Assembly (NCBI GenBank): GCA_024707305.1
Contig: JANPZZ010000016.1
Location: forward strand, 1-64,000
From: Chitinophagaceae bacterium
GTDB taxonomy: Bacteria > Bacteroidota > Bacteroidia > Chitinophagales > Chitinophagaceae
Direction of reading: 5' to 3'
DNA length: 64,000 nucleotides
Of this stretch, positions 1-64,000 are shown piece by piece. The notes below the pieces were generated by a model. It searched no databases, was not told where the DNA came from, and saw only the letters and a list, made by a program, of their open reading frames with translations. A program made the translations under genes and the position numbers. Within the stretch, counting starts at the first letter, position 1, and every line of letters begins with the position of its first letter.

Positions 1-55
1 AACAAAAATGTATGTTTTTCAACAAAAATAAAAATGAAATTGACAATTTTTTCGG
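1..55. other. AT-rich stretch before a composition break
   Basis: These bases are made of A- and T-rich runs. They change abruptly to GC-rich sequence near position 55. No gene is visible. The break could be a second artificial join or poor base calling at a read end. I found no adapter match here. Confidence 0.3.
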
Positions 56-1592
56 AGGTCTTCAAGCTGCCAAGTAAGTTCTGAGGCACAGAGACAGTGC
101 CTGAGAACTCGGCTGAGCATCCCGGCATGGTTTTCGCATTGCCCAAAGTCGGAGCCGTCTGGGCTTCCGACCACCACGGCCGGCCAGCGGTGCCGGGCGA
201 TTTTCGGAATGCGGCCGACGCCACGCATCCCCGGAGCCAGGCGGTCAACAGGGGCCAATGGCAGCCGAGCGGCCCGGGGCAGGGCGCCGAGCTCGGCCGG
301 GCCAGCTGACGCACTAAGCCCCGACACGGCCCTGGGAGCCCAGCCGTGAGTCGAGTTGCCAGTCGGCATGGGGCCCTCTGGAACCCATCGGGGGCCGCCC
401 GCCTGCAGTTGGGGGCTGCAGCCTGGGCAGCGCCTGCAGAGTTGCATAGGCGGCCTAGATATCGATCGGGATCACGGCGATGCCGAGGTCAGCCGAAGCG
501 GACGATCTGGCGGATGACATTCTTTGAACAGCGAACCCACCCGTCGGCTGCGGACCGAGCCGAGCAGCGGCGGCAGCGCCTGCCGTGGCCACGCCAGGCG
601 GCAACCGGTTCAGCTCGTGTCGATCTCGATGCGCCAGGCTTCTGTCTTCCGTAAGATGCCAGTGGAACTTGTTCATCTTGTTCCAGGCCATGATCTTGAT
701 GAGCTGGCTGACTTCGCCGCCGGTATAGAACTGACGCGCCACGTCGAGGTGCGACCCACGGAAGGCAAAGCCCGGCTCGTCGCTGATCACACCGCCCGTC
801 GGGAAGGTAAAAGTGTGCGGATACTGCTTGGCGCCGCAGGATAGGCGGTCGAGCGTAACGAGGCCATAGAACATGCCCTACTTTGTGGTACTGGCCGAAA
901 TGGCGCTGTTCTCGGTATAAAAGGAGAGTTCATAGGCTTCCGGGCCCATGCCGACCTTTTTCGGTGATGTGCACCGGCATGCCGGCTTCCGAAGCCGGAC
1001 GCACCAGCGCTTCGACGGCAAAGAGATCATGCACAAGGCCGGCAAAAGCGGCGCAAGGGCAGGGTGGTTGGCAGCTTCGCCCTGTGGCTGCAGGTCGAGC
1101 CCGGCCGGAGCAATGCCGATCTAGTCAAGCATGCGACCGACGGGCCGGAAGATCGAATGCGGCACGGCAGCTCAGGCCGGTACCGGGAATTTTGCCGTGC
1201 CCTTCAGCAGCGGCGAATTGTGGCCCTTGCCCTGGGTCAGCTTGGTCGGATGACGACGGTCTGGCAGCTCGTTTTCGAGCACGATATAGGCCGAATTGGC
1301 ACCGTCGCTCCAGTGGCGCAGGCCATAGGAGAGGCCGCGCGGAGGTCCAGGTCGCGCCGCCGCTGAGCACATAGCCATCGGGCGGCGCGATCAGGTGTGG
1401 TTGGCAGGCGCACCAGCAGCTTGCCGTTTTCGAGCGTCGCGGGTCGGACGCGCGGGCGGGACCGGAAAAGCCGAGCTGGAAAATTGGAAACGGGTTCGTC
1501 GCCGATATTGGTCAGCTCGGGCCCATAGCCGAGCGGCCCGCTACCTGCAGCGGGGGTCCAGGGTGTGGTACGAGGGAAAATTTGGCAGTCAT
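56..1592 (-). CDS. Beta-N-acetylhexosaminidase, GH20 family, frame broken many times
   Basis: GH20 enzymes release terminal N-acetylhexosamine from chitobiose and related glycans. In the piece read from 874 down to about 455 the GH20 core is clear: a segment like FRGSHLDVARQFYTGGEV, then KMNKFHWHLTED, then a strand like LGIAVIPIDI. The start I prefer is the ATG at 1592, reading MTAKFSLVPHPGPP. At least five frame changes split the gene, consistent with unpolished reads. The active-site Asp-Glu pair lies where the frame is too damaged to confirm. The last gene of a minus-strand locus with an RpiR regulator and ABC ATPase, it fits amino-sugar use. Its 3' end runs into the composition break near 55. 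Alphaproteobacterial in character, it does not belong with the Bacteroidota genes downstream. Confidence 0.6.
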
Positions 1593-1679
1593 TTGCTTCT
1601 CGTTTAGTAAAGGGCGCCGCGCAACCGATGCCGTGTCGATGGATGGCTGCGGACTGAGGTCCGGGATGAGGGTCAGTCC

Positions 1680-2539
1680 CCGAGGGGCTACCGTCGTCGC
1701 CGTCACGATTGACGACGAGCTGATGTTTTATGCGGCGCATACTGGCGACAGCCGATGGGCCGACGGGTGGCAACGGTCTGGGCGAGTACGTCGACCGTGG
1801 CGAGAAAGGCGTAGCGACCGGGCGTTGGCCGCAGGATATCGGCATTTTTCGTGCTGGCCAGTTGACCGGCAGCAGGATCGTCGGACTGCGCCGAAACCAT
1901 CGGCGCGAGCGCGTGGCAAACTCCACGCGCGTCAGCCCATATTCGCCAGCAACGGTCAGAGTCTCGGCGAGCTGCGCATTATTACCCACGAGGTTGCAGA
2001 AGGCGACGATCACCGTGCTCGGCGGAGCCGCGGCCACACGCATCAGTTGCAGCCAGGTCATCGGTCGAAGCAACCTTCAGACCGAGCCGGAAGAACGCGT
2101 CTCGATCTCCCGGCCATCATCGACGATGCGCCGCCCGAGCCGAACGAGAGAATAAAACTTCGGATTTGGCGATGCTCAGCGGCGCGTTCGACGGCGCCGA
2201 ATCGAGGTGCTCAAAGGTCTCGTAGATGACTGACCGCGGATGCCGATGACGCCCTGGGCAACTTCGTGCACCAGGAAGTTCGGCTTGCTGCGGGCGAAAA
2301 ATAGCGCTGGCCGACAGCGCGACCGGGGCTTGAAGCCGCACCTGAAATCAGCATAGCTGTCGTAGCCGAGGCGGCGGCAGAAGCGGGTCACCGTGCGGAC
2401 ACCTCGGTCTACGCGAGGGTCGACAATGCTCATTTTCGATCGGTGAGTCGACATCGGCAAGGACGATGTCCTCGTAGGTCCTCGTCTTCCGGCGGGAAGT
2501 CGTTCTTCTCGGTCTGCAAGAGCCGACGATGTCGAGCAT
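1680..2539 (-). CDS. RpiR/MurR-type transcriptional regulator, frame broken
   Basis: RpiR regulators join an N-terminal helix-turn-helix to a SIS sugar-phosphate-binding domain and usually control sugar or amino-sugar operons. Starting from the ATG at 2539 (MLDIVGS), the piece around 2350-2460 reads VTRFCRRLGYDSYADFR, the recognition-helix segment typical of the family. Around 1960-2070 it reads VGNNAQLAETLTVAGEYGLTR, the SIS-domain core. A later piece near 1750-1850 carries RYAFLATVDVLAQTVATRRP, matching the C-terminal SIS helices. Several indels move the frame. The 3' end (about 1680-1703) is uncertain. Position between the ABC ATPase and GH20 genes suggests it regulates this locus in response to a phosphorylated amino sugar; the ligand is inferred. 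Confidence 0.6.
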
Positions 2540-2564
2540 TTTCCTCTCCAGCGGGCCCTCGGGC

Positions 2565-3671
<1,107 letters not shown>

Positions 3672-3741
3672 TTTTGCGCGGCCCGGCACGAGTCTGAAGA
3701 GCGCCGCCCCAGGGGGCGGCGGCGGTATCAGGACTGAAGCT

Positions 3742-3854
3742 TTACTTGTACTGCTCGAGTTCCGAAGCGGCTCTCGAGGGCAGCCTGGGGTTCGGCAGCG
3801 CCGGTCACGACCGACTGAACCATTTCGATCATCACCGCCGTTCTGCAGACCGAT
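3742..3854 (-). CDS. C-terminus of a sugar-binding protein of an ABC transporter (partial)
   Basis: Reading from the seam toward 3742 gives AVMIEMVQSVVTGAAEPQAA and, after one indel, a tail ending SELEQYK before a TAA stop. This alternating Ala/Glu tail is typical of extracellular solute-binding protein family 1. Only about 37 residues are present because the molecule ends at the adapter seam. It lies directly upstream of the ATPase gene, as expected for an import operon. Confidence 0.5.
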
Positions 3855-3983
3855 AGGTGCTGAAGAAAGTTGTCGGTGTCTTTGTAGGTACAACCTAGCA
3901 ATACGTAACTGAACGAAGTACACGAAGTGCTTTTGAAGGCAGAAAGAACAGAGAGATGACTACAAACGGAATCGACAGCACCT
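3855..3983. other. Nanopore barcode-adapter-barcode junction (artificial)
   Basis: From memory of the native-barcoding kit: 3855-3862 is the flank AGGTGCTG; 3863-3886 matches the 24-base reverse complement of native barcode 1 with one mismatch at the last base; 3898-3919 matches the 22-base lower-strand ligation adapter beginning GCAATACGTAACTGAACG. After a degraded stretch, 3948-3975 resembles native barcode 2, with 18 identical bases at 3958-3975, followed by the flank CAGCACCT at 3976-3983. This explains the change in composition and gene style here. It is not biological. Confidence 0.93.
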
Positions 3984-3989
3984 ACCTGA

Positions 3990-4310
3990 TTCCAGATTGT
4001 AGCCCAATGTAAAGACGGTGTTGAAGCGATTGCCAAAGCCATAGAATTGCATCCGGATGTGATGTTGATGGACATCAACATGACGCCTATTAACGGATTT
4101 GAAGCCACCAAAGAGATCGTTGAAAAAATGCCTGATATAAAAATCATTGGTGTTTCTGCGAATAATCACCCCAGCTACGCCAATAAAATTCTGGCTTTAG
4201 GCGGTTGGGGTTTCGTCACAAAAAGTTCCCCCTTTGATGAATTGATGGGTGCTATCGTAAAGGTTTATGAAGGAGAAAAATATGTTTGTAAGGAAGTAGC
4301 GAGGGACTGA
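3990..4310 (+). CDS. Response regulator receiver domain (5' truncated)
   Basis: The visible protein begins FQIVAQCKDGVEAIAKAIEL and continues HPDVMLMDINMTPINGFEATKE. The phospho-acceptor Asp is in the LMDINM strand. The conserved Thr/Ser position is SANNHP and the conserved Lys is in GFVTKSSPFDEL. This is a CheY-like receiver of the NarL/FixJ type, cut at its N-terminus by the adapter seam. The product stops at ARD without the LuxR-type DNA-binding domain usually found after a receiver of this kind. The TGA stop is immediately followed by a heptamer repeat tract, so the 3' end may have been lost to repeat insertion or to a frame error. Partner kinase unknown. Confidence 0.75.
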   Translation, partial: FQIVAQCKDGVEAIAKAIELHPDVMLMDINMTPINGFEATKEIVEKMPDIKIIGVSANNHPSYANKILALGGWGFVTKSSPFDELMGAIVKVYEGEKYVCKEVARD

Positions 4311-4356
4311 TCGATGGTCGATGATCGATGATCGATGGTCGATGATCGATGATCGA
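4308..4356. repeat. Heptamer tract, YCGATGN family
   Basis: Seven-base units TCGATGG and TCGATGA run head to tail, starting directly at the TGA of the response-regulator gene. The same family occurs after valS and in both large arrays. Confidence 0.9.
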
Positions 4357-4372
4357 GAAGTGTTTTCACCTT

Positions 4373-4412
4373 TGCCGTTTGCCGTTTGCGGATTGCCGTT
4401 TGCCGATTGCCG
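4373..4412. repeat. Heptamer tract, TTTGCCG family
   Basis: Units TTTGCCG, TTTGCGG, ATTGCCG and close variants repeat with a 7-bp period. They are followed by a CTCATGCCTCACGCC-like trailer also seen near 59140-59160. The tract lies just upstream of the valS promoter. Confidence 0.85.
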
Positions 4413-4451
4413 ATTCTCATGCCTCACGCCTGACGCTTCACGTTTTCTGCG

Positions 4452-4459
4452 TACATTTG
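4452..4459 (+). promoter_or_regulatory. Bacteroidota -7 box upstream of valS
   Basis: TACATTTG fits the Bacteroidota primary-sigma -7 consensus TAnnTTTG and lies 28 bp before the valS ATG. No clear -33 TTTG is seen; that region is repeat-derived. Confidence 0.55.
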
Positions 4460-4487
4460 CCGCCACAAAAAGCATATAAAATTACGC

Positions 4488-7104
4488 ATGGCAATCAGCA
4501 AGAACTTTGAGCATCAGGCGGCCGAAGAAAAATGGTATAAACACTGGCTTCAGAAAGGATATTTTCATAGTACTCCCGACGAACGTGAACCTTATACTGT
4601 TGTAATACCTCCTCCCAACGTTACGGGCGTATTGCACATGGGGCATTGCCTTAATAACACGATCCAGGATATTCTGGTTCGCCGTGCGCGTATGCAGGGC
4701 AAAAATGCATGCTGGGTTCCCGGCACCGACCACGCCTCCATAGCAACAGAAGCAAAAGTGGTGCACATGCTGCGCGAGCGCGGCATTGCCAAATCATCCT
4801 TATCACGTGACGAATTTCTCAGCTATGCATGGGAATGGAAAGAAAAATATGGCGGCATCATCCTGCAACAGCTAAGGAAACTGGGTTGCAGCCTCGACTG
4901 GGAACGTACCACTTTCACAATGGATCCACACTATTACCAGTCGGTGATCAATGTTTTTATTGACCTCTACAATAAAGGTTTCATCTATCGCGGCAAGCGT
5001 ATGATTAACTGGGATGTAAAAGCCCAGACGGCGCTGAGTGATGAAGAAGTAATTCGTCGCGAAACCACACAATCGCTTTACCATCTCCGTTATAACATTG
5101 AAGGAACGGAAGATTATATCATCATCGCAACCGTAAGACCTGAAACGATTATGGGTGACACTGCCATCTGTGTACACCCTGATGATGAACGTTACAAACA
5201 CCTCGTAGGTAAAAAAGCACTCGTACCGCTTATCAACCGCGCCATTCCCATCATTGCCGACGAATATGTAACGATGGATTTTGGTACTGGTGCATTGAAA
5301 GTTACGCCGGCTCACGATATGAATGACAACCAACTGGGACAAAAACACAACCTGGAAGTCATTGATATCTTTAACGACAACGGCACACTGAACGAAACTG
5401 CACAGATTCTCATCGGTGAAGACCGGTTTGATGCGCGCAAGAAGATCATTCCGATGCTGGAAGAAGCGGGCAACCTGGTTAAGACTGAACCTTATACCAG
5501 TGAGGTTGGCTATAGCGAACGCACCGACGCTGTAGTAGAACCACGCTTAAGCCTGCAATGGTGGGTAAGCATGAAAAATATTTCCGGACCTGCACTACAG
5601 GCTGTGGAATCGGATGAGATTAAATTCTATCCGGCCAAGTTTAAGAACCTGTACCGCCACTGGATGGAAAACATCAAAGACTGGTGTATCAGCCGTCAGC
5701 TTTGGTGGGGACATCGTATTCCCGCCTGGTATGATGCCGAAGGAAACTATGTTGTCGCGGCCAACGAAGCCGATGCAGCAAAAATTTACCAGGAGAAGTA
5801 TGGCAAAACTACATCACTTCGGCAAGACGAAGACTGTCTCGATACCTGGTTCTCATCCTGGTTGTGGCCGTTTGAAGTGTTTAAAGGTTATAGTGAACCT
5901 GGCAATGCAGATGTAAAAATATTATTATCCAACAAACACACTTGTAACTGCACCTGAGATCATTTTCTTCTGGGTGGCACGTATGATCATGGCGGGTTTT
6001 GAATACCAGGGGCAAAAGCCCTTCAACGAAGTTTACTTCACTGGTATCGTTCGCGACAAGATTGGCCGGAAGATGAGTAAACAATTGGGCAACTCGCCTG
6101 ATCTTTTAGGATTGGTGGATCAATATGGTGCAGATGCGGTACGCTTCGGTATCCTGATCGCCTCCCCCGCCGGTAACGACCTGATGTGGGATGAAAGCAG
6201 CAATGAGCAGGGTCTGCATTTCAATAACAAAATGTGGAATGCACTGAAGTTGGTAAAAATCTGGGAAGGACGCACGCAGGACAACCAGTCAAATGCACCC
6301 TGGTTCGCCGTTAACTGGTTTGAGCAGCGACTCCGCCAGGTACGCATACAACTGGATGAACTGTTCCGCGATTTCCGCCTGAGTGAAGCACTCAAAACGC
6401 TGTACACACTGATCTGGGACGATTTCTGTAGTTGGTACCTGGAGTGGGTGAAACCCGGTTTCGAGCAGCCAATTGACACAGCTGTTTATGAAAAAACGGT
6501 TTCATTCTTTGAAGAGTTGATGCAATTGTTACATCCATTCATGCCTTTCATAACGGAAGAAATCTATCACCAGTTGCGTGAGCAAAAAGGCGATATCACC
6601 GTGAGCCAGTACAGCACTACCGAAACACCGGATGAGCAGTTATTGCAAAAAGCAACATTCCTGAAGGAAGTGATTACTGCTGTGCGTGACGCAAGAACAC
6701 GTGCACAACTGAAACCTAAAGACACAATCCAGCTTTTTATACAAACTGTAAATCAAAAAATGTATGAAGGCACGGAATCTATTTTATCTCGTCAGGTAAA
6801 TGCAGATGAGTTTGCCTTCGTAAATGAAGCAAAAGACAACTGCATTAACCTGGTGGTTCAGAAAGATAGTTTCTATTTGCAAACCACGGTGGAGCTCGAC
6901 ACAACTTCGCTACGTGAACAACTGGAGAAAGATCGCATTTACTATATCGGCTTCCTTGCAGCCGTTGAGAAAAAACTGAGCAATGAGAAGTTTGTTGCTA
7001 ATGCCAAACCTGAAGTAGTGGAAATGGAACGTAAGAAAAAGGCCGATGCAGAAGCAAAGCTGAAGGTGATTGAAGAGTCGTTGGCGAAAATCGATGGTCG
7101 ATGA
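4488..7104 (+). CDS. valS: Valine--tRNA ligase (one frameshift)
   Basis: Class I aminoacyl-tRNA synthetase that charges tRNA-Val in the cytoplasm and edits mischarged threonine. The HIGH-type motif HMGH is at residues 50-53, after PPPNVTGVL. The KMSKS loop reads KMSKQ near residue 527. The zinc-free catalytic core, anticodon-binding domain and C-terminal coiled-coil arm (ending ...ESLAKIDGR) are all present. About 871 aa is normal for Bacteroidota. The frame breaks in the A-run at 5915-5919: removing one A restores [18 protein letters not shown]. The last codons and the TGA stop are themselves part of a YCGATGN heptamer tract, so the repeat has grown into the gene end. Confidence 0.96.
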
Positions 7105-7122
7105 TCGATGGTCGATGTCCGA
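7089..7122. repeat. Heptamer tract overlapping the valS stop codon
   Basis: TCGATGG/TCGATGA/TCGATGT units. The tract encodes the last residues IDGR of valS and supplies its TGA stop. Confidence 0.9.
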
Positions 7123-7140
7123 ATATGAAATTATAACGAG

Positions 7141-7166
7141 GGGCGGATGATATCCGCCCTTTTCTT
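7141..7166 (+). terminator. Rho-independent terminator after valS
   Basis: An 8-bp stem GGGCGGAT / ATCCGCCC with a GAT loop is followed by TTTTCTT. Confidence 0.8.
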
Positions 7167-7196
7167 ATTCAATCGGAGTGATTTCACATAACCACA

Positions 7197-7630
7197 TTTT
7201 TCACGCAGAGTGCGCCGAGGTCTCGCAGAGTGCGCCGAGATCTTTTCAGCGTTCAGGAAACTGCGACTTTTCAATTGAGTTCGAGGAAACATGACGGATA
7301 CGAACATTATCTTAGTTTCTTATTTTCAAATTCATTTTCACGTTTGCCGTTTGCCGCTTGCCGTTTGCCGTTCGCCGCTTCACACGTCTCAAAATTCGGT
7401 TTTCCTCAGCGTAATTTTCACGCAGAGTGCGCCGAGGTCACGCAGAGTGCGCCGAGATCTTTTCAGCGTTCAGGAAACTGCGACTTTTCAATTGAATTCA
7501 AGAAGGTGACGAAGAACAAACATTTTCTTACTTTCTTATTTACAAATACCTTTTCACGTTTGCCGTTTGCCGTTTGCCGCCTGCCGCTTGCCGTTTGCCG
7601 CCTGCCGCTTGCCGTTTGCCGGTTCACGCT
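7197..7630. repeat. Two tandem copies of a composite intergenic element
   Basis: Copy 1 begins at 7197 and copy 2 at 7415. Each starts TTTTCACGCAGAGTGCGCC, repeats the CGCAGAGTGCGC dodecamer once more, continues to TTTTCAGCGTTCAGGAAACT, and ends in TTTTCACG followed by a TTTGCCG heptamer tract (about 7335-7375 and 7555-7622). A diverged third copy lies at 29037-29228. No convincing gene is inside. The stretch separates the convergent valS and the 7634-10477 gene. Confidence 0.85.
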
Positions 7631-7633
7631 TTT

Positions 7634-10477
7634 TTATCTCGGTAAGATCGAAACCGGCATAATGAATTCAAAAACTGTTTCGCCAGTACGTCTTGAAATA
7701 AAATCATAGTTCAACAAACGGCTTACCCTGATTCCGAATGTAAGCTCATGCTGGTTCCACCATTTCGTATCGAAAAACACTTCCCCTCCTACGCTATTCT
7801 GATAGCTAAGCGGATTTTTGTTTGCATCAAATGCTTTTGCAAAATCAAAAAACGCATTACCCCTTACCCGTTGCAGATACACAATATTTCCAAAGCCAAA
7901 ATCGGGATAGAACAATGGCAGGTGATAGTTGGTTCGTACTCCGATGATGCGTGCAAAGTAGGCTGCATTATATCCACGTGAAGTAGGGAAACGATTCGCA
8001 AAACGAACATCAGCAGTGCCGGTTTCCTGCCAGGCGGCATTAAAAATCAGGTTGTGCGTGCTGGCCAATCCGGGGAAATATAATGAAGCGGTGCCCAAAA
8101 ACTGCCGGCTGTTAAAGTCGGTAATTGCATGCCGGTACTGTAGCGACAACGAATATGCAAGGCGCGGATAAAAATGTTGTACCGCGCTTTCTACCTGCTC
8201 ACTCACGCTTACATAATGTTGGAGATAAAAGAAGTCTGTTGTCCCCAATGAATCTTTGTAAAATCCTTTATTAAACTCGCGGTTATAATAAAGATTGCTT
8301 CCAACATTAAATGAGCGGTACGTTTGTTTTTTCGCCCAGCTGAGTGGAACACTCAAACCAATTCTCGTATCAATTTGATCCCAGGTACGAATCCGGTTGC
8401 CAATTTGCTCCTGCCTGCCAAATGTATACTGGCTGCCAATATTCAAATGCGTAAACCATTTACCATACACCGCGCTCACACCTGCAGCGCTGGTTCTTTC
8501 ATTTTCGTTGTATAAATAATACAACTGCGTTTCAAGTGTATTCAGGATATTTTGTCCGTAGATGGAGAACGTAAACTCGGGGTCTTCGTAATAAGGTCTC
8601 CAACTATGGAAGTTAAAGAGTCCTTTACTTTTTGAGTAAGGTTTAGATGCAAACTGCCTGCTGCCTGTTTTCGCCTTTAATATTTCTTCTACGCTGTTTG
8701 CCTGTGCAACCGGGTAACTCACCGCCAACCGATCGACAATCAGTCCCGGAACGGGTTTCCATGTTACAGCAGAAAGATCGGTTTGCTGCAACTGATACCC
8801 ATCAGCAGTAAAAGCTGTCCAGCTGATCTTGTTGTTCGCAACATTAGCCTGATAATTGCCAAGTTCCCATTTACTCTCCATTTCTTCAGGCTCGCCGCCA
8901 TTCAACGGCACACGGAAGATATTGTCAATACCCCCATAGCTGGCAGAAAAATAAACGTAGTCACCATTCACGTTGGGATAACCTACCACATTGTAAGATG
9001 GGTTGGTGAGGAAATTTAATTCTCCGGTGGTGATTCCAAGTTTTGTAAATGCCATTCTTCCTTCCGCATCCCGAACAGCCAGTACGATATTTTCTTCATC
9101 GATAAATTTAGGATCGGTATAAATTAGTACTCCCGGATGGCGGAATCTTTTGGTCACTTCCTGCGTTCCCACATCAATAAGATGTAATTCACTGCTACCG
9201 TCTTTGCTGTTTTGCACAGCAACTACTTTATTTCCCGATGGGGAAATATCAGGCGTAAAATACCGCGATTTACTACTAAGTGTAAATTGCTGACGGCTGT
9301 TGATATCAAACATGCGGATCACGCTGTAATCTCTCCATCCCCATCGGTGATCTGATTCAAAAGCTGCATAAACTACTTTTCCGTTTCTATAGGAATACTG
9401 ATCGCTGATGGCAATATCACGCACGCGCAGCCAGTGTTCGCCTGTATTATCACGTAAAACAAATACCGGCCTGCGATTATTCGCTTTCTTTAAATACATC
9501 AGGCCATCGTTTTCTACCGCGTACGGAAAGAGATAATGGGTAAGTACTTTTTTATTAAGCGGCAACACTGGATGGGGACCAGCTTCTGCGGTTGTATTTC
9601 CTTTCGCCAGGTCGGCATACTGATTCTTATAATAAGACTGCGCCTCGTTGAGAAACTCTTTATACGTTTTTGAGGTATGCCGCTTTATTGCTGCCTGGAA
9701 AGGATAGATCAGTCCCTTAAACGCAGCCGCGTCATTGGTTACTTTTTGCCAAAAATCAGCTCCATATTTTTCATAGCCATAATTCACCAGCAAATAGCCT
9801 AAGCGATAATGATCCGGAACAAAATCTTTGAAAGAACCATTTCGTAGTTTCATCCACGAATACTTCTTGCCCGCCTTCCACAAAGCGGGATAAGCACTCA
9901 TAAACCGCGGCAGACGCCCACGCCCCTGGTCACTTAAAATCGTTTCTGCGTGAACGGCATCGCCTTCGTAAAACCAGTCTGGAATGGAGGCATTGGTGGC
10001 AAGCGCATAACCTTCCTGGCCAAACAACACACGCATCACACGACTCAACCCAACTTCAAAATTGTTGTATTGCTGTACGTGACGATACTCATGCAATGCC
10101 AACTGATCGGCCCATCCCAGGGAACCCTGGCTGAAATTATCCGGGGTGGGCGTCATATAGAACTCCGAACGATATGGCCCCTGCCCTACATAACCATTTG
10201 AAATGGTCGTTTCATTTTGAAGAACGATGTTGATCTTTCTGACCTTTGTTCCTAACGACAACGATTTTTTTGCCGCCTGGCTATGCAGGATCGTTGCAAC
10301 GCGCGTTGCCTGGCTGTCGAGCCCCGCCGGATAGATAATACGTGCCGTGTCGGTGTTAATTTGTCGCCACTTCACACCGGGCGGTGTGGCGCCAAAGCGT
10401 TGTGCATTTAGCTGAAGAATTAATAGCAGAAAAGTTATGGTGGCAAGTGTCTTGAGCATATAGAGATACTTTTTCAA
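7634..10477 (-). CDS. Secreted HEYRH metallopeptidase-like / beta-propeller / outer-membrane barrel protein
   Basis: A 947-aa exported protein with an N-terminal hydrophobic signal (about residues 8-25, ending LNAQ). Residues 129-133 read HEYRH, an HExxH zinc motif. DWFYEGDAVHAE follows with Glu171, placed as the third ligand of a gluzincin. Residues about 320-580 contain WD40/TolB-like propeller repeats (SPSGNKVVAV-type blades). The C-terminal 300 or so residues alternate aromatic strands as in a Bam/surface-antigen barrel, ending with the aromatic-rich strand FEFIMPVSILPR. I infer an outer-membrane protein with a peptidase-like domain. The family is common in Bacteroidota but not functionally characterised as far as I know. 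A second start at 10459 (MLKTLAT) is possible. Confidence 0.75.
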   Translation of the reverse strand: MKKYLYMLKTLATITFLLLILQLNAQRFGATPPGVKWRQINTDTARIIYPAGLDSQATRVATILHSQAAKKSLSLGTKVRKINIVLQNETTISNGYVGQGPYRSEFYMTPTPDNFSQGSLGWADQLALHEYRHVQQYNNFEVGLSRVMRVLFGQEGYALATNASIPDWFYEGDAVHAETILSDQGRGRLPRFMSAYPALWKAGKKYSWMKLRNGSFKDFVPDHYRLGYLLVNYGYEKYGADFWQKVTNDAAAFKGLIYPFQAAIKRHTSKTYKEFLNEAQSYYKNQYADLAKGNTTAEAGPHPVLPLNKKVLTHYLFPYAVENDGLMYLKKANNRRPVFVLRDNTGEHWLRVRDIAISDQYSYRNGKVVYAAFESDHRWGWRDYSVIRMFDINSRQQFTLSSKSRYFTPDISPSGNKVVAVQNSKDGSSELHLIDVGTQEVTKRFRHPGVLIYTDPKFIDEENIVLAVRDAEGRMAFTKLGITTGELNFLTNPSYNVVGYPNVNGDYVYFSASYGGIDNIFRVPLNGGEPEEMESKWELGNYQANVANNKISWTAFTADGYQLQQTDLSAVTWKPVPGLIVDRLAVSYPVAQANSVEEILKAKTGSRQFASKPYSKSKGLFNFHSWRPYYEDPEFTFSIYGQNILNTLETQLYYLYNENERTSAAGVSAVYGKWFTHLNIGSQYTFGRQEQIGNRIRTWDQIDTRIGLSVPLSWAKKQTYRSFNVGSNLYYNREFNKGFYKDSLGTTDFFYLQHYVSVSEQVESAVQHFYPRLAYSLSLQYRHAITDFNSRQFLGTASLYFPGLASTHNLIFNAAWQETGTADVRFANRFPTSRGYNAAYFARIIGVRTNYHLPLFYPDFGFGNIVYLQRVRGNAFFDFAKAFDANKNPLSYQNSVGGEVFFDTKWWNQHELTFGIRVSRLLNYDFISRRTGETVFEFIMPVSILPR

Positions 10478-10544
10478 CTAGTTCGTATTGCGTGAAATCC
10501 GGGATACGGCAAACGCGGAATGTGAAACCTTTTCGATAACAGAG

Positions 10545-11762
10545 CTAACGAAGAAAACTGAACATCCTTCTTTCACGTTTGCCGTTTGCCGCTTGCCGAT
10601 TTCCCATTGTCCTCATTGATAAATCGCCGTCTCCCCTCTTCTCCCCTTCTTTCACATATCCACGATACATGCCGGAGGTAGAAAACGGCAATGCAATATT
10701 GCCATTTTTATCAACAGCTATCACGCCGCCATCTCCTCCAAGTGCCGGCAATCTTTTCATCACCATTTCATCGGCAGCATCTGCGAGGCTCATTTTACCG
10801 AATTCCATCATGTCGCTGATTGTTTTTGCGAGCACCAGGCGGATAAAAAATTCACCCCAGCCAGTGCCGCTGATTGCCGCTGTCTGGTTATTGGCGTAAG
10901 TCCCAGCACCTATAATTGGCGCATCACCAATGCGGCCAAATTTTTTATTAGCCATTCCACCCGTACTGGTAGCGGCTGCGAGATTGCCCTTTTTATCAAG
11001 CGCAACTGCGCCCACTGTTCCAAATTTATCTTCGTGCGATTCGGCTTTGATATGAGTATGTAGAATAGCTATCTCACGTAGCAATTCAAATCTTTCGTCT
11101 CTGTCAGTAGTCTCCGCCAGTTCCGCTTCCAGCGACTGTAGTTCCTTTTGCATTTCATCAATCTGCCGTTTGGTGCTATTTCCGTCCTTCTTCTGTTGTT
11201 GTTCGATAGAGTCGCGAACCCGCAGTCTTTGCAATCCATTCCAGCGATCTTCGGTAAAGAAATAAGAAGGATCAACGATTTCTAATCCGCCCTGCCGCGC
11301 ATATAACTCCGCGCCGGCGCCCACCATCAATACATGCGGGCTTTTTTCCATTACCACTCTTGCCGCTGAAATGGGATGGCGAATCACTTTCACGCTGGCA
11401 ACAGCGCCGGCGGCCAGGTTGCGTCCATCCATGATGGCAGCATCCAGTTCATTGGTGCCTTCACTGGTAAACACGGCGCCTTTGCCGGCATTAAACAGCG
11501 GATTGTCTTCCATATATTTCACCGAAGCTTCTACTGCATCCAGTGCAGAACCGCCATTTTTCAAAATCTCCTCCCCTTTCGCCAGCGCTTCCTGCAAAGC
11601 GTCGTGATAGGCCTTTTCCCTTTCGGGCGACATTTGAGATCGCTGAATCGTCCCCGCGCCCCCATGAATTACCAGCACATACCGGTTTGAACCGTCATTC
11701 TGGGCATCCAGGGATCCCTGTATAAAAAAGAAAAGTGAAAAAAGTACGAACAGCTTCCGCAT
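10545..11762 (-). CDS. Isoaspartyl peptidase / L-asparaginase (Ntn hydrolase)
   Basis: N-terminal-nucleophile hydrolase that cleaves isoaspartyl dipeptides or asparagine after autoproteolysis. MRKLFVLFSLFFF...DAQ is a signal peptide, so it probably acts in the periplasm; I chose the MRKL start over an ATG six codons upstream. The alpha-chain motif VIHGGAGT is near residue 32. The autocleavage site FGTVGAVA puts the nucleophile Thr near residue 249. The beta chain carries STGGMANKKFGRIGDAPIIGAGTYA. A charged, probably coiled-coil linker of about 65 residues (about 176-245) between the chains is longer than usual. The tail after GMYRGYVKEGE reads into the neighbouring TTTGCCG repeat (GNRQAANGKRE), so the natural C-terminus may be altered. 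Confidence 0.88.
   Translation of the reverse strand: MRKLFVLFSLFFFIQGSLDAQNDGSNRYVLVIHGGAGTIQRSQMSPEREKAYHDALQEALAKGEEILKNGGSALDAVEASVKYMEDNPLFNAGKGAVFTSEGTNELDAAIMDGRNLAAGAVASVKVIRHPISAARVVMEKSPHVLMVGAGAELYARQGGLEIVDPSYFFTEDRWNGLQRLRVRDSIEQQQKKDGNSTKRQIDEMQKELQSLEAELAETTDRDERFELLREIAILHTHIKAESHEDKFGTVGAVALDKKGNLAAATSTGGMANKKFGRIGDAPIIGAGTYANNQTAAISGTGWGEFFIRLVLAKTISDMMEFGKMSLADAADEMVMKRLPALGGDGGVIAVDKNGNIALPFSTSGMYRGYVKEGEKRGDGDLSMRTMGNRQAANGKRERRMFSFLR
10572..10602. repeat. TTTGCCG heptamer tract inside the 3' end of the isoaspartyl peptidase gene
   Basis: TTTCACG followed by TTTGCCG TTTGCCG CTTGCCG. Read on the minus strand it encodes part of the peptidase tail. Confidence 0.8.
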
Positions 11763-11812
11763 GTTATATTTTTTGAGCAATTTACCGAAGCATTTTTAAG
11801 CTTGGTACTTTA

Positions 11813-11843
11813 TTTGTCATCAATCCGCTAAAGATTAATTTTG
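11813..11843 (+). promoter_or_regulatory. Bacteroidota promoter for tamB
   Basis: TTTG at 11813-11816 and TAATTTTG at 11836-11843 are separated by 19 bp, an exact fit to the -33/-7 Bacteroidota promoter. The in-frame stop before tamB lies inside the -7 box, so the tamB start must be downstream of it. Confidence 0.75.
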
Positions 11844-11883
11844 CATCTTTAAATCCCTGGGACTGAGGAAACTCAAAAAAATA

Positions 11884-14800
11884 TTGCTGTGGTTCTTTCT
11901 TTCGCTGGTAATACTGCTGGTGGCAGTCTGGATATTTATACAAAGCCCCGCAGGCCAGAACTGGCTCGGCCGCAAAATTACTGAACGACTCTCTCGCGAT
12001 CTCCATGCGCGCATTAAGGTTGACAATATCAACATCGCACTTTTCAACCGCGTATCCTTACAGGGTGTGCTGATCGAAGACCGCGAACAGGACACCATTC
12101 TTTATGCCGGTTCGGTAAACATGCGTATTACCGATTGGTTTTTTATCAAAGACAAAGTTGAACTCAAATATATTGGCCTCGATGACGCAGTGATCCGTCT
12201 GCAAAGACTCGATTCCACCTGGCGCCACCAGTTTATTATCGACTATTTCGCGAGCCCCGCTTCTTCAGCCAAATCAGGCGGAGGTACCGAACTGAACCTG
12301 AAGAAAGTTGTACTCAACAATGTGCGGATTGAAAAAAAGGACGCCTGGCAGGGGCAGGACTTTTTCCTGAGCCTGAGCCATCTTAACCTAGATGCGAATG
12401 GTGTCAACTTTAATAAAAAAACAATCGATATCAGTTTGTTGAAAATCGACAGACCAGATGTATTGATCTACGATTATCCACGCAGAAAACCGCGAACGCC
12501 CAATGTGATCGTTGAAACCGGCGACGAAGAACAGGTTACAGACACTACCCTGCAATGGAACACCGCCGGCTGGAAACTGGAAGCAAAACAAGTACAGCTC
12601 ACCGACGGGCGATTCCGCACCGACCGCGCCAACAGTGGCGCCCCTACTGCCTGGTTTGATGGAAAACATATCGACTTCAATGAGATTCAAACCAGTTTTG
12701 AAAATGTGAGGTGGATAAACGACAGCATCACAGCGCAGATGTCGTTGCAAACAAAAGAAAGAAGCGGTTTCCAGGTAAAGAACATGAAAGCCCGCGTGAA
12801 AGTTACCCCACGTGAAATGGCATTCCATGAAATGGAAATCCGTACCAACAACAGTATTATACGCGATTACTACCGAATGAGCTTTGATGACTTTAGTGAT
12901 ATGAATGACTATATCAATGAAGTAAACATGCAGGCTCATTTCAGCAATTCTGAAATCGACAGCGACGATATTGCTTATTTTGCTCCCAACCTTTCTACCT
13001 GGAAAAAGAATATTACGGTGAATGGTGAAGTTCGCGGTACAGTCAGTGAGCTGGTTGCCCGCGGACTTGAAGTGGAGGCAGGAGCTAATAGTTACCTGAA
13101 TGGAGACATCAGCCTTACCGGGCTTCCTTATATCGACCGCACTTTTATTGATTTTAAGGCAAACGAATTCAGGACAACTTACGCCAGTGCGGTAACGATT
13201 GTTCCTTCGCTGGCAAGCGTTACAACACCCGATTTGCGCAAACTGGGTTACCTGCGTTTTACCGGTAGCTTCACTGGTTTTGTGCGCGATTTTGTAACCT
13301 TCGGAACCATTCAAACCAATCTGGGTAACGTTACTACCGACCTGAATATGAAACTTCCGGTTGGCAGTTCTCCCGTTTATTCCGGAACGGTCGCCTCTGA
13401 ATATTTCAGGCTTGGCGAATTTCTGGATGATCCCCAAATAGGTGCTGTGGCGTTGAAAGGTTCAGTAAAAGGAAGCGGCTTCAAACTCAGTAATCGAAAC
13501 GCCGAAATAGACGGTACTGTAAAATTTGCAGAATACAACGGTTATCGTTACAACAATGTTCGATTAAAAGGGAAACTCGATAAACGACTATTTGAAGGGG
13601 AAGCATCCATTCATGATCCGGAGATTTCAATGGCTTTAAATGGTTTACTCGACTTTAACCAGGAAGTGCCTGTATTTGACCTGGAGGCTGATGTCGCCAA
13701 CGCCAACCTGCAAAAATTAAACCTGACGCGGGATGATATACGCTTTAGCGGACTCGCGCGACTCAACATGAGTGGCGACAATATCGATAATTTCCTTGGG
13801 CGCGCGGAAATCGTAAATGCTTCGCTCACGCGCAATAACAATCCGCTACCTTTTGATTCCCTCGTAATATCTTCATCACTCAACGATGGACTAAAGACTA
13901 TACGTGTTCAATCAAATGAACTGGATGGAAGTGTTACCGGGCAATTTTCCATTCTCGATTTGCCAGATGCGGTTCGATTATTCCTGAACAAATATTATCC
14001 GGCTTATATCAAGCCGCCAACATCACTACCAGAAGACGAATCATTCACATTTGATATTTCAACATTTTATGTAGATGATTATATTCAGCTAATTGATAGC
14101 AGTCTTTATGGATTTAACAACAGCCGTTTTACTGGAACGCTCGATACACGCAACAGCATCTTAAAACTGGATGCAGAAATCCCGCAGTTTAAATGGGACA
14201 CTTACAATTTTGATGACGTAAAAATTTCGGCAGAAGGAAATCGCGACAGTCTCTCCTTAGTTGGCGGCGCCAGCAATATCCGTGTTAGCGACAGCCTCAA
14301 TATCCCACTGGCCCTTTTCCGTATTGACGCAAGTGAAGATGTTTCGCATGTAAAAATATTCACCGGCGCCAACCAAGCCATTAACCAGGCCAATATCAAC
14401 GGTATAGTTAGAACTTATGAAAATGGTGTGAACATCGAGTTTGAACCATCCACATTTGTTATTAGTGGAAAGTCGTGGACAATAGAAGAAAACGGACAGC
14501 TTGAATTCCGTTCCAACATGCCGGCGAGCGGACAACTCGTATTAAAAGAGAGTGATCAGGAAATTCGTATTCGTACACGACCATCAGAAGTTGGTGACTG
14601 GAATGACCTGTTGGTTGAATTGAAAAAAGTAAACCTCGGTGATATTGCTCCGTTTGTATTACCTCGCAACCGGCTGGAAGGTTTGTTGTCTGGAAATATC
14701 ATTGTGGAAGATCCGATGAATAATCCTTATGTAACCGGCGATGATATTATTGCTGAATCATTACAACTGGATAATGATTCCATCGGCACGACACGAATTA

Positions 14801-16686
14801 AAATGGTGTACGATGGTAAACAAAAATTATTAACTGCAAAGGGACAAAACGACAACCCTGATAACAACCTGGCTTTCGATGCACGCATTTATACCGGAAA
14901 CCTGGAATTGCAGAAACAAAACATTATAAAACTACAGGCACGCACTTACCCTTTAAGTATCCTGGAGCGCTTCCTGGGTGATTTGTTTTCTGATCTTTCA
15001 GGACATGTTACCGGCAATTTTGACTTAACTGGACCATTGAATGAGATAAGTGTAGCCGGAAAAGGAAGATTGACTGATGCTGGTCTTAAAGTAAACTTCA
15101 CGCAATGTTATTATAAAATACAGGATACAGACCTTGAGTTAAAGTCGAATGAAATCGACCTGAATGGCATCGTTCTTACAGATCCTGTTACCGGCAATCC
15201 GGTGTACCTGCGTGGAGGCATCGAACATGAATCGTTTAAGAACATGTTCTTTGATTTGACAGTATCTACACTGAAACCTAATACCGTTGGCGCGGCCAAC
15301 AACCTTCCTGTACAGTTGTTGAATACGACAATACTTGACAATAAGCAGTTTTTTGGAAACGTAAAAGGAACAGGCTCGTTCTCGTTGATTGGACCACAGT
15401 CTGATCTTTATATGAAGATTGATGCCATTGCATCTACAACCGATAGCAGCAGTGTTACCATTCCTTCCTACGAAGGACGAGAAACAGGTATTGCCGATTT
15501 TCTCGTTGAAAGAACTTATGGTACAGAGATGATCGACAGCAGTTATCGCGTTGCGGGTAACAACGTAACCTATGATGTGGATGTAACTGCCAACCCGATG
15601 GTTACGGTGAAGGTGATTTTAGATGAGTTAACGGGCGATAAAATTGAAGGCAAGGGTTCGGGCACCTTGAATATCCGTTCAGGTACGAATGAAAAGCTCT
15701 CGATGCGTGGACGTTTCGATATTGAGCAGGGAAATTATCTTTTTACATTCCAGTCATTTTTCAAAAAACCATTCGAAATCAGGCCTGGTGCTGCAAACTA
15801 CATCACGTGGAATGGCGATCCAATGACTGCGCAGATTCAGTTTGAAGCGATGTACACTGCCGAGAATGTGAGTTTTGCACCGCTTGCAGACTTGTTGGCA
15901 TCCAGCAGTGAATTTTCACGCCACCGCGAAAACGTATTGGTGATAGCACGCCTGCGTGGTGAGCTCTTCCGTCCAGACTTTGATTTCAAACTGGAATTTC
16001 CGCCTAATGGAAGAGCCAGTACTGATTTTTCAATTTCCACTGCTATTCAGCAAATCGAAAAAAATCCAAATGAAATCAACAGGCAGGTAACGTACCTGAT
16101 CGTGTTCAATAGCTTCGCACCTCCTGATTATGCTTCGAATACAGGATTGAACACTGCATTAGGTGAATTCACCAACAGTACTATCTCCAGTATTTCCGGT
16201 TTATTCTTTAATGAGATCAACCGTAAACTGAACAGCGAGTTGTCGCGCATATTGAATTCAGATAACATCAGCATCAACTTCAGTGGATCCGTATACAACC
16301 GTAACCTGTTGAATGCGCCCAACAACAGCGGCATTGGTTTTAACCAAACCAACTTTAACGTAAACGTTCCTATTTCGATGTTTAAAGACCGGTTTGTTGT
16401 AACCCTGGGAAGTACTTTGGATGTACCGTTGCAATCTACCATCCAGCAAAACGTACAGTTTCTGCCTGATGTAACAGCAGAATGGATGATTAACCAGAGT
16501 GGAACGATCAGGGCGAGCTTTTTCTATCGCCAAAACCTTGACTACCTCACCAGCAGCAGCTCCGGTGCTGCGCGTACCAAACGCACTGGAGCAAGCATCG
16601 CTTACCGAAAAGAATTTGAAACGATCAAAGAATTCTTCAAAAAAAAGCCGAAAAAAATAACTTGGGCTAAACTGTATTATAGATAA
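11884..16686 (+). CDS. tamB: TamB family translocation/assembly module protein
   Basis: A very large inner-membrane-anchored, periplasm-spanning protein of the AsmA/TamB class. It is thought to help outer-membrane assembly, including barrel insertion or lipid transport. One N-terminal membrane segment (LLWFFLSLVILLVAVWIFIQSP) is followed by about 1400 residues of repeating beta-strands. The C-terminal DUF490 region (GSGTLNIRSGTNEKLSMRGRF..., FFKKPFEIRPGAANYITW) is conserved. About 1600 aa matches Bacteroidota TamB. No ATG is available: TTG at 11884 is the nearest recognised start, but the open frame extends upstream through KLKK from 11839, so CTG at 11857 or a miscalled start is possible. 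No TamA partner is adjacent. Confidence 0.9.
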   Translation: MLWFFLSLVILLVAVWIFIQSPAGQNWLGRKITERLSRDLHARIKVDNINIALFNRVSLQGVLIEDREQDTILYAGSVNMRITDWFFIKDKVELKYIGLDDAVIRLQRLDSTWRHQFIIDYFASPASSAKSGGGTELNLKKVVLNNVRIEKKDAWQGQDFFLSLSHLNLDANGVNFNKKTIDISLLKIDRPDVLIYDYPRRKPRTPNVIVETGDEEQVTDTTLQWNTAGWKLEAKQVQLTDGRFRTDRANSGAPTAWFDGKHIDFNEIQTSFENVRWINDSITAQMSLQTKERSGFQVKNMKARVKVTPREMAFHEMEIRTNNSIIRDYYRMSFDDFSDMNDYINEVNMQAHFSNSEIDSDDIAYFAPNLSTWKKNITVNGEVRGTVSELVARGLEVEAGANSYLNGDISLTGLPYIDRTFIDFKANEFRTTYASAVTIVPSLASVTTPDLRKLGYLRFTGSFTGFVRDFVTFGTIQTNLGNVTTDLNMKLPVGSSPVYSGTVASEYFRLGEFLDDPQIGAVALKGSVKGSGFKLSNRNAEIDGTVKFAEYNGYRYNNVRLKGKLDKRLFEGEASIHDPEISMALNGLLDFNQEVPVFDLEADVANANLQKLNLTRDDIRFSGLARLNMSGDNIDNFLGRAEIVNASLTRNNNPLPFDSLVISSSLNDGLKTIRVQSNELDGSVTGQFSILDLPDAVRLFLNKYYPAYIKPPTSLPEDESFTFDISTFYVDDYIQLIDSSLYGFNNSRFTGTLDTRNSILKLDAEIPQFKWDTYNFDDVKISAEGNRDSLSLVGGASNIRVSDSLNIPLALFRIDASEDVSHVKIFTGANQAINQANINGIVRTYENGVNIEFEPSTFVISGKSWTIEENGQLEFRSNMPASGQLVLKESDQEIRIRTRPSEVGDWNDLLVELKKVNLGDIAPFVLPRNRLEGLLSGNIIVEDPMNNPYVTGDDIIAESLQLDNDSIGTTRIKMVYDGKQKLLTAKGQNDNPDNNLAFDARIYTGNLELQKQNIIKLQARTYPLSILERFLGDLFSDLSGHVTGNFDLTGPLNEISVAGKGRLTDAGLKVNFTQCYYKIQDTDLELKSNEIDLNGIVLTDPVTGNPVYLRGGIEHESFKNMFFDLTVSTLKPNTVGAANNLPVQLLNTTILDNKQFFGNVKGTGSFSLIGPQSDLYMKIDAIASTTDSSSVTIPSYEGRETGIADFLVERTYGTEMIDSSYRVAGNNVTYDVDVTANPMVTVKVILDELTGDKIEGKGSGTLNIRSGTNEKLSMRGRFDIEQGNYLFTFQSFFKKPFEIRPGAANYITWNGDPMTAQIQFEAMYTAENVSFAPLADLLASSSEFSRHRENVLVIARLRGELFRPDFDFKLEFPPNGRASTDFSISTAIQQIEKNPNEINRQVTYLIVFNSFAPPDYASNTGLNTALGEFTNSTISSISGLFFNEINRKLNSELSRILNSDNISINFSGSVYNRNLLNAPNNSGIGFNQTNFNVNVPISMFKDRFVVTLGSTLDVPLQSTIQQNVQFLPDVTAEWMINQSGTIRASFFYRQNLDYLTSSSSGAARTKRTGASIAYRKEFETIKEFFKKKPKKITWAKLYYR

Positions 16687-16701
16687 GTAGGATCCTTCCC
16701 T

Positions 16702-17901
16702 TTAAATGTCGTGCCCCAGCTTCGCTTTTTTGGTTGCCAGGTATTTTGCATTATGTGGGTTGGGATCGCAGATGATCGGAATATTTTCAACTATTTCCAG
16801 TCCGTAACCGATAAGACCTACCCGTTTACGTGGGTTATTACTCATCAGCCGGAGTTTGGTAATGTTAAGATGCCGCAGGATCTGGGCACCTACGCCGTAG
16901 TCGCGTTGATCCATCTGGAAGCCCAGGTGCAGGTTGGCTTCCACAGTGTCCATCCCTTCTTCCTGCAGGCGGTACGCTTTTAATTTATTCAGCAATCCGA
17001 TGCCGCGACCTTCCTGGTTCATATATAATATAGCACCGCGACCTTCGGACTGTACCATTTCCATGGCTTTATGCAATTGTTCCCCACAGTCGCAGCGAAG
17101 CGAACCCAGTATGTCGCCCGTGAAACAGGATGAGTGAACGCGTACCAGTACGGGTTCATCTTTTTCCCATTCTCCTTTTATTAATGCCAGGTGTTCGTTG
17201 GCTGAATTCTTTTCTTTAAACGCCACGAGTTTAAAATCGCCAAATTGAGTGGGCATATCTACCCGCACAATTTCTTCAATCAACGAATCTCTCTTAATGC
17301 GGTACTCGATCAGGTCTTTTATGGAGATAATCTTGAAATCAAATTTTTTAGCTACTTCCATTAGTTCGGGCAAACGGGCCATGCTGCCATCGTCGTTCAT
17401 AATTTCTACCAGCACACCGCCGTAGGGTGCAGGGAAACCTGCCAACCGGGCGAGGTCAACCGCGGCTTCGGTATGTCCGGCACGACGAAGTACGCCTCCT
17501 TTTTTCGCACGAAGCGGGAAAATATGTCCGGGGCGACCAAGGTCGGCCGGGTTTACAAAAGGATCGATCAGGGCCTGGATGGTGCGGGCGCGGTCTTGCG
17601 CAGAAATGCCCGTGGTACAGCCATGTCCGAGCAGGTCCACAGAAACAGTAAAAGCAGTTTCATGCAGCGCCGTGTTGTTACTTACCATCAGCTCCAGCCC
17701 CAGTGCATCGCAATGATCTTCAGGCAGCGGCACACAAATCAACCCACGGCCATGTTTCGACATAAAGTTCACAACCTCAGGCGTTATGGTGGCAGCTGCG
17801 CAAATAAAATCACCCTCATTTTCACGGTCTTCATCATCCACCACAATCACCAGTTTCCCATTCCTGATATCCTCAATTGCCTCTTCGATGCTATGCAACA
17901 T
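16702..17901 (-). CDS. ribBA: Bifunctional DHBP synthase / GTP cyclohydrolase II
   Basis: Makes both riboflavin precursors: 3,4-dihydroxy-2-butanone 4-phosphate from ribulose 5-phosphate (residues about 1-200, with [11 protein letters not shown] and [14 protein letters not shown]) and the pyrimidine from GTP (residues about 205-399). The second half shows the zinc ligands in [19 protein letters not shown] and the substrate loop [13 protein letters not shown]. 399 aa is the normal fused length. It converges on tamB with 15 bp between stops. The minus-strand promoter TTTG-18-TACCTTTG lies just upstream. Confidence 0.97.
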
Positions 17902-17917
17902 AAAATCAAAATTTAAT

Positions 17918-17947
17918 CAAAGGTATGAACAAATTAACCGTAGCAAA
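17918..17947 (-). promoter_or_regulatory. ribBA: Bacteroidota promoter for ribBA
   Basis: On the minus strand, TTTG (17947-17944) and TACCTTTG (17925-17918) are 18 bp apart. The ATG lies 16 nt downstream at 17901. The leader is too short for an FMN riboswitch. Confidence 0.65.
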
Positions 17948-18147
17948 AGTTGCGTGAAATCAAGTAATCAAGGGCGACGCCCGTCTCCCGGCAAGCACAT
18001 ATATATGAACGACTTAAACAAAACAGGGGTAAATCATCAGTCCCTCCCCGTCATCCCCAAAAATGGATAACATTTGTTAATATTTTGGACATATATGTTA
18101 AAAGGAAATTCCGTTTCTTTGCACCACAATCACGTAAACTAATCTAT

Positions 18148-21100
18148 ATGCTTAAGAGACTTCTGTTTCTGATGGCTATTGTCCTGTCGATCAGTACAAT
18201 CGCAATCAGCCAGGTTACTACAAGTGGTATCACAGGTACCATTAAAAATCCCGAGAATTCCGGTTTGGCCGGAGCCACGGTAAAAGCCACTCACACTCCT
18301 TCCGGAACCGTTTACACTACCGTGGTGAGCAGCAGCGGCGTTTTCAACCTTCCCGGCATGCGCCCCGGTGGCCCTTATGTTATTGAAATTTCATTTGTTG
18401 GTTTTCCAACAAGAAAACTTGAAAATGTTTACCTGACTCTGGGTGAACCTTATGTTGTAAATGAAACACTTTCAACAACTGGTACTGAGTTGACAAATGT
18501 AGTTGTGTCAGCTACGTCGAGAGGTTCACGTCTTGACCGTAACAAAACGGGTGCTGCTACCAACATCACAGCTCAGCAGTTAAGTTCACTTCCTACATTG
18601 AACCGTAGCATTACAGACTTCACACGTTTAACTCCCCAGGCTAATGGTAACTCTTTCGCTGGTCGCGATGGTCGTTACAACAACCTGCAGGTTGACGGTG
18701 CGAATTTCAACAATGGATTTGGTCTGAATGATAACCCACTTCCTGGTGGTGGCGGTCTTTCACTGGATGCGATCGAAGAGATCCAGGTGAACATCGCTCC
18801 ATTCGACGTTCGTCAGAGTGGTTTCTCTGGTGCTGGTATCAATGCTATCACACGTAGCGGTACCAACCGTGTTACAGGTTCTGCTTACTATTATTTCCGC
18901 AACCAGGACCTTTCTGGTAACCGCGTAAAAGACCTGAAAGTTCCAAAGAACGAAACATCCAGCAAAACAATGGGTATCCGCGTTGGTGGTCCCATCATCA
19001 AAAACAAACTGTTCTTCTTTATCAACGCTGAGAAGATTGAGAACAAAGGTAACAACGCAGGTGCCGTAAACCTGTGGAAAGCTTCTGATAATGGCGTTGC
19101 AAACCCCGACCAGAACATTGCCCGTCCTACGCGCACAGACCTGGAAGCGGTTAGAAATCACCTGATCAATCAATGGGGATATGACCCAGGTCGTTACGAA
19201 GGCTATGCCCTCAATAATGGTGATGAAACAACTTCTATCCTCGCACGTATCGACTGGAACATCAACGCTAACCACAAGTTGGCTGTTCGTTACAACCAGG
19301 TAAAGAGCTCTACTCCTTCACTGGTTAACGGTAACTCGGGTCCTTACCCTCGTTCTACATCTGCTAACCGCGTAAGTGCCCAGTCAATGGCCTTCGAAAG
19401 CACGATGTATTTCACAGACAATATCGTACGTTCTGCAACGCTGGAATTGAACAGCCGTCTGGGACGTCGTTGGTCTAATCAATTGCTCGGTACATTCAGC
19501 CGTATCCAGGCTACACGTTCATCCAACAGCAGCATCTTCCCGATGATTGACATTGGTGACGGTCTTGGTACTTCTTCTACTTACGTTAACTATATTACTG
19601 CAGGTTACGAACTGTTTACTTATGGTAACGACGTGTTGAACGACAACTTCAGCATCGTAAACAACGCTACCATGACTGCTGGTAAGCACACCATGACTGT
19701 TGGTGCAAGCTTTGAAATGCAGAAATTTGGTAACCAGTACCTGCGTCTTGGTACTTCTTACTACCGTTATGCATCCGTTGCTGACTTCCTTACAACGGGT
19801 ACCCCTGGTGAGGTTGCTCCTCTCCAGTATGGTTTGACTTATGCATATCCTGGTGAAGACTCATACGCTCCTATTAAATATGGCCTGCCTTCAGTTTATA
19901 TTCAGGACGTAATTTCTGTAACTGACCGCTTCACGTTGACGGCGGGTGTTCGTGCAGAGGTTCCCTGGTTTATCAACAAGCTGACTGCTAATACTGCAGT
20001 TGAATCGCTTGAGCTGTTGGATCAAAACGGAAATGGTAAATACTACTCTACATCAAGCTGGCCTAAAACGCGCGTGATGCTGTCTCCACGTGTTGGTTTC
20101 CGTTGGGATGTGGAAGGTAACAGATCATTCATCCTCCGTGGTGGTACTGGTATCTTCGCCGGACGTGTTCCATTTGTATGGTTGACAAATATGCCATCTA
20201 ACTCTGGTGTGATTCAAAATACAATCGAGCCAGGTAGCTATGCTGCTTCTGCAGGCTGGATCAACGATATCCGTTTCAACCCTGATCCTTATTACTGGTT
20301 GAACAATACTCCTGCCAGCGCGCAGAATGTATTTATCAAGAGCCCCAATGCAGGTGTACCTTCATCTCTGGCACTTGTTGACGAAAACTTCAAAATGCCT
20401 CAAATCTGGAGAACAAGCTTTGGTTTCGACAAGAAACTGGGTAACACAGGGCTCGTTGTTTCTGCGGATATGATGTACACTAAAGACCTGCAAGCTGTTT
20501 ATCAGTTCGGTGCAAACCGCAGAGCAGCTGCACAGAAAATGAACATCGGTGGTAACGACAGAAGAGACTTCTACCCAACTGCGGCTTCTTACACTTACAA
20601 TTCAGCACTGGGTGGTAACGCAGGTAGCGTGTTGTCGAACACAACAAAAGGTCACTCCTTCAACACTACCGTAGGTATCAGCCTTCCAAGCCGTAAAGGT
20701 TTGTTCGGTTCCGTTTTCTACAGCTATACCCTGTCTAACACAACAACTGATAACTCGGGTTCAAACGCCAGCTCTGCATGGGGTGCAACACCGACTATCA
20801 ACAACCCCAACGACCTGATCCTGGCTTCTGCGACTGACGCCCTGCCTCACCGTATCGTTGGTAACGTTTCTTATCGTTTTGAATATTTCAAAGCGGCTGC
20901 TACTACCATCTCATTGTACTACAATGGTGCTAATCAGGGTCGTTACTCATTCACTTACAACGGTGACGTAAACGGTGATGCGATCGCAGGCGACCTGCTC
21001 TACATTCCTAATAATGCAAATGAACTGCTGTGGGCTCCCATCACTGGTACTACTGCATTCTCAGTTGATGAGCAAAAAGCTGCTTTCGACAAACTGTTAG

Positions 21101-21489
21101 CTAACAACAAATACCTCGATAAAAACAGGGGTCGCTATGCTGAAAGAAACGGCGTATTGCTGCCCTGGTACAATCGTATCGATTTCAAAATTCTGCAAGA
21201 CCTGTTTGTAAACATTGGCAAGCAGAAAAATACGCTCCAACTGAGTGTTGACGTAGTAAACCTGCCCAACCTGATCAACAGAGACTGGGGTATCCAAAAA
21301 ACGCTGATCTCTGGTGTTAACGCACCTCTGGCTCGCGCCAGCGTAACTTCAGATGGCGTTCCTACCTTCAGAATGAGAACAGTTGACATTGGTGGACAAA
21401 CTGTACTGCCTACTTCAGTTCTGAGAAATGTAACTTCACTCGGTACTACCTGGAGCATGCAAATTGGTATTCGTTACCTGTTTAACTAA
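18148..21489 (+). CDS. TonB-dependent receptor, Oar-like, with carboxypeptidase-regulatory domain
   Basis: A 1113-aa outer-membrane protein. The signal peptide (MLKRLLFLMAIVLSISTIAISQ) supports the ATG at 18148; upstream in-frame sequence is not signal-like. A CarboxypepD_reg domain follows (residues about 25-110: GITGTIKNPENSGLAGATVK). Then comes a TonB plug (about 120-240: NITAQQLSSLPTLNRSITDF, QVDGANFNNGFG, VNIAPFDVRQSGFSGAGINA) and a 22-strand-type barrel ending in MQIGIRYLFN. The family includes Oar of Myxococcus and many Bacteroidota receptors. No SusD partner follows, so this is not a Sus-type nutrient locus; substrate unknown. Codon use is strongly biased, suggesting high expression. 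A strong bidirectional terminator follows. Confidence 0.92.
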   Translation: MLKRLLFLMAIVLSISTIAISQVTTSGITGTIKNPENSGLAGATVKATHTPSGTVYTTVVSSSGVFNLPGMRPGGPYVIEISFVGFPTRKLENVYLTLGEPYVVNETLSTTGTELTNVVVSATSRGSRLDRNKTGAATNITAQQLSSLPTLNRSITDFTRLTPQANGNSFAGRDGRYNNLQVDGANFNNGFGLNDNPLPGGGGLSLDAIEEIQVNIAPFDVRQSGFSGAGINAITRSGTNRVTGSAYYYFRNQDLSGNRVKDLKVPKNETSSKTMGIRVGGPIIKNKLFFFINAEKIENKGNNAGAVNLWKASDNGVANPDQNIARPTRTDLEAVRNHLINQWGYDPGRYEGYALNNGDETTSILARIDWNINANHKLAVRYNQVKSSTPSLVNGNSGPYPRSTSANRVSAQSMAFESTMYFTDNIVRSATLELNSRLGRRWSNQLLGTFSRIQATRSSNSSIFPMIDIGDGLGTSSTYVNYITAGYELFTYGNDVLNDNFSIVNNATMTAGKHTMTVGASFEMQKFGNQYLRLGTSYYRYASVADFLTTGTPGEVAPLQYGLTYAYPGEDSYAPIKYGLPSVYIQDVISVTDRFTLTAGVRAEVPWFINKLTANTAVESLELLDQNGNGKYYSTSSWPKTRVMLSPRVGFRWDVEGNRSFILRGGTGIFAGRVPFVWLTNMPSNSGVIQNTIEPGSYAASAGWINDIRFNPDPYYWLNNTPASAQNVFIKSPNAGVPSSLALVDENFKMPQIWRTSFGFDKKLGNTGLVVSADMMYTKDLQAVYQFGANRRAAAQKMNIGGNDRRDFYPTAASYTYNSALGGNAGSVLSNTTKGHSFNTTVGISLPSRKGLFGSVFYSYTLSNTTTDNSGSNASSAWGATPTINNPNDLILASATDALPHRIVGNVSYRFEYFKAAATTISLYYNGANQGRYSFTYNGDVNGDAIAGDLLYIPNNANELLWAPITGTTAFSVDEQKAAFDKLLANNKYLDKNRGRYAERNGVLLPWYNRIDFKILQDLFVNIGKQKNTLQLSVDVVNLPNLINRDWGIQKTLISGVNAPLARASVTSDGVPTFRMRTVDIGGQTVLPTSVLRNVTSLGTTWSMQIGIRYLFN

Positions 21490-21525
21490 TCATGTACTTA
21501 TCAATCTGTAAAGATTGATCCTGAT

Positions 21526-21563
21526 AAAAGCAAAGAGCCCGCGTCGCGGGCTCTTTGCTTTTA
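21526..21563. terminator. Bidirectional rho-independent terminator
   Basis: A 17-bp stem (AAAAGCAAAGAGCCCGC with its complement) and GTC loop, flanked by A and T runs. It serves both the TonB receptor and the convergent DUF4846 gene. Confidence 0.92.
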
Positions 21564-21588
21564 TATTATCTTCCAAAACAAGTCTCTC

Positions 21589-22413
21589 CTACCAGGTATA
21601 CAATTTCATCTTTTCAAAACGCCAGTCAGGCGTGTTCAATGGTTCACCAACTTTCGTCTGATACCATGGCGACGAATCAAGCGAAGGATTCAAAACTACA
21701 TGCATTTCCTGGGCGGGCATATAACTTTGCGCAAGCATAAATGAATTTTGCCCCCTGTCGTTGCTGCATACATCCATCACAATCATCGCATGTCCCGGAA
21801 ATCCTCCTTCTACTATTACATCACCCGGCACCATTGATTCGCTCTGTGGTTTGAGTTTTAATTGTTTTTGTAAAGAATAAGTGCCCGCGTACATAAATAC
21901 AAACTCAAGCCATTGCAGCAAATTCGCATGATTGGCTTCCAACTGCTGGCCTGTTTCATAAGCTTCCAGCCTGTTGCCCTTCAAACGAAACCGCTGCCCT
22001 TTACACCATTTGTCGAAACGAAGAGATTGCAAACTGGTACTTAGGAATGAAATCTCATGGATCCTGCCCTTTGCCAACAGGTATTCAGCCCGCAACCTGA
22101 TTACGGCGTCAGCGCACTGTTGCAGATCGCGATCACCGGTAGTCATGTCGAGAACAACATAATGCCCCGATTGATCAGCTTTGGGAATGCCGTTATAGAG
22201 TCGTACGATATTTTCTTTCTTTAGGGTTCTTTCACGAAGCCATTTTCCAAATGATTCATCAGCAAGGGAACTTCGTTGAAAACCCTCCGGAGGGGGAATG
22301 GACTGGATGCTGGTAAATGCATCATTTAAAACCGGCGCAGCCGGCTGGCCACATCCGGATACAAAAAGTAGTATAGCCCAAAAGAGCATAGTTGATGGTT
22401 TGAAGTGGTGCAT
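21589..22413 (-). CDS. DUF4846 family lipoprotein
   Basis: A 274-aa protein with a lipoprotein signal (LLFVSGCGQP, lipidated Cys about residue 21). The DUF4846 body includes SFGKWLRERTLKKENIVRLYNG, YVVLDMTTGDRDLQQCADAVIRLRAEYLL, GDVIVEGGFPGHAMIVMDVC and MLAQSYMPAQEMHVVLNP. The conserved GHAMIV with Cys/His/Asp positions recalls NlpC/P60-like amidase folds, but this is inference. Its substrate is unknown. It faces the Oar-like receptor across a shared terminator. Confidence 0.8.
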   Translation of the reverse strand: MHHFKPSTMLFWAILLFVSGCGQPAAPVLNDAFTSIQSIPPPEGFQRSSLADESFGKWLRERTLKKENIVRLYNGIPKADQSGHYVVLDMTTGDRDLQQCADAVIRLRAEYLLAKGRIHEISFLSTSLQSLRFDKWCKGQRFRLKGNRLEAYETGQQLEANHANLLQWLEFVFMYAGTYSLQKQLKLKPQSESMVPGDVIVEGGFPGHAMIVMDVCSNDRGQNSFMLAQSYMPAQEMHVVLNPSLDSSPWYQTKVGEPLNTPDWRFEKMKLYTW

Positions 22414-22491
22414 GGTAAGAGTTGACGATTCTCAGATTACGACCAGCTGTAATTCCATAGGGAGAAGATGTTGGGGAAATGTTAAGAAATC

Positions 22492-22526
22492 GATGGGAGA
22501 TGGAAGATGAAAGATGGGAGATGAAA
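22492..22526. repeat. Five exact heptamers, GATGRRA family
   Basis: GATGGGA, GATGGAA, GATGAAA, GATGGGA, GATGAAA run head to tail without interruption. This tract lies between two divergent genes rather than at a gene end. It is the reverse complement of the CATCCNC family. Confidence 0.85.
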
Positions 22527-22716
22527 AATATAAGTTGGCGCCCCATTTGCAGGATTGATGAACCTAAACGCACCTACACGCTAATAACTTCATCAATATA
22601 TTTTTAATCAGCAGCGGTTATCGGCAGACGGAATACTAATTCCCAACCTGCACAAAGCCCTGTTCGTTGGCTGCACTTCCCCCTTACTCGGCGACCGAGT
22701 TCAAAAATGTAAGCTA

Positions 22717-23450
22717 ATGAAAGACGAAAAGGGGCGAAAATTTATTTTGAAGAGTACGGTCAGGGTGAGCCGCTTCTGCTGCTTCATGGCTTCCTAAACA
22801 CCGCAGAGAGTTGGAGAGGTTTCATCGAAGAATATTCTAAGAAGTATCGAGTGATTGTATGGGACATGCGAGGACATGGCCGATCAACCAATCCCGATGA
22901 GCAAAAGGATTTTAAACACGAACAGTCAGCTATGGATTTGCTCGAGTTGATGAAGGTATTAAAGATTGATAAGGCAAAAGCGATTGGTCATAGTTCAGGA
23001 GGTATCACAATTTTATATGCATCGAGTATTGCCCCTGATAAGTTTGAGGCAATTGTTCCGGTAGCTTCCCAAAGTTACTTTTCTGAACCTGTTCGCAAGT
23101 GGATCAAAAGTGGTATATGGGAACAATACTTTGATGAGACTGAGCTTGATTCACTCCATGGTAGAAAAAAGAGCGAAGTTTTGAAAAAGCAATTTTATGG
23201 CTTTGGAGATTTACAGGGTGATCCGGCACTTACAAATGACAGGCTACTGAAGATAACAGCGAGAACTCTCGTGGTTCACGGCGACAATGATTTCATTCCC
23301 GTTTCTCAGGCCCTGGAAATCTATCAAAATATTCAAGGCGACAGAATTTGGATTTCACCAAATACTCGTCGTATGCCACAATACGGTCCTGGCAATGATA
23401 CGGACTTCGTCAGAAGGACAATGGATTTTTTAGAAGGAAAAGGATGGTAG
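22717..23450 (+). CDS. Alpha/beta hydrolase (one frameshift, catalytic His replaced)
   Basis: A roughly 244-aa alpha/beta-fold hydrolase. From ATG 22717 it reads MKDEKG, then needs one extra G in the run at 22731-22734 to continue AKIYFEEYGQGEPLLLLHGF. The oxyanion segment LLHGFLN, nucleophile elbow GHSSGG and acid TLVVHGDNDFIP are present. Where the family has PNTGHMPQ, this sequence reads PNTRRMPQ, so the catalytic His is Arg. This could be miscalling or an inactive copy. The gene is more AT-rich than its neighbours. Its TAG stop is followed at once by a perfect TCATTAT heptamer tract. Confidence 0.75.
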
Positions 23451-23506
23451 TCATTATTCATTATTCATTATTCATTATTCATTATTCATTATTTATTATT
23501 TATTAT
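23451..23506. repeat. Eight exact heptamers, TCATTAT family, starting at a stop codon
   Basis: Six TCATTAT units followed by two TTATTAT units. The first base is the one directly after the hydrolase TAG. Confidence 0.95.
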
Positions 23507-23663
23507 TTACCACTGTAGCCAACATCGGGCTTTACGGTCTTAATTCGCCCTTTGATCTTTCGAATATTTTTGTTCTAAATTTTTGAATTGTAAACATAGG
23601 AAAAGTATTTGCAGAAGCAGGGCTGCTTCGGCAAGATGAATCTAATTAAGGGATTGTATCTTC

Positions 23664-23763
23664 CATCCCCCATCCCCCATCCACCATCCACCATCCACCA
23701 TCCACCATCCACCATCCTCCATCCACCATCCACCATCCCCCATCTTCCATCCTCCATCCCCCA
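23664..23763. repeat. Heptamer tract, CATCCNC family
   Basis: About 14 head-to-tail units: CATCCCC, CATCCAC, CATCCTC, CATCTTC. It ends about 10 bp before a -7 box for the carboxylase gene. A similar tract lies at 45511-45632. Confidence 0.92.
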
Positions 23764-23772
23764 TCTATTCTC

Positions 23773-23780
23773 TATATTTG
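23773..23780 (+). promoter_or_regulatory. Bacteroidota -7 box before the carboxylase gene
   Basis: TATATTTG matches TAnnTTTG, 17 bp before the ATG at 23798. The expected -33 position lies inside the CATCCNC repeat tract and has no TTTG. Confidence 0.5.
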
Positions 23781-23797
23781 TCTCTCAACACCCTACT

Positions 23798-25441
23798 ATG
23801 AATATTGAATTCAACAGGAATGAAACATCATGAAACAATCGCTGCGCAGGCGGACGCAATTGCTCGAAAAGATCATGGAAGGAGGTGGAAAGAAATCGGT
23901 GGAGCGGCAGCGTGAAAAAAATAAACTCACACCACGTGCGCGCATTCAGTACCTCATAGATGGCGATAAACCTTTTGTTGAGCTGGGTGCATTTGCCGGA
24001 CTTGATATGTATGCCGAACAGGGCGGATGCCCGGCAGGGGGCACAGTTGCAGGTGTGGGTTATGTAAGCGGCCGCCAGTGTATGATTGTAGCCAACGACC
24101 AGACTGTAAAAGCCGGAGCCTGGTTTCCCATTACGGGTAAAAAATCTTCGCATGCAGGAGATTGCCATGGAAAACAGGTTACCAATTATTTATCTCGTTG
24201 ACAGTGCCGGTGTATTTCTTCCGATGCAGGATGAAATCTTCCCGGATAAGGAACATTTCGGACGCGTGTTTCGCAATAATGCACGCATGAGTGCGATGGG
24301 AATTACACAAATTGCTGCCGTCATGGGCGCTTGTGTGGCCGGAGGCGCCTATCTTCCTATCATGAGCGATGAAACGCTGATGGTAGAAAATAACGGCTCA
24401 ATTTTTCTTGCCGGACCTTATCTGGTAAAGGCGGCGATTGGTGAAGATATTGACGCTGAAACGCTGGGGGAGGCGCTGTTACACACACGGAAATCTCCGG
24501 TATTGCCGACTATAAATTCAAGACCGAACAGGAATGTCTCGATCATATCAAAAATGTAATGTCGATGCTTGGTCGCCCGGACACCGCAGGATTTGATCGC
24601 ATCGCAGTAAAAGCTCCTTTTAAAAATCCAGAAGAATTGTACGGCGTTTTTCCTGCCGATGGCAAGCCATACGATATGGTAGATATCATCGATCGAATTG
24701 TGGATGCGAATGCTGACAATACAGCCAGTAGCTTTGAACAGTTTAAAGAAGATTATGGCAAAACAATTCTCTGCGGATATGCACGCCTCGATGGATGGGC
24801 TGTCGGCATTGTAGCCAACCAACGTAAAATTGTAAAAAGCCGCAAAGGTGAAATGCAAATGGGAGGCGTGATCTACAATGATAGCGCAGACAAAAGCCGC
24901 ACGCTTTATCCTGAACTGTAATCAAAAGAAAATACCTCTGATCTTTTTACAGGATGTTACCGGGTTTATGGTAGGCAGCCGCAGCGAACATGCAGGTATT
25001 ATTAAAGACGGCGCCAAACTGGTGAATGCGGTTGCAAATTCTGTGGTACCAAAATTTACGGTCATTGTTGGTAACTCATATGGCGCAGGAAATTATGCCA
25101 TGTGTGGTAAAGCATACGATCCACGTTTCATCTACGCATGGCCGAGTGCACGTATTGCCGTGATGGGAGGTGAACAGGCTGCAAAAACGCTCCTGCAAAT
25201 ACAGGTGGCAGGTATGAAAGCAAAAGGCAAAGAAGTAAGTGCCGAAGAAGAAGAGCGCCTGTTGTCGGAAATTAAATCACGTTATGATTCACAAACATCC
25301 CCCTACTACGCCGCGGCACGTTTATGGGTGGACGATATCATTGACCCGGTTCAAACCAGAATGGTGCTTGCCGAAGGAATAAATGCTGCAAACAACAACC
25401 CCGATTTCGCCGATTTCAGAACGGGTGTTTTTCAAACATAA
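23798..25441 (+). CDS. Acyl-CoA (propionyl-CoA type) carboxylase carboxyltransferase subunit, four frameshifts
   Basis: Transfers carboxyl from carboxybiotin to an acyl-CoA, usually propionyl- or methylcrotonyl-CoA. The start [10 protein letters not shown] at 23798 fits the family; a frame change near 23828 leads into [32 protein letters not shown]. Further breaks occur near 24140-24160, 24480-24560 and 24880-24900. The pieces cover both crotonase-like halves: [56 protein letters not shown] and [20 protein letters not shown]. The corrected length of about 547 aa is normal. The biotin carboxylase and carrier subunits are not in the window. Substrate cannot be fixed from sequence alone. Confidence 0.9.
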
Positions 25442-25499
25442 ACAGAAGGCGACGAAAAAATTAACATCGGGCGACGAACGTTTATACTAAAAAACTAAA

Positions 25500-25961
25500 A
25501 TGTCGATTACCATATATACCGACGGCTCATCGCGTGGGAACCCCGGACGTGGTGGTTATGGCGTGATCCTGATGTCGGGAACCCATCGAAAAGAATTATC
25601 AGGTGGATTCAGAATGACGACCAACAATCGCATGGAACTGCTGGCAGTGATCATGGGACTTGAAGCATTGAAAAAAACCTGGAATGGATGTGCTCATTTT
25701 TTCCGACAGCAAATACATTGTGGATGCGGTAGAAAAAGGCTGGCTGCGCAAATGGATTGCCACACGCTTTGCTGGTGGCAAAAAAACCAGGACCTGTGGA
25801 TGCGCTACGATCGTGTGGCCAGGAAACACCATGTACGTTTTAAATGGGTGAAGGGCCATGCCGACAATCCATACAATAATCGCTGCGATGAACTGGCAAC
25901 TGCAGCCGCAGACGGCACCGACCTTGCTGAAGATACAGGCTATGTAGCGGAAGTAAGATGA
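25500..25961 (+). CDS. rnhA: Ribonuclease HI (two compensating frameshifts)
   Basis: Degrades RNA in RNA-DNA hybrids. It begins MSITIYTDGSSRGNPGRGGYGV, which carries the first catalytic Asp; Glu is in NNRMELLAVI. Between 25680 and 25790 the frame is shifted: removing one A from the run near 25671-25677 restores MDVLIFSDSKYIVDAVEKGW (second catalytic Asp), and adding one A near 25780-25786 returns to KKNQDLWMRYD. The distal KGHADNPYNNRCDELA carries His and the last Asp. About 153 aa is typical. As called, the core residues would be lost. Confidence 0.92.
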   Translation: MSITIYTDGSSRGNPGRGGYGVILMSGTHRKELSGGFRMTTNNRMELLAVIMGLEALKKTWNGCAHFFRQQIHCGCGRKRLAAQMDCHTLCWWQKNQDLWMRYDRVARKHHVRFKWVKGHADNPYNNRCDELATAAADGTDLAEDTGYVAEVR

Positions 25962-26001
25962 TAACGTCAACCTTCTTATCTAATTAAAGTTTCAATTGCC
26001 C

Positions 26002-26643
26002 ATGCGATCTCTTGTATCCTGGAGCGGCGGAAAAGATTCCTGTTTTGCAACGATGAAAGCACGTGAAGCTGGTTATGAACCGACCGTGTTGCTGAATGTA
26101 ATGAACGAATCCGGGCAACGGTCCCGCTCGCATGGACTACCTGCTTCCGTTTTAAAACAACAGGCGGATGCAATGCATCTCCCAATAACGTTGATCGAGA
26201 GCTCATGGAAGGAGTATGAGATGAATTTCACAAACGCGCTGCTAGATCTTCGCAAGCGATTCAATACAACCTATGCTGTTTTTGGCGACATCGACCTGCA
26301 GGCTCACCGCGATTGGGAAGAGAAGGTTACCGCTGCCGCAGGACTACAGGCAGCCCTGCCCTTGTGGCAACAAAACCGAAAAACCTTGCTAATTCAAATG
26401 CTTAACGCGGGAATCGAAACGATGATTGTGAGTTGTAATGCGGTAATGGGTCCTTCATTCCTCGGACGTACCATGACTGAAGACATGATTCCCGAACTGG
26501 AAAACATGGGTGTGGATGTTTGTGGCGAAAATGGAGAGTTTCATACGCTGGTGGTAAACTGTCCTTTATTCGACAGAAGAATAACCGTTCAACCTGGAGA
26601 AATACAGGAACACGAAGGTTACTGGTTTCTTGAAATAACCTAA
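26002..26643 (+). CDS. Dph6-like ATP-binding protein (adenine nucleotide alpha hydrolase family)
   Basis: A PP-loop ATPase related to diphthine--ammonia ligase. The PP-loop is SWSGGKDSCFAT near residue 10, and the family-specific C-terminal region reads DVCGENGEFHTLVVNCPLF. About 213 aa from the ATG at 26002. Bacteria lack diphthamide, so the bacterial role of this family is not established and may concern another amidation. The gene is followed by a strong terminator. Confidence 0.8.
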   Translation: MRSLVSWSGGKDSCFATMKAREAGYEPTVLLNVMNESGQRSRSHGLPASVLKQQADAMHLPITLIESSWKEYEMNFTNALLDLRKRFNTTYAVFGDIDLQAHRDWEEKVTAAAGLQAALPLWQQNRKTLLIQMLNAGIETMIVSCNAVMGPSFLGRTMTEDMIPELENMGVDVCGENGEFHTLVVNCPLFDRRITVQPGEIQEHEGYWFLEIT

Positions 26644-26644
26644 C

Positions 26645-26687
26645 AAAAAAGGATTATTGATTTCGATAAATCAATAATCCTTTTTTG
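26645..26687. terminator. Bidirectional rho-independent terminator
   Basis: A long hairpin, AAAAAAGGATTATTGATT with its complement, loop around TCGATA, with A- and T-runs on both sides. It separates the Dph6-like gene from the convergent DUF6580 gene. Confidence 0.9.
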
Positions 26688-26709
26688 TTGTGAAAAATAT
26701 CCACTTATA

Positions 26710-27288
26710 TTAAGCTTCGTACCTGACGAGCAGGGCAGTTTTGCGGTGTACAAGCACATTATACATGAACAAAATTGCAGGTAAAAATACAATGGTGCTA
26801 ATCAGTGCATTGCGATAGAATGGAATCGCTGCAACGTAACAATTTATCAGGCCGTTAAAATCTTTGCTGTAAAGATTTCCTTCACTTCCCATCCAAACTG
26901 CGAAGTTAGATATGAGGAAGAATACCGTTGGTGCGGCAATAACTCCAGCCAGAATTGATCCGTATTTACGTGCCTTGAGCAACCAGCCAATTAATGTTGC
27001 AGACAAAAGTATCAGGTATACTTTCCACTGACCATGATACAAACCGGGGTAATCAAATTCGCCTGCTTTATACAGGAGGTGAATTACGCCGTCGCTCACG
27101 AGCAGGGCGATCAAAGGCAGCAGGAACGACATGCTCTTCTGACGGATAATCATACCCGAAAAAAGGGCGATTGCGATAACAGGAGAAAATCCTGACCATG
27201 ACATATCTGCGCCAAACTGGATTTTCATCAGTGTGGTGAGGCCGATCAGTATCAAAACAAAAATCAAAAAACGTCCATTAATTTTCAT
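26710..27288 (-). CDS. DUF6580-type integral membrane protein
   Basis: 192 aa with about six membrane segments (FLIFVLILIGLTTLM, FSPVIAIALFSGMII, FLLPLIALLVSDGVI, VYLILLSATLIGWLL, ILAGVIAAPTVFFLI, ALISTIVFLPAILFMYN). The layout resembles ECF-type substrate-binding membrane components, and I recognise it as the DUF6580 family. No partner transporter is near. A -7 box (TAAATTTG on the minus strand, 27318-27311) lies 22 bp upstream. Confidence 0.7.
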   Translation of the reverse strand: MKINGRFLIFVLILIGLTTLMKIQFGADMSWSGFSPVIAIALFSGMIIRQKSMSFLLPLIALLVSDGVIHLLYKAGEFDYPGLYHGQWKVYLILLSATLIGWLLKARKYGSILAGVIAAPTVFFLISNFAVWMGSEGNLYSKDFNGLINCYVAAIPFYRNALISTIVFLPAILFMYNVLVHRKTALLVRYEA

Positions 27289-27310
27289 CGTAATATTATT
27301 GGGTGCGGGA

Positions 27311-27318
27311 CAAATTTA
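27311..27318 (-). promoter_or_regulatory. Bacteroidota -7 box for the DUF6580 gene
   Basis: TAAATTTG on the minus strand fits TAnnTTTG. No well-spaced -33 TTTG is seen. Confidence 0.4.
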
Positions 27319-27410
27319 ACCTAAAACGGCTAAACCTGGGCGCAATTTATCCACCGCGGCATACACTCTCCCCTGCTTCAACGCAATGTGCGCAAAAGTC
27401 CCGTGGAGCC

Positions 27411-28622
27411 TCACTTTTCTGGAACCGCGGCTTTGAATACCACACAATCCGTCACTGCCGTAATCAACACCGGTTCTCCGGGCAATTGAAGTGCTGAAGG
27501 GTGACCTGGCTCCAACACAACGCTGGCACTACCCTGCTCCAGTTTGGCGACACCTTCGGTAATGAGGTACATTTCCGCGCCGGGAGACTGGTGTGATACA
27601 GATTGTCCTGCATTCAATTGCAGCGATGACAGTTCAAAATCCGGTGCCGGAGTTTTATAAACACGGAAGTCTCCATCCATTTCGCCTTCCAGAATCCTGG
27701 GATGTGTTTCCTCGCATCGAACGTGCTTCAGCAACTGCGGCACGTCGATATATTTACTGGTAAGTCCTCCGCGGAGTACATTATCGGAGCTTGCCATAAT
27801 TTCCATATTCTGCCCTTCCAGATACGCGTGTGGCACGCCTGCATCCTGAAAGATGGCCTGTCCTCTTTCCATATAGACCAGGTTAAAAAGGTATACGGAG
27901 AATATACCACGATCCACCCGGCCCGGGCCATTGAATGTAATAGCAGCACGCGCAGCCCAAAAATCGGGATGCATTTTATCCAGTCTTTCCGCCTGGTACA
28001 ATGGAATTATTTCTTCCAGCAGTGGATGCAGATGGCGGTTTACATCTTCCTGCGGCATTTCCATTACGGTTTTGTACAACCGTTCATAACCACCCTGTTC
28101 AAATACTGGAATCAGAAATTGCAGCGGTGCTTTTTCCGACAATATCGATTTCAACGAATCTGCGGGCCTGAAGCCATGCAACAACCAGAATGGGCCCATG
28201 GCAACCATGAGTTCTGGTTTATGATTTTCATCTTTATAATTTCTATTGGGAGCATCCAGCGGTACACCTGATGCGTTCTCGGCAGCGAAATCTTTTATTG
28301 CATCTTCTTTCTTTGGATGTACCTGAATCGAAAGCATATCCTTTACATCCAGTGCCTTGAAGAGATAAGGAAGCTGTCCAAAGTTTTTATAGGTATTAGC
28401 GCCGATTTTAGATGCGGGATCAATTGCCAGGTATTCGCGCAATGAAACCTCTGTGCCATCTGTCCATTGAATACGGCAATCGGCCTGCGGATGTACGCCC
28501 AGCCAGTATTCGGCAAAGGGCTTCTCCGGCACAGGTGCCAGATTTAACAATGCGGGTATGAAGCTACGGCCGCCCCAATCGTAATGTTTTACAGTTCCGG
28601 TAAGTGATGCAATGGTCGTCAT
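27411..28622 (-). CDS. manA: Mannose-6-phosphate isomerase, class I
   Basis: Interconverts mannose 6-phosphate and fructose 6-phosphate, feeding GDP-mannose synthesis. The 403-aa cupin protein begins TVKHYDWGGRSFIPALL. Metal ligands are seen in LSIQVHPKKEDA (Gln, His), DENHKPELMVAM (Glu) and, in the second half, FQDAGVPHAYLEGQNMEIMASSDNVLRGGLTSKY (His and the family signature). The C-terminal cupin half is complete. It is transcribed divergently from yraN, the two ATGs being 37 bp apart. Confidence 0.95.
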   Translation of the reverse strand: MTTIASLTGTVKHYDWGGRSFIPALLNLAPVPEKPFAEYWLGVHPQADCRIQWTDGTEVSLREYLAIDPASKIGANTYKNFGQLPYLFKALDVKDMLSIQVHPKKEDAIKDFAAENASGVPLDAPNRNYKDENHKPELMVAMGPFWLLHGFRPADSLKSILSEKAPLQFLIPVFEQGGYERLYKTVMEMPQEDVNRHLHPLLEEIIPLYQAERLDKMHPDFWAARAAITFNGPGRVDRGIFSVYLFNLVYMERGQAIFQDAGVPHAYLEGQNMEIMASSDNVLRGGLTSKYIDVPQLLKHVRCEETHPRILEGEMDGDFRVYKTPAPDFELSSLQLNAGQSVSHQSPGAEMYLITEGVAKLEQGSASVVLEPGHPSALQLPGEPVLITAVTDCVVFKAAVPEK

Positions 28623-28659
28623 GAAATTTCCTAACTTTAAAATGTGTAAAGATAAGGGG

Positions 28660-29013
28660 ATGAAAACGCATTTGGATACCGGTAAAACCGGCGAGGAGAT
28701 GGCCGCAAAATGGCTAATTGAGAATGGTTACGAAATCGTTCACCGCAACTGGCGCTATTCGTATTATGAACTGGATATTGTTGCGAAAAAAAACAATCGC
28801 CTGCATTTTATCGAGGTGAAATGCCGGCATGTTAATTCTATCGGCAACCCCGAAGACAGTGTTTCAAAGAAAAAATTCAGGAATCTGAAACGCGCCGCTG
28901 ACGCGTATCTGCAATTCTTTCCCAATCCATGGATCCAATATGATATCCTCGCGATTACACTAAAACCAGGGATGGAAAATGAGTTTTTTCTCTTGCAGGA
29001 TGTATTTATTTGA
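28660..29013 (+). CDS. YraN family (UPF0102) nuclease-like protein
   Basis: 117 aa from the ATG at 28660 (MKTHLDTGKTGEEMAAKWL). The endonuclease-like core has Glu in TGEEMAA, then YYELDIVAKKNNRLHFIEVKCR, the D-x(n)-E-x-K pattern of the restriction-endonuclease fold. The function of the family is not settled; links to Holliday-junction or DNA processing are inferred from fold only. Composite repeat sequence begins about 24 bp after the TGA stop. Confidence 0.85.
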   Translation: MKTHLDTGKTGEEMAAKWLIENGYEIVHRNWRYSYYELDIVAKKNNRLHFIEVKCRHVNSIGNPEDSVSKKKFRNLKRAADAYLQFFPNPWIQYDILAITLKPGMENEFFLLQDVFI

Positions 29014-29036
29014 ACATGTCACCCTTGCCGTTTCCT

Positions 29037-29228
29037 GTTTTTTCACGCAGAGTGCGCAAAGGTCCCGCAGAGTGCGCAGAAGTCTTTTCAGCGCAATTGA
29101 ACGTGCAAAAATCTTTCTGCTTCGAAGTTATTCGAACTCATTTCCACATTTCCACTTTTTCACATTTTCACATTTCCACATTTCCTTTCACGTTTGCCGG
29201 TTGCCGTTTGCCGGTTGCCGTTTACCGA
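29037..29228. repeat. Third copy of the composite CGCAGAGTGCGC element
   Basis: It starts TTTTTTCACGCAGAGTGCGC with a second CGCAGAGTGCGC dodecamer, then TTTTCAGCG. A CATTTCCA-type octamer tract (about 29141-29187) and TTTCACG plus TTTGCCG/GTTGCCG heptamers follow. The order matches the two copies at 7197-7630, with diverged sequence between modules. Confidence 0.8.
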
Positions 29229-29238
29229 TCCTCTTTCC

Positions 29239-29754
29239 TCACGCCAGCGGTTTTACCGCGGCCATCATCTTCTCCACAATCTTAAATGTTGCCGGGCAAT
29301 ATTCCACGTTCTGTTTATGTACATGTACATAGTCCTTCATCTTTTTAGGAAGATGTGGGAAACCAGCACAATCATCAGGCCGGATCGCATAGATGCTACA
29401 CTTATTATCTTTCAGATTAAGAAACTGACAGGGTTGTTTTTTATTCATCCAATCGCCGGTACTTCTTTCTTTGTACAACCATTTTTCTTTAAACTCATCC
29501 ACTGTCTGCCCAAAATGCGCGGAGATTCTTTTCAGATCCGATTTGTTGAATGTGGGAGTCATCGTTTTGCAGCAATTGGCACAAGCCAGACAGTCCACTT
29601 CTGCCCACACCTCCTTTTCTAAGTTTTGTGTAATCTTTTCAAGTCCGCGGGGTGGTGCTTTCTCAATTTTTGTCAGAAAACGACGAAGACGGCGTTTCTC
29701 AATCAGGGCCATTTTACGAAACGCACGGAGATTAAAAGGTACCTTTTTGCTCAT
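29239..29754 (-). CDS. YkgJ family cysteine-cluster protein
   Basis: 171 aa. Clustered cysteines CLACANCCKTMTP and, later, PCQFLNLKDNKCSIYAIRPDDCAGFP form the CxxCC...C...C pattern of this family, presumed to bind an Fe-S cluster or zinc. The N-terminus (FRKMALIEKRRLRRFLTKIEK) is basic. Function is unknown. The stop is about 10 bp from the end of a heptamer tract. Confidence 0.85.
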   Translation of the reverse strand: MSKKVPFNLRAFRKMALIEKRRLRRFLTKIEKAPPRGLEKITQNLEKEVWAEVDCLACANCCKTMTPTFNKSDLKRISAHFGQTVDEFKEKWLYKERSTGDWMNKKQPCQFLNLKDNKCSIYAIRPDDCAGFPHLPKKMKDYVHVHKQNVEYCPATFKIVEKMMAAVKPLA

Positions 29755-29911
29755 GGGGCCGAAGATAAAGCATTTAACTATTTAATGTACAGGAGGAAAT
29801 ACTGGAATTGATAGTGGCAATAAAAATTCTACCGCTGCTCCAATTAACCCCCTGGTGAATCGTCAAACTGGCAAACCTTTACTATTTTCGCTCCTCACCA
29901 AACCAATAAAT

Positions 29912-30568
29912 ATGAGAATCTTCTTGTTTATGATTGCAGCAGCCTCTACTGCCTGGATTTTTAGTTCCTGTAATTCGGCGTCTGGCCCTGCATTGTTTTG
30001 TGATACCGTTTGTGTGAACGATACAATCAAATACCGCAATAACGATCACCCGCTTACGCCGTTTGTATACATCAGTGCCGCCAATTGCGGACCTGACTCT
30101 ATTGGCCGTGGATACGAAGGCGCCAACACCCGCAAGCTTGCTTTCAAAAGCCTGATCGATAACCCCAATGTAAAAATCAATCCCTCTAAAGTTGCTGCAT
30201 TTGCCGGCGACACCAGCTATGCATTTATTATGCTGAACGATTGTGTTACCGGCCGTGGTTATACAATCAAACTTCCTTTTGCTCCCAATGGCAGCGTAAC
30301 CGTCCTGGGAAGCGCCATCAATAATCTTGATCCAAAATTCAGCGTGGAAGAAGGACTGGCAGCGCACTCCGATCGGGGTAACATCCTGGTGGAAGATATG
30401 ACGAACGGGAAAACGGCGATGATGACCTTCGGTCAGATTGTTGAAATCGACTATGATAAAGTTCACAACTTTGTTGACTCTGTAAACATTACGCGCGACC
30501 GCATCTGGGCACGCGTGAAACTGGGCAAAGAGTGGAAGGAACTGGAGAAAAAAGTTACTTTCAAATAA
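29912..30568 (+). CDS. Hypothetical lipoprotein
   Basis: About 218 aa with a lipoprotein signal MRIFLFMIAAASTAWIFSSCNS (lipidated Cys about residue 20). The remainder is a soluble, probably beta-rich domain with paired cysteines near the start (FCDTVCVND) and a C-terminal WARVKLGKEWKELEKKV. I do not recognise a family. The ATG at 29912 is chosen because upstream in-frame sequence is not signal-like. A strong terminator follows, so it looks monocistronic. Confidence 0.7.
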   Translation: MRIFLFMIAAASTAWIFSSCNSASGPALFCDTVCVNDTIKYRNNDHPLTPFVYISAANCGPDSIGRGYEGANTRKLAFKSLIDNPNVKINPSKVAAFAGDTSYAFIMLNDCVTGRGYTIKLPFAPNGSVTVLGSAINNLDPKFSVEEGLAAHSDRGNILVEDMTNGKTAMMTFGQIVEIDYDKVHNFVDSVNITRDRIWARVKLGKEWKELEKKVTFK

Positions 30569-30591
30569 AGACATTGTCGCGTACAACAACG

Positions 30592-30630
30592 TCCCGCAGG
30601 AAGCTGAAGAATTGCACCTGCGGGATTTTT
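30592..30630 (+). terminator. Rho-independent terminator
   Basis: 9-bp stem TCCCGCAGG / CCTGCGGGA, 16-nt loop, then TTTTT. It lies between the lipoprotein gene and xerD. Confidence 0.85.
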
Positions 30631-30655
30631 GTTTAATTTCGGTGCTGCATTTCAT

Positions 30656-31567
30656 ATGTGGGATAGCTATAAAAAAGGATATAAAGCATGGCTCCAGTTG
30701 GAGAAATCTCTTTCCGATAATTCGGTGGAAGCCTATCTGCGCGACATTGAGAAACTGAGATCCTGGCTGATCTCAATGGGAATCAGGAAAGAACCCGGCG
30801 ACATTTCGCTCGACGACCTGCAAAAGTTTGTAAAATGGCTGGTGGAAATTGGTCTCTCCGCAACCAGCCAGGCAAGGATTATCAGTGGCATCAAATCTTT
30901 CTACCGTTACTGTCTTATTGAAAGAATAACACAAACTGATCCCAGTACATTGCTGGAAGCACCGAAGCTGAAAAGACAATTACCCGATATTTTAAGTTTT
31001 GAAGAAATCGAAGCCATCATCGGTCAAATAGACCTTAGCAAACCCGAAGGAGAACGTAACAAGGCCATTCTCGAAACATTATATAGCTGCGGATTGCGTG
31101 TTAGTGAACTCGTCAACCTGCGCATATCGCAACTCTATCTCGATGTAGGTTTCATCCGTGTAATTGGTAAGGGCGATAAGGAACGTTTGGTTCCAATTGG
31201 CCAGGCGGCACAAAAACATATCCGCATTTACAAAGATCAGATACGGATACATCAACAACCAAAACCCGGTGCAGAAGACATATTGTTTCTGAACCAACGC
31301 GGTGGCCCGTTATCACGTGTAATGATATTTTTGATCATTAAGTCACTGGTAAAAAAGGCAGGTATTCAGAAAACGATTTCACCACATAGTTTTCGCCATT
31401 CATTTGCGACACACCTGATAGAAGGTGGCGCTGATCTGCGAGCTGTGCAGGAAATGCTGGGGCATGAAAGCATTACCACTACAGAAATCTATACACACCT
31501 CGACCGCGAGTTCCTTCGACATACACTTACACAATATCACCCGGCATTTGGGAAAAAAGCCGGGTGA
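30656..31567 (+). CDS. xerD: Site-specific tyrosine recombinase XerD
   Basis: 303-aa recombinase that resolves chromosome dimers at dif with a XerC partner and FtsK (also in this window). The N-terminal SAM-like domain is residues about 1-95. Catalytic residues are visible in YSCGLRVSELVNLR (Arg), VIGKGDKERLVPIG (Lys), SPHSFRHSFATHLIEGG (His-x-x-Arg), LGHESITTTEIYTH (His, then the Tyr nucleophile). The ATG at 30656 gives the standard length. No phage or integron genes are adjacent, so this is the housekeeping enzyme. Confidence 0.93.
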   Translation: MWDSYKKGYKAWLQLEKSLSDNSVEAYLRDIEKLRSWLISMGIRKEPGDISLDDLQKFVKWLVEIGLSATSQARIISGIKSFYRYCLIERITQTDPSTLLEAPKLKRQLPDILSFEEIEAIIGQIDLSKPEGERNKAILETLYSCGLRVSELVNLRISQLYLDVGFIRVIGKGDKERLVPIGQAAQKHIRIYKDQIRIHQQPKPGAEDILFLNQRGGPLSRVMIFLIIKSLVKKAGIQKTISPHSFRHSFATHLIEGGADLRAVQEMLGHESITTTEIYTHLDREFLRHTLTQYHPAFGKKAG

Positions 31568-31588
31568 TAATCGTTGAACTCAACATCC

Positions 31589-32497
31589 TTACTGAACCAA
31601 AAAGCGTTCTCGCAAAAGGAAATCCTTTTCTGTTTTTATAGAAAGAATATACACTCCTTTCGCCCATGAATGCTGAACGGGAACGCGAAATTGTTGTGCC
31701 CCTGCTTTTAAATCCACTTTCTGCTGAAATAAAATCTGTCCTGATAAATTGTGTACCTCCATTTTTACAATTTTATTTTCTTCAGCATCAAGAGTAACAT
31801 TCAACTCGCGACCTGGCACTATAGGATTGGGATATAAATTCGCTGTTGTAGCCGGAATATCTACTGCTTCCTGATTTGGATGGTTAACGATTCTAACGCC
31901 TCCTAATCCGCAGCGCAATAGATGGCAAGAATAGCCTGTCATATTTGCAACAACCATCACTTCCTGCAATTCCAGCGCTTTTTTCTCCAGTTGAACTTTT
32001 GTTATCAGTCCCGGTTCCAATTTAATGGAAACTGTTTGGGACTGATAAGTGAATCCGTTAATGCCAAACTCGTATTCACTGCCTTTATCCAAACCTTCCA
32101 GGTTTACAAATCCTTCTTCATTTGAAAAACGGACAACTCCGTTTTCATCACTCCCCTTCTTTTTAATTATCACCAGTGCATCGCGAACACCAGCACTGTC
32201 TTCTTTGGAAAAAAGCCGCAATACATGTCGCGCATCTTTTTTGAGTCTTATCAGCACCACAGGGCGAGCAACCCGACAGCTTATTATCCCGGAAATCGTT
32301 TCTTTTAGTATATCGATACTTTCAATCTGGTTCGGATCGAAATTCGAAAGATCTGCCTGCTCAACCGGGATGCCGTCGACAACAAACAATGTAGCGTTTT
32401 CCGAACCCGCCAGATAGTATTTTGTTCCCTCCAATTTCTGGTTCTGCGCCGCAAGCATGATCGGCATCAGCAATGTTAGTAATAGCATTTTTCTCAT
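31589..32497 (-). CDS. Secreted protein with TonB-plug-like domain and type IX sorting domain
   Basis: 302 aa. A signal peptide (MRKMLLLTLLMPIMLAAQ) precedes a segment like the plug of SusC-type receptors: TLFVVDGIPVEQADLSNFDP followed by ESIDILKE. A carboxypeptidase-regulatory-like beta domain comes next (about 115-190). The tail from ANLYPNPIVPGRELNVTLDA to YILSIKTEKDFLLRERFLVQ is a type A T9SS C-terminal domain. There is no barrel. It lies 32 bp after the VWA gene on the same strand and is probably co-transcribed with it. Confidence 0.75.
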   Translation of the reverse strand: MRKMLLLTLLMPIMLAAQNQKLEGTKYYLAGSENATLFVVDGIPVEQADLSNFDPNQIESIDILKETISGIISCRVARPVVLIRLKKDARHVLRLFSKEDSAGVRDALVIIKKKGSDENGVVRFSNEEGFVNLEGLDKGSEYEFGINGFTYQSQTVSIKLEPGLITKVQLEKKALELQEVMVVANMTGYSCHLLRCGLGGVRIVNHPNQEAVDIPATTANLYPNPIVPGRELNVTLDAEENKIVKMEVHNLSGQILFQQKVDLKAGAQQFRVPVQHSWAKGVYILSIKTEKDFLLRERFLVQ

Positions 32498-32529
32498 AAA
32501 ACAGATTTAATGGTAATGGTATTGATAAA

Positions 32530-34489
32530 CTATTTATTTCCCACCATAGAGCCGGCGCTCTCTACGAGACGGATGAATTCTGCGCGATACCCTTCTTCAT
32601 CCTGTCCGCGTGCACCTTTTGCAAGGCGGATCACCTGGTCGAAGTTTGCTTCGCCTTTAAATGCGGAGGAGCGAAGCAGCATTCCCATTTCGGCAACCGC
32701 AGCAGCAAAACGGAAATTGTCTGAAGTTTTGCCGAGTGCTATGGGCTGTTGTTTTACAACATGCTCCAGCAACAAGCTTTTATCTCCGTCAGGATTTTTG
32801 TAACGGAATTTGATTGTCATCCATTCATTTGTCTCTGAAGAAAAAGCATTGGGGATGGGAGGATTTGCCTGGTATTTCAGCGGATCTACATCACGGAGAA
32901 AATCAGACGCTACTCCCGCTGGTATTATTTCATACAATGCCGTTACAGTATGTCCACTGCCGAGTTCACCCGCATCTTTTTTATCGTCGTTGAAATCTTC
33001 GCTGGCCAGCATCCTGTTTTCATAACCAATCAATCGATAACCGGCCACCTGTTTGGGGTTGAATTCAATTTGTAGTTTAACATCTTTGGCGATTGTGAAA
33101 AGGGTCCCGCCGAACTCATTTACCAGAACTTTTTTTGCTTCTGTAATGCCGTCGATATACGCGTGGTTACCATTGCCCTTGTTGGCAAGCTTCTGCATTT
33201 TGTTATCCTTGTAGTTGCCCATACCATAACCCAGTACTGTTAAGAACACGCCTGACTCCCTTTCTTTCTCAATCAATTTTTCCATTGCAGCATCACTACT
33301 TTCTCCTACATTAAAATCGCCGTCACTGCAAAGGATCACGCGGTTATTTCCTCCTTTTACGAAAGACTGACGCGCCAGAGAATAAGCTTTTCGTAATCCT
33401 TCTCCACCAGCGGTATAGCCACCTGCCTCCAGTTTATCGATGACGTCGGTAATCGTTTTCTTTTCATCGCCTGATGTCGGATTCAACATCACTCCGGCTG
33501 CACCCGCATACACCACAATAGAAACTTTATCCTGTGGACGTAATTGCGCCACCAGCATTCTGAGTGAAGATTTTACCAAGGGCAATTTATTATCATCGCT
33601 CATTGAACCGGAAACATCAATTAAAAAAACGAGGTTGGAAGCCGGGAGATTTTCAACTGGAATCTTTTTACCCTGCAGGCCTATCAACACCAGTTTGTGT
33701 TTAGGGTTCCAGGGAGCATCACTCATTTCAGTATGAATTGAAAATGGATGTTCACCCGTAGGCTGTGCATAATCGTAAGTGAAATAGTTGATCATTTCTT
33801 CGATACGAACTGATCCGGCAGGAGGCATTTGACCAAGGCTGAGGAAGCGACGCATATTACTGTAAGAGGCAGCATCAACATCTATGCTAAATGTGGAGAG
33901 AGGATGTGCAGAGGGTCGGTTGAACGGGTTTTCAATGATTGCATCATATCCTTCCGTATCGAAATCCAAACCCACAGTATCTTTCATTACCCAACTACGG
34001 TTCTGATTGTTGTTTGATGTACCCCGTATAATGGGTGTACCGGGATTATAATACCCATTTGAAACCTGCAGACCGGGTGCGCGCCCCTGGAGCGATCTGT
34101 TCATTGCAGATGCCTGAACCTGGGCATTGCCGGTATACGCCTTTTTCTTTTTCAGCACCATATCCCACTACCACCACTTCCTGAAGATCCTGCTGCAATT
34201 CATGGAGAACCACATCCAATTTTGTCAACCCTTTTATGGGGATAATTAATTCACTAAATCCGACTGATGTAAACGCAAGTTCACCTTTCAGGGATGGAAC
34301 ACTAATGGAGTAGCTGCCATCCTTACCTGAGGTAGTTACAATAGAAGCACCTACATACCTGATGGAAACACCCGCTAAAGCATTTCCATTTACATCACGT
34401 ACAAAACCTTTTATGGTATGATCACGATCCGTTTTAAATGCCAGGATCAAAATGACGACCGGAAAAAGGAGAAAGAATAACTTTTTCAT
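32530..34489 (-). CDS. VWA-domain protein (YfbK-type) with N-terminal regulatory and plug-like segments, one frameshift
   Basis: About 652 aa. MKKLFFLLFPVVILILAF is a signal or anchor. Residues about 25-105 are a CarboxypepD_reg-like domain, ending in VVVVGYGAEK as in SusC proteins. One base too many near 34140-34152 splits it from MNRSLQGRAPGLQVSN..., a plug-like fragment. Then come the YfbK N-terminal region (FSIDVDAASYSNMRRFL, VRIEEMINYFTYDYAQP) and the VWA domain with its MIDAS sequence VFLIDVSGSMSDDNK. A C-terminal DUF3520-like part follows. Role unknown. Divergent from the ECF sigma gene. Confidence 0.85.
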
Positions 34490-34616
34490 GTGTTTGTTTT
34501 TTACGGGATGCTGCGATTAAATCGATTACACAAAAGCATGCGATTAAAAATTTTGTTAACGAACGATCGGGGCATAGCGACTTCGTTTTTGGGCCGTAAT
34601 CCGTTATTTTCGCATA

Positions 34617-35199
34617 GTGTCTACACAACCGCAATACAATCATGCTGTACTCGCTGATGCTGAGCTCGTATCGCTGTACCGACGAACGGGTGATTTGCAG
34701 ACATTAGGTGATTTGTATCAGCGGTATATGGATCTTGTTTATGGGGTTTGTCTTACCTATTATAAAGAACCGGAGCGTGCGAAAGACAGTGTGATGCAGA
34801 TCTTTGAAGAATTGATTACGAAACTGAAAAAAACACGAGGTAGAAAACTTTAAAGGTTGGCTGCACCGACTCGCTAAGAATCACTGTCTTATGCAGTTGC
34901 GAACTCCGCGCAACCTGAAAACGGTTGAATTCAGCATGGAAATTGTGCAATCCGATGAAAACCTGCATCTGAATGGCATCATGGAAAAAGAAGAAAACCT
35001 GGTGCGGCTTGAATACTGTCTGGGCATTCTGATTCCTGAACAAAAACAAAGCATTGAATTATTTTACCTGAAAGGCCTCTCCTACCAGCAGGTGGCGGAA
35101 CAAACGGGACTGGAGTGGAATAAAGTACGAAGCCATATTCAGAATGGGAGGAGAAACCTGAAGAACTGTATGGAGGAGAATGTAGAAATGAGGAAATGA
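34617..35199 (+). CDS. ECF-type RNA polymerase sigma factor (one frameshift)
   Basis: About 193 aa. Region 2 reads GDLYQRYMDLVYGVCLTYYKEPERAKDSVMQIFEEL. The frame breaks in the A-run 34827-34833; deleting one A gives KKHEVENFKGWLHRLAKNHCL. Region 4 reads LIPEQKQSIELFYLKGLSYQQVAEQTGLEWNKVRSHIQNGRRNLK, the sigma-70 region 4 helix-turn-helix. The start is GTG at 34617. The next gene is the matching membrane anti-sigma protein. The final residues EMRK and the TGA lie in a GAAATGAG-type repeat. Confidence 0.9.
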
Positions 35200-35240
35200 G
35201 AAAAAAAGGTGGAAATAGGTAAATGTGGCAAATGTGACGA
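35184..35240. repeat. Degenerate octamer tract overlapping a stop codon
   Basis: GAAATGAGGAAATGAG and related units (TGGAAATA, TAAATGTG, CAAATGTG), the reverse complement of the CATTTCCN family. It runs through the stop codon of the sigma gene. Confidence 0.6.
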
Positions 35241-35284
35241 TTTATAAATATTGATCGTAATTTTTAATTAGCAAACCAATAAAC

Positions 35285-36694
35285 TTGTCTTCGAGCAACG
35301 ATAGCATTTATACGGCGGCGGATATTGAAAAATATCATCGCGGGCTGCTCACTCCACAGGAGATGCATGCCATGGAAAAGGCCGCACTGGAAGACCCATT
35401 GCTTTCTGAAGCTATGGACGGGTATGCTTTGCTACAAACTCCCGCAACCGATGGCCTAAACGACCTGAAAGCGCGGTTGCAAAATCGTATTCACTCTGAA
35501 ACATCGTCAGTACCCGTAGTTCCGCTCTTACCTGCTGCTCCTAAATCAAATTTCAGGTGGTGGCGCGCGGCCGCAGCTGTGCTGCTGATTGGTGCTTTGG
35601 GCGTCGCTGTATATAAGTTGGGATTTGACAAACACAGTTCACCTGATATTGCGCAAAACCAGCAGGCTGCCCCTGAAAAAAAAGCTGTGCCGGAAAATAA
35701 GCCGAACTCGGATACAACATCGTCGGCGATCCCCGTAAGCGATTCGATTACGCCAACCACTGACAACAACGCCAGGGCGGTAGACAAAAGCGAACGTCTG
35801 AACATTTCGGAAACTGGCGACAAAGAAACGAACGATGTGACTGAGGAAAAAGTAGCACTGAGTGAAGAACCTGCTGCCCCTGCTACACCCGATCTTGCGA
35901 TCAACCAGGACTACAGGGCGAAAGAATTGCAAAAAGCACAGGAGGCAAGAAAACGTTCCATCGCCAGCAGCCAGAAACCTTCGGCAAATGAGGGCTATTA
36001 CTATAATCAACGCGCGAATCAGCCCTCAAAAGATTCTGTTGCGCCATATTTATATGATGTTGCCGCCAACAACACACGCCAGCAAGGCAATACCGCATTC
36101 CGGGCGCCCGAATACAGAATTTTCCGCGGGAAGATTGTCGATCAAAACCAGCAGGCGCTTCCATTTGCAAATATTACCAATACGCGCGACCAGGTTGGAA
36201 CTTATTCAGATGCCAATGGTAATTTTGTATTGATTTCACAGGACAGCGCACTCGACGTGCAGGTGCGTTCCATTGGTTTCTCTGAACGCAATTACAGGCT
36301 TGTTCCGCAGGCCCCGGGCAATACAGTAGAACTAATGGAAGATCAGAATATCCAAACCCGTGTTTTTGATACAACTTATCGCGTGGTAAATCTCGCCCGA
36401 CTGAACCCGATGAAGCACGAAGAAACCGAACCGGTAGACGGCTGGAGGATGTATGATACCTATGTAGCGAATAATCTTAGAATGCCCGAAAATGAGCAAC
36501 GAAAAGTAGTGGAAGTAACTCCTACGGTTGAGCTAAGCTTCCAGGTTGATAAAATGGGGCAACCCGTGAATATCGTAATCGTTCGCTCGCAGTGTCAAGA
36601 ATGTAACGAGGAAGCCATCCGCCTCATACGCGAAGGACCACGTTGGAAACCCACCAAAAAAGGACGTCGTACAAACGTCGTACTCAATTTTTAG
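35285..36694 (+). CDS. Transmembrane anti-sigma-like protein with TonB-like C-terminus
   Basis: 469 aa from a TTG start at 35285. The N-terminal about 85 residues (IYTAADIEKYHRGLLTPQEMHAMEKAALEDP) are a cytosolic anti-sigma-like segment. One membrane helix (WRAAAAVLLIGALGVAVYKLG) is followed by a long Pro/Ala/Asp-rich periplasmic linker. A CarboxypepD_reg-like domain (FRGKIVDQNQQALPFANIT) and a TonB C-terminal-like domain (VELSFQVDKMGQPVNIVIV...EEAIRLIREGPRWKPTKKG) complete it. The layout suggests one protein that both restrains the upstream sigma factor and contacts a TonB-dependent receptor or acts as an energy transducer. That dual role is inferred. Confidence 0.82.
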   Translation: MSSSNDSIYTAADIEKYHRGLLTPQEMHAMEKAALEDPLLSEAMDGYALLQTPATDGLNDLKARLQNRIHSETSSVPVVPLLPAAPKSNFRWWRAAAAVLLIGALGVAVYKLGFDKHSSPDIAQNQQAAPEKKAVPENKPNSDTTSSAIPVSDSITPTTDNNARAVDKSERLNISETGDKETNDVTEEKVALSEEPAAPATPDLAINQDYRAKELQKAQEARKRSIASSQKPSANEGYYYNQRANQPSKDSVAPYLYDVAANNTRQQGNTAFRAPEYRIFRGKIVDQNQQALPFANITNTRDQVGTYSDANGNFVLISQDSALDVQVRSIGFSERNYRLVPQAPGNTVELMEDQNIQTRVFDTTYRVVNLARLNPMKHEETEPVDGWRMYDTYVANNLRMPENEQRKVVEVTPTVELSFQVDKMGQPVNIVIVRSQCQECNEEAIRLIREGPRWKPTKKGRRTNVVLNF

Positions 36695-36735
36695 CAGGAT
36701 TCATCACTTAAAAGTAGAACGAGTATATAAACTGG

Positions 36736-36764
36736 TTGCCGGTTTGTATTATCGCTTACCTTTG
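36736..36764 (+). promoter_or_regulatory. Bacteroidota promoter for the DUF2911 gene
   Basis: TTG (36736-36738) and TACCTTTG (36757-36764), 18 bp apart; the ATG is at 36788. Confidence 0.6.
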
Positions 36765-36787
36765 CGCACACAACAAATTATCTTGTT

Positions 36788-37621
36788 ATGAAAAGATTAT
36801 TTCTGGCCGCCCTCGTTCTGGGCTCGGCTATGATGGCTGAAGCACAACTGAAAACTCCCGCTCCAAGTCCACTGCAAACAGTAAAACAAGAGTTCGCGCT
36901 TTCAACAGTGGAACTGTCTTATTCCCGTCCCAGCCTGCGTGGCCGCAAACTCTACGTGGACCTGGCTCCTGCCGGAAAAGTTTGGCGTACAGGTGCCAAC
37001 GGGGCTACAACACTCACTTTTGGTGAAGAAGTAACAATTGGCGGTGTTAAAATTGCCCCAGGAAAATATGGCCTGCTTTCAATTCCCGATCGTAAATCAT
37101 GGGTTTTAATTATCAGCAAACAAACGGATGTAACAAGCCCCGCTGCTTATAAAGCAGAACAAGACGTAGTTCGTATTCCCGTTGCCGTTACAAAAACAAA
37201 AAATGCTACTGAAACATTCACAATTCAGTTTGCAAACGTAAAAGCGCAAAGCTGCGAACTACAACTGCTTTGGGATAAATCAATGGTAAGCCTGCCAATT
37301 ACTGCAGATATTGACAGCAAGATTATGGCAAGCATCGAAAAAGCGATGAAGGCCAACAATCCCCCCTATTTCCAGGCTGCCATGTATTACATGGATAATG
37401 GTAAAGACCTGAACCAGGCACTTGAGTGGTTTAACAAAGCTGTAGAAGCACAACCTGATGCATTCTGGGTTCAGCATCAGTGGGCAAACTGCCTCGCCAA
37501 ACTTGGTAAAACCAACGAAGCAAAAGCAGCAGCCACTCGTTCCAGAGAATTATCTCTCGCTGCCAAAAATGATGATTATGTAAAACTGAATGACGATTTG
37601 CTGAAGAAACTCAATAAATAA
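36788..37621 (+). CDS. DUF2911 domain protein with TPR-like tail
   Basis: 277 aa. Signal peptide MKRLFLAALVLGSAMMAEAQ. The DUF2911 domain (residues about 30-170) has the family sequences VELSYSRPSLRGRKLYVDL, VWRTGANGATTLTFGEEV and KYGLLSIPDRKSWVLI. The C-terminal part (about 190-277) reads like one or two tetratricopeptide repeats (ALEWFNKAVEAQPDAFWVQHQWANCLAKLGKTNEA). Periplasmic or surface protein; function unknown. Confidence 0.88.
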   Translation: MKRLFLAALVLGSAMMAEAQLKTPAPSPLQTVKQEFALSTVELSYSRPSLRGRKLYVDLAPAGKVWRTGANGATTLTFGEEVTIGGVKIAPGKYGLLSIPDRKSWVLIISKQTDVTSPAAYKAEQDVVRIPVAVTKTKNATETFTIQFANVKAQSCELQLLWDKSMVSLPITADIDSKIMASIEKAMKANNPPYFQAAMYYMDNGKDLNQALEWFNKAVEAQPDAFWVQHQWANCLAKLGKTNEAKAAATRSRELSLAAKNDDYVKLNDDLLKKLNK

Positions 37622-37646
37622 ACTACAGCCTATTTTCAGTTATATA

Positions 37647-37681
37647 AAAATGGTAATGCTGACGCATTACCATTTTTGTTT
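37647..37681 (+). terminator. Rho-independent terminator
   Basis: 13-bp stem AAAATGGTAATGC / GCATTACCATTTT, TGAC loop, then TTGTTTT. Confidence 0.88.
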
Positions 37682-37717
37682 TGGGTAGGCAGGTCTAAAA
37701 AAAATTGCACCTCGCCC

Positions 37718-37853
37718 CATATGTCGTCCCTTCGGAGACTACAGATATGCCGTCCTTTCGAAACGCGGAGATATTCGTCGCTAACTAATTACGGTCTTAA
37801 ACTTATTCTCATTCCGTACATTACCACATTTCCACATTGTCACATTTCCATAC
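37718..37853. repeat. Degenerate single copy of the double-hairpin element plus octamer tract
   Basis: ATGTCGTCCCTTCGGAGACT followed by ACAGATATGCCGTCC matches the order of the units in the two large arrays, but the spacer between hairpins is deleted and the hairpins are decayed. 37818-37853 carries CATTACCA/CATTTCCA/CATTGTCA/CATTTCCA octamers, ending about 8 bp from the symporter stop. Confidence 0.65.
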
Positions 37854-37860
37854 TGCTTTC

Positions 37861-39555
37861 TCACGCTCCTCGCCTCACGATTCTCTGCACGATCCAGCTA
37901 AACAACATCACGCCCAACGCACCCACCACATTCAGCCAAAGAAATCCCAACCTGATTATTTCATGTTCGTTCAATATAAACATTGTTACAACCAGCACTT
38001 CGGCTAATAATGCACCAATAAAAACTGCAGTGCCCTGTATTTTCTTCATATAAAATGCCACCAGGAAAACACCCAGGATTGTACCATAGAACAGCGAACC
38101 CAGGATATTTACCGCTTCAATCAGGCTGTTGCCTATATTAGAAGCAAACATGGCTACGCAAATACAGAAGAGCCCCCAACCAAGGCTGTACCACCTGGAA
38201 ATACGGTAATCATGTTCATGATCCTCCGGACGTTTACGAATACGCTTGTGAAAGTCAATGACGGTTGATGAGGCCAGTGAATTCAGCGCCGCGGCAATAC
38301 TACCCCACGACGCGAGGAATATGATTGCAATTAACAAACCGACGATACCGACAGGTAAATAGTCAACCACAAACCGAATGAAAATATAGTTGGTGTCGTT
38401 ATTGTCGCCACCATTTAATTTTACCAATTCTTTTATAGATACACGAACACTGTCGGCACTCTTTTGCAGAATAGCAAGTTTATCAAGTGCTGCTGCATCG
38501 GGTTTATCGCCATAATTGCTGAGCAACTGTTCACGCTCCTGCTGAATGCCATCCATTTTCAATTGAATAGTTGCCAGCGAATCTTTGTATTGCGAATTTT
38601 CAAGGCGACTGATTTCTTTCTGATTGAAAAATGCCGGGGCCTTATGAAACTGATAAAATGCCAGCACCAACACGCCCAGCAAAAGAATCAGGAACTGCAT
38701 GGGGATTTTCACCACGCCATTCATCAACAAACCAATTTTACTCTCTGATTCAGTACGTGCGGTGAGGTATCGCCCTACCTGCGATTGGTCAGTTCCGAAA
38801 TAAGAAAGTAGAAGAAAAAAGCCACCAATTACACCACTGATGATATTGTACCGATCGCCCCAGTCAAATCCATTTTCGGTAAAACCAGTTGTGATCACAT
38901 TCATCTTTCCCAACTTCCCTCCTACTTCCAGTGCATCACTAAAACCCATATTGCCCGGAAGGTTGGAAACCATATAATATCCGGCAATAAACAAACCTGT
39001 GAAAATAACAATGAGTTGCAACTTCTGTGTATTAGCGACCGCACGCGCGCCACCTGTAACAGTATAAACGATCAGCAAACCTCCCATGAAGAGATTCGTC
39101 CAGTAGATATTCCAGTCCAGAATGGTTGACAGGATGATGCTCGGCGCATAAATGCTAATACCCGTGCTGAGTCCTCGTTGAAGTAAAAAAAGAAATGAAG
39201 TGAGTGAACGCGTTTTTCCATCAAACCTTGTTTCAAGAAATTCATACGCGGTATAGATTTTCAATCGCCTGAATACCGGAACGAAAGTGATACAGATCAC
39301 GATTGCCGCAAGTGGCAAACCGAAGTAATATTGAACAAAGCGCATACCATCGGTATACGCCTGTCCGGGAGCTGCGAGAAATGTAACAGCACTAGCCTGG
39401 GTACCCATGATGCTCAACATCACCATCCACCAGGGCATACTACGGTTCGAGAGAAAGTAACCATCGAGGTTTCGCGAGGTACGGCTCTTATATACGCCAT
39501 AACCAATGATGGCGGTGAGTGTAATGATCAATACTATCCAGTCGGGCTGATTCAT
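37861..39555 (-). CDS. Sodium:solute symporter (SSS family)
   Basis: 564 aa with about 13 membrane helices. The N-terminus WIVLIITLTAIIGYGVYKSR and the loop LDGYFLSNRSMPWWMVMLSIMGTQASAVTFLAAPGQAYTDG match the SSS family (Na+ site region). A charged, probably coiled-coil cytosolic loop of about 75 residues (about 310-385: KEISRLENSQYKDSLATIQLKMDG...) interrupts the later helices. Substrate unknown. Its ATG overlaps the stop of a 41-aa ORF (ATGA), which with a 55-aa ORF and the PIG-L gene forms a likely operon. Confidence 0.9.
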   Translation of the reverse strand: MNQPDWIVLIITLTAIIGYGVYKSRTSRNLDGYFLSNRSMPWWMVMLSIMGTQASAVTFLAAPGQAYTDGMRFVQYYFGLPLAAIVICITFVPVFRRLKIYTAYEFLETRFDGKTRSLTSFLFLLQRGLSTGISIYAPSIILSTILDWNIYWTNLFMGGLLIVYTVTGGARAVANTQKLQLIVIFTGLFIAGYYMVSNLPGNMGFSDALEVGGKLGKMNVITTGFTENGFDWGDRYNIISGVIGGFFLLLSYFGTDQSQVGRYLTARTESESKIGLLMNGVVKIPMQFLILLLGVLVLAFYQFHKAPAFFNQKEISRLENSQYKDSLATIQLKMDGIQQEREQLLSNYGDKPDAAALDKLAILQKSADSVRVSIKELVKLNGGDNNDTNYIFIRFVVDYLPVGIVGLLIAIIFLASWGSIAAALNSLASSTVIDFHKRIRKRPEDHEHDYRISRWYSLGWGLFCICVAMFASNIGNSLIEAVNILGSLFYGTILGVFLVAFYMKKIQGTAVFIGALLAEVLVVTMFILNEHEIIRLGFLWLNVVGALGVMLFSWIVQRIVRRGA

Positions 39556-39677
39556 GAAAAATGGCGTGTAATCCAGTTAAAGAATAGGATCTCAGCGACC
39601 AGAAACAGGATGAGAAACCAATACCAGTGGCTCCATCGTTTAAACAATGGAACTTTTTCTTTTTCAGATGGCAACAT
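39552..39677 (-). CDS. Small membrane protein, 41 aa
   Basis: ATG at 39677, stop overlapping the symporter ATG by four bases (ATGA). The protein starts MLPSEKEKVPLFKRWSHWYW, continues with one hydrophobic helix (FLILFLVAEILFFNWI) and ends TRHFS. The tight overlap argues that it is translated, perhaps as a symporter accessory subunit like the small subunits of other SSS transporters; that role is inferred. Confidence 0.7.
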   Translation of the reverse strand: MLPSEKEKVPLFKRWSHWYWFLILFLVAEILFFNWITRHFS

Positions 39678-39682
39678 GGCAA

Positions 39683-39850
39683 TTATCGTTTTTTAAAGCG
39701 GTTCCATCCCAGCAAAACAATCACACCGCCTATGATTAACCCTAACAGTATTCCTAAACGCACACGTTTAATCAGGAAACCCAATATCAAACCTAAAATG
39801 ATCGCAAACATGAATGCGATTTCACCACGACGAATATTTGGATTTGACAT
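39683..39850 (-). CDS. Small membrane protein, 55 aa
   Basis: ATG at 39850, TAA at 39685-39683, five bases before the next small ORF. It begins MSNPNIRRGEIAF, has two short hydrophobic helices (MFAIILGLILGFLIK and LGILLGLIIGGVIVLLGW) with a Lys-Arg-Val-Arg turn, and ends NRFKKR. It starts 6 bp after the PIG-L stop. No family recognised. Position in a packed operon supports it as real. Confidence 0.7.
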   Translation of the reverse strand: MSNPNIRRGEIAFMFAIILGLILGFLIKRVRLGILLGLIIGGVIVLLGWNRFKKR

Positions 39851-39856
39851 TATGTT

Positions 39857-42345
39857 TTATTTATTCCCGATTAAATTCATAAACAATCGATACGCGCCTG
39901 GCACTCCGGCAGGCAATTGTCTGAAGAATACCAGCCCAGTGTAAATAAATTCGCCTTTGCCATATTTCGCACGCACCAGGCTACCTTCATCTGCTTTTTC
40001 TCCTGCATCCGCCATGCTGATGAGTGTTTCAAAATGTTGTTTGTCCCAGTTATCGGCATGATAGATGCTTCGCTCCTGGATCCATCCTTCGAAATCGGCT
40101 GACGTTATTTTATTGGGCTTGTTGAATACAACATCATCGGGCTTCAATATATTCACCGCCGCATTCTCGTTCGTAACACGGACGCGAGAGATATCGAAAT
40201 GATACGGCGCAATGCGTGCACGTACCGGACCAATATTGCTGCTGGTATTATACTGCACGATCAGCCTGCCTCCCTCCTGCACGTACTGCATCAGCTTATT
40301 GTAATGATCATTCATCCAATCGTTGGTATTGTATGCGCGCACACCGGTAACGATTGCATCAAATTGCGAAAGATGATTCCGCGAAAGTTCTTTATCGCCA
40401 AGCAGCACCACTTCATAGCCCATCAGTTCCAACGCCTGTGGTACTTTATCCCCCGCACCGGCGATGTAACCGATCTTTTTATTTTTTACTTCCGCCAGTT
40501 CAATCGACAACATCTTCGCCTCTGCCCGCGGGAAATAAATGATATGGGGAATATGATCATATTTTATTTCCCGACGATAGTGACTAAACTTTCTTCCCAG
40601 TTGATCCGTCGCTTCAAGCGAAATCAAATCTTTTTAGAGGCGCCTTACTCCTGTCAATACGTTTGAACTCAGCAACTTCTTCATTGCCGGGATGATCTTT
40701 AAAGGCGAATGAAGGCCGGGATGATGACCACCTTTTGCTGTACTGATGGGTAATCGTATAATGGATCGAATCCTTCCTGTTGCTTTTGAATTGCACTCTT
40801 ACATTTCCTGGAGCATCATTTCTAAACAAATAATTATCCTGTGCAAATTTCAACTCCATCGCTGGTAGTATTGCCAGCGGCTGGTATTGTTCGCCCTTAA
40901 CAGGATCTGTATACTTATACAACACAGGGCGACGAACCTGCAATTTCAAATTATCAAAACTTAATTCATAGGTTACTGTGTAAGCCGGATCAACATCGGG
41001 TTGCCCGATTTTCTGTATGTCGTTTACAACAAACGACCCTTCTTCCATTGGTTAGCCAGCCAGTAAGGTTGGGTAAATGGTTGTGAAGCGGGGATTTTTA
41101 TTTTATACGACCATTCAGCTGGTTTGTTTATTTCAAGTTTACGAGCGAGCTCAGAATTATACTCAGCAACCGAAACTTTTTCAAGTGTCCAGCCTGGCGC
41201 CAGTCGGCTGATCAGCGAAAACTGCATTTGCAATGAATCCGCCGGCGCAGCAGCCGGTACCCTTACAAATGCCTCCGCGTATAACCCGCTGCATTGTAAA
41301 AGCAGTTCCGTTAGTTCCGAAAGCTTTTGTTTTTTCCAGTATTGATCGGGCAATAAACGAATGCGATTGTAAAGTTGTACCAATGCAGGTACTGATTTTT
41401 CAGGATGAATTGGGTCGAAATTCTTTTCGATCGCGTCAACCATTGTGGGAATATCTTTCGCGTTTTCTACTCGCTCCCATCCGGTTTGCACGCCATCCAT
41501 AAGGTGGTTGACAGGTGCGGTTCCTTTTGTAGTGGTGAACCATTCCAGGCTCTCGCCACGGCTTGCAGGCATACCAAAGCCCTGGCTTTTGTGCTGGCTG
41601 CGGCTGCTGGCCGCAATTTCCCCATAGCTTGCTCCCAATGAAGGGTTGTAGCCGCCAACATCAATGCGAAACTGGTCATCTTTGATTGTATTAACCGTTC
41701 CGAAATTAAAAGTATTCCACATCACCCTTTTTACCTGCCAGGGTTTTACGTATTTCAATTGTTCAGGAAACCGTTTAGGATCCGCAGCAGCTTCATATGC
41801 CTCATTTGCCAGTATGGCTGAAGAAGTATGGTGGCCGTGGCCACCTTCACCTGTGACAGGGAATCGGGTAATTACCACATCGGGTTGAAAACGGCGAATG
41901 ATCCAAACCACGTCATGTAAAATTTTTTTTCATGGTTCCATTTCTCCAGCGTTTCCTCGGGTGTTTTGGAATAACCAAAATCAAAAGCGCGGGAGAAAAA
42001 CTGTTCACCGCCATCGAGCCTGCGCGCTGCAAGTAATTCCTGGGTACGAATCAGTCCCAACTCAACACCCTGCTCCTCGCCGATCAGGTTTTGACCGCCA
42101 TCGCCACGTGTAAGTGATAAATAACCGGTGCGATACAATTCACCGCGCGAGAGATAAGTGATCAGTTTTGTATTCTCATCATCAGGATGTGCGGCCACGT
42201 ATAATACGGAACCCAGCACATTGAGTTTGCGGATGCCTTCCCGGATTTCACCAGAACTCCAGGCTTTTTTGTATTGCGCCTGCAAATTCGTGGCAGCCGC
42301 TAAAAAAAAGAAGAGAAAATAAATACTCAGGTAAAAATGTTTCAT
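39857..42345 (-). CDS. Large PIG-L (LmbE-type) deacetylase, three frameshifts
   Basis: About 830 aa, secreted ([24 protein letters not shown]). The zinc-deacetylase motif AHPDDEN is at residues about 52-58, and the second metal segment [20 protein letters not shown] follows. The frame breaks near 41900, 41040 and 40620. The C-terminal quarter ([56 protein letters not shown]) resembles a class I glutamine-amidotransferase/ThuA-like fold. PIG-L enzymes de-N-acetylate GlcNAc-type sugars; the extra domains suggest an extracellular or periplasmic glycan substrate rather than bacillithiol synthesis. First gene of a likely operon with two small membrane proteins and the symporter. Confidence 0.88.
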
Positions 42346-42449
42346 CCCCGTACTTTATTCGGCGAATATAAAAGTATGTGCTCAAAACAATCCTACCTTT
42401 CCTTTATTTTGACTGTTTTAATTAACTTTCTTAAAATCTTTTAACATAA

Positions 42450-44170
42450 ATGAAAAAAATCTGTGTTGTTTTCCTTGCTTTATCGGGAATAATTGCCTGC
42501 AAAACATCCTCCGACAATTCATCGCTCCCCTTCAATGCATTTCAATACGAAGTGGCTAAAAAAAGCGGAAAGTCGTAAAGGAGCTGTGGTTTCTGCACAT
42601 CCGCTGGCAACAAAAGCCGGTATCCTCATTTTGGAAAAAGGTGGAAATGCTGTTGACGCAGCCATCGCTGTACAGCTGGCATTAGCCGTTGTGTATCCCG
42701 GTGCCGGCAATATCGGCGGTGGAGGTTTTATGGTTGCACGTTTGTCGAATGGCGAACTGGTAGCAATTGACTACCGTGAAAAAAAGCACCCGGTGCGGGG
42801 CATCGCGATATGTATATTGATAGTGCAGGTAATGCCCGTACCGACTGGAGCCAGGATGGCCATCTTGCTGCTGGTGTACCCGGCACCGTTTCCGGGTTAT
42901 TTACTTCGGCAAAATATGGCAAACTGAAATTTGAAGAATTGATCGAACCTGCAATTGCACTTGCCGAATACGGATTTGTAATCATGGAAAGCGAAGCAAA
43001 TTCACTGAATGGCCTGCAGGAAGAATTTAAAAAACATAATAGCGTGATGCCTGTTTTTGTAAAGGACCAACCGTGGAAAGCAGGTGATACACTTATTCAA
43101 AAAGACCTGGCGGCAACCTTACGACGCATTCGGGATAAAGGGGAGGCAGGATTTTATGAAGGCGAAACAGCAAAGCTGATTGTTGAAGAAATGCAGCGAG
43201 GAAAAGGTATTATCAGTTATGAAGACCTGAAACAATATAAAGCCGCAGAACGTAAACCCCATGTGTTCGAATACAAGTCGTATACAGTGGTTGGAATGCC
43301 CATGCCCAGCAGTGGTGGTTTATTGTTACAACAAATGATGAAGATGGTGGAAAAGCATGACATCAAAAGCAAGGGGTTTCATTCGCCCGAAGCCGTACAG
43401 TTGATGATAGAAGCAGAACGCCGCGCTTATGCCGATCGCGCACAATATATGGGTGATGCGGATTTTTTTCAATGTGCCGGTAAAACAACTTTCAAGTGAC
43501 GAATACCTTCAAAAAAGAATGGAAACTTTTCAACCGGGCGTAGCTGGCAACAGTAGAAAAATACAACCGGGAGAAGTACAACAAAAAGAATCGGAAGAAA
43601 CAACTCACTTAAGTGTGGTAGATGCAGCAGGAAATGCAGTAGCGGTAACTACAACATTAAATGGCGGGTATGGCAGTCGCACGGTTGTTGGCGGCGCCGG
43701 ATTTTTATTGAATAACGAAATGGATGACTTCAGCATTAAACCCGGCGTACCCAATATGTATGGTGCTGTTGGCGGGGAAGCAAATGCCATTAAACCCGGG
43801 AAAAGGATGTTGAGTTCGATGACGCCAACGATTGTTTTACGCGACAACAAACCATTTATCGTAACGGGCACGCCCGGCGGTACAACGATTCCCACTTCGG
43901 TATTTCAAACGTTGTTGAATATTCTTGAATTTGATTTGTCGGCAGAAGACGCTGTAAACAAACCAAAATTCCACCATCAGTGGTTGCCTGATACAGTATT
44001 TGCAGAAAAAATCATTTCCTGAACCTGCACGACTTTCCCTCGAAAAAATGGGCTATAAATTTATTCTCAGAGGAGGTATCGGACGTACGGAATTGATCCT
44101 TATTTCTCCTGATGGTAAAATTGAAGCGATAGCCGACAGGCGTGGTGATGATCACGCAGAAGGACTTTAA
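42450..44170 (+). CDS. ggt: Gamma-glutamyltransferase (four frameshifts)
   Basis: About 572 aa, a lipoprotein or exported Ntn hydrolase (signal LALSGIIACKTSS) that cleaves glutathione and other gamma-glutamyl peptides. The start MKKICVVFLAL is at 42450. Frame breaks occur in A-runs near 42556 and 42785, in the T-run near 43465 and in an A-run near 44006. The large subunit shows VVSAHPLATKAGILILEKGGNAVDAAIA and NIGGGGFMV. The autocleavage Thr begins the small subunit in ETTHLSVVDAAGNAVAVTTTLN, and GGYGS and SSMTPTIV follow. The corrected C-terminus ends DRRGDDHAEGL at the TAA at 44168-44170. Confidence 0.93.
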
Positions 44171-44209
44171 ACTTTTCAATTTGCGGATAAAACAAGAACC
44201 GGATTTTAC

Positions 44210-44747
44210 ATGCAGCATATATTTTTATCATCAGTAATTGCACGAATTCGTTATTATAAAAAACTCGCCGATCAGAGTTTTCAACAATTAAATGATGACG
44301 ATTTTCATTACCGTGTAGCTGATGTCGACAACAGCATTGCTGTTATTATCCAGCATATATCTGGCAATATGTTGAGCCGTTTCACCGATTTTCTCACCAG
44401 CGACGGCGAAAAGGAATGGCGCCAGCGTGATTGGGAGTTTATGGAGAATAAACTTTCGCGCAATGAATTAATGGAGCATTGGGAAAAAAGGCTGGTCTTG
44501 TTTTTTGGGTGCGTTGGAATCTTTGAATGAACAGGATTTGGAAAAAACGATAACCATCCGCGGCGATCAGCTAACCGTGATGGATGCCATTATACGTCAG
44601 CTGGCGCACTATCCCTACCATATTGGTCAGATTGTTTTTATCGCCCGGCAAATCACGGGTGAAAAATGGCAACCGCTCTCTATTCCCCGCGGCGCCTCGC
44701 AACAATATAATCAGCAGCCGGGTGGGAAGGACCCGGGGATTCGGTGA
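44210..44747 (+). CDS. DUF1572 / DinB-like protein (one frameshift)
   Basis: About 178 aa four-helix-bundle protein. It begins IARIRYYKKLADQSFQQL with the motif IIQHISGNMLSRFTDFLTSDGE. Removing one G near 44508 gives LFFGALESLNEQDLEKTITI. It ends HYPYHIGQIVFIARQ...LSIPRGASQQYNQQ. The three histidines expected for metal binding are seen (QHISGN, QLAHYPYHIGQ). Relatives include bacillithiol S-transferases, but activity here is not proven. The YCGATGN array begins just after the stop. Confidence 0.85.
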
Positions 44748-44752
44748 TGGGG

Positions 44753-45450
44753 GATCGATGGTCGATGATCGATGGTCGATAATCGATGGTCGATGTCCGA
44801 TGACCGATGACCGATGATCGATGGTCGATGGTCGATGGTCGATGTCCGATGATCGATGTCCGATGACCGATGAAACAAGTTTTTGCTCGATGAATGCATC
44901 GTCCCGGAGGGACGGGATATCTGTAGCAACGAATTTCACCAAAACCGCTGAGTCCCGAAGGGACGACATGTGAGCGAGGGAATCGATGGTCGATGATCGA
45001 TGGTCGATGATCGATGATCGATGATCGATGGTCGATGCTCGATGTTCGATGTCCGATGTTCGATGTCCGATGTTCGATGTCCGATGACCGATGTCCGATG
45101 TCGGATGAAACAAGTTTTTGCTCGATGAATGCATCGTCCCGGAGGGACGGTATATCTGTAGCAACGAATTTCACCAAAACCGCTGAGTCCCGAAGGGACG
45201 ACATGTGAGCGGGGAATCGATGGTCGATGATCGATGTCCGATGACCGATGTCCGATGACCGATGTCCGATGTCGGATGAAACAAGTTTTTGCTCGATGAA
45301 TGCATCGTCCCGGAGGGACGGTATATCTGTAGCAACGAATTTCACCAAAACCGCTGAGTCCCGAAGGGACGACATGTGAGCGGGGAATCGATGGTCGATG
45401 ATCGATGGTCGATGGTCGATGTCCGATGTCCGATGATCGATGTCCGATGT
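44753..45450. repeat. Array A: heptamer tracts alternating with a double-hairpin unit
   Basis: Three copies of a unit of about 113 bp lie at about 44870-44984, 45104-45217 and 45275-45387. Each carries hairpin CGTCCCGGAGGGACG, then ATATCTGTAGCAACGAA, then hairpin GTCCCGAAGGGAC and ACATGTGAGCG. Between and around them are YCGATGN heptamer tracts of different lengths (TCGATGG, TCGATGA, TCGATGT, CCGATGA, CCGATGT). Reverse-complemented, the unit has the same layout as array B. Open frames across it (for example SSLRDSAVLVKFVATDIPS) are repeat translation, not genes. Confidence 0.92.
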
Positions 45451-45510
45451 GTTTTTTGGGAGCGAGTACGCGCTCCCAATTGCGGGATCGGCATTCCTGC
45501 TATGTCGACA

Positions 45511-45632
45511 TTCATCCACCATCCCCCATCCATCATCCACCATCCAATTTCCCCATCCATCATCCACCATCCAATTTCCCCCATCCAACATCCCCCCATC
45601 CAATTTCCCTCATCCCCCATCCAATTCCCCCT
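45511..45632. repeat. Heptamer tract, CATCCNC family
   Basis: CATCCAC, CATCCCC and CATCCAT units mixed with CAATTTCC inserts, directly upstream of the porin-like gene. Same family as 23664-23763. Confidence 0.88.
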
Positions 45633-45686
45633 CCAATTTGCTATTCTGACTTTTATTGTCTTTTTTTACGCCCACATTCAAAATTT

Positions 45687-46340
45687 ATGCGTTTAGTAGC
45701 AGTTCTGCTTGTTCTTCTGTGTAGTTATCTTCAGCTTTTAGCTCAGTCACCCCAATTTGGAATTTTTGGCGGCCCACAGGCCACAACTGTAAAGTATACG
45801 ATAGATTCCGAAAAGCAATCTACGTCATATAAATACGGGTTTCAACTGGGTGCAAACTGGAAGATTCCTTTCGATAACCAACTTTATTTTATGCCCACCG
45901 CTACTTATAGCATGAAGGGCTATAAAGTGGATTTGAACCGCCCCTCATTCCCACCCGATGCTGCGGCGATCAACAACGACCTGCGCATGCATACTTTTGA
46001 GCTGGCAGCGCTGTTGCAATACGATCTGGGAAAATCGGCCAACCACTTTTTTATTAAAGCGGGGCCTGCACTGGATTTTCAGTTAAAAGGCAGGGAGAAA
46101 TTTGAGAAAGCCAACCAGGATATTGTAGACCGTGATGTTGTTTTCAGCTTTGGTGACTATGGACGTTATGCTGCCAGTTTCCTGTTCCAGCTCGGATATG
46201 AAACGCCGTCAGGACTCTACTTTTTTGGCCAGTATACACATGGTGTAGGTAGTTTTAATAATGCGGATCATGGCCCACGGCTACTGCACCGCGGCCTCGG
46301 AGTTTCGGTTGGCTATTATTTTCCGAAGAAAAAATCCTGA
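45687..46340 (+). CDS. Porin-like outer membrane beta-barrel protein (PorT family type)
   Basis: 217 aa. Signal peptide MRLVAVLLVLLCSYLQLLAQ. Alternating amphipathic strands follow: KYGFQLGANWKIPF, LYFMPTATYSMKGYKV, MHTFELAALLQYDLG, HFFIKAGPALDFQLKG, AASFLFQLGYETPSGLYFFGQYTHGVG, and a final strand RGLGVSVGYYFP. This fits an eight-strand outer-membrane barrel with an outer_membrane_beta-barrel/PorT-like profile. Substrate or role unknown. The upstream region is repeat-derived. Confidence 0.8.
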   Translation: MRLVAVLLVLLCSYLQLLAQSPQFGIFGGPQATTVKYTIDSEKQSTSYKYGFQLGANWKIPFDNQLYFMPTATYSMKGYKVDLNRPSFPPDAAAINNDLRMHTFELAALLQYDLGKSANHFFIKAGPALDFQLKGREKFEKANQDIVDRDVVFSFGDYGRYAASFLFQLGYETPSGLYFFGQYTHGVGSFNNADHGPRLLHRGLGVSVGYYFPKKKS

Positions 46341-46649
46341 TTTTTTTCAGTGAACCGTAGGTAGCTACGTGTTTGCCTGAATTTCAGTACCATACAGCAT
46401 TTCTGGCACTCAAAATCCGGGATGAAAAGACCGTTCGTGCCAGAATATCTCTTATTTTTTCCACATTCGTTTTGGCCGATTTGCAAAATTCGCCAATTAG
46501 AGTATCTTTACGCCCGACCTCAGGATCATGCTGGAATGCTGATGATTCGCATCCAACAATTTACTCCTCGGGCTATGGCTTTTGATTATGCTGTAACCCA
46601 ATATCCTCCACAAGAACGTTTCGTTTAAGATATCCTGAATACCGAGATC
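46341..46649. other. Intergenic region without a convincing gene
   Basis: No conserved protein is visible on either strand. TATCTTTACGCCC at 46500-46513 resembles a -7 box, and TTTACGCCC occurs again at about 46664 and at about 45665 before the neighbouring genes. A 28-codon frame from 46540 (MIRIQQFTPRAMAFDYAV) is open but unsupported. Confidence 0.4.
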
Positions 46650-46682
46650 ATGTACCTTTTTGTTTACGCCCAAATCCAGAAC

Positions 46683-49600
46683 ATGCAAGGGATTTTATTG
46701 ACGTGTACCCACCGAAAGCAAGTAATTGCCTGCCTTATCGCTATGCTGATGTTTTTTATGACATCGGCTCAAAACGCTATTCAGACAGAGAACGCACTAA
46801 CCGGCAACTTTCCATCTGAATGGGATATTGTTGAAGCGGGCGATGAAACTATTCAGGGCTACGCGACAGACATCAGTGTCAATAGAGGCAACCGTATCAA
46901 CTTCAAGATTAAAACAGATGCGAATGCCTATACAATCCAGATATATCGTCTTGGATATTATGATGGCCGAGGTGCGCGCAAATGGGCCGATGCAGTTGTT
47001 TCTGCAACACTTCCACAAACACAACCTGATCCCATCGAAGACCCGGTAACCGGTATTGCCGATTATGGCAACTGGGCTGTTTCCGGCTATTGGGATGTAC
47101 CTGCTGATGCTGTTTCAGGATATTATATTGCATTACTTACACGGAGCAATGGCGGTAAAAGTCATATTCCATTTATCGTTCGCGATGATGCGAGCACTTC
47201 CGATCTTTTCTTCCAGGCTTCAGACGCAACCTGGCAGGCTTATAATAACTATGGAGGAAACAGCCTGTACAATGGCGCTACCTCCTACCCCCAGGGCCGC
47301 GCTGTAAAAGTGAGTTATAACCGCCCCTTCCGCACCCGCGCCGGTGGCGGCGGCGGTGGTCCTGAAGAAAGACTGGTTGTTTAATTCGGAATATCCCATG
47401 ATTCGTTTCCTGGAAAGGAACGGATACGATATTTCTTATACTACCAACACAGATATTGCCCGCGATGGCGCTAAGATTCTCCAACATAAAGTATTTCTTT
47501 CCGTAGGCCATGATGAATACTGGTCTGCCGAGCAGCGCGCAGCTGTAGAAGCGGCAAGAGATGCTGGCGTACATCTTGCTTTCTTCAGCGGTAACGAAGT
47601 TTACTGGAAAACAAGATGGGAAAATAGTGTCGACGGCAACAACACCCCCTTCAGGACCCTTGTATGCTATAAAGAAGGTGATTTGGGGGAAGCTTATTGT
47701 GGTGATAAATGCGATCCTACTAATACCTGGACAGGTCTTTGGCGTACTCCGACTGGCGCTGACTACGACGGCGCTAAACCTGAAAAATGCGCTTACTGGT
47801 CAAATCAGCTGGGATCTTTATACTACCTCTTTACGTGTACCATCTTCCTACCGTAATCTTCGTTTCTGGAGAAACACTTCTGTTGCCAACCTCGGTATTG
47901 AAGGTGTAAAAGTTACTGCAGATGGTATCCTTGGTTATGAAGTAAACTTTGAGCAGGAGGCTTATGCTTCACACAATCCTCCAGGACGCTTTACATTATC
48001 ACGCACTTCCTTTAATGGGAAAGTGCATAAACTCTCTATTTATCGTCATAGCAGCGGCGCCCTTGTATTTGGTGCCGGTACTGTGCAGTGGGCATGGGGT
48101 TTGGATGATGTACACGATCGTGGTAATGCACCAGCCGATCCGGACCTGCAACAGGCCACTGTAAATCTCCTTGCTGATATGGGCGTACAACCAGGCAACC
48201 TGATGCCCGGCCTGGTTGCAGCAACTCAAAGCACCGACACACAAAAACCGATTTCTATTATTACTACACCACTGGAAGGTGTAACAGTTCCCGCAAATTT
48301 GCCTGTTCTTATCTCTGGCACTGCTACTGATAATGCACAGGTTGCGGCAATTGAAATATCTGTAGACGGTGGATTAACCTGGCGCACAGTAAACAACGGA
48401 ACGCATAGCTGGCAATTTACATGGACCCCAACTGTCCAGGGAGCAACTGTAATTAAAGTTCGCGCGGTGGACGATTCCGGTAACCTTGAAGACGCGGGAA
48501 CAGCTCCGGCTGCAAATGCAATCAATGTAATCGTAGGTCCTCCCGTTCCTCCCGTTTGCCCTTGCACTGTATTCCACTCTACCGAAGAGCCTGATGAAAC
48601 AAACCAACAAGATCCCGGAAGTGCCAACGGAATTGTGCTGGGTATGAAATTCAAGTCAAACACCGAGGGCTTTGTCAATGGATTACGCTTCTACAAAAGC
48701 ACAAACGACGTAGGAACGCATACAGGTAAACTGTGGGACAACTCAGGTAACCTGTTGGGTGAGCTCACTTTTGCCAACGAAGGAGCTTCTGGCTGGGTTG
48801 AAACATCTTTCGATTCGCCCATCTCTATTACTGCCAATACCGTGTATGTTGTGAGCTATCACAGTCCTTCAGGGTATTACGCGAAATCAAATGGGTTCTT
48901 TAATTCATCATTAGAAAACGGCCCTCTTACTGCTTTGGCGAGTTCTGATCCTGAAGGTCCGAATGGAGTTTATTCCTATTCTTCAACACACATTTACCCA
49001 ACAAACACTTTCGAAAGTGATAACTATTGGGTTGATGTTGTTTTCAACACCCTTAGCGGCCCGGATACAAATCCGCCCACTATTACCAGCACAACGCCTC
49101 GCAACGAAGCAACCAATTTTATTACCAGCCAAAATTTGGTTATTCGTTTTAGCGAGACAATGGATCCCTCCAGCCTCAACAATACAAATATTCAACTGCG
49201 CGATGCGGCGAACAATCTCATCTCAATCGCAATAACGTACGACGCCGGAAAGCGCAGCGCTGTAATTAATCCTTCGGCAGATCTTGCCTTCTCAGCTTTC
49301 TATACGCTAAGCATAAAAGGTGGTGTTGGAGGCGTGCATGATATGGCTGGCAATGAATTATTGACAGATACCACTATCACATTCTCCACTCAGGATCCTC
49401 TCCCCGGCGACCCCGGTGAAGGACCAGGTGGCCCTATCCTTGTGATTCATAGTGCAACAAATCCATTCAGCCGTTATACTGCAGAGATCCTGCGTGCCGA
49501 AGGTTTGAACCACTTTAATGTACTGGATATTTCTGCCGTCAATGAAACCGTGCTGGCCGACTACGATGTTGTGATACTGGGTGAAATTCCAGTGACACCA

Positions 49601-51634
49601 ACGGAAGCTACGATGTTCACTGATTTTGTTAATGCGGGCGGTACATTTATCAGCTTTAAACCAGACAGTGACCTGGAAACATTATTGGGAATTACCAATG
49701 CCGGCGGCAGTCTTTCAGACAAATACCTGCTGATTAATACCGGTCACGATATCGGAGCCGGACTGGTAAATGAAACGATTCAATTCCATAGCAGTGCGAA
49801 CCAGTACACACTGAATGGCGCTACCAGTCTTGCAACGCTTTATTCGGATGCGTCAACAGCAACTACCTATGCGGCTGTTACCATCAATGAAGTGGGAAGT
49901 AATGGCGGTAAAGCCGTAGCTTTTGCTTATGATCTTCCCCGTTCCATTGTTTACACACGCCAGGGTAACCCTGCCTGGGCCGGGCAGAAACGTGATGGCA
50001 CATTCGGACCGGTTCGTTCAAATGACCAGTTCTTCGATGCCGGTGGCGACCATTGGATCGACTTCGATAAAATTGCGATACCACAGGCCGACGAACAACA
50101 ACGTCTGCTCTCGAATATTATCATTAAAGGAAATCTGCATAAAAAACCGCTTCCGAAATTCTGGTTCCTGCCACAGGGACATAAAGCTGCGGTAGTAATG
50201 ACGGGTGATGATCATGCCGTAGATGGTACGACCGGAAGGTTTGAAATTTATAAATCACTTGGCCCCAATACGCCGCAGGACGTGAAAGACTGGAAAGCGA
50301 TTCGTGCGTCATCTTATATTTATACGGATACGCCGATTCCTGTCGGAGACGCTATACAAATGGAAGAAGATGGTTTTGAAATTGCACTCCATCCTACTTC
50401 CGATTGCCAGGACTTTACGTATAACTGGTTGAATGACCTTTATACTGCGCAACGTCAGGCTTTTGCTACCGAATTCCCTGGTTTAACAATGCCAGTAACG
50501 AATCGTATGCATTGCATGGCATGGAGTGATTGGGCAACCCAGGCAAAAGTGTCAGCGCTGCATGGTATTCGCCTCGATGTAAACTATTATTACTGGCCAG
50601 GTAGTTGGGTTCAAAACCGCCCAGGCATGTACACTGGTTCAGGTATGCCGATGCGTTTTGCAGACCTCGACGGTTCCCTGATCGATGTATACCAGGTACC
50701 CACACAGTTAACCGACGAATCAGACATCGACTACAACCTGCATATTTCCTCGCTGCTGGATAAAGCTTTGGGACAGGAAGAATACTTTGGTGTTTTCTGT
50801 GCAAACATGCATACCGACTCTGCTTCCCACGTAGGTTCTACTGCCATTATCAATGCGGCGCTTGCACGTGGCGTGCCAGTAATTTCAGCTCGTCAGATGC
50901 AGCTGTGGCTGGATGGAAGAAATAACTCATCTTTCAGCAATATTTCATGGAATGCAAATCAGCTGGGTTTCACCATCACCAGTATGCTGAATGCTTATAA
51001 AATGAAAGCGATGCTGCCTTTGTACAGTGAGGATGGCATTCTCACTACGTTAACCCGTAATGGACAGGCAGCGACTTTCTCAATCGAAACCATTAAAGGA
51101 ACTCAATACGCATTCTTTGATGCCGAAGATGGCGGATATATTGCCAGCTATGCTGAAGTAGAATTTGCGGATATCAATGGTTCCGTTAACTTGCAAGGCC
51201 GTCCGGCTGCTCCTAATACCCAGTGGGAGGTTCCGTTGACTGTTGAATTGTACACGGCAGGTAACACTACAACTCCTGCTTATACATACAACGTAAACAC
51301 GGATGCCAGCGGAAACTTTACAATCTCCAATATTCCTGTAGGAACTTATTCAGTAACAGTTAAGAATGCACATACGTTGAAACGCGTACTTGCAGATCAG
51401 GTATTAGCAGTTGGAGCAAATGCACTCAATTTCGGAACGCTCCTGGAAGGGGATGTTATTGCAAACAACATTGTCAGTTTGAATGATTTGACAGCTTTGC
51501 TTGCAACGTTTGGCCGATCTGCAGGGAATCCGGGATTTGATGTAAGGGCTGACCTTAACAATGACGGAATCATCACACTGAATGATTTGACTTTACTACT
51601 TGGAAATTTTGCAGCAACTGGAGAGAATCCATAA
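46683..51634 (+). CDS. Giant secreted multidomain protein: DMFase-like, Ig, DUF4082, deacetylase-like, dockerin (two frameshifts)
   Basis: About 1649 aa after removing an extra A near 47366 and an extra G near 47814. Order: signal peptide (to FFMTSAQ); an N,N-dimethylformamidase-beta-like region (about 46770-48220; RLGYYDGRGARKW, SVGHDEYWSAEQRAAVEAAR, FFSGNEVYWKTRWE); an Ig-like module (ISGTATDNAQVAAIEISVDG); DUF4082 (about 48560-49050); an SbsA-type Ig module (TSTTPRNEATNFITSQNLVI); a ThuA/amidotransferase-like segment (about 49430-50110); a polysaccharide-deacetylase-like region (VVMTGDDHAVDGT, EIALHPTSDC); a carbohydrate-binding-like beta module (SGNFTISNIPVGTYSVTVKN); and a C-terminal dockerin I (GDVIANNIVSLNDLTALL and ADLNNDGIITLNDLTLLL). 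It has no T9SS sorting domain. The next gene encodes a cohesin. A start at 46650 is also possible. Confidence 0.85.
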
Positions 51635-51665
51635 ACAACATCAAAGCTTTTAAAATAGCACTGTT

Positions 51666-53559
51666 ATGAGAGCACTACTGACTATGAACCTACAGCCACA
51701 CCAGGCTTTAAAGATGATGATGAAGCCTGTTTTATCAGCACTTGTGATCCTTGTATCACTAAGCGTAAACGCACAACTTTGGAATTTCCGCGTGAACCCG
51801 GCGCAGACAACTGTCGCCGCCGGTGCATCGTTTGACGTTACCATCCACCTCGAAGCGGTGAATGGTTCTTCGCAAACGACCGGAGCCATCGCCGACGTCA
51901 ACTTTGATCCGGCGGTTCTGGAAATTACCGCTATCTCCGTTGCTCCCGGCAACCTGTTAAACGTTCCAATTGTTTCGCCAACTACCTCGCTTGCAGATCT
52001 TGCAACGATTAATGCAGATGGACATTTCCATTATGGTTCCTTCGCATTTTCTACCATTACCACCAGTTTCGATTTCGTGAATGTAACGTTTATGGTTAAA
52101 CCAGGAGCTCCCGCCGGTACAACCAATATTGAATTTGCAACTGGAACACTTGGACATGAAACAGAAGTTTCATTTGAAGGCAATAGTATCCTGAATGCTG
52201 TCTTTAATGGCGAAGTAACAATTGAAGCAGCCTGCCCTCCTCCTACTGCAACACTTACTGCCAGCGCAACATGTGGCGGTAGCAACTTCAACCTGATTTT
52301 AGGTGCAGCAACAGGTACCGGCCCTTTCGATCTTACTATCGATGGAACAGTTTATAATAACATTACTGTTGGAAGCACTATTACATCGATTTCTATTCCC
52401 GAGCTCAATATCTATCAACCTGCAGATATTCCCGGCATAATTGATACAGAAGATGGGGACGCAGTAACAGTGGGAAATAAATTTTCCTCCAGCGTCGGCG
52501 GATACCTCAAAGGCATCCGTTTTTACAAAGGGAATACTGGTACAGGTACTTATACCGGACTCCTGTATGACTTTAATACCAGCACGCTGCTGGGAAGCGG
52601 CACGTTTGTTACATCGCCCGGTGCAGGATGGCAGGAAGTTATATTTGCTACTCCTGTTTACCTTACTGCAGGTCAGGTTTATGTAGCAGCTGTTCACAAT
52701 ACTGATGGTTATTACAGTTTTGAAGATGGAGGATTAAACACGCCCATTACATCTGGTCCCCTTACCGTTCCGGCAGGTAATGGTGGTGGCGACGAAACCA
52801 GTAATGGTCTTTACGTCTACTCAACTAATCCAACCTTTCCGGACAATTCATGGAATAACTCAAACTACATGATAGATGTGGTGTTTAGCCCTTCACAATT
52901 CACAATAGAACTGCAAAGCGTTGTGGGTGACGACGGTTGTACAGCAACAGGTTCACTGCAGTCGTTGGTAGTAACTTCAGTGCCCTGTGCACTGCCGGTA
53001 ACTATGTTGAATCTTTCTGCTTCAGCAAGCGGTAGCAACAATATCATTGTTAAATGGGCTACTGCAAGTGAGCAAAACAACAAAGGATTCGAAATTCGTC
53101 GTAGCCTGACTGGTACTGGAAACTGGGAAACGATTGGCTTTGTTGCCGGTGTGGGCGAAAGCAATTCAGTAAAAAATTATTCTTATCTCGATCAGAACCT
53201 GCCCGCGCGCCGCTATTTCTATCAATTGAATCAAATCGATTTTGATGGTCGCAGCAAGCTTTCAACTGTCGTTTCAGCCAACCTAGGTACGAAGGAAGCT
53301 TTCGGTTTAGAGCAAAAACTTCCCGAATCCATTCAAGGGTAATGAAACAAATATCCGCTTTACCATTCCTCATCGTTCACAGGTACAACTCATCGTGTAC
53401 GACATGAATGGCCGCGTGATTAAAACACTGGTAAATGGAGTGAAAGATGCCGGAACACATTCGATCACGTTCCAGGACAATTCACTGCCAACAGGTATTT
53501 ACTTCTACAAATTAACTGCGGACGGATACAGCGATGTGAAGAAAATGACAATCCGCTAA
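51666..53559 (+). CDS. Cohesin-domain protein with DUF4082 and type IX sorting domain (one frameshift)
   Basis: About 630 aa. A signal peptide ends LSVNAQ (residue about 36). Residues about 38-180 form a cohesin: FRVNPAQTTVAAGASFDVTI, ADVNFDPAVLEITAISV, NVTFMVKPGAPAGTTNIEFA. Residues about 245-420 are DUF4082 (YLKGIRFYKGNTGTGTYTGL, GQVYVAAVHNTDGYYSFEDG). The region VKWATASEQNNKGFEIRRS is a common linker before T9SS tails. Removing one A near 53315-53319 restores EQNFPNPFKGNETNIRFTIP and a type A T9SS domain ending YKLTADGYSDVKKMTIR. As read, the sorting domain would be lost. It begins 31 bp after the dockerin gene and ends in a strong terminator, so the two are likely one transcript. A downstream start at MMMKPVLSALV is possible. 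Confidence 0.87.
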
Positions 53560-53589
53560 TTGAATACGATTTTCCGAGAGTAACCAATA

Positions 53590-53631
53590 GAGAACCGCCT
53601 CCTGCTTTTACAGGAGGCGTTCTCGTTTTTT
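53590..53631 (+). terminator. Rho-independent terminator after the cohesin gene
   Basis: Stem GAGAACCGCCTCCTG with CAGGAGGCGTTCTC (one bulge), CTTTTA loop, then GTTTTTT. Confidence 0.9.
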
Positions 53632-53722
53632 AACAGCACCTAATTAGTCGCATAATTGTCGCGTATTTATCAATTGAATTCTTTTAGATTTTTTAAATTA
53701 CAATCCTACAATAAACCTGCCC

Positions 53723-55252
53723 ATGATTTACCGTTTCAACCTGATACTCCTCGCCATTTGCCTGGGATGCTCTGGAACCAAAGCACCGGATTATCCCGGC
53801 AACCTTTCGTTTGTACAGGTAGCGGAAACGGCTGACCTGCGCGCATCAGGTCGTGGTGCAGAACAATGGCATGACCAGAACGCAATACCCGTTTTTTTCC
53901 CATACGATTCTATGTCTTATTCCCCCGATAAATATTACAGGTTTAGCTGGGTGCAACTGGAAAAAGGTGATGGCGAATTTGACTGGGCGGTATTCGATCG
54001 TGAAATACAAAACGCTATCGACAACCGGCAAACGTTCAGCTTCGGGATTATGCCTACCTGTCCATCCTGTGTAGATGGAGACATGAGTATCCGCATTGAT
54101 GGAAAGATTGCGTCGTATCCCGCTTATCTGCATGATCAAATGCAATCGGAATCAACCAAAGACTGGATCAGTACGCAGTCGGAAATGTGGGTTCCCAACT
54201 GGAACAGTACCTATTATCTCAACGCATTAAAAAGGCTGAATAAAGCAGTTGCCGAACGGCTGCAGTCGCAGGAATACAAAGACATTAAATACAGCGACGT
54301 TATTCGTTATATCGATATACGTGGTTTCGGAAGTTATGGAGAGTGGCACGAAGGTGCCATTCTTGAAAGCATGTCGGAACATCCGAAAGGTACACAGGCG
54401 ACTGCCACGACGCTGAAAGAAATTGTAGACATACACCTGGATGCATTCAATGCCTACAGGCTTGTTGCATTATTAGGAAGTTTAGATGCAGAACTGCTTC
54501 GCAATACCCAGGTTCCCACGGAGATTGGCTATCATATTTTGCAGGCAAAAACCCGGAAAGGTCCCATTGGCATACGCCGTGATAACTGGGGTGCTACCGA
54601 TACCTATATCAAAACTTATATGGAAAACCACCCGGTGGAATACAAAGGTCTTTCATTCAGGCAAACAATTGCAGAGCGATGGAAAACAGCCCCTATTCTT
54701 GGCGAACCCATTCATGATGCAGCAATTGTAAACGGTTGTGCCCTCGGCGATCTTTTAAACCAGGTACAACGATATCACGCAAGCTCAATCGCCAATGGGA
54801 ACTTTTATAATAACCATGACGCCTGTTTGCAGGAAAGCTACCGGGAAGCCATAAGAGCTGCAGGTTTCAGGCTTTCACTGCTTGGAGGCCATCTGGACCC
54901 TGTTGTTGTCGCCGGCAACAAGACTGAATTAAAACTATACTGGATCAACCAGGGCGTGGCACCGCTTTATGAAGACTGGAATGTTCATTACCAGTTGTAC
55001 GATCTGCGAGGCGATTCACTGGTTTGGGAAACGACATCAAAATTTAGTCCTACTATGTTAATGCCCGCTGACACCGCCACCGAACACTCAGATGAAATAA
55101 CATTTCCTACCAACCTCGCCGGGCATTATAATATCCGGTTGGTCATAAGCGACCCTGCCGGTTATCGCGCTCCACTGCCCCTGGCAATTCAGGGTCGACT
55201 TCCGGATGGTTCCTATACCATCAGATCTATTGAAATATTGCCACCGCAGTAG
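53723..55252 (+). CDS. DUF4832 lipoprotein, glycoside-hydrolase-like
   Basis: 509 aa. Lipoprotein signal LLAICLGCSGTK (Cys about residue 16). The N-terminal about 380 residues look like a TIM-barrel hydrolase: FSWVQLEKGDGEFDWAVFDREIQNAI resembles GH42-type frames, IRYIDIRGFGSYGEWHEG provides acidic candidates, and TAPILGEPIHDAA another Glu. The C-terminal region (LYWINQGVAPLYEDWNVHYQL, HYNIRLVISDPAGYRAPLPLAI) is the DUF4832 beta domain. Activity is inferred. It follows the dockerin/cohesin pair but beyond a terminator, so co-regulation is uncertain. Confidence 0.82.
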   Translation: MIYRFNLILLAICLGCSGTKAPDYPGNLSFVQVAETADLRASGRGAEQWHDQNAIPVFFPYDSMSYSPDKYYRFSWVQLEKGDGEFDWAVFDREIQNAIDNRQTFSFGIMPTCPSCVDGDMSIRIDGKIASYPAYLHDQMQSESTKDWISTQSEMWVPNWNSTYYLNALKRLNKAVAERLQSQEYKDIKYSDVIRYIDIRGFGSYGEWHEGAILESMSEHPKGTQATATTLKEIVDIHLDAFNAYRLVALLGSLDAELLRNTQVPTEIGYHILQAKTRKGPIGIRRDNWGATDTYIKTYMENHPVEYKGLSFRQTIAERWKTAPILGEPIHDAAIVNGCALGDLLNQVQRYHASSIANGNFYNNHDACLQESYREAIRAAGFRLSLLGGHLDPVVVAGNKTELKLYWINQGVAPLYEDWNVHYQLYDLRGDSLVWETTSKFSPTMLMPADTATEHSDEITFPTNLAGHYNIRLVISDPAGYRAPLPLAIQGRLPDGSYTIRSIEILPPQ

Positions 55253-55255
55253 TTG

Positions 55256-55263
55256 TATCTTTG
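55256..55263 (+). promoter_or_regulatory. Bacteroidota -7 box, leaderless, for the fRMsr gene
   Basis: TATCTTTG followed by CGCC and the ATG at 55268. The expected transcription start falls at or next to the start codon. Confidence 0.7.
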
Positions 55264-55267
55264 CGCC

Positions 55268-55744
55268 ATGGCAGAAGATTTATCAATTGTAAGCGGAAAT
55301 AAAGAAGAACAATACCAAAATATTATTCCCCAGATTAAAGGGCTGCTGGAAGGTGAAACAGACCTGGTAGCAAACCTGGCCAATGTTGTTGCTGCATTGA
55401 AAGAGCAGTTCGGCTGGTTTTGGGTTGGTTTTTACCTGGTGAAAAACAACGAGCTGGTACTCGCTCCTTTCCAGGGCCCCGTGGCCTGTACCCGTATCAG
55501 GAAGGGCAGAGGCGTTTGCGGTAGTAGTTGGGAACAACAAAAAACATTGATTGTTCCTGACGTTGAAACATTCCCCGGGCATATCGCCTGCAGCAGCCTT
55601 TCAAAATCCGAAATCGTTGTGCCGGTCATTAGAAATGGCGAAGTAATTGGTGTACTTGATGTAGATGCTGATACTACCGACCAGTTTGATGAAACAGACC
55701 AACAATACCTGGAACAAATTATAGCATTGATCCCTTTTAATTGA
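55268..55744 (+). CDS. Free methionine-(R)-sulfoxide reductase, GAF domain
   Basis: 158 aa GAF-fold enzyme that reduces free methionine R-sulfoxide. The three cysteines Cys74, Cys84 and Cys108 (PVACTRIRKGRGVCGSSW, GHIACSSLSKSEIVVPV) keep the 10- and 24-residue spacing of the E. coli enzyme. The family tail VIGVLDVDADTTDQFDETD is present. The ATG at 55268 lies four bases after the -7 box, so the mRNA is probably leaderless. The acylphosphatase gene starts 2 bp after its stop. Confidence 0.93.
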   Translation: MAEDLSIVSGNKEEQYQNIIPQIKGLLEGETDLVANLANVVAALKEQFGWFWVGFYLVKNNELVLAPFQGPVACTRIRKGRGVCGSSWEQQKTLIVPDVETFPGHIACSSLSKSEIVVPVIRNGEVIGVLDVDADTTDQFDETDQQYLEQIIALIPFN

Positions 55745-55746
55745 TT

Positions 55747-56016
55747 ATGCCAACGCTTTCTATTATTGTTCGGGGGAAAGTACAGGGCGTGTTCTTTCGA
55801 CAGTCAACGAAAGAAACCGCACTCTCTTTGCAACTAAGTGGAGAAGTATGGAACAATGTCGACGGCACAGTTGGCATTGTTGTTTCCGGCAACAGGGAAC
55901 AACTGGATGCATTTGTGAAATGGTGCCATCAGGGACCTTCACGCGCACGCGTACAATCGGTGGAAGTTTCAGAAGCCGATGAGCGCAGCTTTTCCGGCTT
56001 TGCCGTTGTTCGTTAA
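55747..56016 (+). CDS. acyP: Acylphosphatase
   Basis: 89-aa enzyme hydrolysing acyl phosphates. The signature RGKVQGVFFRQST carries catalytic Arg18; Asn36 in GEVWNNVDGTVG is 18 residues on, as in known acylphosphatases. The usual GWVRN is GEVWNN here. Likely translationally coupled to the fRMsr gene. Its stop abuts the corrected stop of the convergent epimerase gene. Confidence 0.92.
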   Translation: MPTLSIIVRGKVQGVFFRQSTKETALSLQLSGEVWNNVDGTVGIVVSGNREQLDAFVKWCHQGPSRARVQSVEVSEADERSFSGFAVVR

Positions 56017-56962
56017 TCAGCCACGCAGGTTATCGAGCATATCTTTTGTCATCGCGCCCAGATCATAATCTTCTTTCCATCCCCAGTCTTTTTCTTGCAA
56101 CACTGTCATCAATGCTTTGCGGCCAGCTGTCGGCAATCTGCTGACGATAATCAGGTTCGTATTTGATAGTAAAATCCGGAATATGTTTTTTGATTTCCGC
56201 TGCTATTTCTTTGGGAGAAAAGCTCATACCGGAAATATTATACGATGTACGGATTGAAACTTTATCTGCAGGCGCTTCCATCAGTTCTATCGTTGCACAA
56301 ATTGCATCGGGCATATACATCATGGGCAGATAGGTATCTTCTTTCAGAAAACACTGATACGATCCTTCTTCCAGCGCATCATGAAAAATTTCTACGGCAT
56401 AGTCGGTGGTTCCTCCACCTGGCGCTGACTTATAAGAGATCAATCCAGGATAACGCAGGCTGCGCACATCAACACCATAGCGTTGGAAATAATAATTGCA
56501 CCAGAACTCGCCAGCATATTTACTGATACCATAAACCGTTGTGGGTTCGATGATGGTTTGCTGTGGGCAGTTTTGACGCGGTGATGTAGGCCCAAACACA
56601 GCAATGGATGAAGGCCAGTACACTTTATGTAATTTTTCTTCACGTGCAATATCCAGTACATTCAACAATCCCTGCATGTTAAGATGCCACGCGAGATTTG
56701 GATTTTTTTCACCGGTTGCAGAAAGTATTGCAGCCAGCAGATAGATCTGCGTGATATTCTGACGGATTACCTGAACGTGTAACATTTCCTTGTTCATCAC
56801 ATCGAGGCTTACGTAGGGCCCTGTGCCTTCCAGCAAAGGATTCTGTTCGCGTAAGTCGGACGCTATCACGTTGTTATTGCCATATATTTTGCGTAATGCC
56901 AGGGTCAGCTCCACACCAATTTGTCCGCTGGCACCAATTACGAGGATTTTCTCTTTAAGCAT
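56017..56962 (-). CDS. NAD-dependent epimerase/dehydratase, L-threonine 3-dehydrogenase-like (one frameshift)
   Basis: About 314 aa short-chain dehydrogenase of the extended class. NAD-binding LVIGASGQIGVELTLAL; active-site Ser region WPSSIAVFGP; catalytic Tyr and Lys in TVYGISKYAGEFW. The loop RYPGLISYKSAPGGGTTDYA and DTYLPMMYMPDAICATIELM are typical of SDR-type threonine dehydrogenase. Near the end one A too many (about 56093-56097) truncates it; the corrected tail reads KDWGWKEDYDLGAMTKDMLD and stops at 56019-56017. A -7 box lies four bases before the ATG. Confidence 0.9.
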
Positions 56963-56966
56963 GGGG

Positions 56967-56974
56967 CAAAATTA
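56967..56974 (-). promoter_or_regulatory. Bacteroidota -7 box, leaderless, for the epimerase gene
   Basis: Minus-strand TAATTTTG is followed by CCCC and the ATG at 56962, a leaderless arrangement. Confidence 0.65.
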
Positions 56975-57076
56975 AGCGGATTTTGTTTTTTGTTGGAAGA
57001 AGTTTGATGAAGTCTGAGCTGATTAAATCACTTTTCGACGAAAAATTGCAAGCCGGAACGTGATGAAAATTCCACG

Positions 57077-57084
57077 TATTTTTG
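57077..57084 (+). promoter_or_regulatory. kdsA: Bacteroidota -7 box, leaderless, for kdsA
   Basis: TATTTTTG followed by CAGT and the ATG at 57089. Confidence 0.65.
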
Positions 57085-57088
57085 CAGT

Positions 57089-57918
57089 ATGCATCCATTT
57101 CTTACCGACCTGTTTAAAGGTCAGCAATACGATCCGAATTCATTTTTCCTGATTGCCGGTCCCTGCGTGGTGGAATCCGAAGAGTTAGTAATGGAAGTAG
57201 CTGAAAAGGTTTCTGCTACCTGCCGCGAGCTGGGCATCCCCTATGTTTTTAAAGCATCTTATCGCAAAGCGAATCGCACCAGCGCGGGTTCTTTTACCGG
57301 CATCGGCGACGAAACAGCTTTGGCATTGGTAAAAAAGTGGGTGAGAAATATCAGCTTCCCACCACATCAGACATCCATGCGCATGAGGAAGCCGCAATCG
57401 CTGCAAAATATATCGACATACTTCAGATTCCTGCATTCCTTTGCCGGCAAACTGATTTGTTGCAGGCGGCTGCAGCCACCGGCAAAATTGTGAATGTGAA
57501 AAAAGGACAATTCCTGAGCGGCCCTTCCATGAAGTTTGCTGTGGAAAAAATCAAACAGGCTGGAAACGATAAAATTATTTTAACCGAACGTGGAACCACT
57601 TTTTTGGCTACCAGGACCTGGTGGTTGACTATCGCAATATCCCTTGGATGCAGGGACATGGTACACCGGTTGTGATGGATGTAACGCATTCATTACAACA
57701 ACCTAATCAGACTTCCGGGGTAACAGGCGGCAATCCGCAATTAATTGGCACCATCGCAAAAGCAGCTATCGCCGCGGGTGCCGACGGACTTTTTATCGAA
57801 ACACACCCCCAACCCCGCTGTCGCCCTCAGCGACGGCGCAAACATGCTGAAGCTGGATTTGCTGCCGGAATTATTGAAAAAACTGGTGAAACTTCGGGCA
57901 GCTACTCGTGACGTGTGA
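57089..57918 (+). CDS. kdsA: 3-deoxy-8-phosphooctulonate synthase (three frameshifts)
   Basis: Condenses phosphoenolpyruvate with arabinose 5-phosphate to make Kdo 8-phosphate for lipopolysaccharide, so the cell is Gram-negative. FFLIAGPCVVESEELVMEVA and YVFKASYRKANRTS are the N-terminal family motifs. Breaks occur near 57335 (into EKYQLPTTSDIHAHEEAA), near 57600 (to YQDLVVDYRNIPWMQGHGTPVVMDVTHS) and near 57808 (to THPNPAVALSDGANMLKLDLL). The corrected length of about 276 aa is standard. The stop is TGA 57916-57918. Confidence 0.94.
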
Positions 57919-58020
57919 GAAACGGCAAACGCGAAAGAACCGTGGCAATATGATGAAGGGGCAATATGCAATCGACAATCCGAAAATGAGGAGGAAATAA
58001 GAAAATCTTTAAATGAAATA

Positions 58021-58060
58021 AAAAGCAAAGCGCGTTCCCAGGGAACGCGCTTTGCTTTTT
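58021..58060. terminator. Bidirectional rho-independent terminator
   Basis: 18-bp perfect stem (AAAAGCAAAGCGCGTTCC and complement) with a CAG loop, T-run after. It ends kdsA transcription and faces lolA. Confidence 0.9.
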
Positions 58061-58107
58061 ATGATTTACAGGAGAAAATAACCGGACAAGACATTAAATT
58101 AACTATC

Positions 58108-58196
58108 ATCTTCACATTTCCTCATTTTCCTCATTTTCCTCATTTTCACATTTCCTCATTTTCCTCATTTCCACATTTCCTCATTTCCTCATTGTT
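58108..58196. repeat. CATTTCCN/CATTTTCCT tract next to the lolA stop
   Basis: About ten units of 8-9 bp: CATTTTCCT, CATTTCCA, CATTTTCA. It ends within a few bases of the lolA stop codon. Confidence 0.85.
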
Positions 58197-58198
58197 CT

Positions 58199-58858
58199 CT
58201 ATCTCAGATCAACTTCATCCACGCCCGGGAAGTTGTTTTTATTGAAAACAAAAATATTATCGCCAATCGGCTGGTTAGTTTTCATGTTCGTTACAGTGTA
58301 AGTATAACGGTTACCTCCATTTTCAAGAACCTTGGTGCTGTAAATTGTTTTTGCTGATTTATCGATCATCAGGTAAACTTTATGAAAAGCTTTGCCTTTG
58401 TCGGTAGGAGTCATTTCAATTTCCTGCAACGTTTTGTTACCTACTTTCTTTTCACCGTTTAATACGGAGAAGAAATCTTTGTCGTAAAAATTGGTAAACA
58501 ATTTTTGTGGTGTAATCATTCCACCTGATTCATCGAGGGTAGATATAGTAACTTCATTAGCGCTATTATCATAGTTCCACACGGTGGTGCCGTCACTGAA
58601 AATTTCCTGGCCGGCAAATTTTACTTTATAACTCTTACCCTTCATCCAAACCGTTCCGGTTTTAGTGCCCATGTTTTTGCCAGAGGCATCTTCAACTTTA
58701 TAAGAAAAGTTGGCTTCAACGGTTTTAAACGTCTTGAATTTGTCGCTCACCGATTTCAGGACAGCAGTAGCCTCAGGGTCGTTTTTTGTAGCATTCGATT
58801 GCGCCAGCACGGGCACTGATAACAGGGAAAGGATTAAAAAATTGTAAAAGCGCTTCAT
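58199..58858 (-). CDS. lolA: Outer-membrane lipoprotein carrier protein LolA
   Basis: 219 aa periplasmic chaperone carrying lipoproteins to the outer membrane. Signal MKRFYNFLILSLLSVPVLAQ; I chose the ATG at 58858 on this basis. The LolA fold follows: LKSVSDKFKTFKTVEANFSYK, TVWMKGKSYKVKFAGQEIFSDGTTVWNYDNSANEVTI, LQEIEMTPTDKGKAFHKVYLMIDK, ending FPGVDEVDLR. In many Bacteroidota lolA follows ftsK directly; here a 1.3-kb repeat array separates them on the same strand. Confidence 0.92.
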   Translation of the reverse strand: MKRFYNFLILSLLSVPVLAQSNATKNDPEATAVLKSVSDKFKTFKTVEANFSYKVEDASGKNMGTKTGTVWMKGKSYKVKFAGQEIFSDGTTVWNYDNSANEVTISTLDESGGMITPQKLFTNFYDKDFFSVLNGEKKVGNKTLQEIEMTPTDKGKAFHKVYLMIDKSAKTIYSTKVLENGGNRYTYTVTNMKTNQPIGDNIFVFNKNNFPGVDEVDLR

Positions 58859-59004
58859 TTGTAATCTAGTTTTTCGTTTTATGTTGGTCGTTTTGCCGGC
58901 ATCAGGCGTGTTAGAATCTATATAACGCAATACCTGCATTTTATCGTTTAGCCTTTCTATTGACTTGCAACTACCCTGCCGGGTTGCAAATGTGAAAAAT
59001 AATT

Positions 59005-59165
59005 AACAATCCGTCACTTCGTGACGTATATTTTTGGCAGGCAGGTTTCAGACCTGCCTAGTACTCGCCGCCGAAATAGGCGTAATGGGCAAAGGGTACA
59101 GTTTGTCTTCATTTCTATTTTCTTTCTCGTCTGCCGTTTGCCGATTCTCACGCCTCACTATTCTT
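59005..59165. other. Intergenic hairpins before array B
   Basis: Holds palindrome CGTCACTTCGTGACG, an inverted repeat GGCAGGTTTCAGACCTGCC, and a short TCTGCCG/TTTGCCG tract with the trailer ATTCTCACGCCTCAC. No gene is visible. Confidence 0.6.
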
Positions 59166-59175
59166 TCAGTTCCAC

Positions 59176-60452
59176 GTGTCGTCCCTTCGGGACTCGGTCA
59201 AAGAGGCGCTCGAATTCTACAGATATTCCGTCCCTTCGGGACGAGCACCCCAAAGATTTAGGATTCATCGGACATCGATCATCGATCATCGGTCATCGGT
59301 CATCGGACTCGGTCTAAGAGGCGCTCGAATTCTACAGATATTCCGTCCCTTCGGGACGAGCACCCCAAAGATTTAGGATTTATCGGACATCGGTCATCGA
59401 TCATCGGTCATCGGTCATCGGCCATCGGACTCGGTCAAAGAGGCGCTCGAATTCTACAGCTATTCCGTCCCTTCGGGACGAGCACCCCAAAGATTTAGGA
59501 TTCATCGGACATCGATCATCGATCATCGATCATCGGTCATCGGTCATCGGACTCGGTCTAAGAGGCGCTCGAATTCTACAGATATTCCGTCCCTTCGGGA
59601 CGAGCACCCCAAAGATTTAGGATTCATCGGACATCGATCATCGATCATCGATCATCGGTCATCGGTCATCGGACTCGGTCTAAGAGGCGCTCGAATTCTA
59701 CAGATATTCCGTCCCTTCGGGACGAGCACCCCAAAGATTTAGGATTTATCGGACATCGGTCATCGATCATCGATCATCGATCATCGATCATCGGTCATCG
59801 GTCATCGGACTCGGTCAAAGAGGCGCTCGAATTCTACAGATATTCCGTCCCTTCGGGACGAGCACCCCAAAGATTTAGGATTCATCGGACATCGATGATC
59901 GATCATCGATCCTCGATCCTCGATCATCGATCATCGGTCATCGGTCATCGGTCATCGGTCATCGGACTCGGTCAAAGAGGCGCTCGAATTCTACAGATAT
60001 TCCATCCCTTCGGGACGAGCACCCCAAAGATTTAGGATTCATCGGACATCGATCATCGGTCAAAGAGGCGTTCAAATTCTACAGCTATTCCGTCCCTTCG
60101 GGGACGAGCACCCCAAAGATTTAGGATTCATCGGACATCGGTCATCGATCATCGACCATCGATCATCGATCATCGATCATCGGACATCGGTCAAAGAGGC
60201 GCTCGAATTCTACAGATATTCCGTCCCTTCGGGACGAGCACCCCAAAGATTTAGGATTTATCGGACATCGGTCATCGATCATCGACCATCGGTCATCGGT
60301 CATCGGACTCGGTCAAAGAGGCGCTCGAATTCTACAGATATTCCGTCCCTTCGGGACGAGCACCCCAAAGATTTAGGATTCATCGGACATCGGACATCGG
60401 ACATCGGTCATCGATCATCGACCATCGATCATCGACCATCGATCACCGATTT
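59176..60452. repeat. Array B: ten double-hairpin units separated by heptamer tracts
   Basis: The first unit is led by hairpin GTCGTCCCTTCGGGACTC. Ten copies follow of GGTCAAAGAGGCGCTCGAATT, CTACAGATATTCC, hairpin CGTCCCTTCGGGACG, and AGCACCCCAAAGATTTAGGA. Hairpins are near 59230, 59342, 59467, 59587, 59707, 59842, 60003, 60088, 60220 and 60342. Each is followed by ATCGATC/ATCGGTC/ATCGGAC heptamers of varying number. Later copies lack the left half of the first hairpin and are joined to the tract at CGGAC. The array ends 14 bp before the ftsK stop. Confidence 0.95.
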
Positions 60453-60466
60453 TCCCGCGCAGCGCC

Positions 60467-63046
60467 TCACCCCAGCATCTGTAAATGCTGTTCCAGGTCC
60501 ATTTCCGTCTTAATTAGCACGTCCCTGGCTTTGCTGCCCTGGCTGGGGCCAACAATACCAGCTGCCTCCAGCTGATCCATCAGGCGGCCGGCGCGGTTAT
60601 AGCCGAGCTTCATACGACGTTGCAAAAGCGAAGTGGAGCCCACCTGATTTTGTACAATCAGTCGCGCTGCATCTTCAAATAGGCCATCCCTGTTTGAGGA
60701 ATCAAATTCCTTGCCGTCCATTTCCTTTTCATCCACATATTCGGGCAACATAAACGCCATAGGATATCCGCGCTGTTCGGAAATATAATCTACCACATTC
60801 TCAACTTCCGGCGTATCCACAAATGCGCACTGCAGGCGTGTGATTTCGCCATTATGGGAAATAAGCATATCACCTTTACCAATCAACTGCTCCGCCCCAC
60901 CAGCGTCCAAAATGGTACGTGAGTCAATTTTTGAAGAAACCTTAAAGGCAATACGTGCAGGAAAGTTGGCTTTAATAGTACCGGTAATGATATTTACTGA
61001 AGGACGTTGGGTTGCGATGATCAGGTGAATACCAATGGCACGCGCCAGCTGCGCCAGTCGCGCAATAGGCATTTCCACTTCCTTACCAGCTGTCATAATC
61101 AAATCTGCAAACTCATCAATTACCAAAACGATAAATGGAAGGAACTGATGACCTTTTTGGGGATTCAGTTTACGCTTGATAAATTTCTCGTTATATTCTT
61201 TAATATTACGCGCACCCGCTTCTTTCAAAAGATCGTAGCGGTTATCCATTTCAATACACAATGCATTCAGCGTATGCACTACTTTCTTTGTATCCGTGAT
61301 AATCGCATCATCTTCTCCGGGCAATTTCGCGAGGAAATGTTTTTCGATATGGCGATAAATACTCAGCTCCACCTTTTTCGGATCAATCAAAACAAACTTC
61401 ATTTGTGAAGGATGTTTTTTGTACAACAACGAAACAAGGATGGCATTTAATCCAACTGATTTACCCTGACCCGTCGCACCCGCCATCAACAAGTGAGGCA
61501 TACTCGCCAGATCAACAATGTAATTATCATTATCAATCTTTTTTCCAATTGCTATGGGAAGACTGAAATTGTTGTGTTGAAATTTTTCAGAAGCCAGCAA
61601 TGTTTTCATACTCACCACGGTCTTCTTCACATTCGGCACTTCAATACCAATGGTACCTTTTCCGGGGATGGGTGCGATAATCCTGATACCCAACGCTGCA
61701 AGGCTAAGTGCAATATCATCCTCGAGGTTTTTAATCCGCGAAATACGCACACCTGCTGCGGGAACAATTTCATATAAAGTAACCGTAGGCCCTACTGTCG
61801 CACTGATCTTCTGAATTTCGATGGAATAGTTGCGCAATGTTGCAATAATCTGGTTTTTGTTATTCTCCAGTTCTGCAGGATCCTGAACGATTTTTTCACT
61901 GCCATGGGTTTCCAGCAAATTCAATCCGGGATATTTGTAATTGCTAAGATCCAGCGTAGGTTCATACGGTGGCAGGTTTTCAACGGCACTTATCTCTGCT
62001 TCATCTAATGGCTCATCAGCAACTGTTTTAATTTCCAGTTGTAGCCCATCCGTTGGTGGTGGTGTTGGTGGTGGCACCGGCAACTCAACTTCCAAAGGTT
62101 CTGTGGTAGCTGCTGCGCGGTCGTTAATGCTCATATCCTCATGCTGATGATAGAGATCATTTACAATCTCCTGTTCAGCCATCGGCGTTAATACCGTTAA
62201 TTCTTCCTCATCTTCTACAGGATCTTTTTCGATCACCTGCATATCAAACGGATGTTTTTCTTCTTCTATAATCAGAATCGGTCCGGCTTTTTCCTTTCCT
62301 TTCTTCTTAATGTCGTTGACAGCAATATCTTCCACTTCTTCGTCGCCTTCCTCTTCCGGATCAGCCTCATCTTCCGCTTCATCATCTGCTAACACTGGGG
62401 TCTCAGTTTTTGCAGGAAGATTAAACGCAGGATTAAATTGCCAGATGATATAACCAAGTCCGATCACCAGCAACAATGCGGCCGTTCCAAAATTGCCGAG
62501 TGCACCGGTAAGCCAGTCGCAGATCATGTTACCTACGCCACCGCCAAAGCGGAATTCGAAACTCGCAAATATGAATGAAAGCGAAACTGATAAAACCAGG
62601 AGTCCTATCGTTACATATTTCAGATTTTTCCAGATGGAAAAAACTTTGCGGTTAAACAGCAGGTTGATACCTGAAACAAAAAAGAATGTGCAAATCAGCA
62701 ATGAAGCGATACCAAATCCTTTGTAAATAAAAAAGTGGGAAAATACCGCGCCTAAACGTCCCAGAAGGTTGTTGACCTTTACGCTGGTATCAAAAAGAAT
62801 ACCGGCACCGCGGGCCACTTCCGTCTGGTCATCTTTCCAGGTAAAGAAATAGGATGTAAATGCGATGAGGAGGTAGATGGAAAAAAGCAATGAGACAGCT
62901 CCCACGATCTTCCAGGTACGTTCGTCGCGAGCCAGCTTTTGCCAGTCAATCTGTTCTTCGGTTTCGGGCTTAAATCCTTTTGAGGCCCCCTTCGCGGATG
63001 TCTTTTTACCGCTGCGGGAACCGATCTTTTTCTGCTTTGTGGCCAT
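60467..63046 (-). CDS. ftsK: DNA translocase FtsK
   Basis: 859 aa. Four N-terminal membrane helices (residues about 45-205), an acidic linker (EDEADPEEEGDEEVED), then the motor: Walker A GATGQGKSVGLN near residue 522, Walker B VLVIDEFADLI, and ATQRPSVNIITGTIKANFPARIAFKV. The DNA-reading gamma domain at the end reads LLQRRMKLGYNRAGRLMDQLEAAGIVG. It pumps DNA at the division septum and activates XerCD. The ATG at 63046 (MATKQKK) is preferred over upstream starts because a -7 box lies five bases before it. Confidence 0.97.
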   Translation of the reverse strand: MATKQKKIGSRSGKKTSAKGASKGFKPETEEQIDWQKLARDERTWKIVGAVSLLFSIYLLIAFTSYFFTWKDDQTEVARGAGILFDTSVKVNNLLGRLGAVFSHFFIYKGFGIASLLICTFFFVSGINLLFNRKVFSIWKNLKYVTIGLLVLSVSLSFIFASFEFRFGGGVGNMICDWLTGALGNFGTAALLLVIGLGYIIWQFNPAFNLPAKTETPVLADDEAEDEADPEEEGDEEVEDIAVNDIKKKGKEKAGPILIIEEEKHPFDMQVIEKDPVEDEEELTVLTPMAEQEIVNDLYHQHEDMSINDRAAATTEPLEVELPVPPPTPPPTDGLQLEIKTVADEPLDEAEISAVENLPPYEPTLDLSNYKYPGLNLLETHGSEKIVQDPAELENNKNQIIATLRNYSIEIQKISATVGPTVTLYEIVPAAGVRISRIKNLEDDIALSLAALGIRIIAPIPGKGTIGIEVPNVKKTVVSMKTLLASEKFQHNNFSLPIAIGKKIDNDNYIVDLASMPHLLMAGATGQGKSVGLNAILVSLLYKKHPSQMKFVLIDPKKVELSIYRHIEKHFLAKLPGEDDAIITDTKKVVHTLNALCIEMDNRYDLLKEAGARNIKEYNEKFIKRKLNPQKGHQFLPFIVLVIDEFADLIMTAGKEVEMPIARLAQLARAIGIHLIIATQRPSVNIITGTIKANFPARIAFKVSSKIDSRTILDAGGAEQLIGKGDMLISHNGEITRLQCAFVDTPEVENVVDYISEQRGYPMAFMLPEYVDEKEMDGKEFDSSNRDGLFEDAARLIVQNQVGSTSLLQRRMKLGYNRAGRLMDQLEAAGIVGPSQGSKARDVLIKTEMDLEQHLQMLG

Positions 63047-63051
63047 ACGCG

Positions 63052-63059
63052 CAAAGATA
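63052..63059 (-). promoter_or_regulatory. ftsK: Bacteroidota -7 box, leaderless, for ftsK
   Basis: Minus-strand TATCTTTG, then CGCGT and the ATG at 63046. Confidence 0.7.
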
Positions 63060-63186
63060 GTATTTTGAAAAATGGGAACGATGAGCGACCATTGTTTCGC
63101 GTGCAACGGCAAAATAATGGCAGATTCCTGCTATTTCTACCCGCAAAGTAGTATGTCGGTCAGGCAAAAACAAGGGATGGAAATTG

Positions 63187-63194
63187 TACATTTG
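63187..63194 (+). promoter_or_regulatory. Bacteroidota -7 box before the 7TM sensor gene
   Basis: TACATTTG fits TAnnTTTG, 27 bp before the ATG at 63222. Confidence 0.55.
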
Positions 63195-63221
63195 AACATT
63201 CAGTCTTTAAGCCATAACCGA

Positions 63222-64000
63222 ATGAACCGACTGCTGACAGCACTCCTGCTTCTTTTTACAATTTTCCCGGATTTTCAATTACAGGCTCGTCAGGCTGAGG
63301 ACCTCCCCTTTTATCGAAATCAGCAAAATCCATCTGCAGCTGTCCAGTAATAAATTCAGCAGCCAGATAGCGATGGCCTATATCGCGCCTGATGCAGATG
63401 TAAAAAAGGCTTTTTCCGGCACCAACTTTCAGCCCGGCGTCATCCACCCCGGATTTATTCCTATTGATCGGATTCCGCAACAAATCCTGCTCCGGTTCAA
63501 CCTTAGCAATGACGGTGATAGTGTCAAAAGCGTCTGGTTTTTTCCCGGCCTCTACTACAACAGTATCGAAATGTACCGGGTGAACACTGAAGGTGCACTT
63601 GAGAAAATGCCGGATATTTTACCAAAGACCATACGCGAGATTAGCTACCGATTAATAGAGCTACAGGCGGGTGAATCTGCTCAATTGCTGGCTGTGCTAA
63701 AACCGGTACATACACACCTCAACCAGATCAGGCCGCGATTAATTGCACCGGAATTCCTCAAGACTTTTGTTATTGAACTCGACAACACCAATATCGAATC
63801 AAAGATATTTACCTATGTTTTTTGTGGCCTCCTGCTGATGATGATTCTTTTTTCGATGGCCAATTATTTCCTGGGAAAAAATTTGGAGTTCTTTTACTAC
63901 TCCGGTTACGCATTCCTTATCGGGATGATGCTTTTTATCAAAGGGATTTATAGTTATCATTCCAGCAAATTTGGTTTTTACCAGGAAGGATACCTCGATT
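63222..64000 (+). CDS. 7TM-DISM sensor protein, N-terminal part (one frameshift, cut by window end)
   Basis: Signal peptide MNRLLTALLLLFTIFPDFQLQA. Removing one T near 63309-63312 gives EDLPFIEISKIHLQLSSNKF. A periplasmic beta domain of the 7TMR-DISMED2 type follows (FIPIDRIPQQILLRFNLSND, VWFFPGLYYNSIEMYRV, YRLIELQAGESAQLLAVLKP). The first membrane helices are IFTYVFCGLLLMMILFSMANYFL and FFYYSGYAFLIGMMLFIKGIY. Such proteins usually end in a histidine kinase or a LuxR-type output, which lies outside the window. Divergent from ftsK. Confidence 0.8.

Follow-up and report, generated by a model that had tools for sequence, protein, structure and literature searches.

Two native barcodes and a ligation adapter within a contig of a Chitinophagaceae genome bin indicate a nanopore sequencing and assembly artefact

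The first 3.9 kb of contig C4 in a Chitinophagaceae genome bin almost certainly do not belong to this bacterium. The stretch analysed, here called the window, comprises the first 64,000 bases of this contig (68,143 bases), its 5′ part being the contig start. Within it, Devosia-like DNA and the bin's own DNA are separated by parts of a nanopore library kit, and it is very probable (roughly 0.96) that the arrangement is a sequencing and assembly artefact in which two molecules went through one pore in succession, were recorded as one read, and in this form extended C4. The value of the case is as a warning against transfer claims, as the junction is artefact and not biology. Since foreign DNA joined during sequencing makes apparent gene neighbours across the seam meaningless, the window genes before 3984 are not to be attributed to the species, nor is the junction to be taken as a sign of transfer.

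Results

The initial annotation of the window had proposed a reversed barcode 1 with 23 of 24 bases, a 22-base adapter, and barcode 2 with its flank inside the contig. Comparison of 3855-3983 with native-barcode and adapter sequences found each of these parts at the position claimed (Table 1). Read from left to right, the parts have the order of a read end (flank and barcode, both reversed, then the adapter end) and next that of a read start (barcode, flank), so that an exact adapter lies in the contig interior with NB01 reversed before it and NB02 forward after it, each with its kit flank. Base 3855 is common to the AGGTGCTG flank and the Devosia homology. Both adapter strands are printed in PMC7490894 and agree with the letters used, and NB01 and NB02 are printed with their AAGGTTAA/CAGCACCT flanks in PMC10593777.

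When up to three mismatches were allowed, the adapter was found in none of 100 dinucleotide shuffles of the window, and the copy in the window was the only ungapped one in the 3.86 Mb bin, this pattern being blind to a copy at the end of contig C19 that carries indels. In gapped alignments, the composite NB01 tail unit (3856-3919) scored 103 of 124, the best of 300 randomly drawn window pieces reaching 28, and NB02 with its flank scored 55, compared with a maximum of 25 in 300 such pieces. Among the 12 native barcodes tried, only reversed NB01 (46 of 48) and forward NB02 (39 of 48) were strong here, the next best reaching 23. The 32 bases between the adapter and NB02 resembled the start adapter no better than chance (119 of 1000 shuffles reached its score), and the same was true of the end adapter (339 of 1000). 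They may represent a poorly called start adapter together with the front flank of a second molecule, a reading that their position and length fit.

Table 1. Features at the start of contig C4 and on both sides of the seam (positions in the window).
Position	Strand	Feature	Evidence
1-407	.	Outermost part of the foreign tail	Without homologue in the plasmids or Devosia loci compared
408-3855	-	Devosia-like DNA with many frame breaks; genes for a solute-binding protein (end), a MalK/UgpC-type ABC ATPase, an RpiR-type regulator and a GH20 enzyme (cut)	Collinear with Devosia MAG locus L075, 81% over 3580 columns
3855-3862	+	Outer native-barcode flank, reverse complement (AGGTGCTG)	8/8 ungapped; flank printed in PMC10593777
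3863-3886	-	Native barcode NB01, reverse complement, as at a read 3′ end	23/24 ungapped
3887-3897	+	Degraded inner flank (TTAACCT-like), leading into the adapter	Gapped alignment
3898-3919	+	Nanopore ligation adapter, read-end strand, 22 bases	22/22; letters as in PMC7490894
3920-3951	.	32-base stretch between adapter end and NB02	Fits no kit part above chance
3952-3975	+	Native barcode NB02, forward, as at a read 5′ end	22/24
3976-3983	+	Outer flank of NB02 (CAGCACCT)	8/8
3984-4313	+	Response-regulator gene, first 28 residues missing at the seam	Match to congener protein
4488-7104	+	valS, frame break near 5916-5957	Same neighbour as in congener

Left of the kit sequences, identity over 408-3855 was highest with L075 (Devosia sp. 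BIN32), followed by two further Devosia loci at 75% (L076) and 74% (L077); L078 and L079 matched piecewise, and L080 is a short contig covering part of the stretch. The matching genes of L075 were identified by Pfam as encoding a solute-binding protein, an ABC ATPase with a MalK OB domain, an RpiR-type regulator and a GH20 enzyme. When genome contigs were scanned with the GH20 fragment, the best six of at least 80 loci were all Devosia. Homology stops at 3855 in four of the six loci (L075, L076, L078 and L079) and at 3835 in L077, L080 being too short to reach this base. The Devosia-like stretch is present once in the bin, and GC content per kb is 59-64% up to 4000 and 38-50% beyond. The outermost bases, 1-407, had no match in the plasmid collection, and an alignment of 61-407 to five Devosia loci scored no better than shuffles, the neighbouring 408-807 scoring 468-546. 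This part is possibly a low-quality read start or a further join.

Right of the kit sequences, 3987-4313 corresponds at 71%, with two TGA codons read through, to residues 29-137 of an intact 141-residue response regulator in G001, a member of the same genus, and translated similarity begins at 3990 in the congeners L070 and L071. With residue 29 as the first one present in the window, encoded from base 3987, host DNA begins right after CAGCACCT, inside a gene. In G001 the intact response regulator stands directly before valS, and both genes are whole. The right side is probably of Bacteroidota origin because the best three matches of valS among 273 plasmid records are Parabacteroides, Bacteroides and Phocaeicola (60-64%), the remainder of the best eight lying at 49-52%. 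A 947-residue protein of the right part had no match in the plasmid collection and eight right-part proteins had none in 80 genome-contig loci, neither result having a bearing on taxonomy, and of six right-part proteins compared with NCBIfam two had no match and the other four lay far below the cut-off. The next upstream gene of the congener had no match in the bin, in a type of search in which an empty answer shows nothing. Short tandem arrays flank valS on both sides (4308-4415 and 7090-7621), mostly with 7-base periods (TGATCGA, TTTGCCG, CGTTTGC).

The kit sequences were originally described as lying between two unrelated genomes, and this agrees with the comparisons above: Devosia and Bacteroidota represent different phyla, and the DNA of each breaks off at a kit flank. 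As a measure of sequence errors, gaps of a length not a multiple of three were counted per kb of aligned columns. The left part had 25.7, 25.4 and 27.4 such gaps per kb against L075, L076 and L077, which are relatives at 74-81% identity and not its own species, compared with 3.7, 6.6 and 2.5 per kb when L076, L077 and L078 were each aligned with L075 in this region. The right part had 9.5, 6.9 and 11.8 per kb against L070, L071 and the family member L072, its controls being 3.8 (L071 against L070) and 8.4 (L072 against L070). Frame breaks on the left are thus about 4-10 times those of the controls, and those on the right are somewhat above theirs. The density on the left is what would be expected of one unpolished nanopore read and, taken with the contig-end position as a proxy for read support, suggests that one or few reads alone span the seam. 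With both breaks at the kit sequences, partners from different phyla and an error density like that of a single read, the earlier reading of the contig as a chimera is upheld.

The same evidence bears on whether a Devosia-like operon could stand beside the valS region in a living cell, as the product of a real transfer or rearrangement. Nothing speaks for this apart from the contig itself, which shows both together. Against it stand the synthetic kit bases between operon and valS region, the host response-regulator gene cut at the seam, the unpolished error density on one side, and the congener in which response regulator and valS are whole and adjacent. A genuine event of this kind is so improbable that it can be disregarded, and the original caution that transfer between the 5′ and 3′ parts would be a false claim was well placed.

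The position of the window at a contig start explains how one read could enter the assembly. The bin comprises 3.86 Mb in 26 contigs and is 90.3% complete and 4.4% contaminated. Both ends of all 26 contigs (52 ends of 4 kb, the right end of C19 being 3.6 kb and one end partly masked) were scanned with gaps for the 12 barcodes and the adapters. Kit sequence with a score of at least 30 was found at three of the 52 ends: C4 left, C19 right and C7 left. C19 ends (371440-371558) in AGGTGCTG, reversed NB02 with small errors, inner flank, adapter and poly-A, with NB02 scoring 72 and the next barcode 34. Over the 1.5 kb that precede this barcode, C19 agrees with the start of C9 at 98.6% identity up to the very edge of the barcode, and the genome therefore continues beyond the point where C19 breaks off. 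The C19 end has the appearance of an untrimmed read end kept as a contig end. The first 68 bases of C7 comprise a stretch resembling the start adapter (score 33 of 56) and, after it, a weak NB02 (25, the next barcode reaching 22); the sequence from base 69 onwards overlaps the C8 end at 97%.

Because C19 ends in NB02 and adapter where C9 continues, NB02 is likely the bin's own barcode, and NB01 probably that of another library. NB01 with its flank occurs once in the bin at up to three mismatches, adjoining the foreign DNA, and at one of the 52 contig ends when gaps are allowed. An ungapped search for NB02 found only the copy in C4 and missed the indel-bearing copy in C19; further indel-bearing copies of NB01 may therefore exist away from contig ends. 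These findings strengthen the earlier suggestion that the two molecules may come from two samples, and NB01 and NB02 would then mark different samples rather than two aliquots of one. If a single extract had been split over both barcodes, two organisms of the same community would have been joined, and both partners could indeed share one habitat. The barcodes found elsewhere in the bin argue against this: the other well-recognised barcode end, that of C19, carries NB02, as does C7 weakly, and the single NB01 stands beside foreign DNA. A common sample for both barcodes is accordingly regarded as unlikely.

Taken as a sequence of events, a Devosia-like fragment from the NB01 library and then a Bacteroidota fragment from the NB02 library would have passed quickly through one nanopore, and the signal, left unsplit by the software, would have yielded a single read spanning both. 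Such a read would consist of fragment 1, NB01 in reverse, the adapter end, a poorly called start adapter, NB02 and fragment 2. Having been assigned to the NB02 sample and left untrimmed inside, it would have lengthened the 5′ end of C4 by 3983 bases of foreign and synthetic origin. In-pore concatenation is preferred over ligation because the whole adapter end strand stands between the barcodes. NB01- and NB02-tagged molecules might instead have been linked chemically when adapters were ligated to the pooled library. Ligation joins after barcoding are shown in PMC5600009. There, as in PMC6156371, the sets found joined in the pore were combined only after adapter ligation, and the two papers thus demonstrate in-pore joins without showing these to be more frequent than ligation joins in a normal native-barcode pool. 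A complete adapter end strand marks where the sequence of a molecule ends, and direct ligation of barcode to barcode would, by reasoning, not require one. Several points nevertheless count against this account, among them that the expected start adapter ahead of NB02 is unrecognisable, 3920-3951 not being a clear one, that 1-407 is unexplained, and that the right part, too, exceeds its controls somewhat in frame breaks. Because of this unrecognisable start adapter, a ligation chimera keeps a small share of the probability, and in-pore concatenation is the preferred explanation. An assembler overlap of two untrimmed read ends was also considered and set aside because the end and start adapters are, by reasoning, complementary and not alike, so that the two ends share nothing in the orientation needed.

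Two further contigs of the bin begin with tails that look foreign when judged by composition. C12 has 57-70% GC up to about 24.0 kb (roughly 62%), then 35-53% in 250-base pieces, and from 27 kb on 42-46% in 19 sampled pieces; six frames from its first 20 kb were tested, and ZnuA, CobW-type and FecCD genes are among them. C23 has about 65-77% GC (roughly 70%) over its first 1.0 kb or so (1-1003), where a CDP-alcohol phosphatidyltransferase is encoded, and lower GC thereafter, and at the join DUF4124 and GH10 come to lie in one false-looking fused frame. None of the kit sequences tried was found at the changes in C12 and C23, and thus not every false join in the bin need share the concatemer cause. 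Ten pairs of contig ends in the bin share 0.1-1.7 kb at 93-99.8% identity, yet are unmerged.

Discussion

The kind of artefact described here is already known and documented. PMC5600009 describes eight reads that carry barcodes of both types, the signal of each showing a short dissociation; since the types were pooled only after adapter ligation, in-pore joins do occur, and the same source describes ligation joins too. In PMC6156371, finished libraries were pooled and chimeras across barcodes arose while sequencing was under way; reads that aligned to two genomes made up 0.052%. The C4 junction is like these cross-barcode chimeric MinION reads in having two barcodes in one read, joined after barcoding. 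Unlike the reads in both papers, the one behind C4 apparently landed in a genome bin and is known from a contig rather than from the read or its signal. The Barbell study (PMC13293122) counts 462 native matches in NCBI core nt, presents for a rapid kit a plasmid with two barcodes at opposite ends, and proposes that GTDB be surveyed. C4 shares with its cases a native flank and barcode left in an assembly, and differs from them in that two native barcodes and an adapter stand together inside one contig and join two phyla.

Since 90.3% completeness and 4.4% contamination pass the usual 90%/5% limits, the error could reach any user of the bin as a reference. It may be that this bin's assembly systematically lengthens contig ends by adding single reads of chimeric or foreign origin, that the resulting tails pass bin limits, and that similar tails make false neighbours and fusions in reference genomes; we would give this generalisation somewhat less than even odds. 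The tally for it in this bin is three of 52 ends with foreign tails by GC (C4, C12 and C23) and the three of 52 with kit sequence (C4, C7 and C19). If it were true, reference genomes would even contain falsely fused proteins, of which the DUF4124-GH10 frame where C23 is joined is an example. Barcode and adapter patterns offer a cheap screen for such contig ends.

Such patterns were also sought in other genomes. The adapter, with at most one mismatch, was found in one of 395 genomes drawn from the phylum, this being the bin itself, and a gapped native-barcode pattern was found in three of 394 genomes of the family, the bin included. The matches in the two other family genomes look like chance, with at most 10 of 48 for their inner letters against the 12 native barcodes tried and without an adapter after the barcode-like match (scores 12 and 8 of 40). 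In IMG/VR, the exact adapter occurs in 11 stretches (13 matches) of eight viral contigs, all from metagenome 3300049043. ATTGCT, the last bases of the start adapter, follows within 60 bases after 11 of the 13 adapters; one site lacks it and the remaining site has only 12 bases left after the adapter. The same motif was present in 101 of 2000 random 60-mers of those loci. These sites look like an unbarcoded form of the same join, and are likely concatemers in viral reference contigs.
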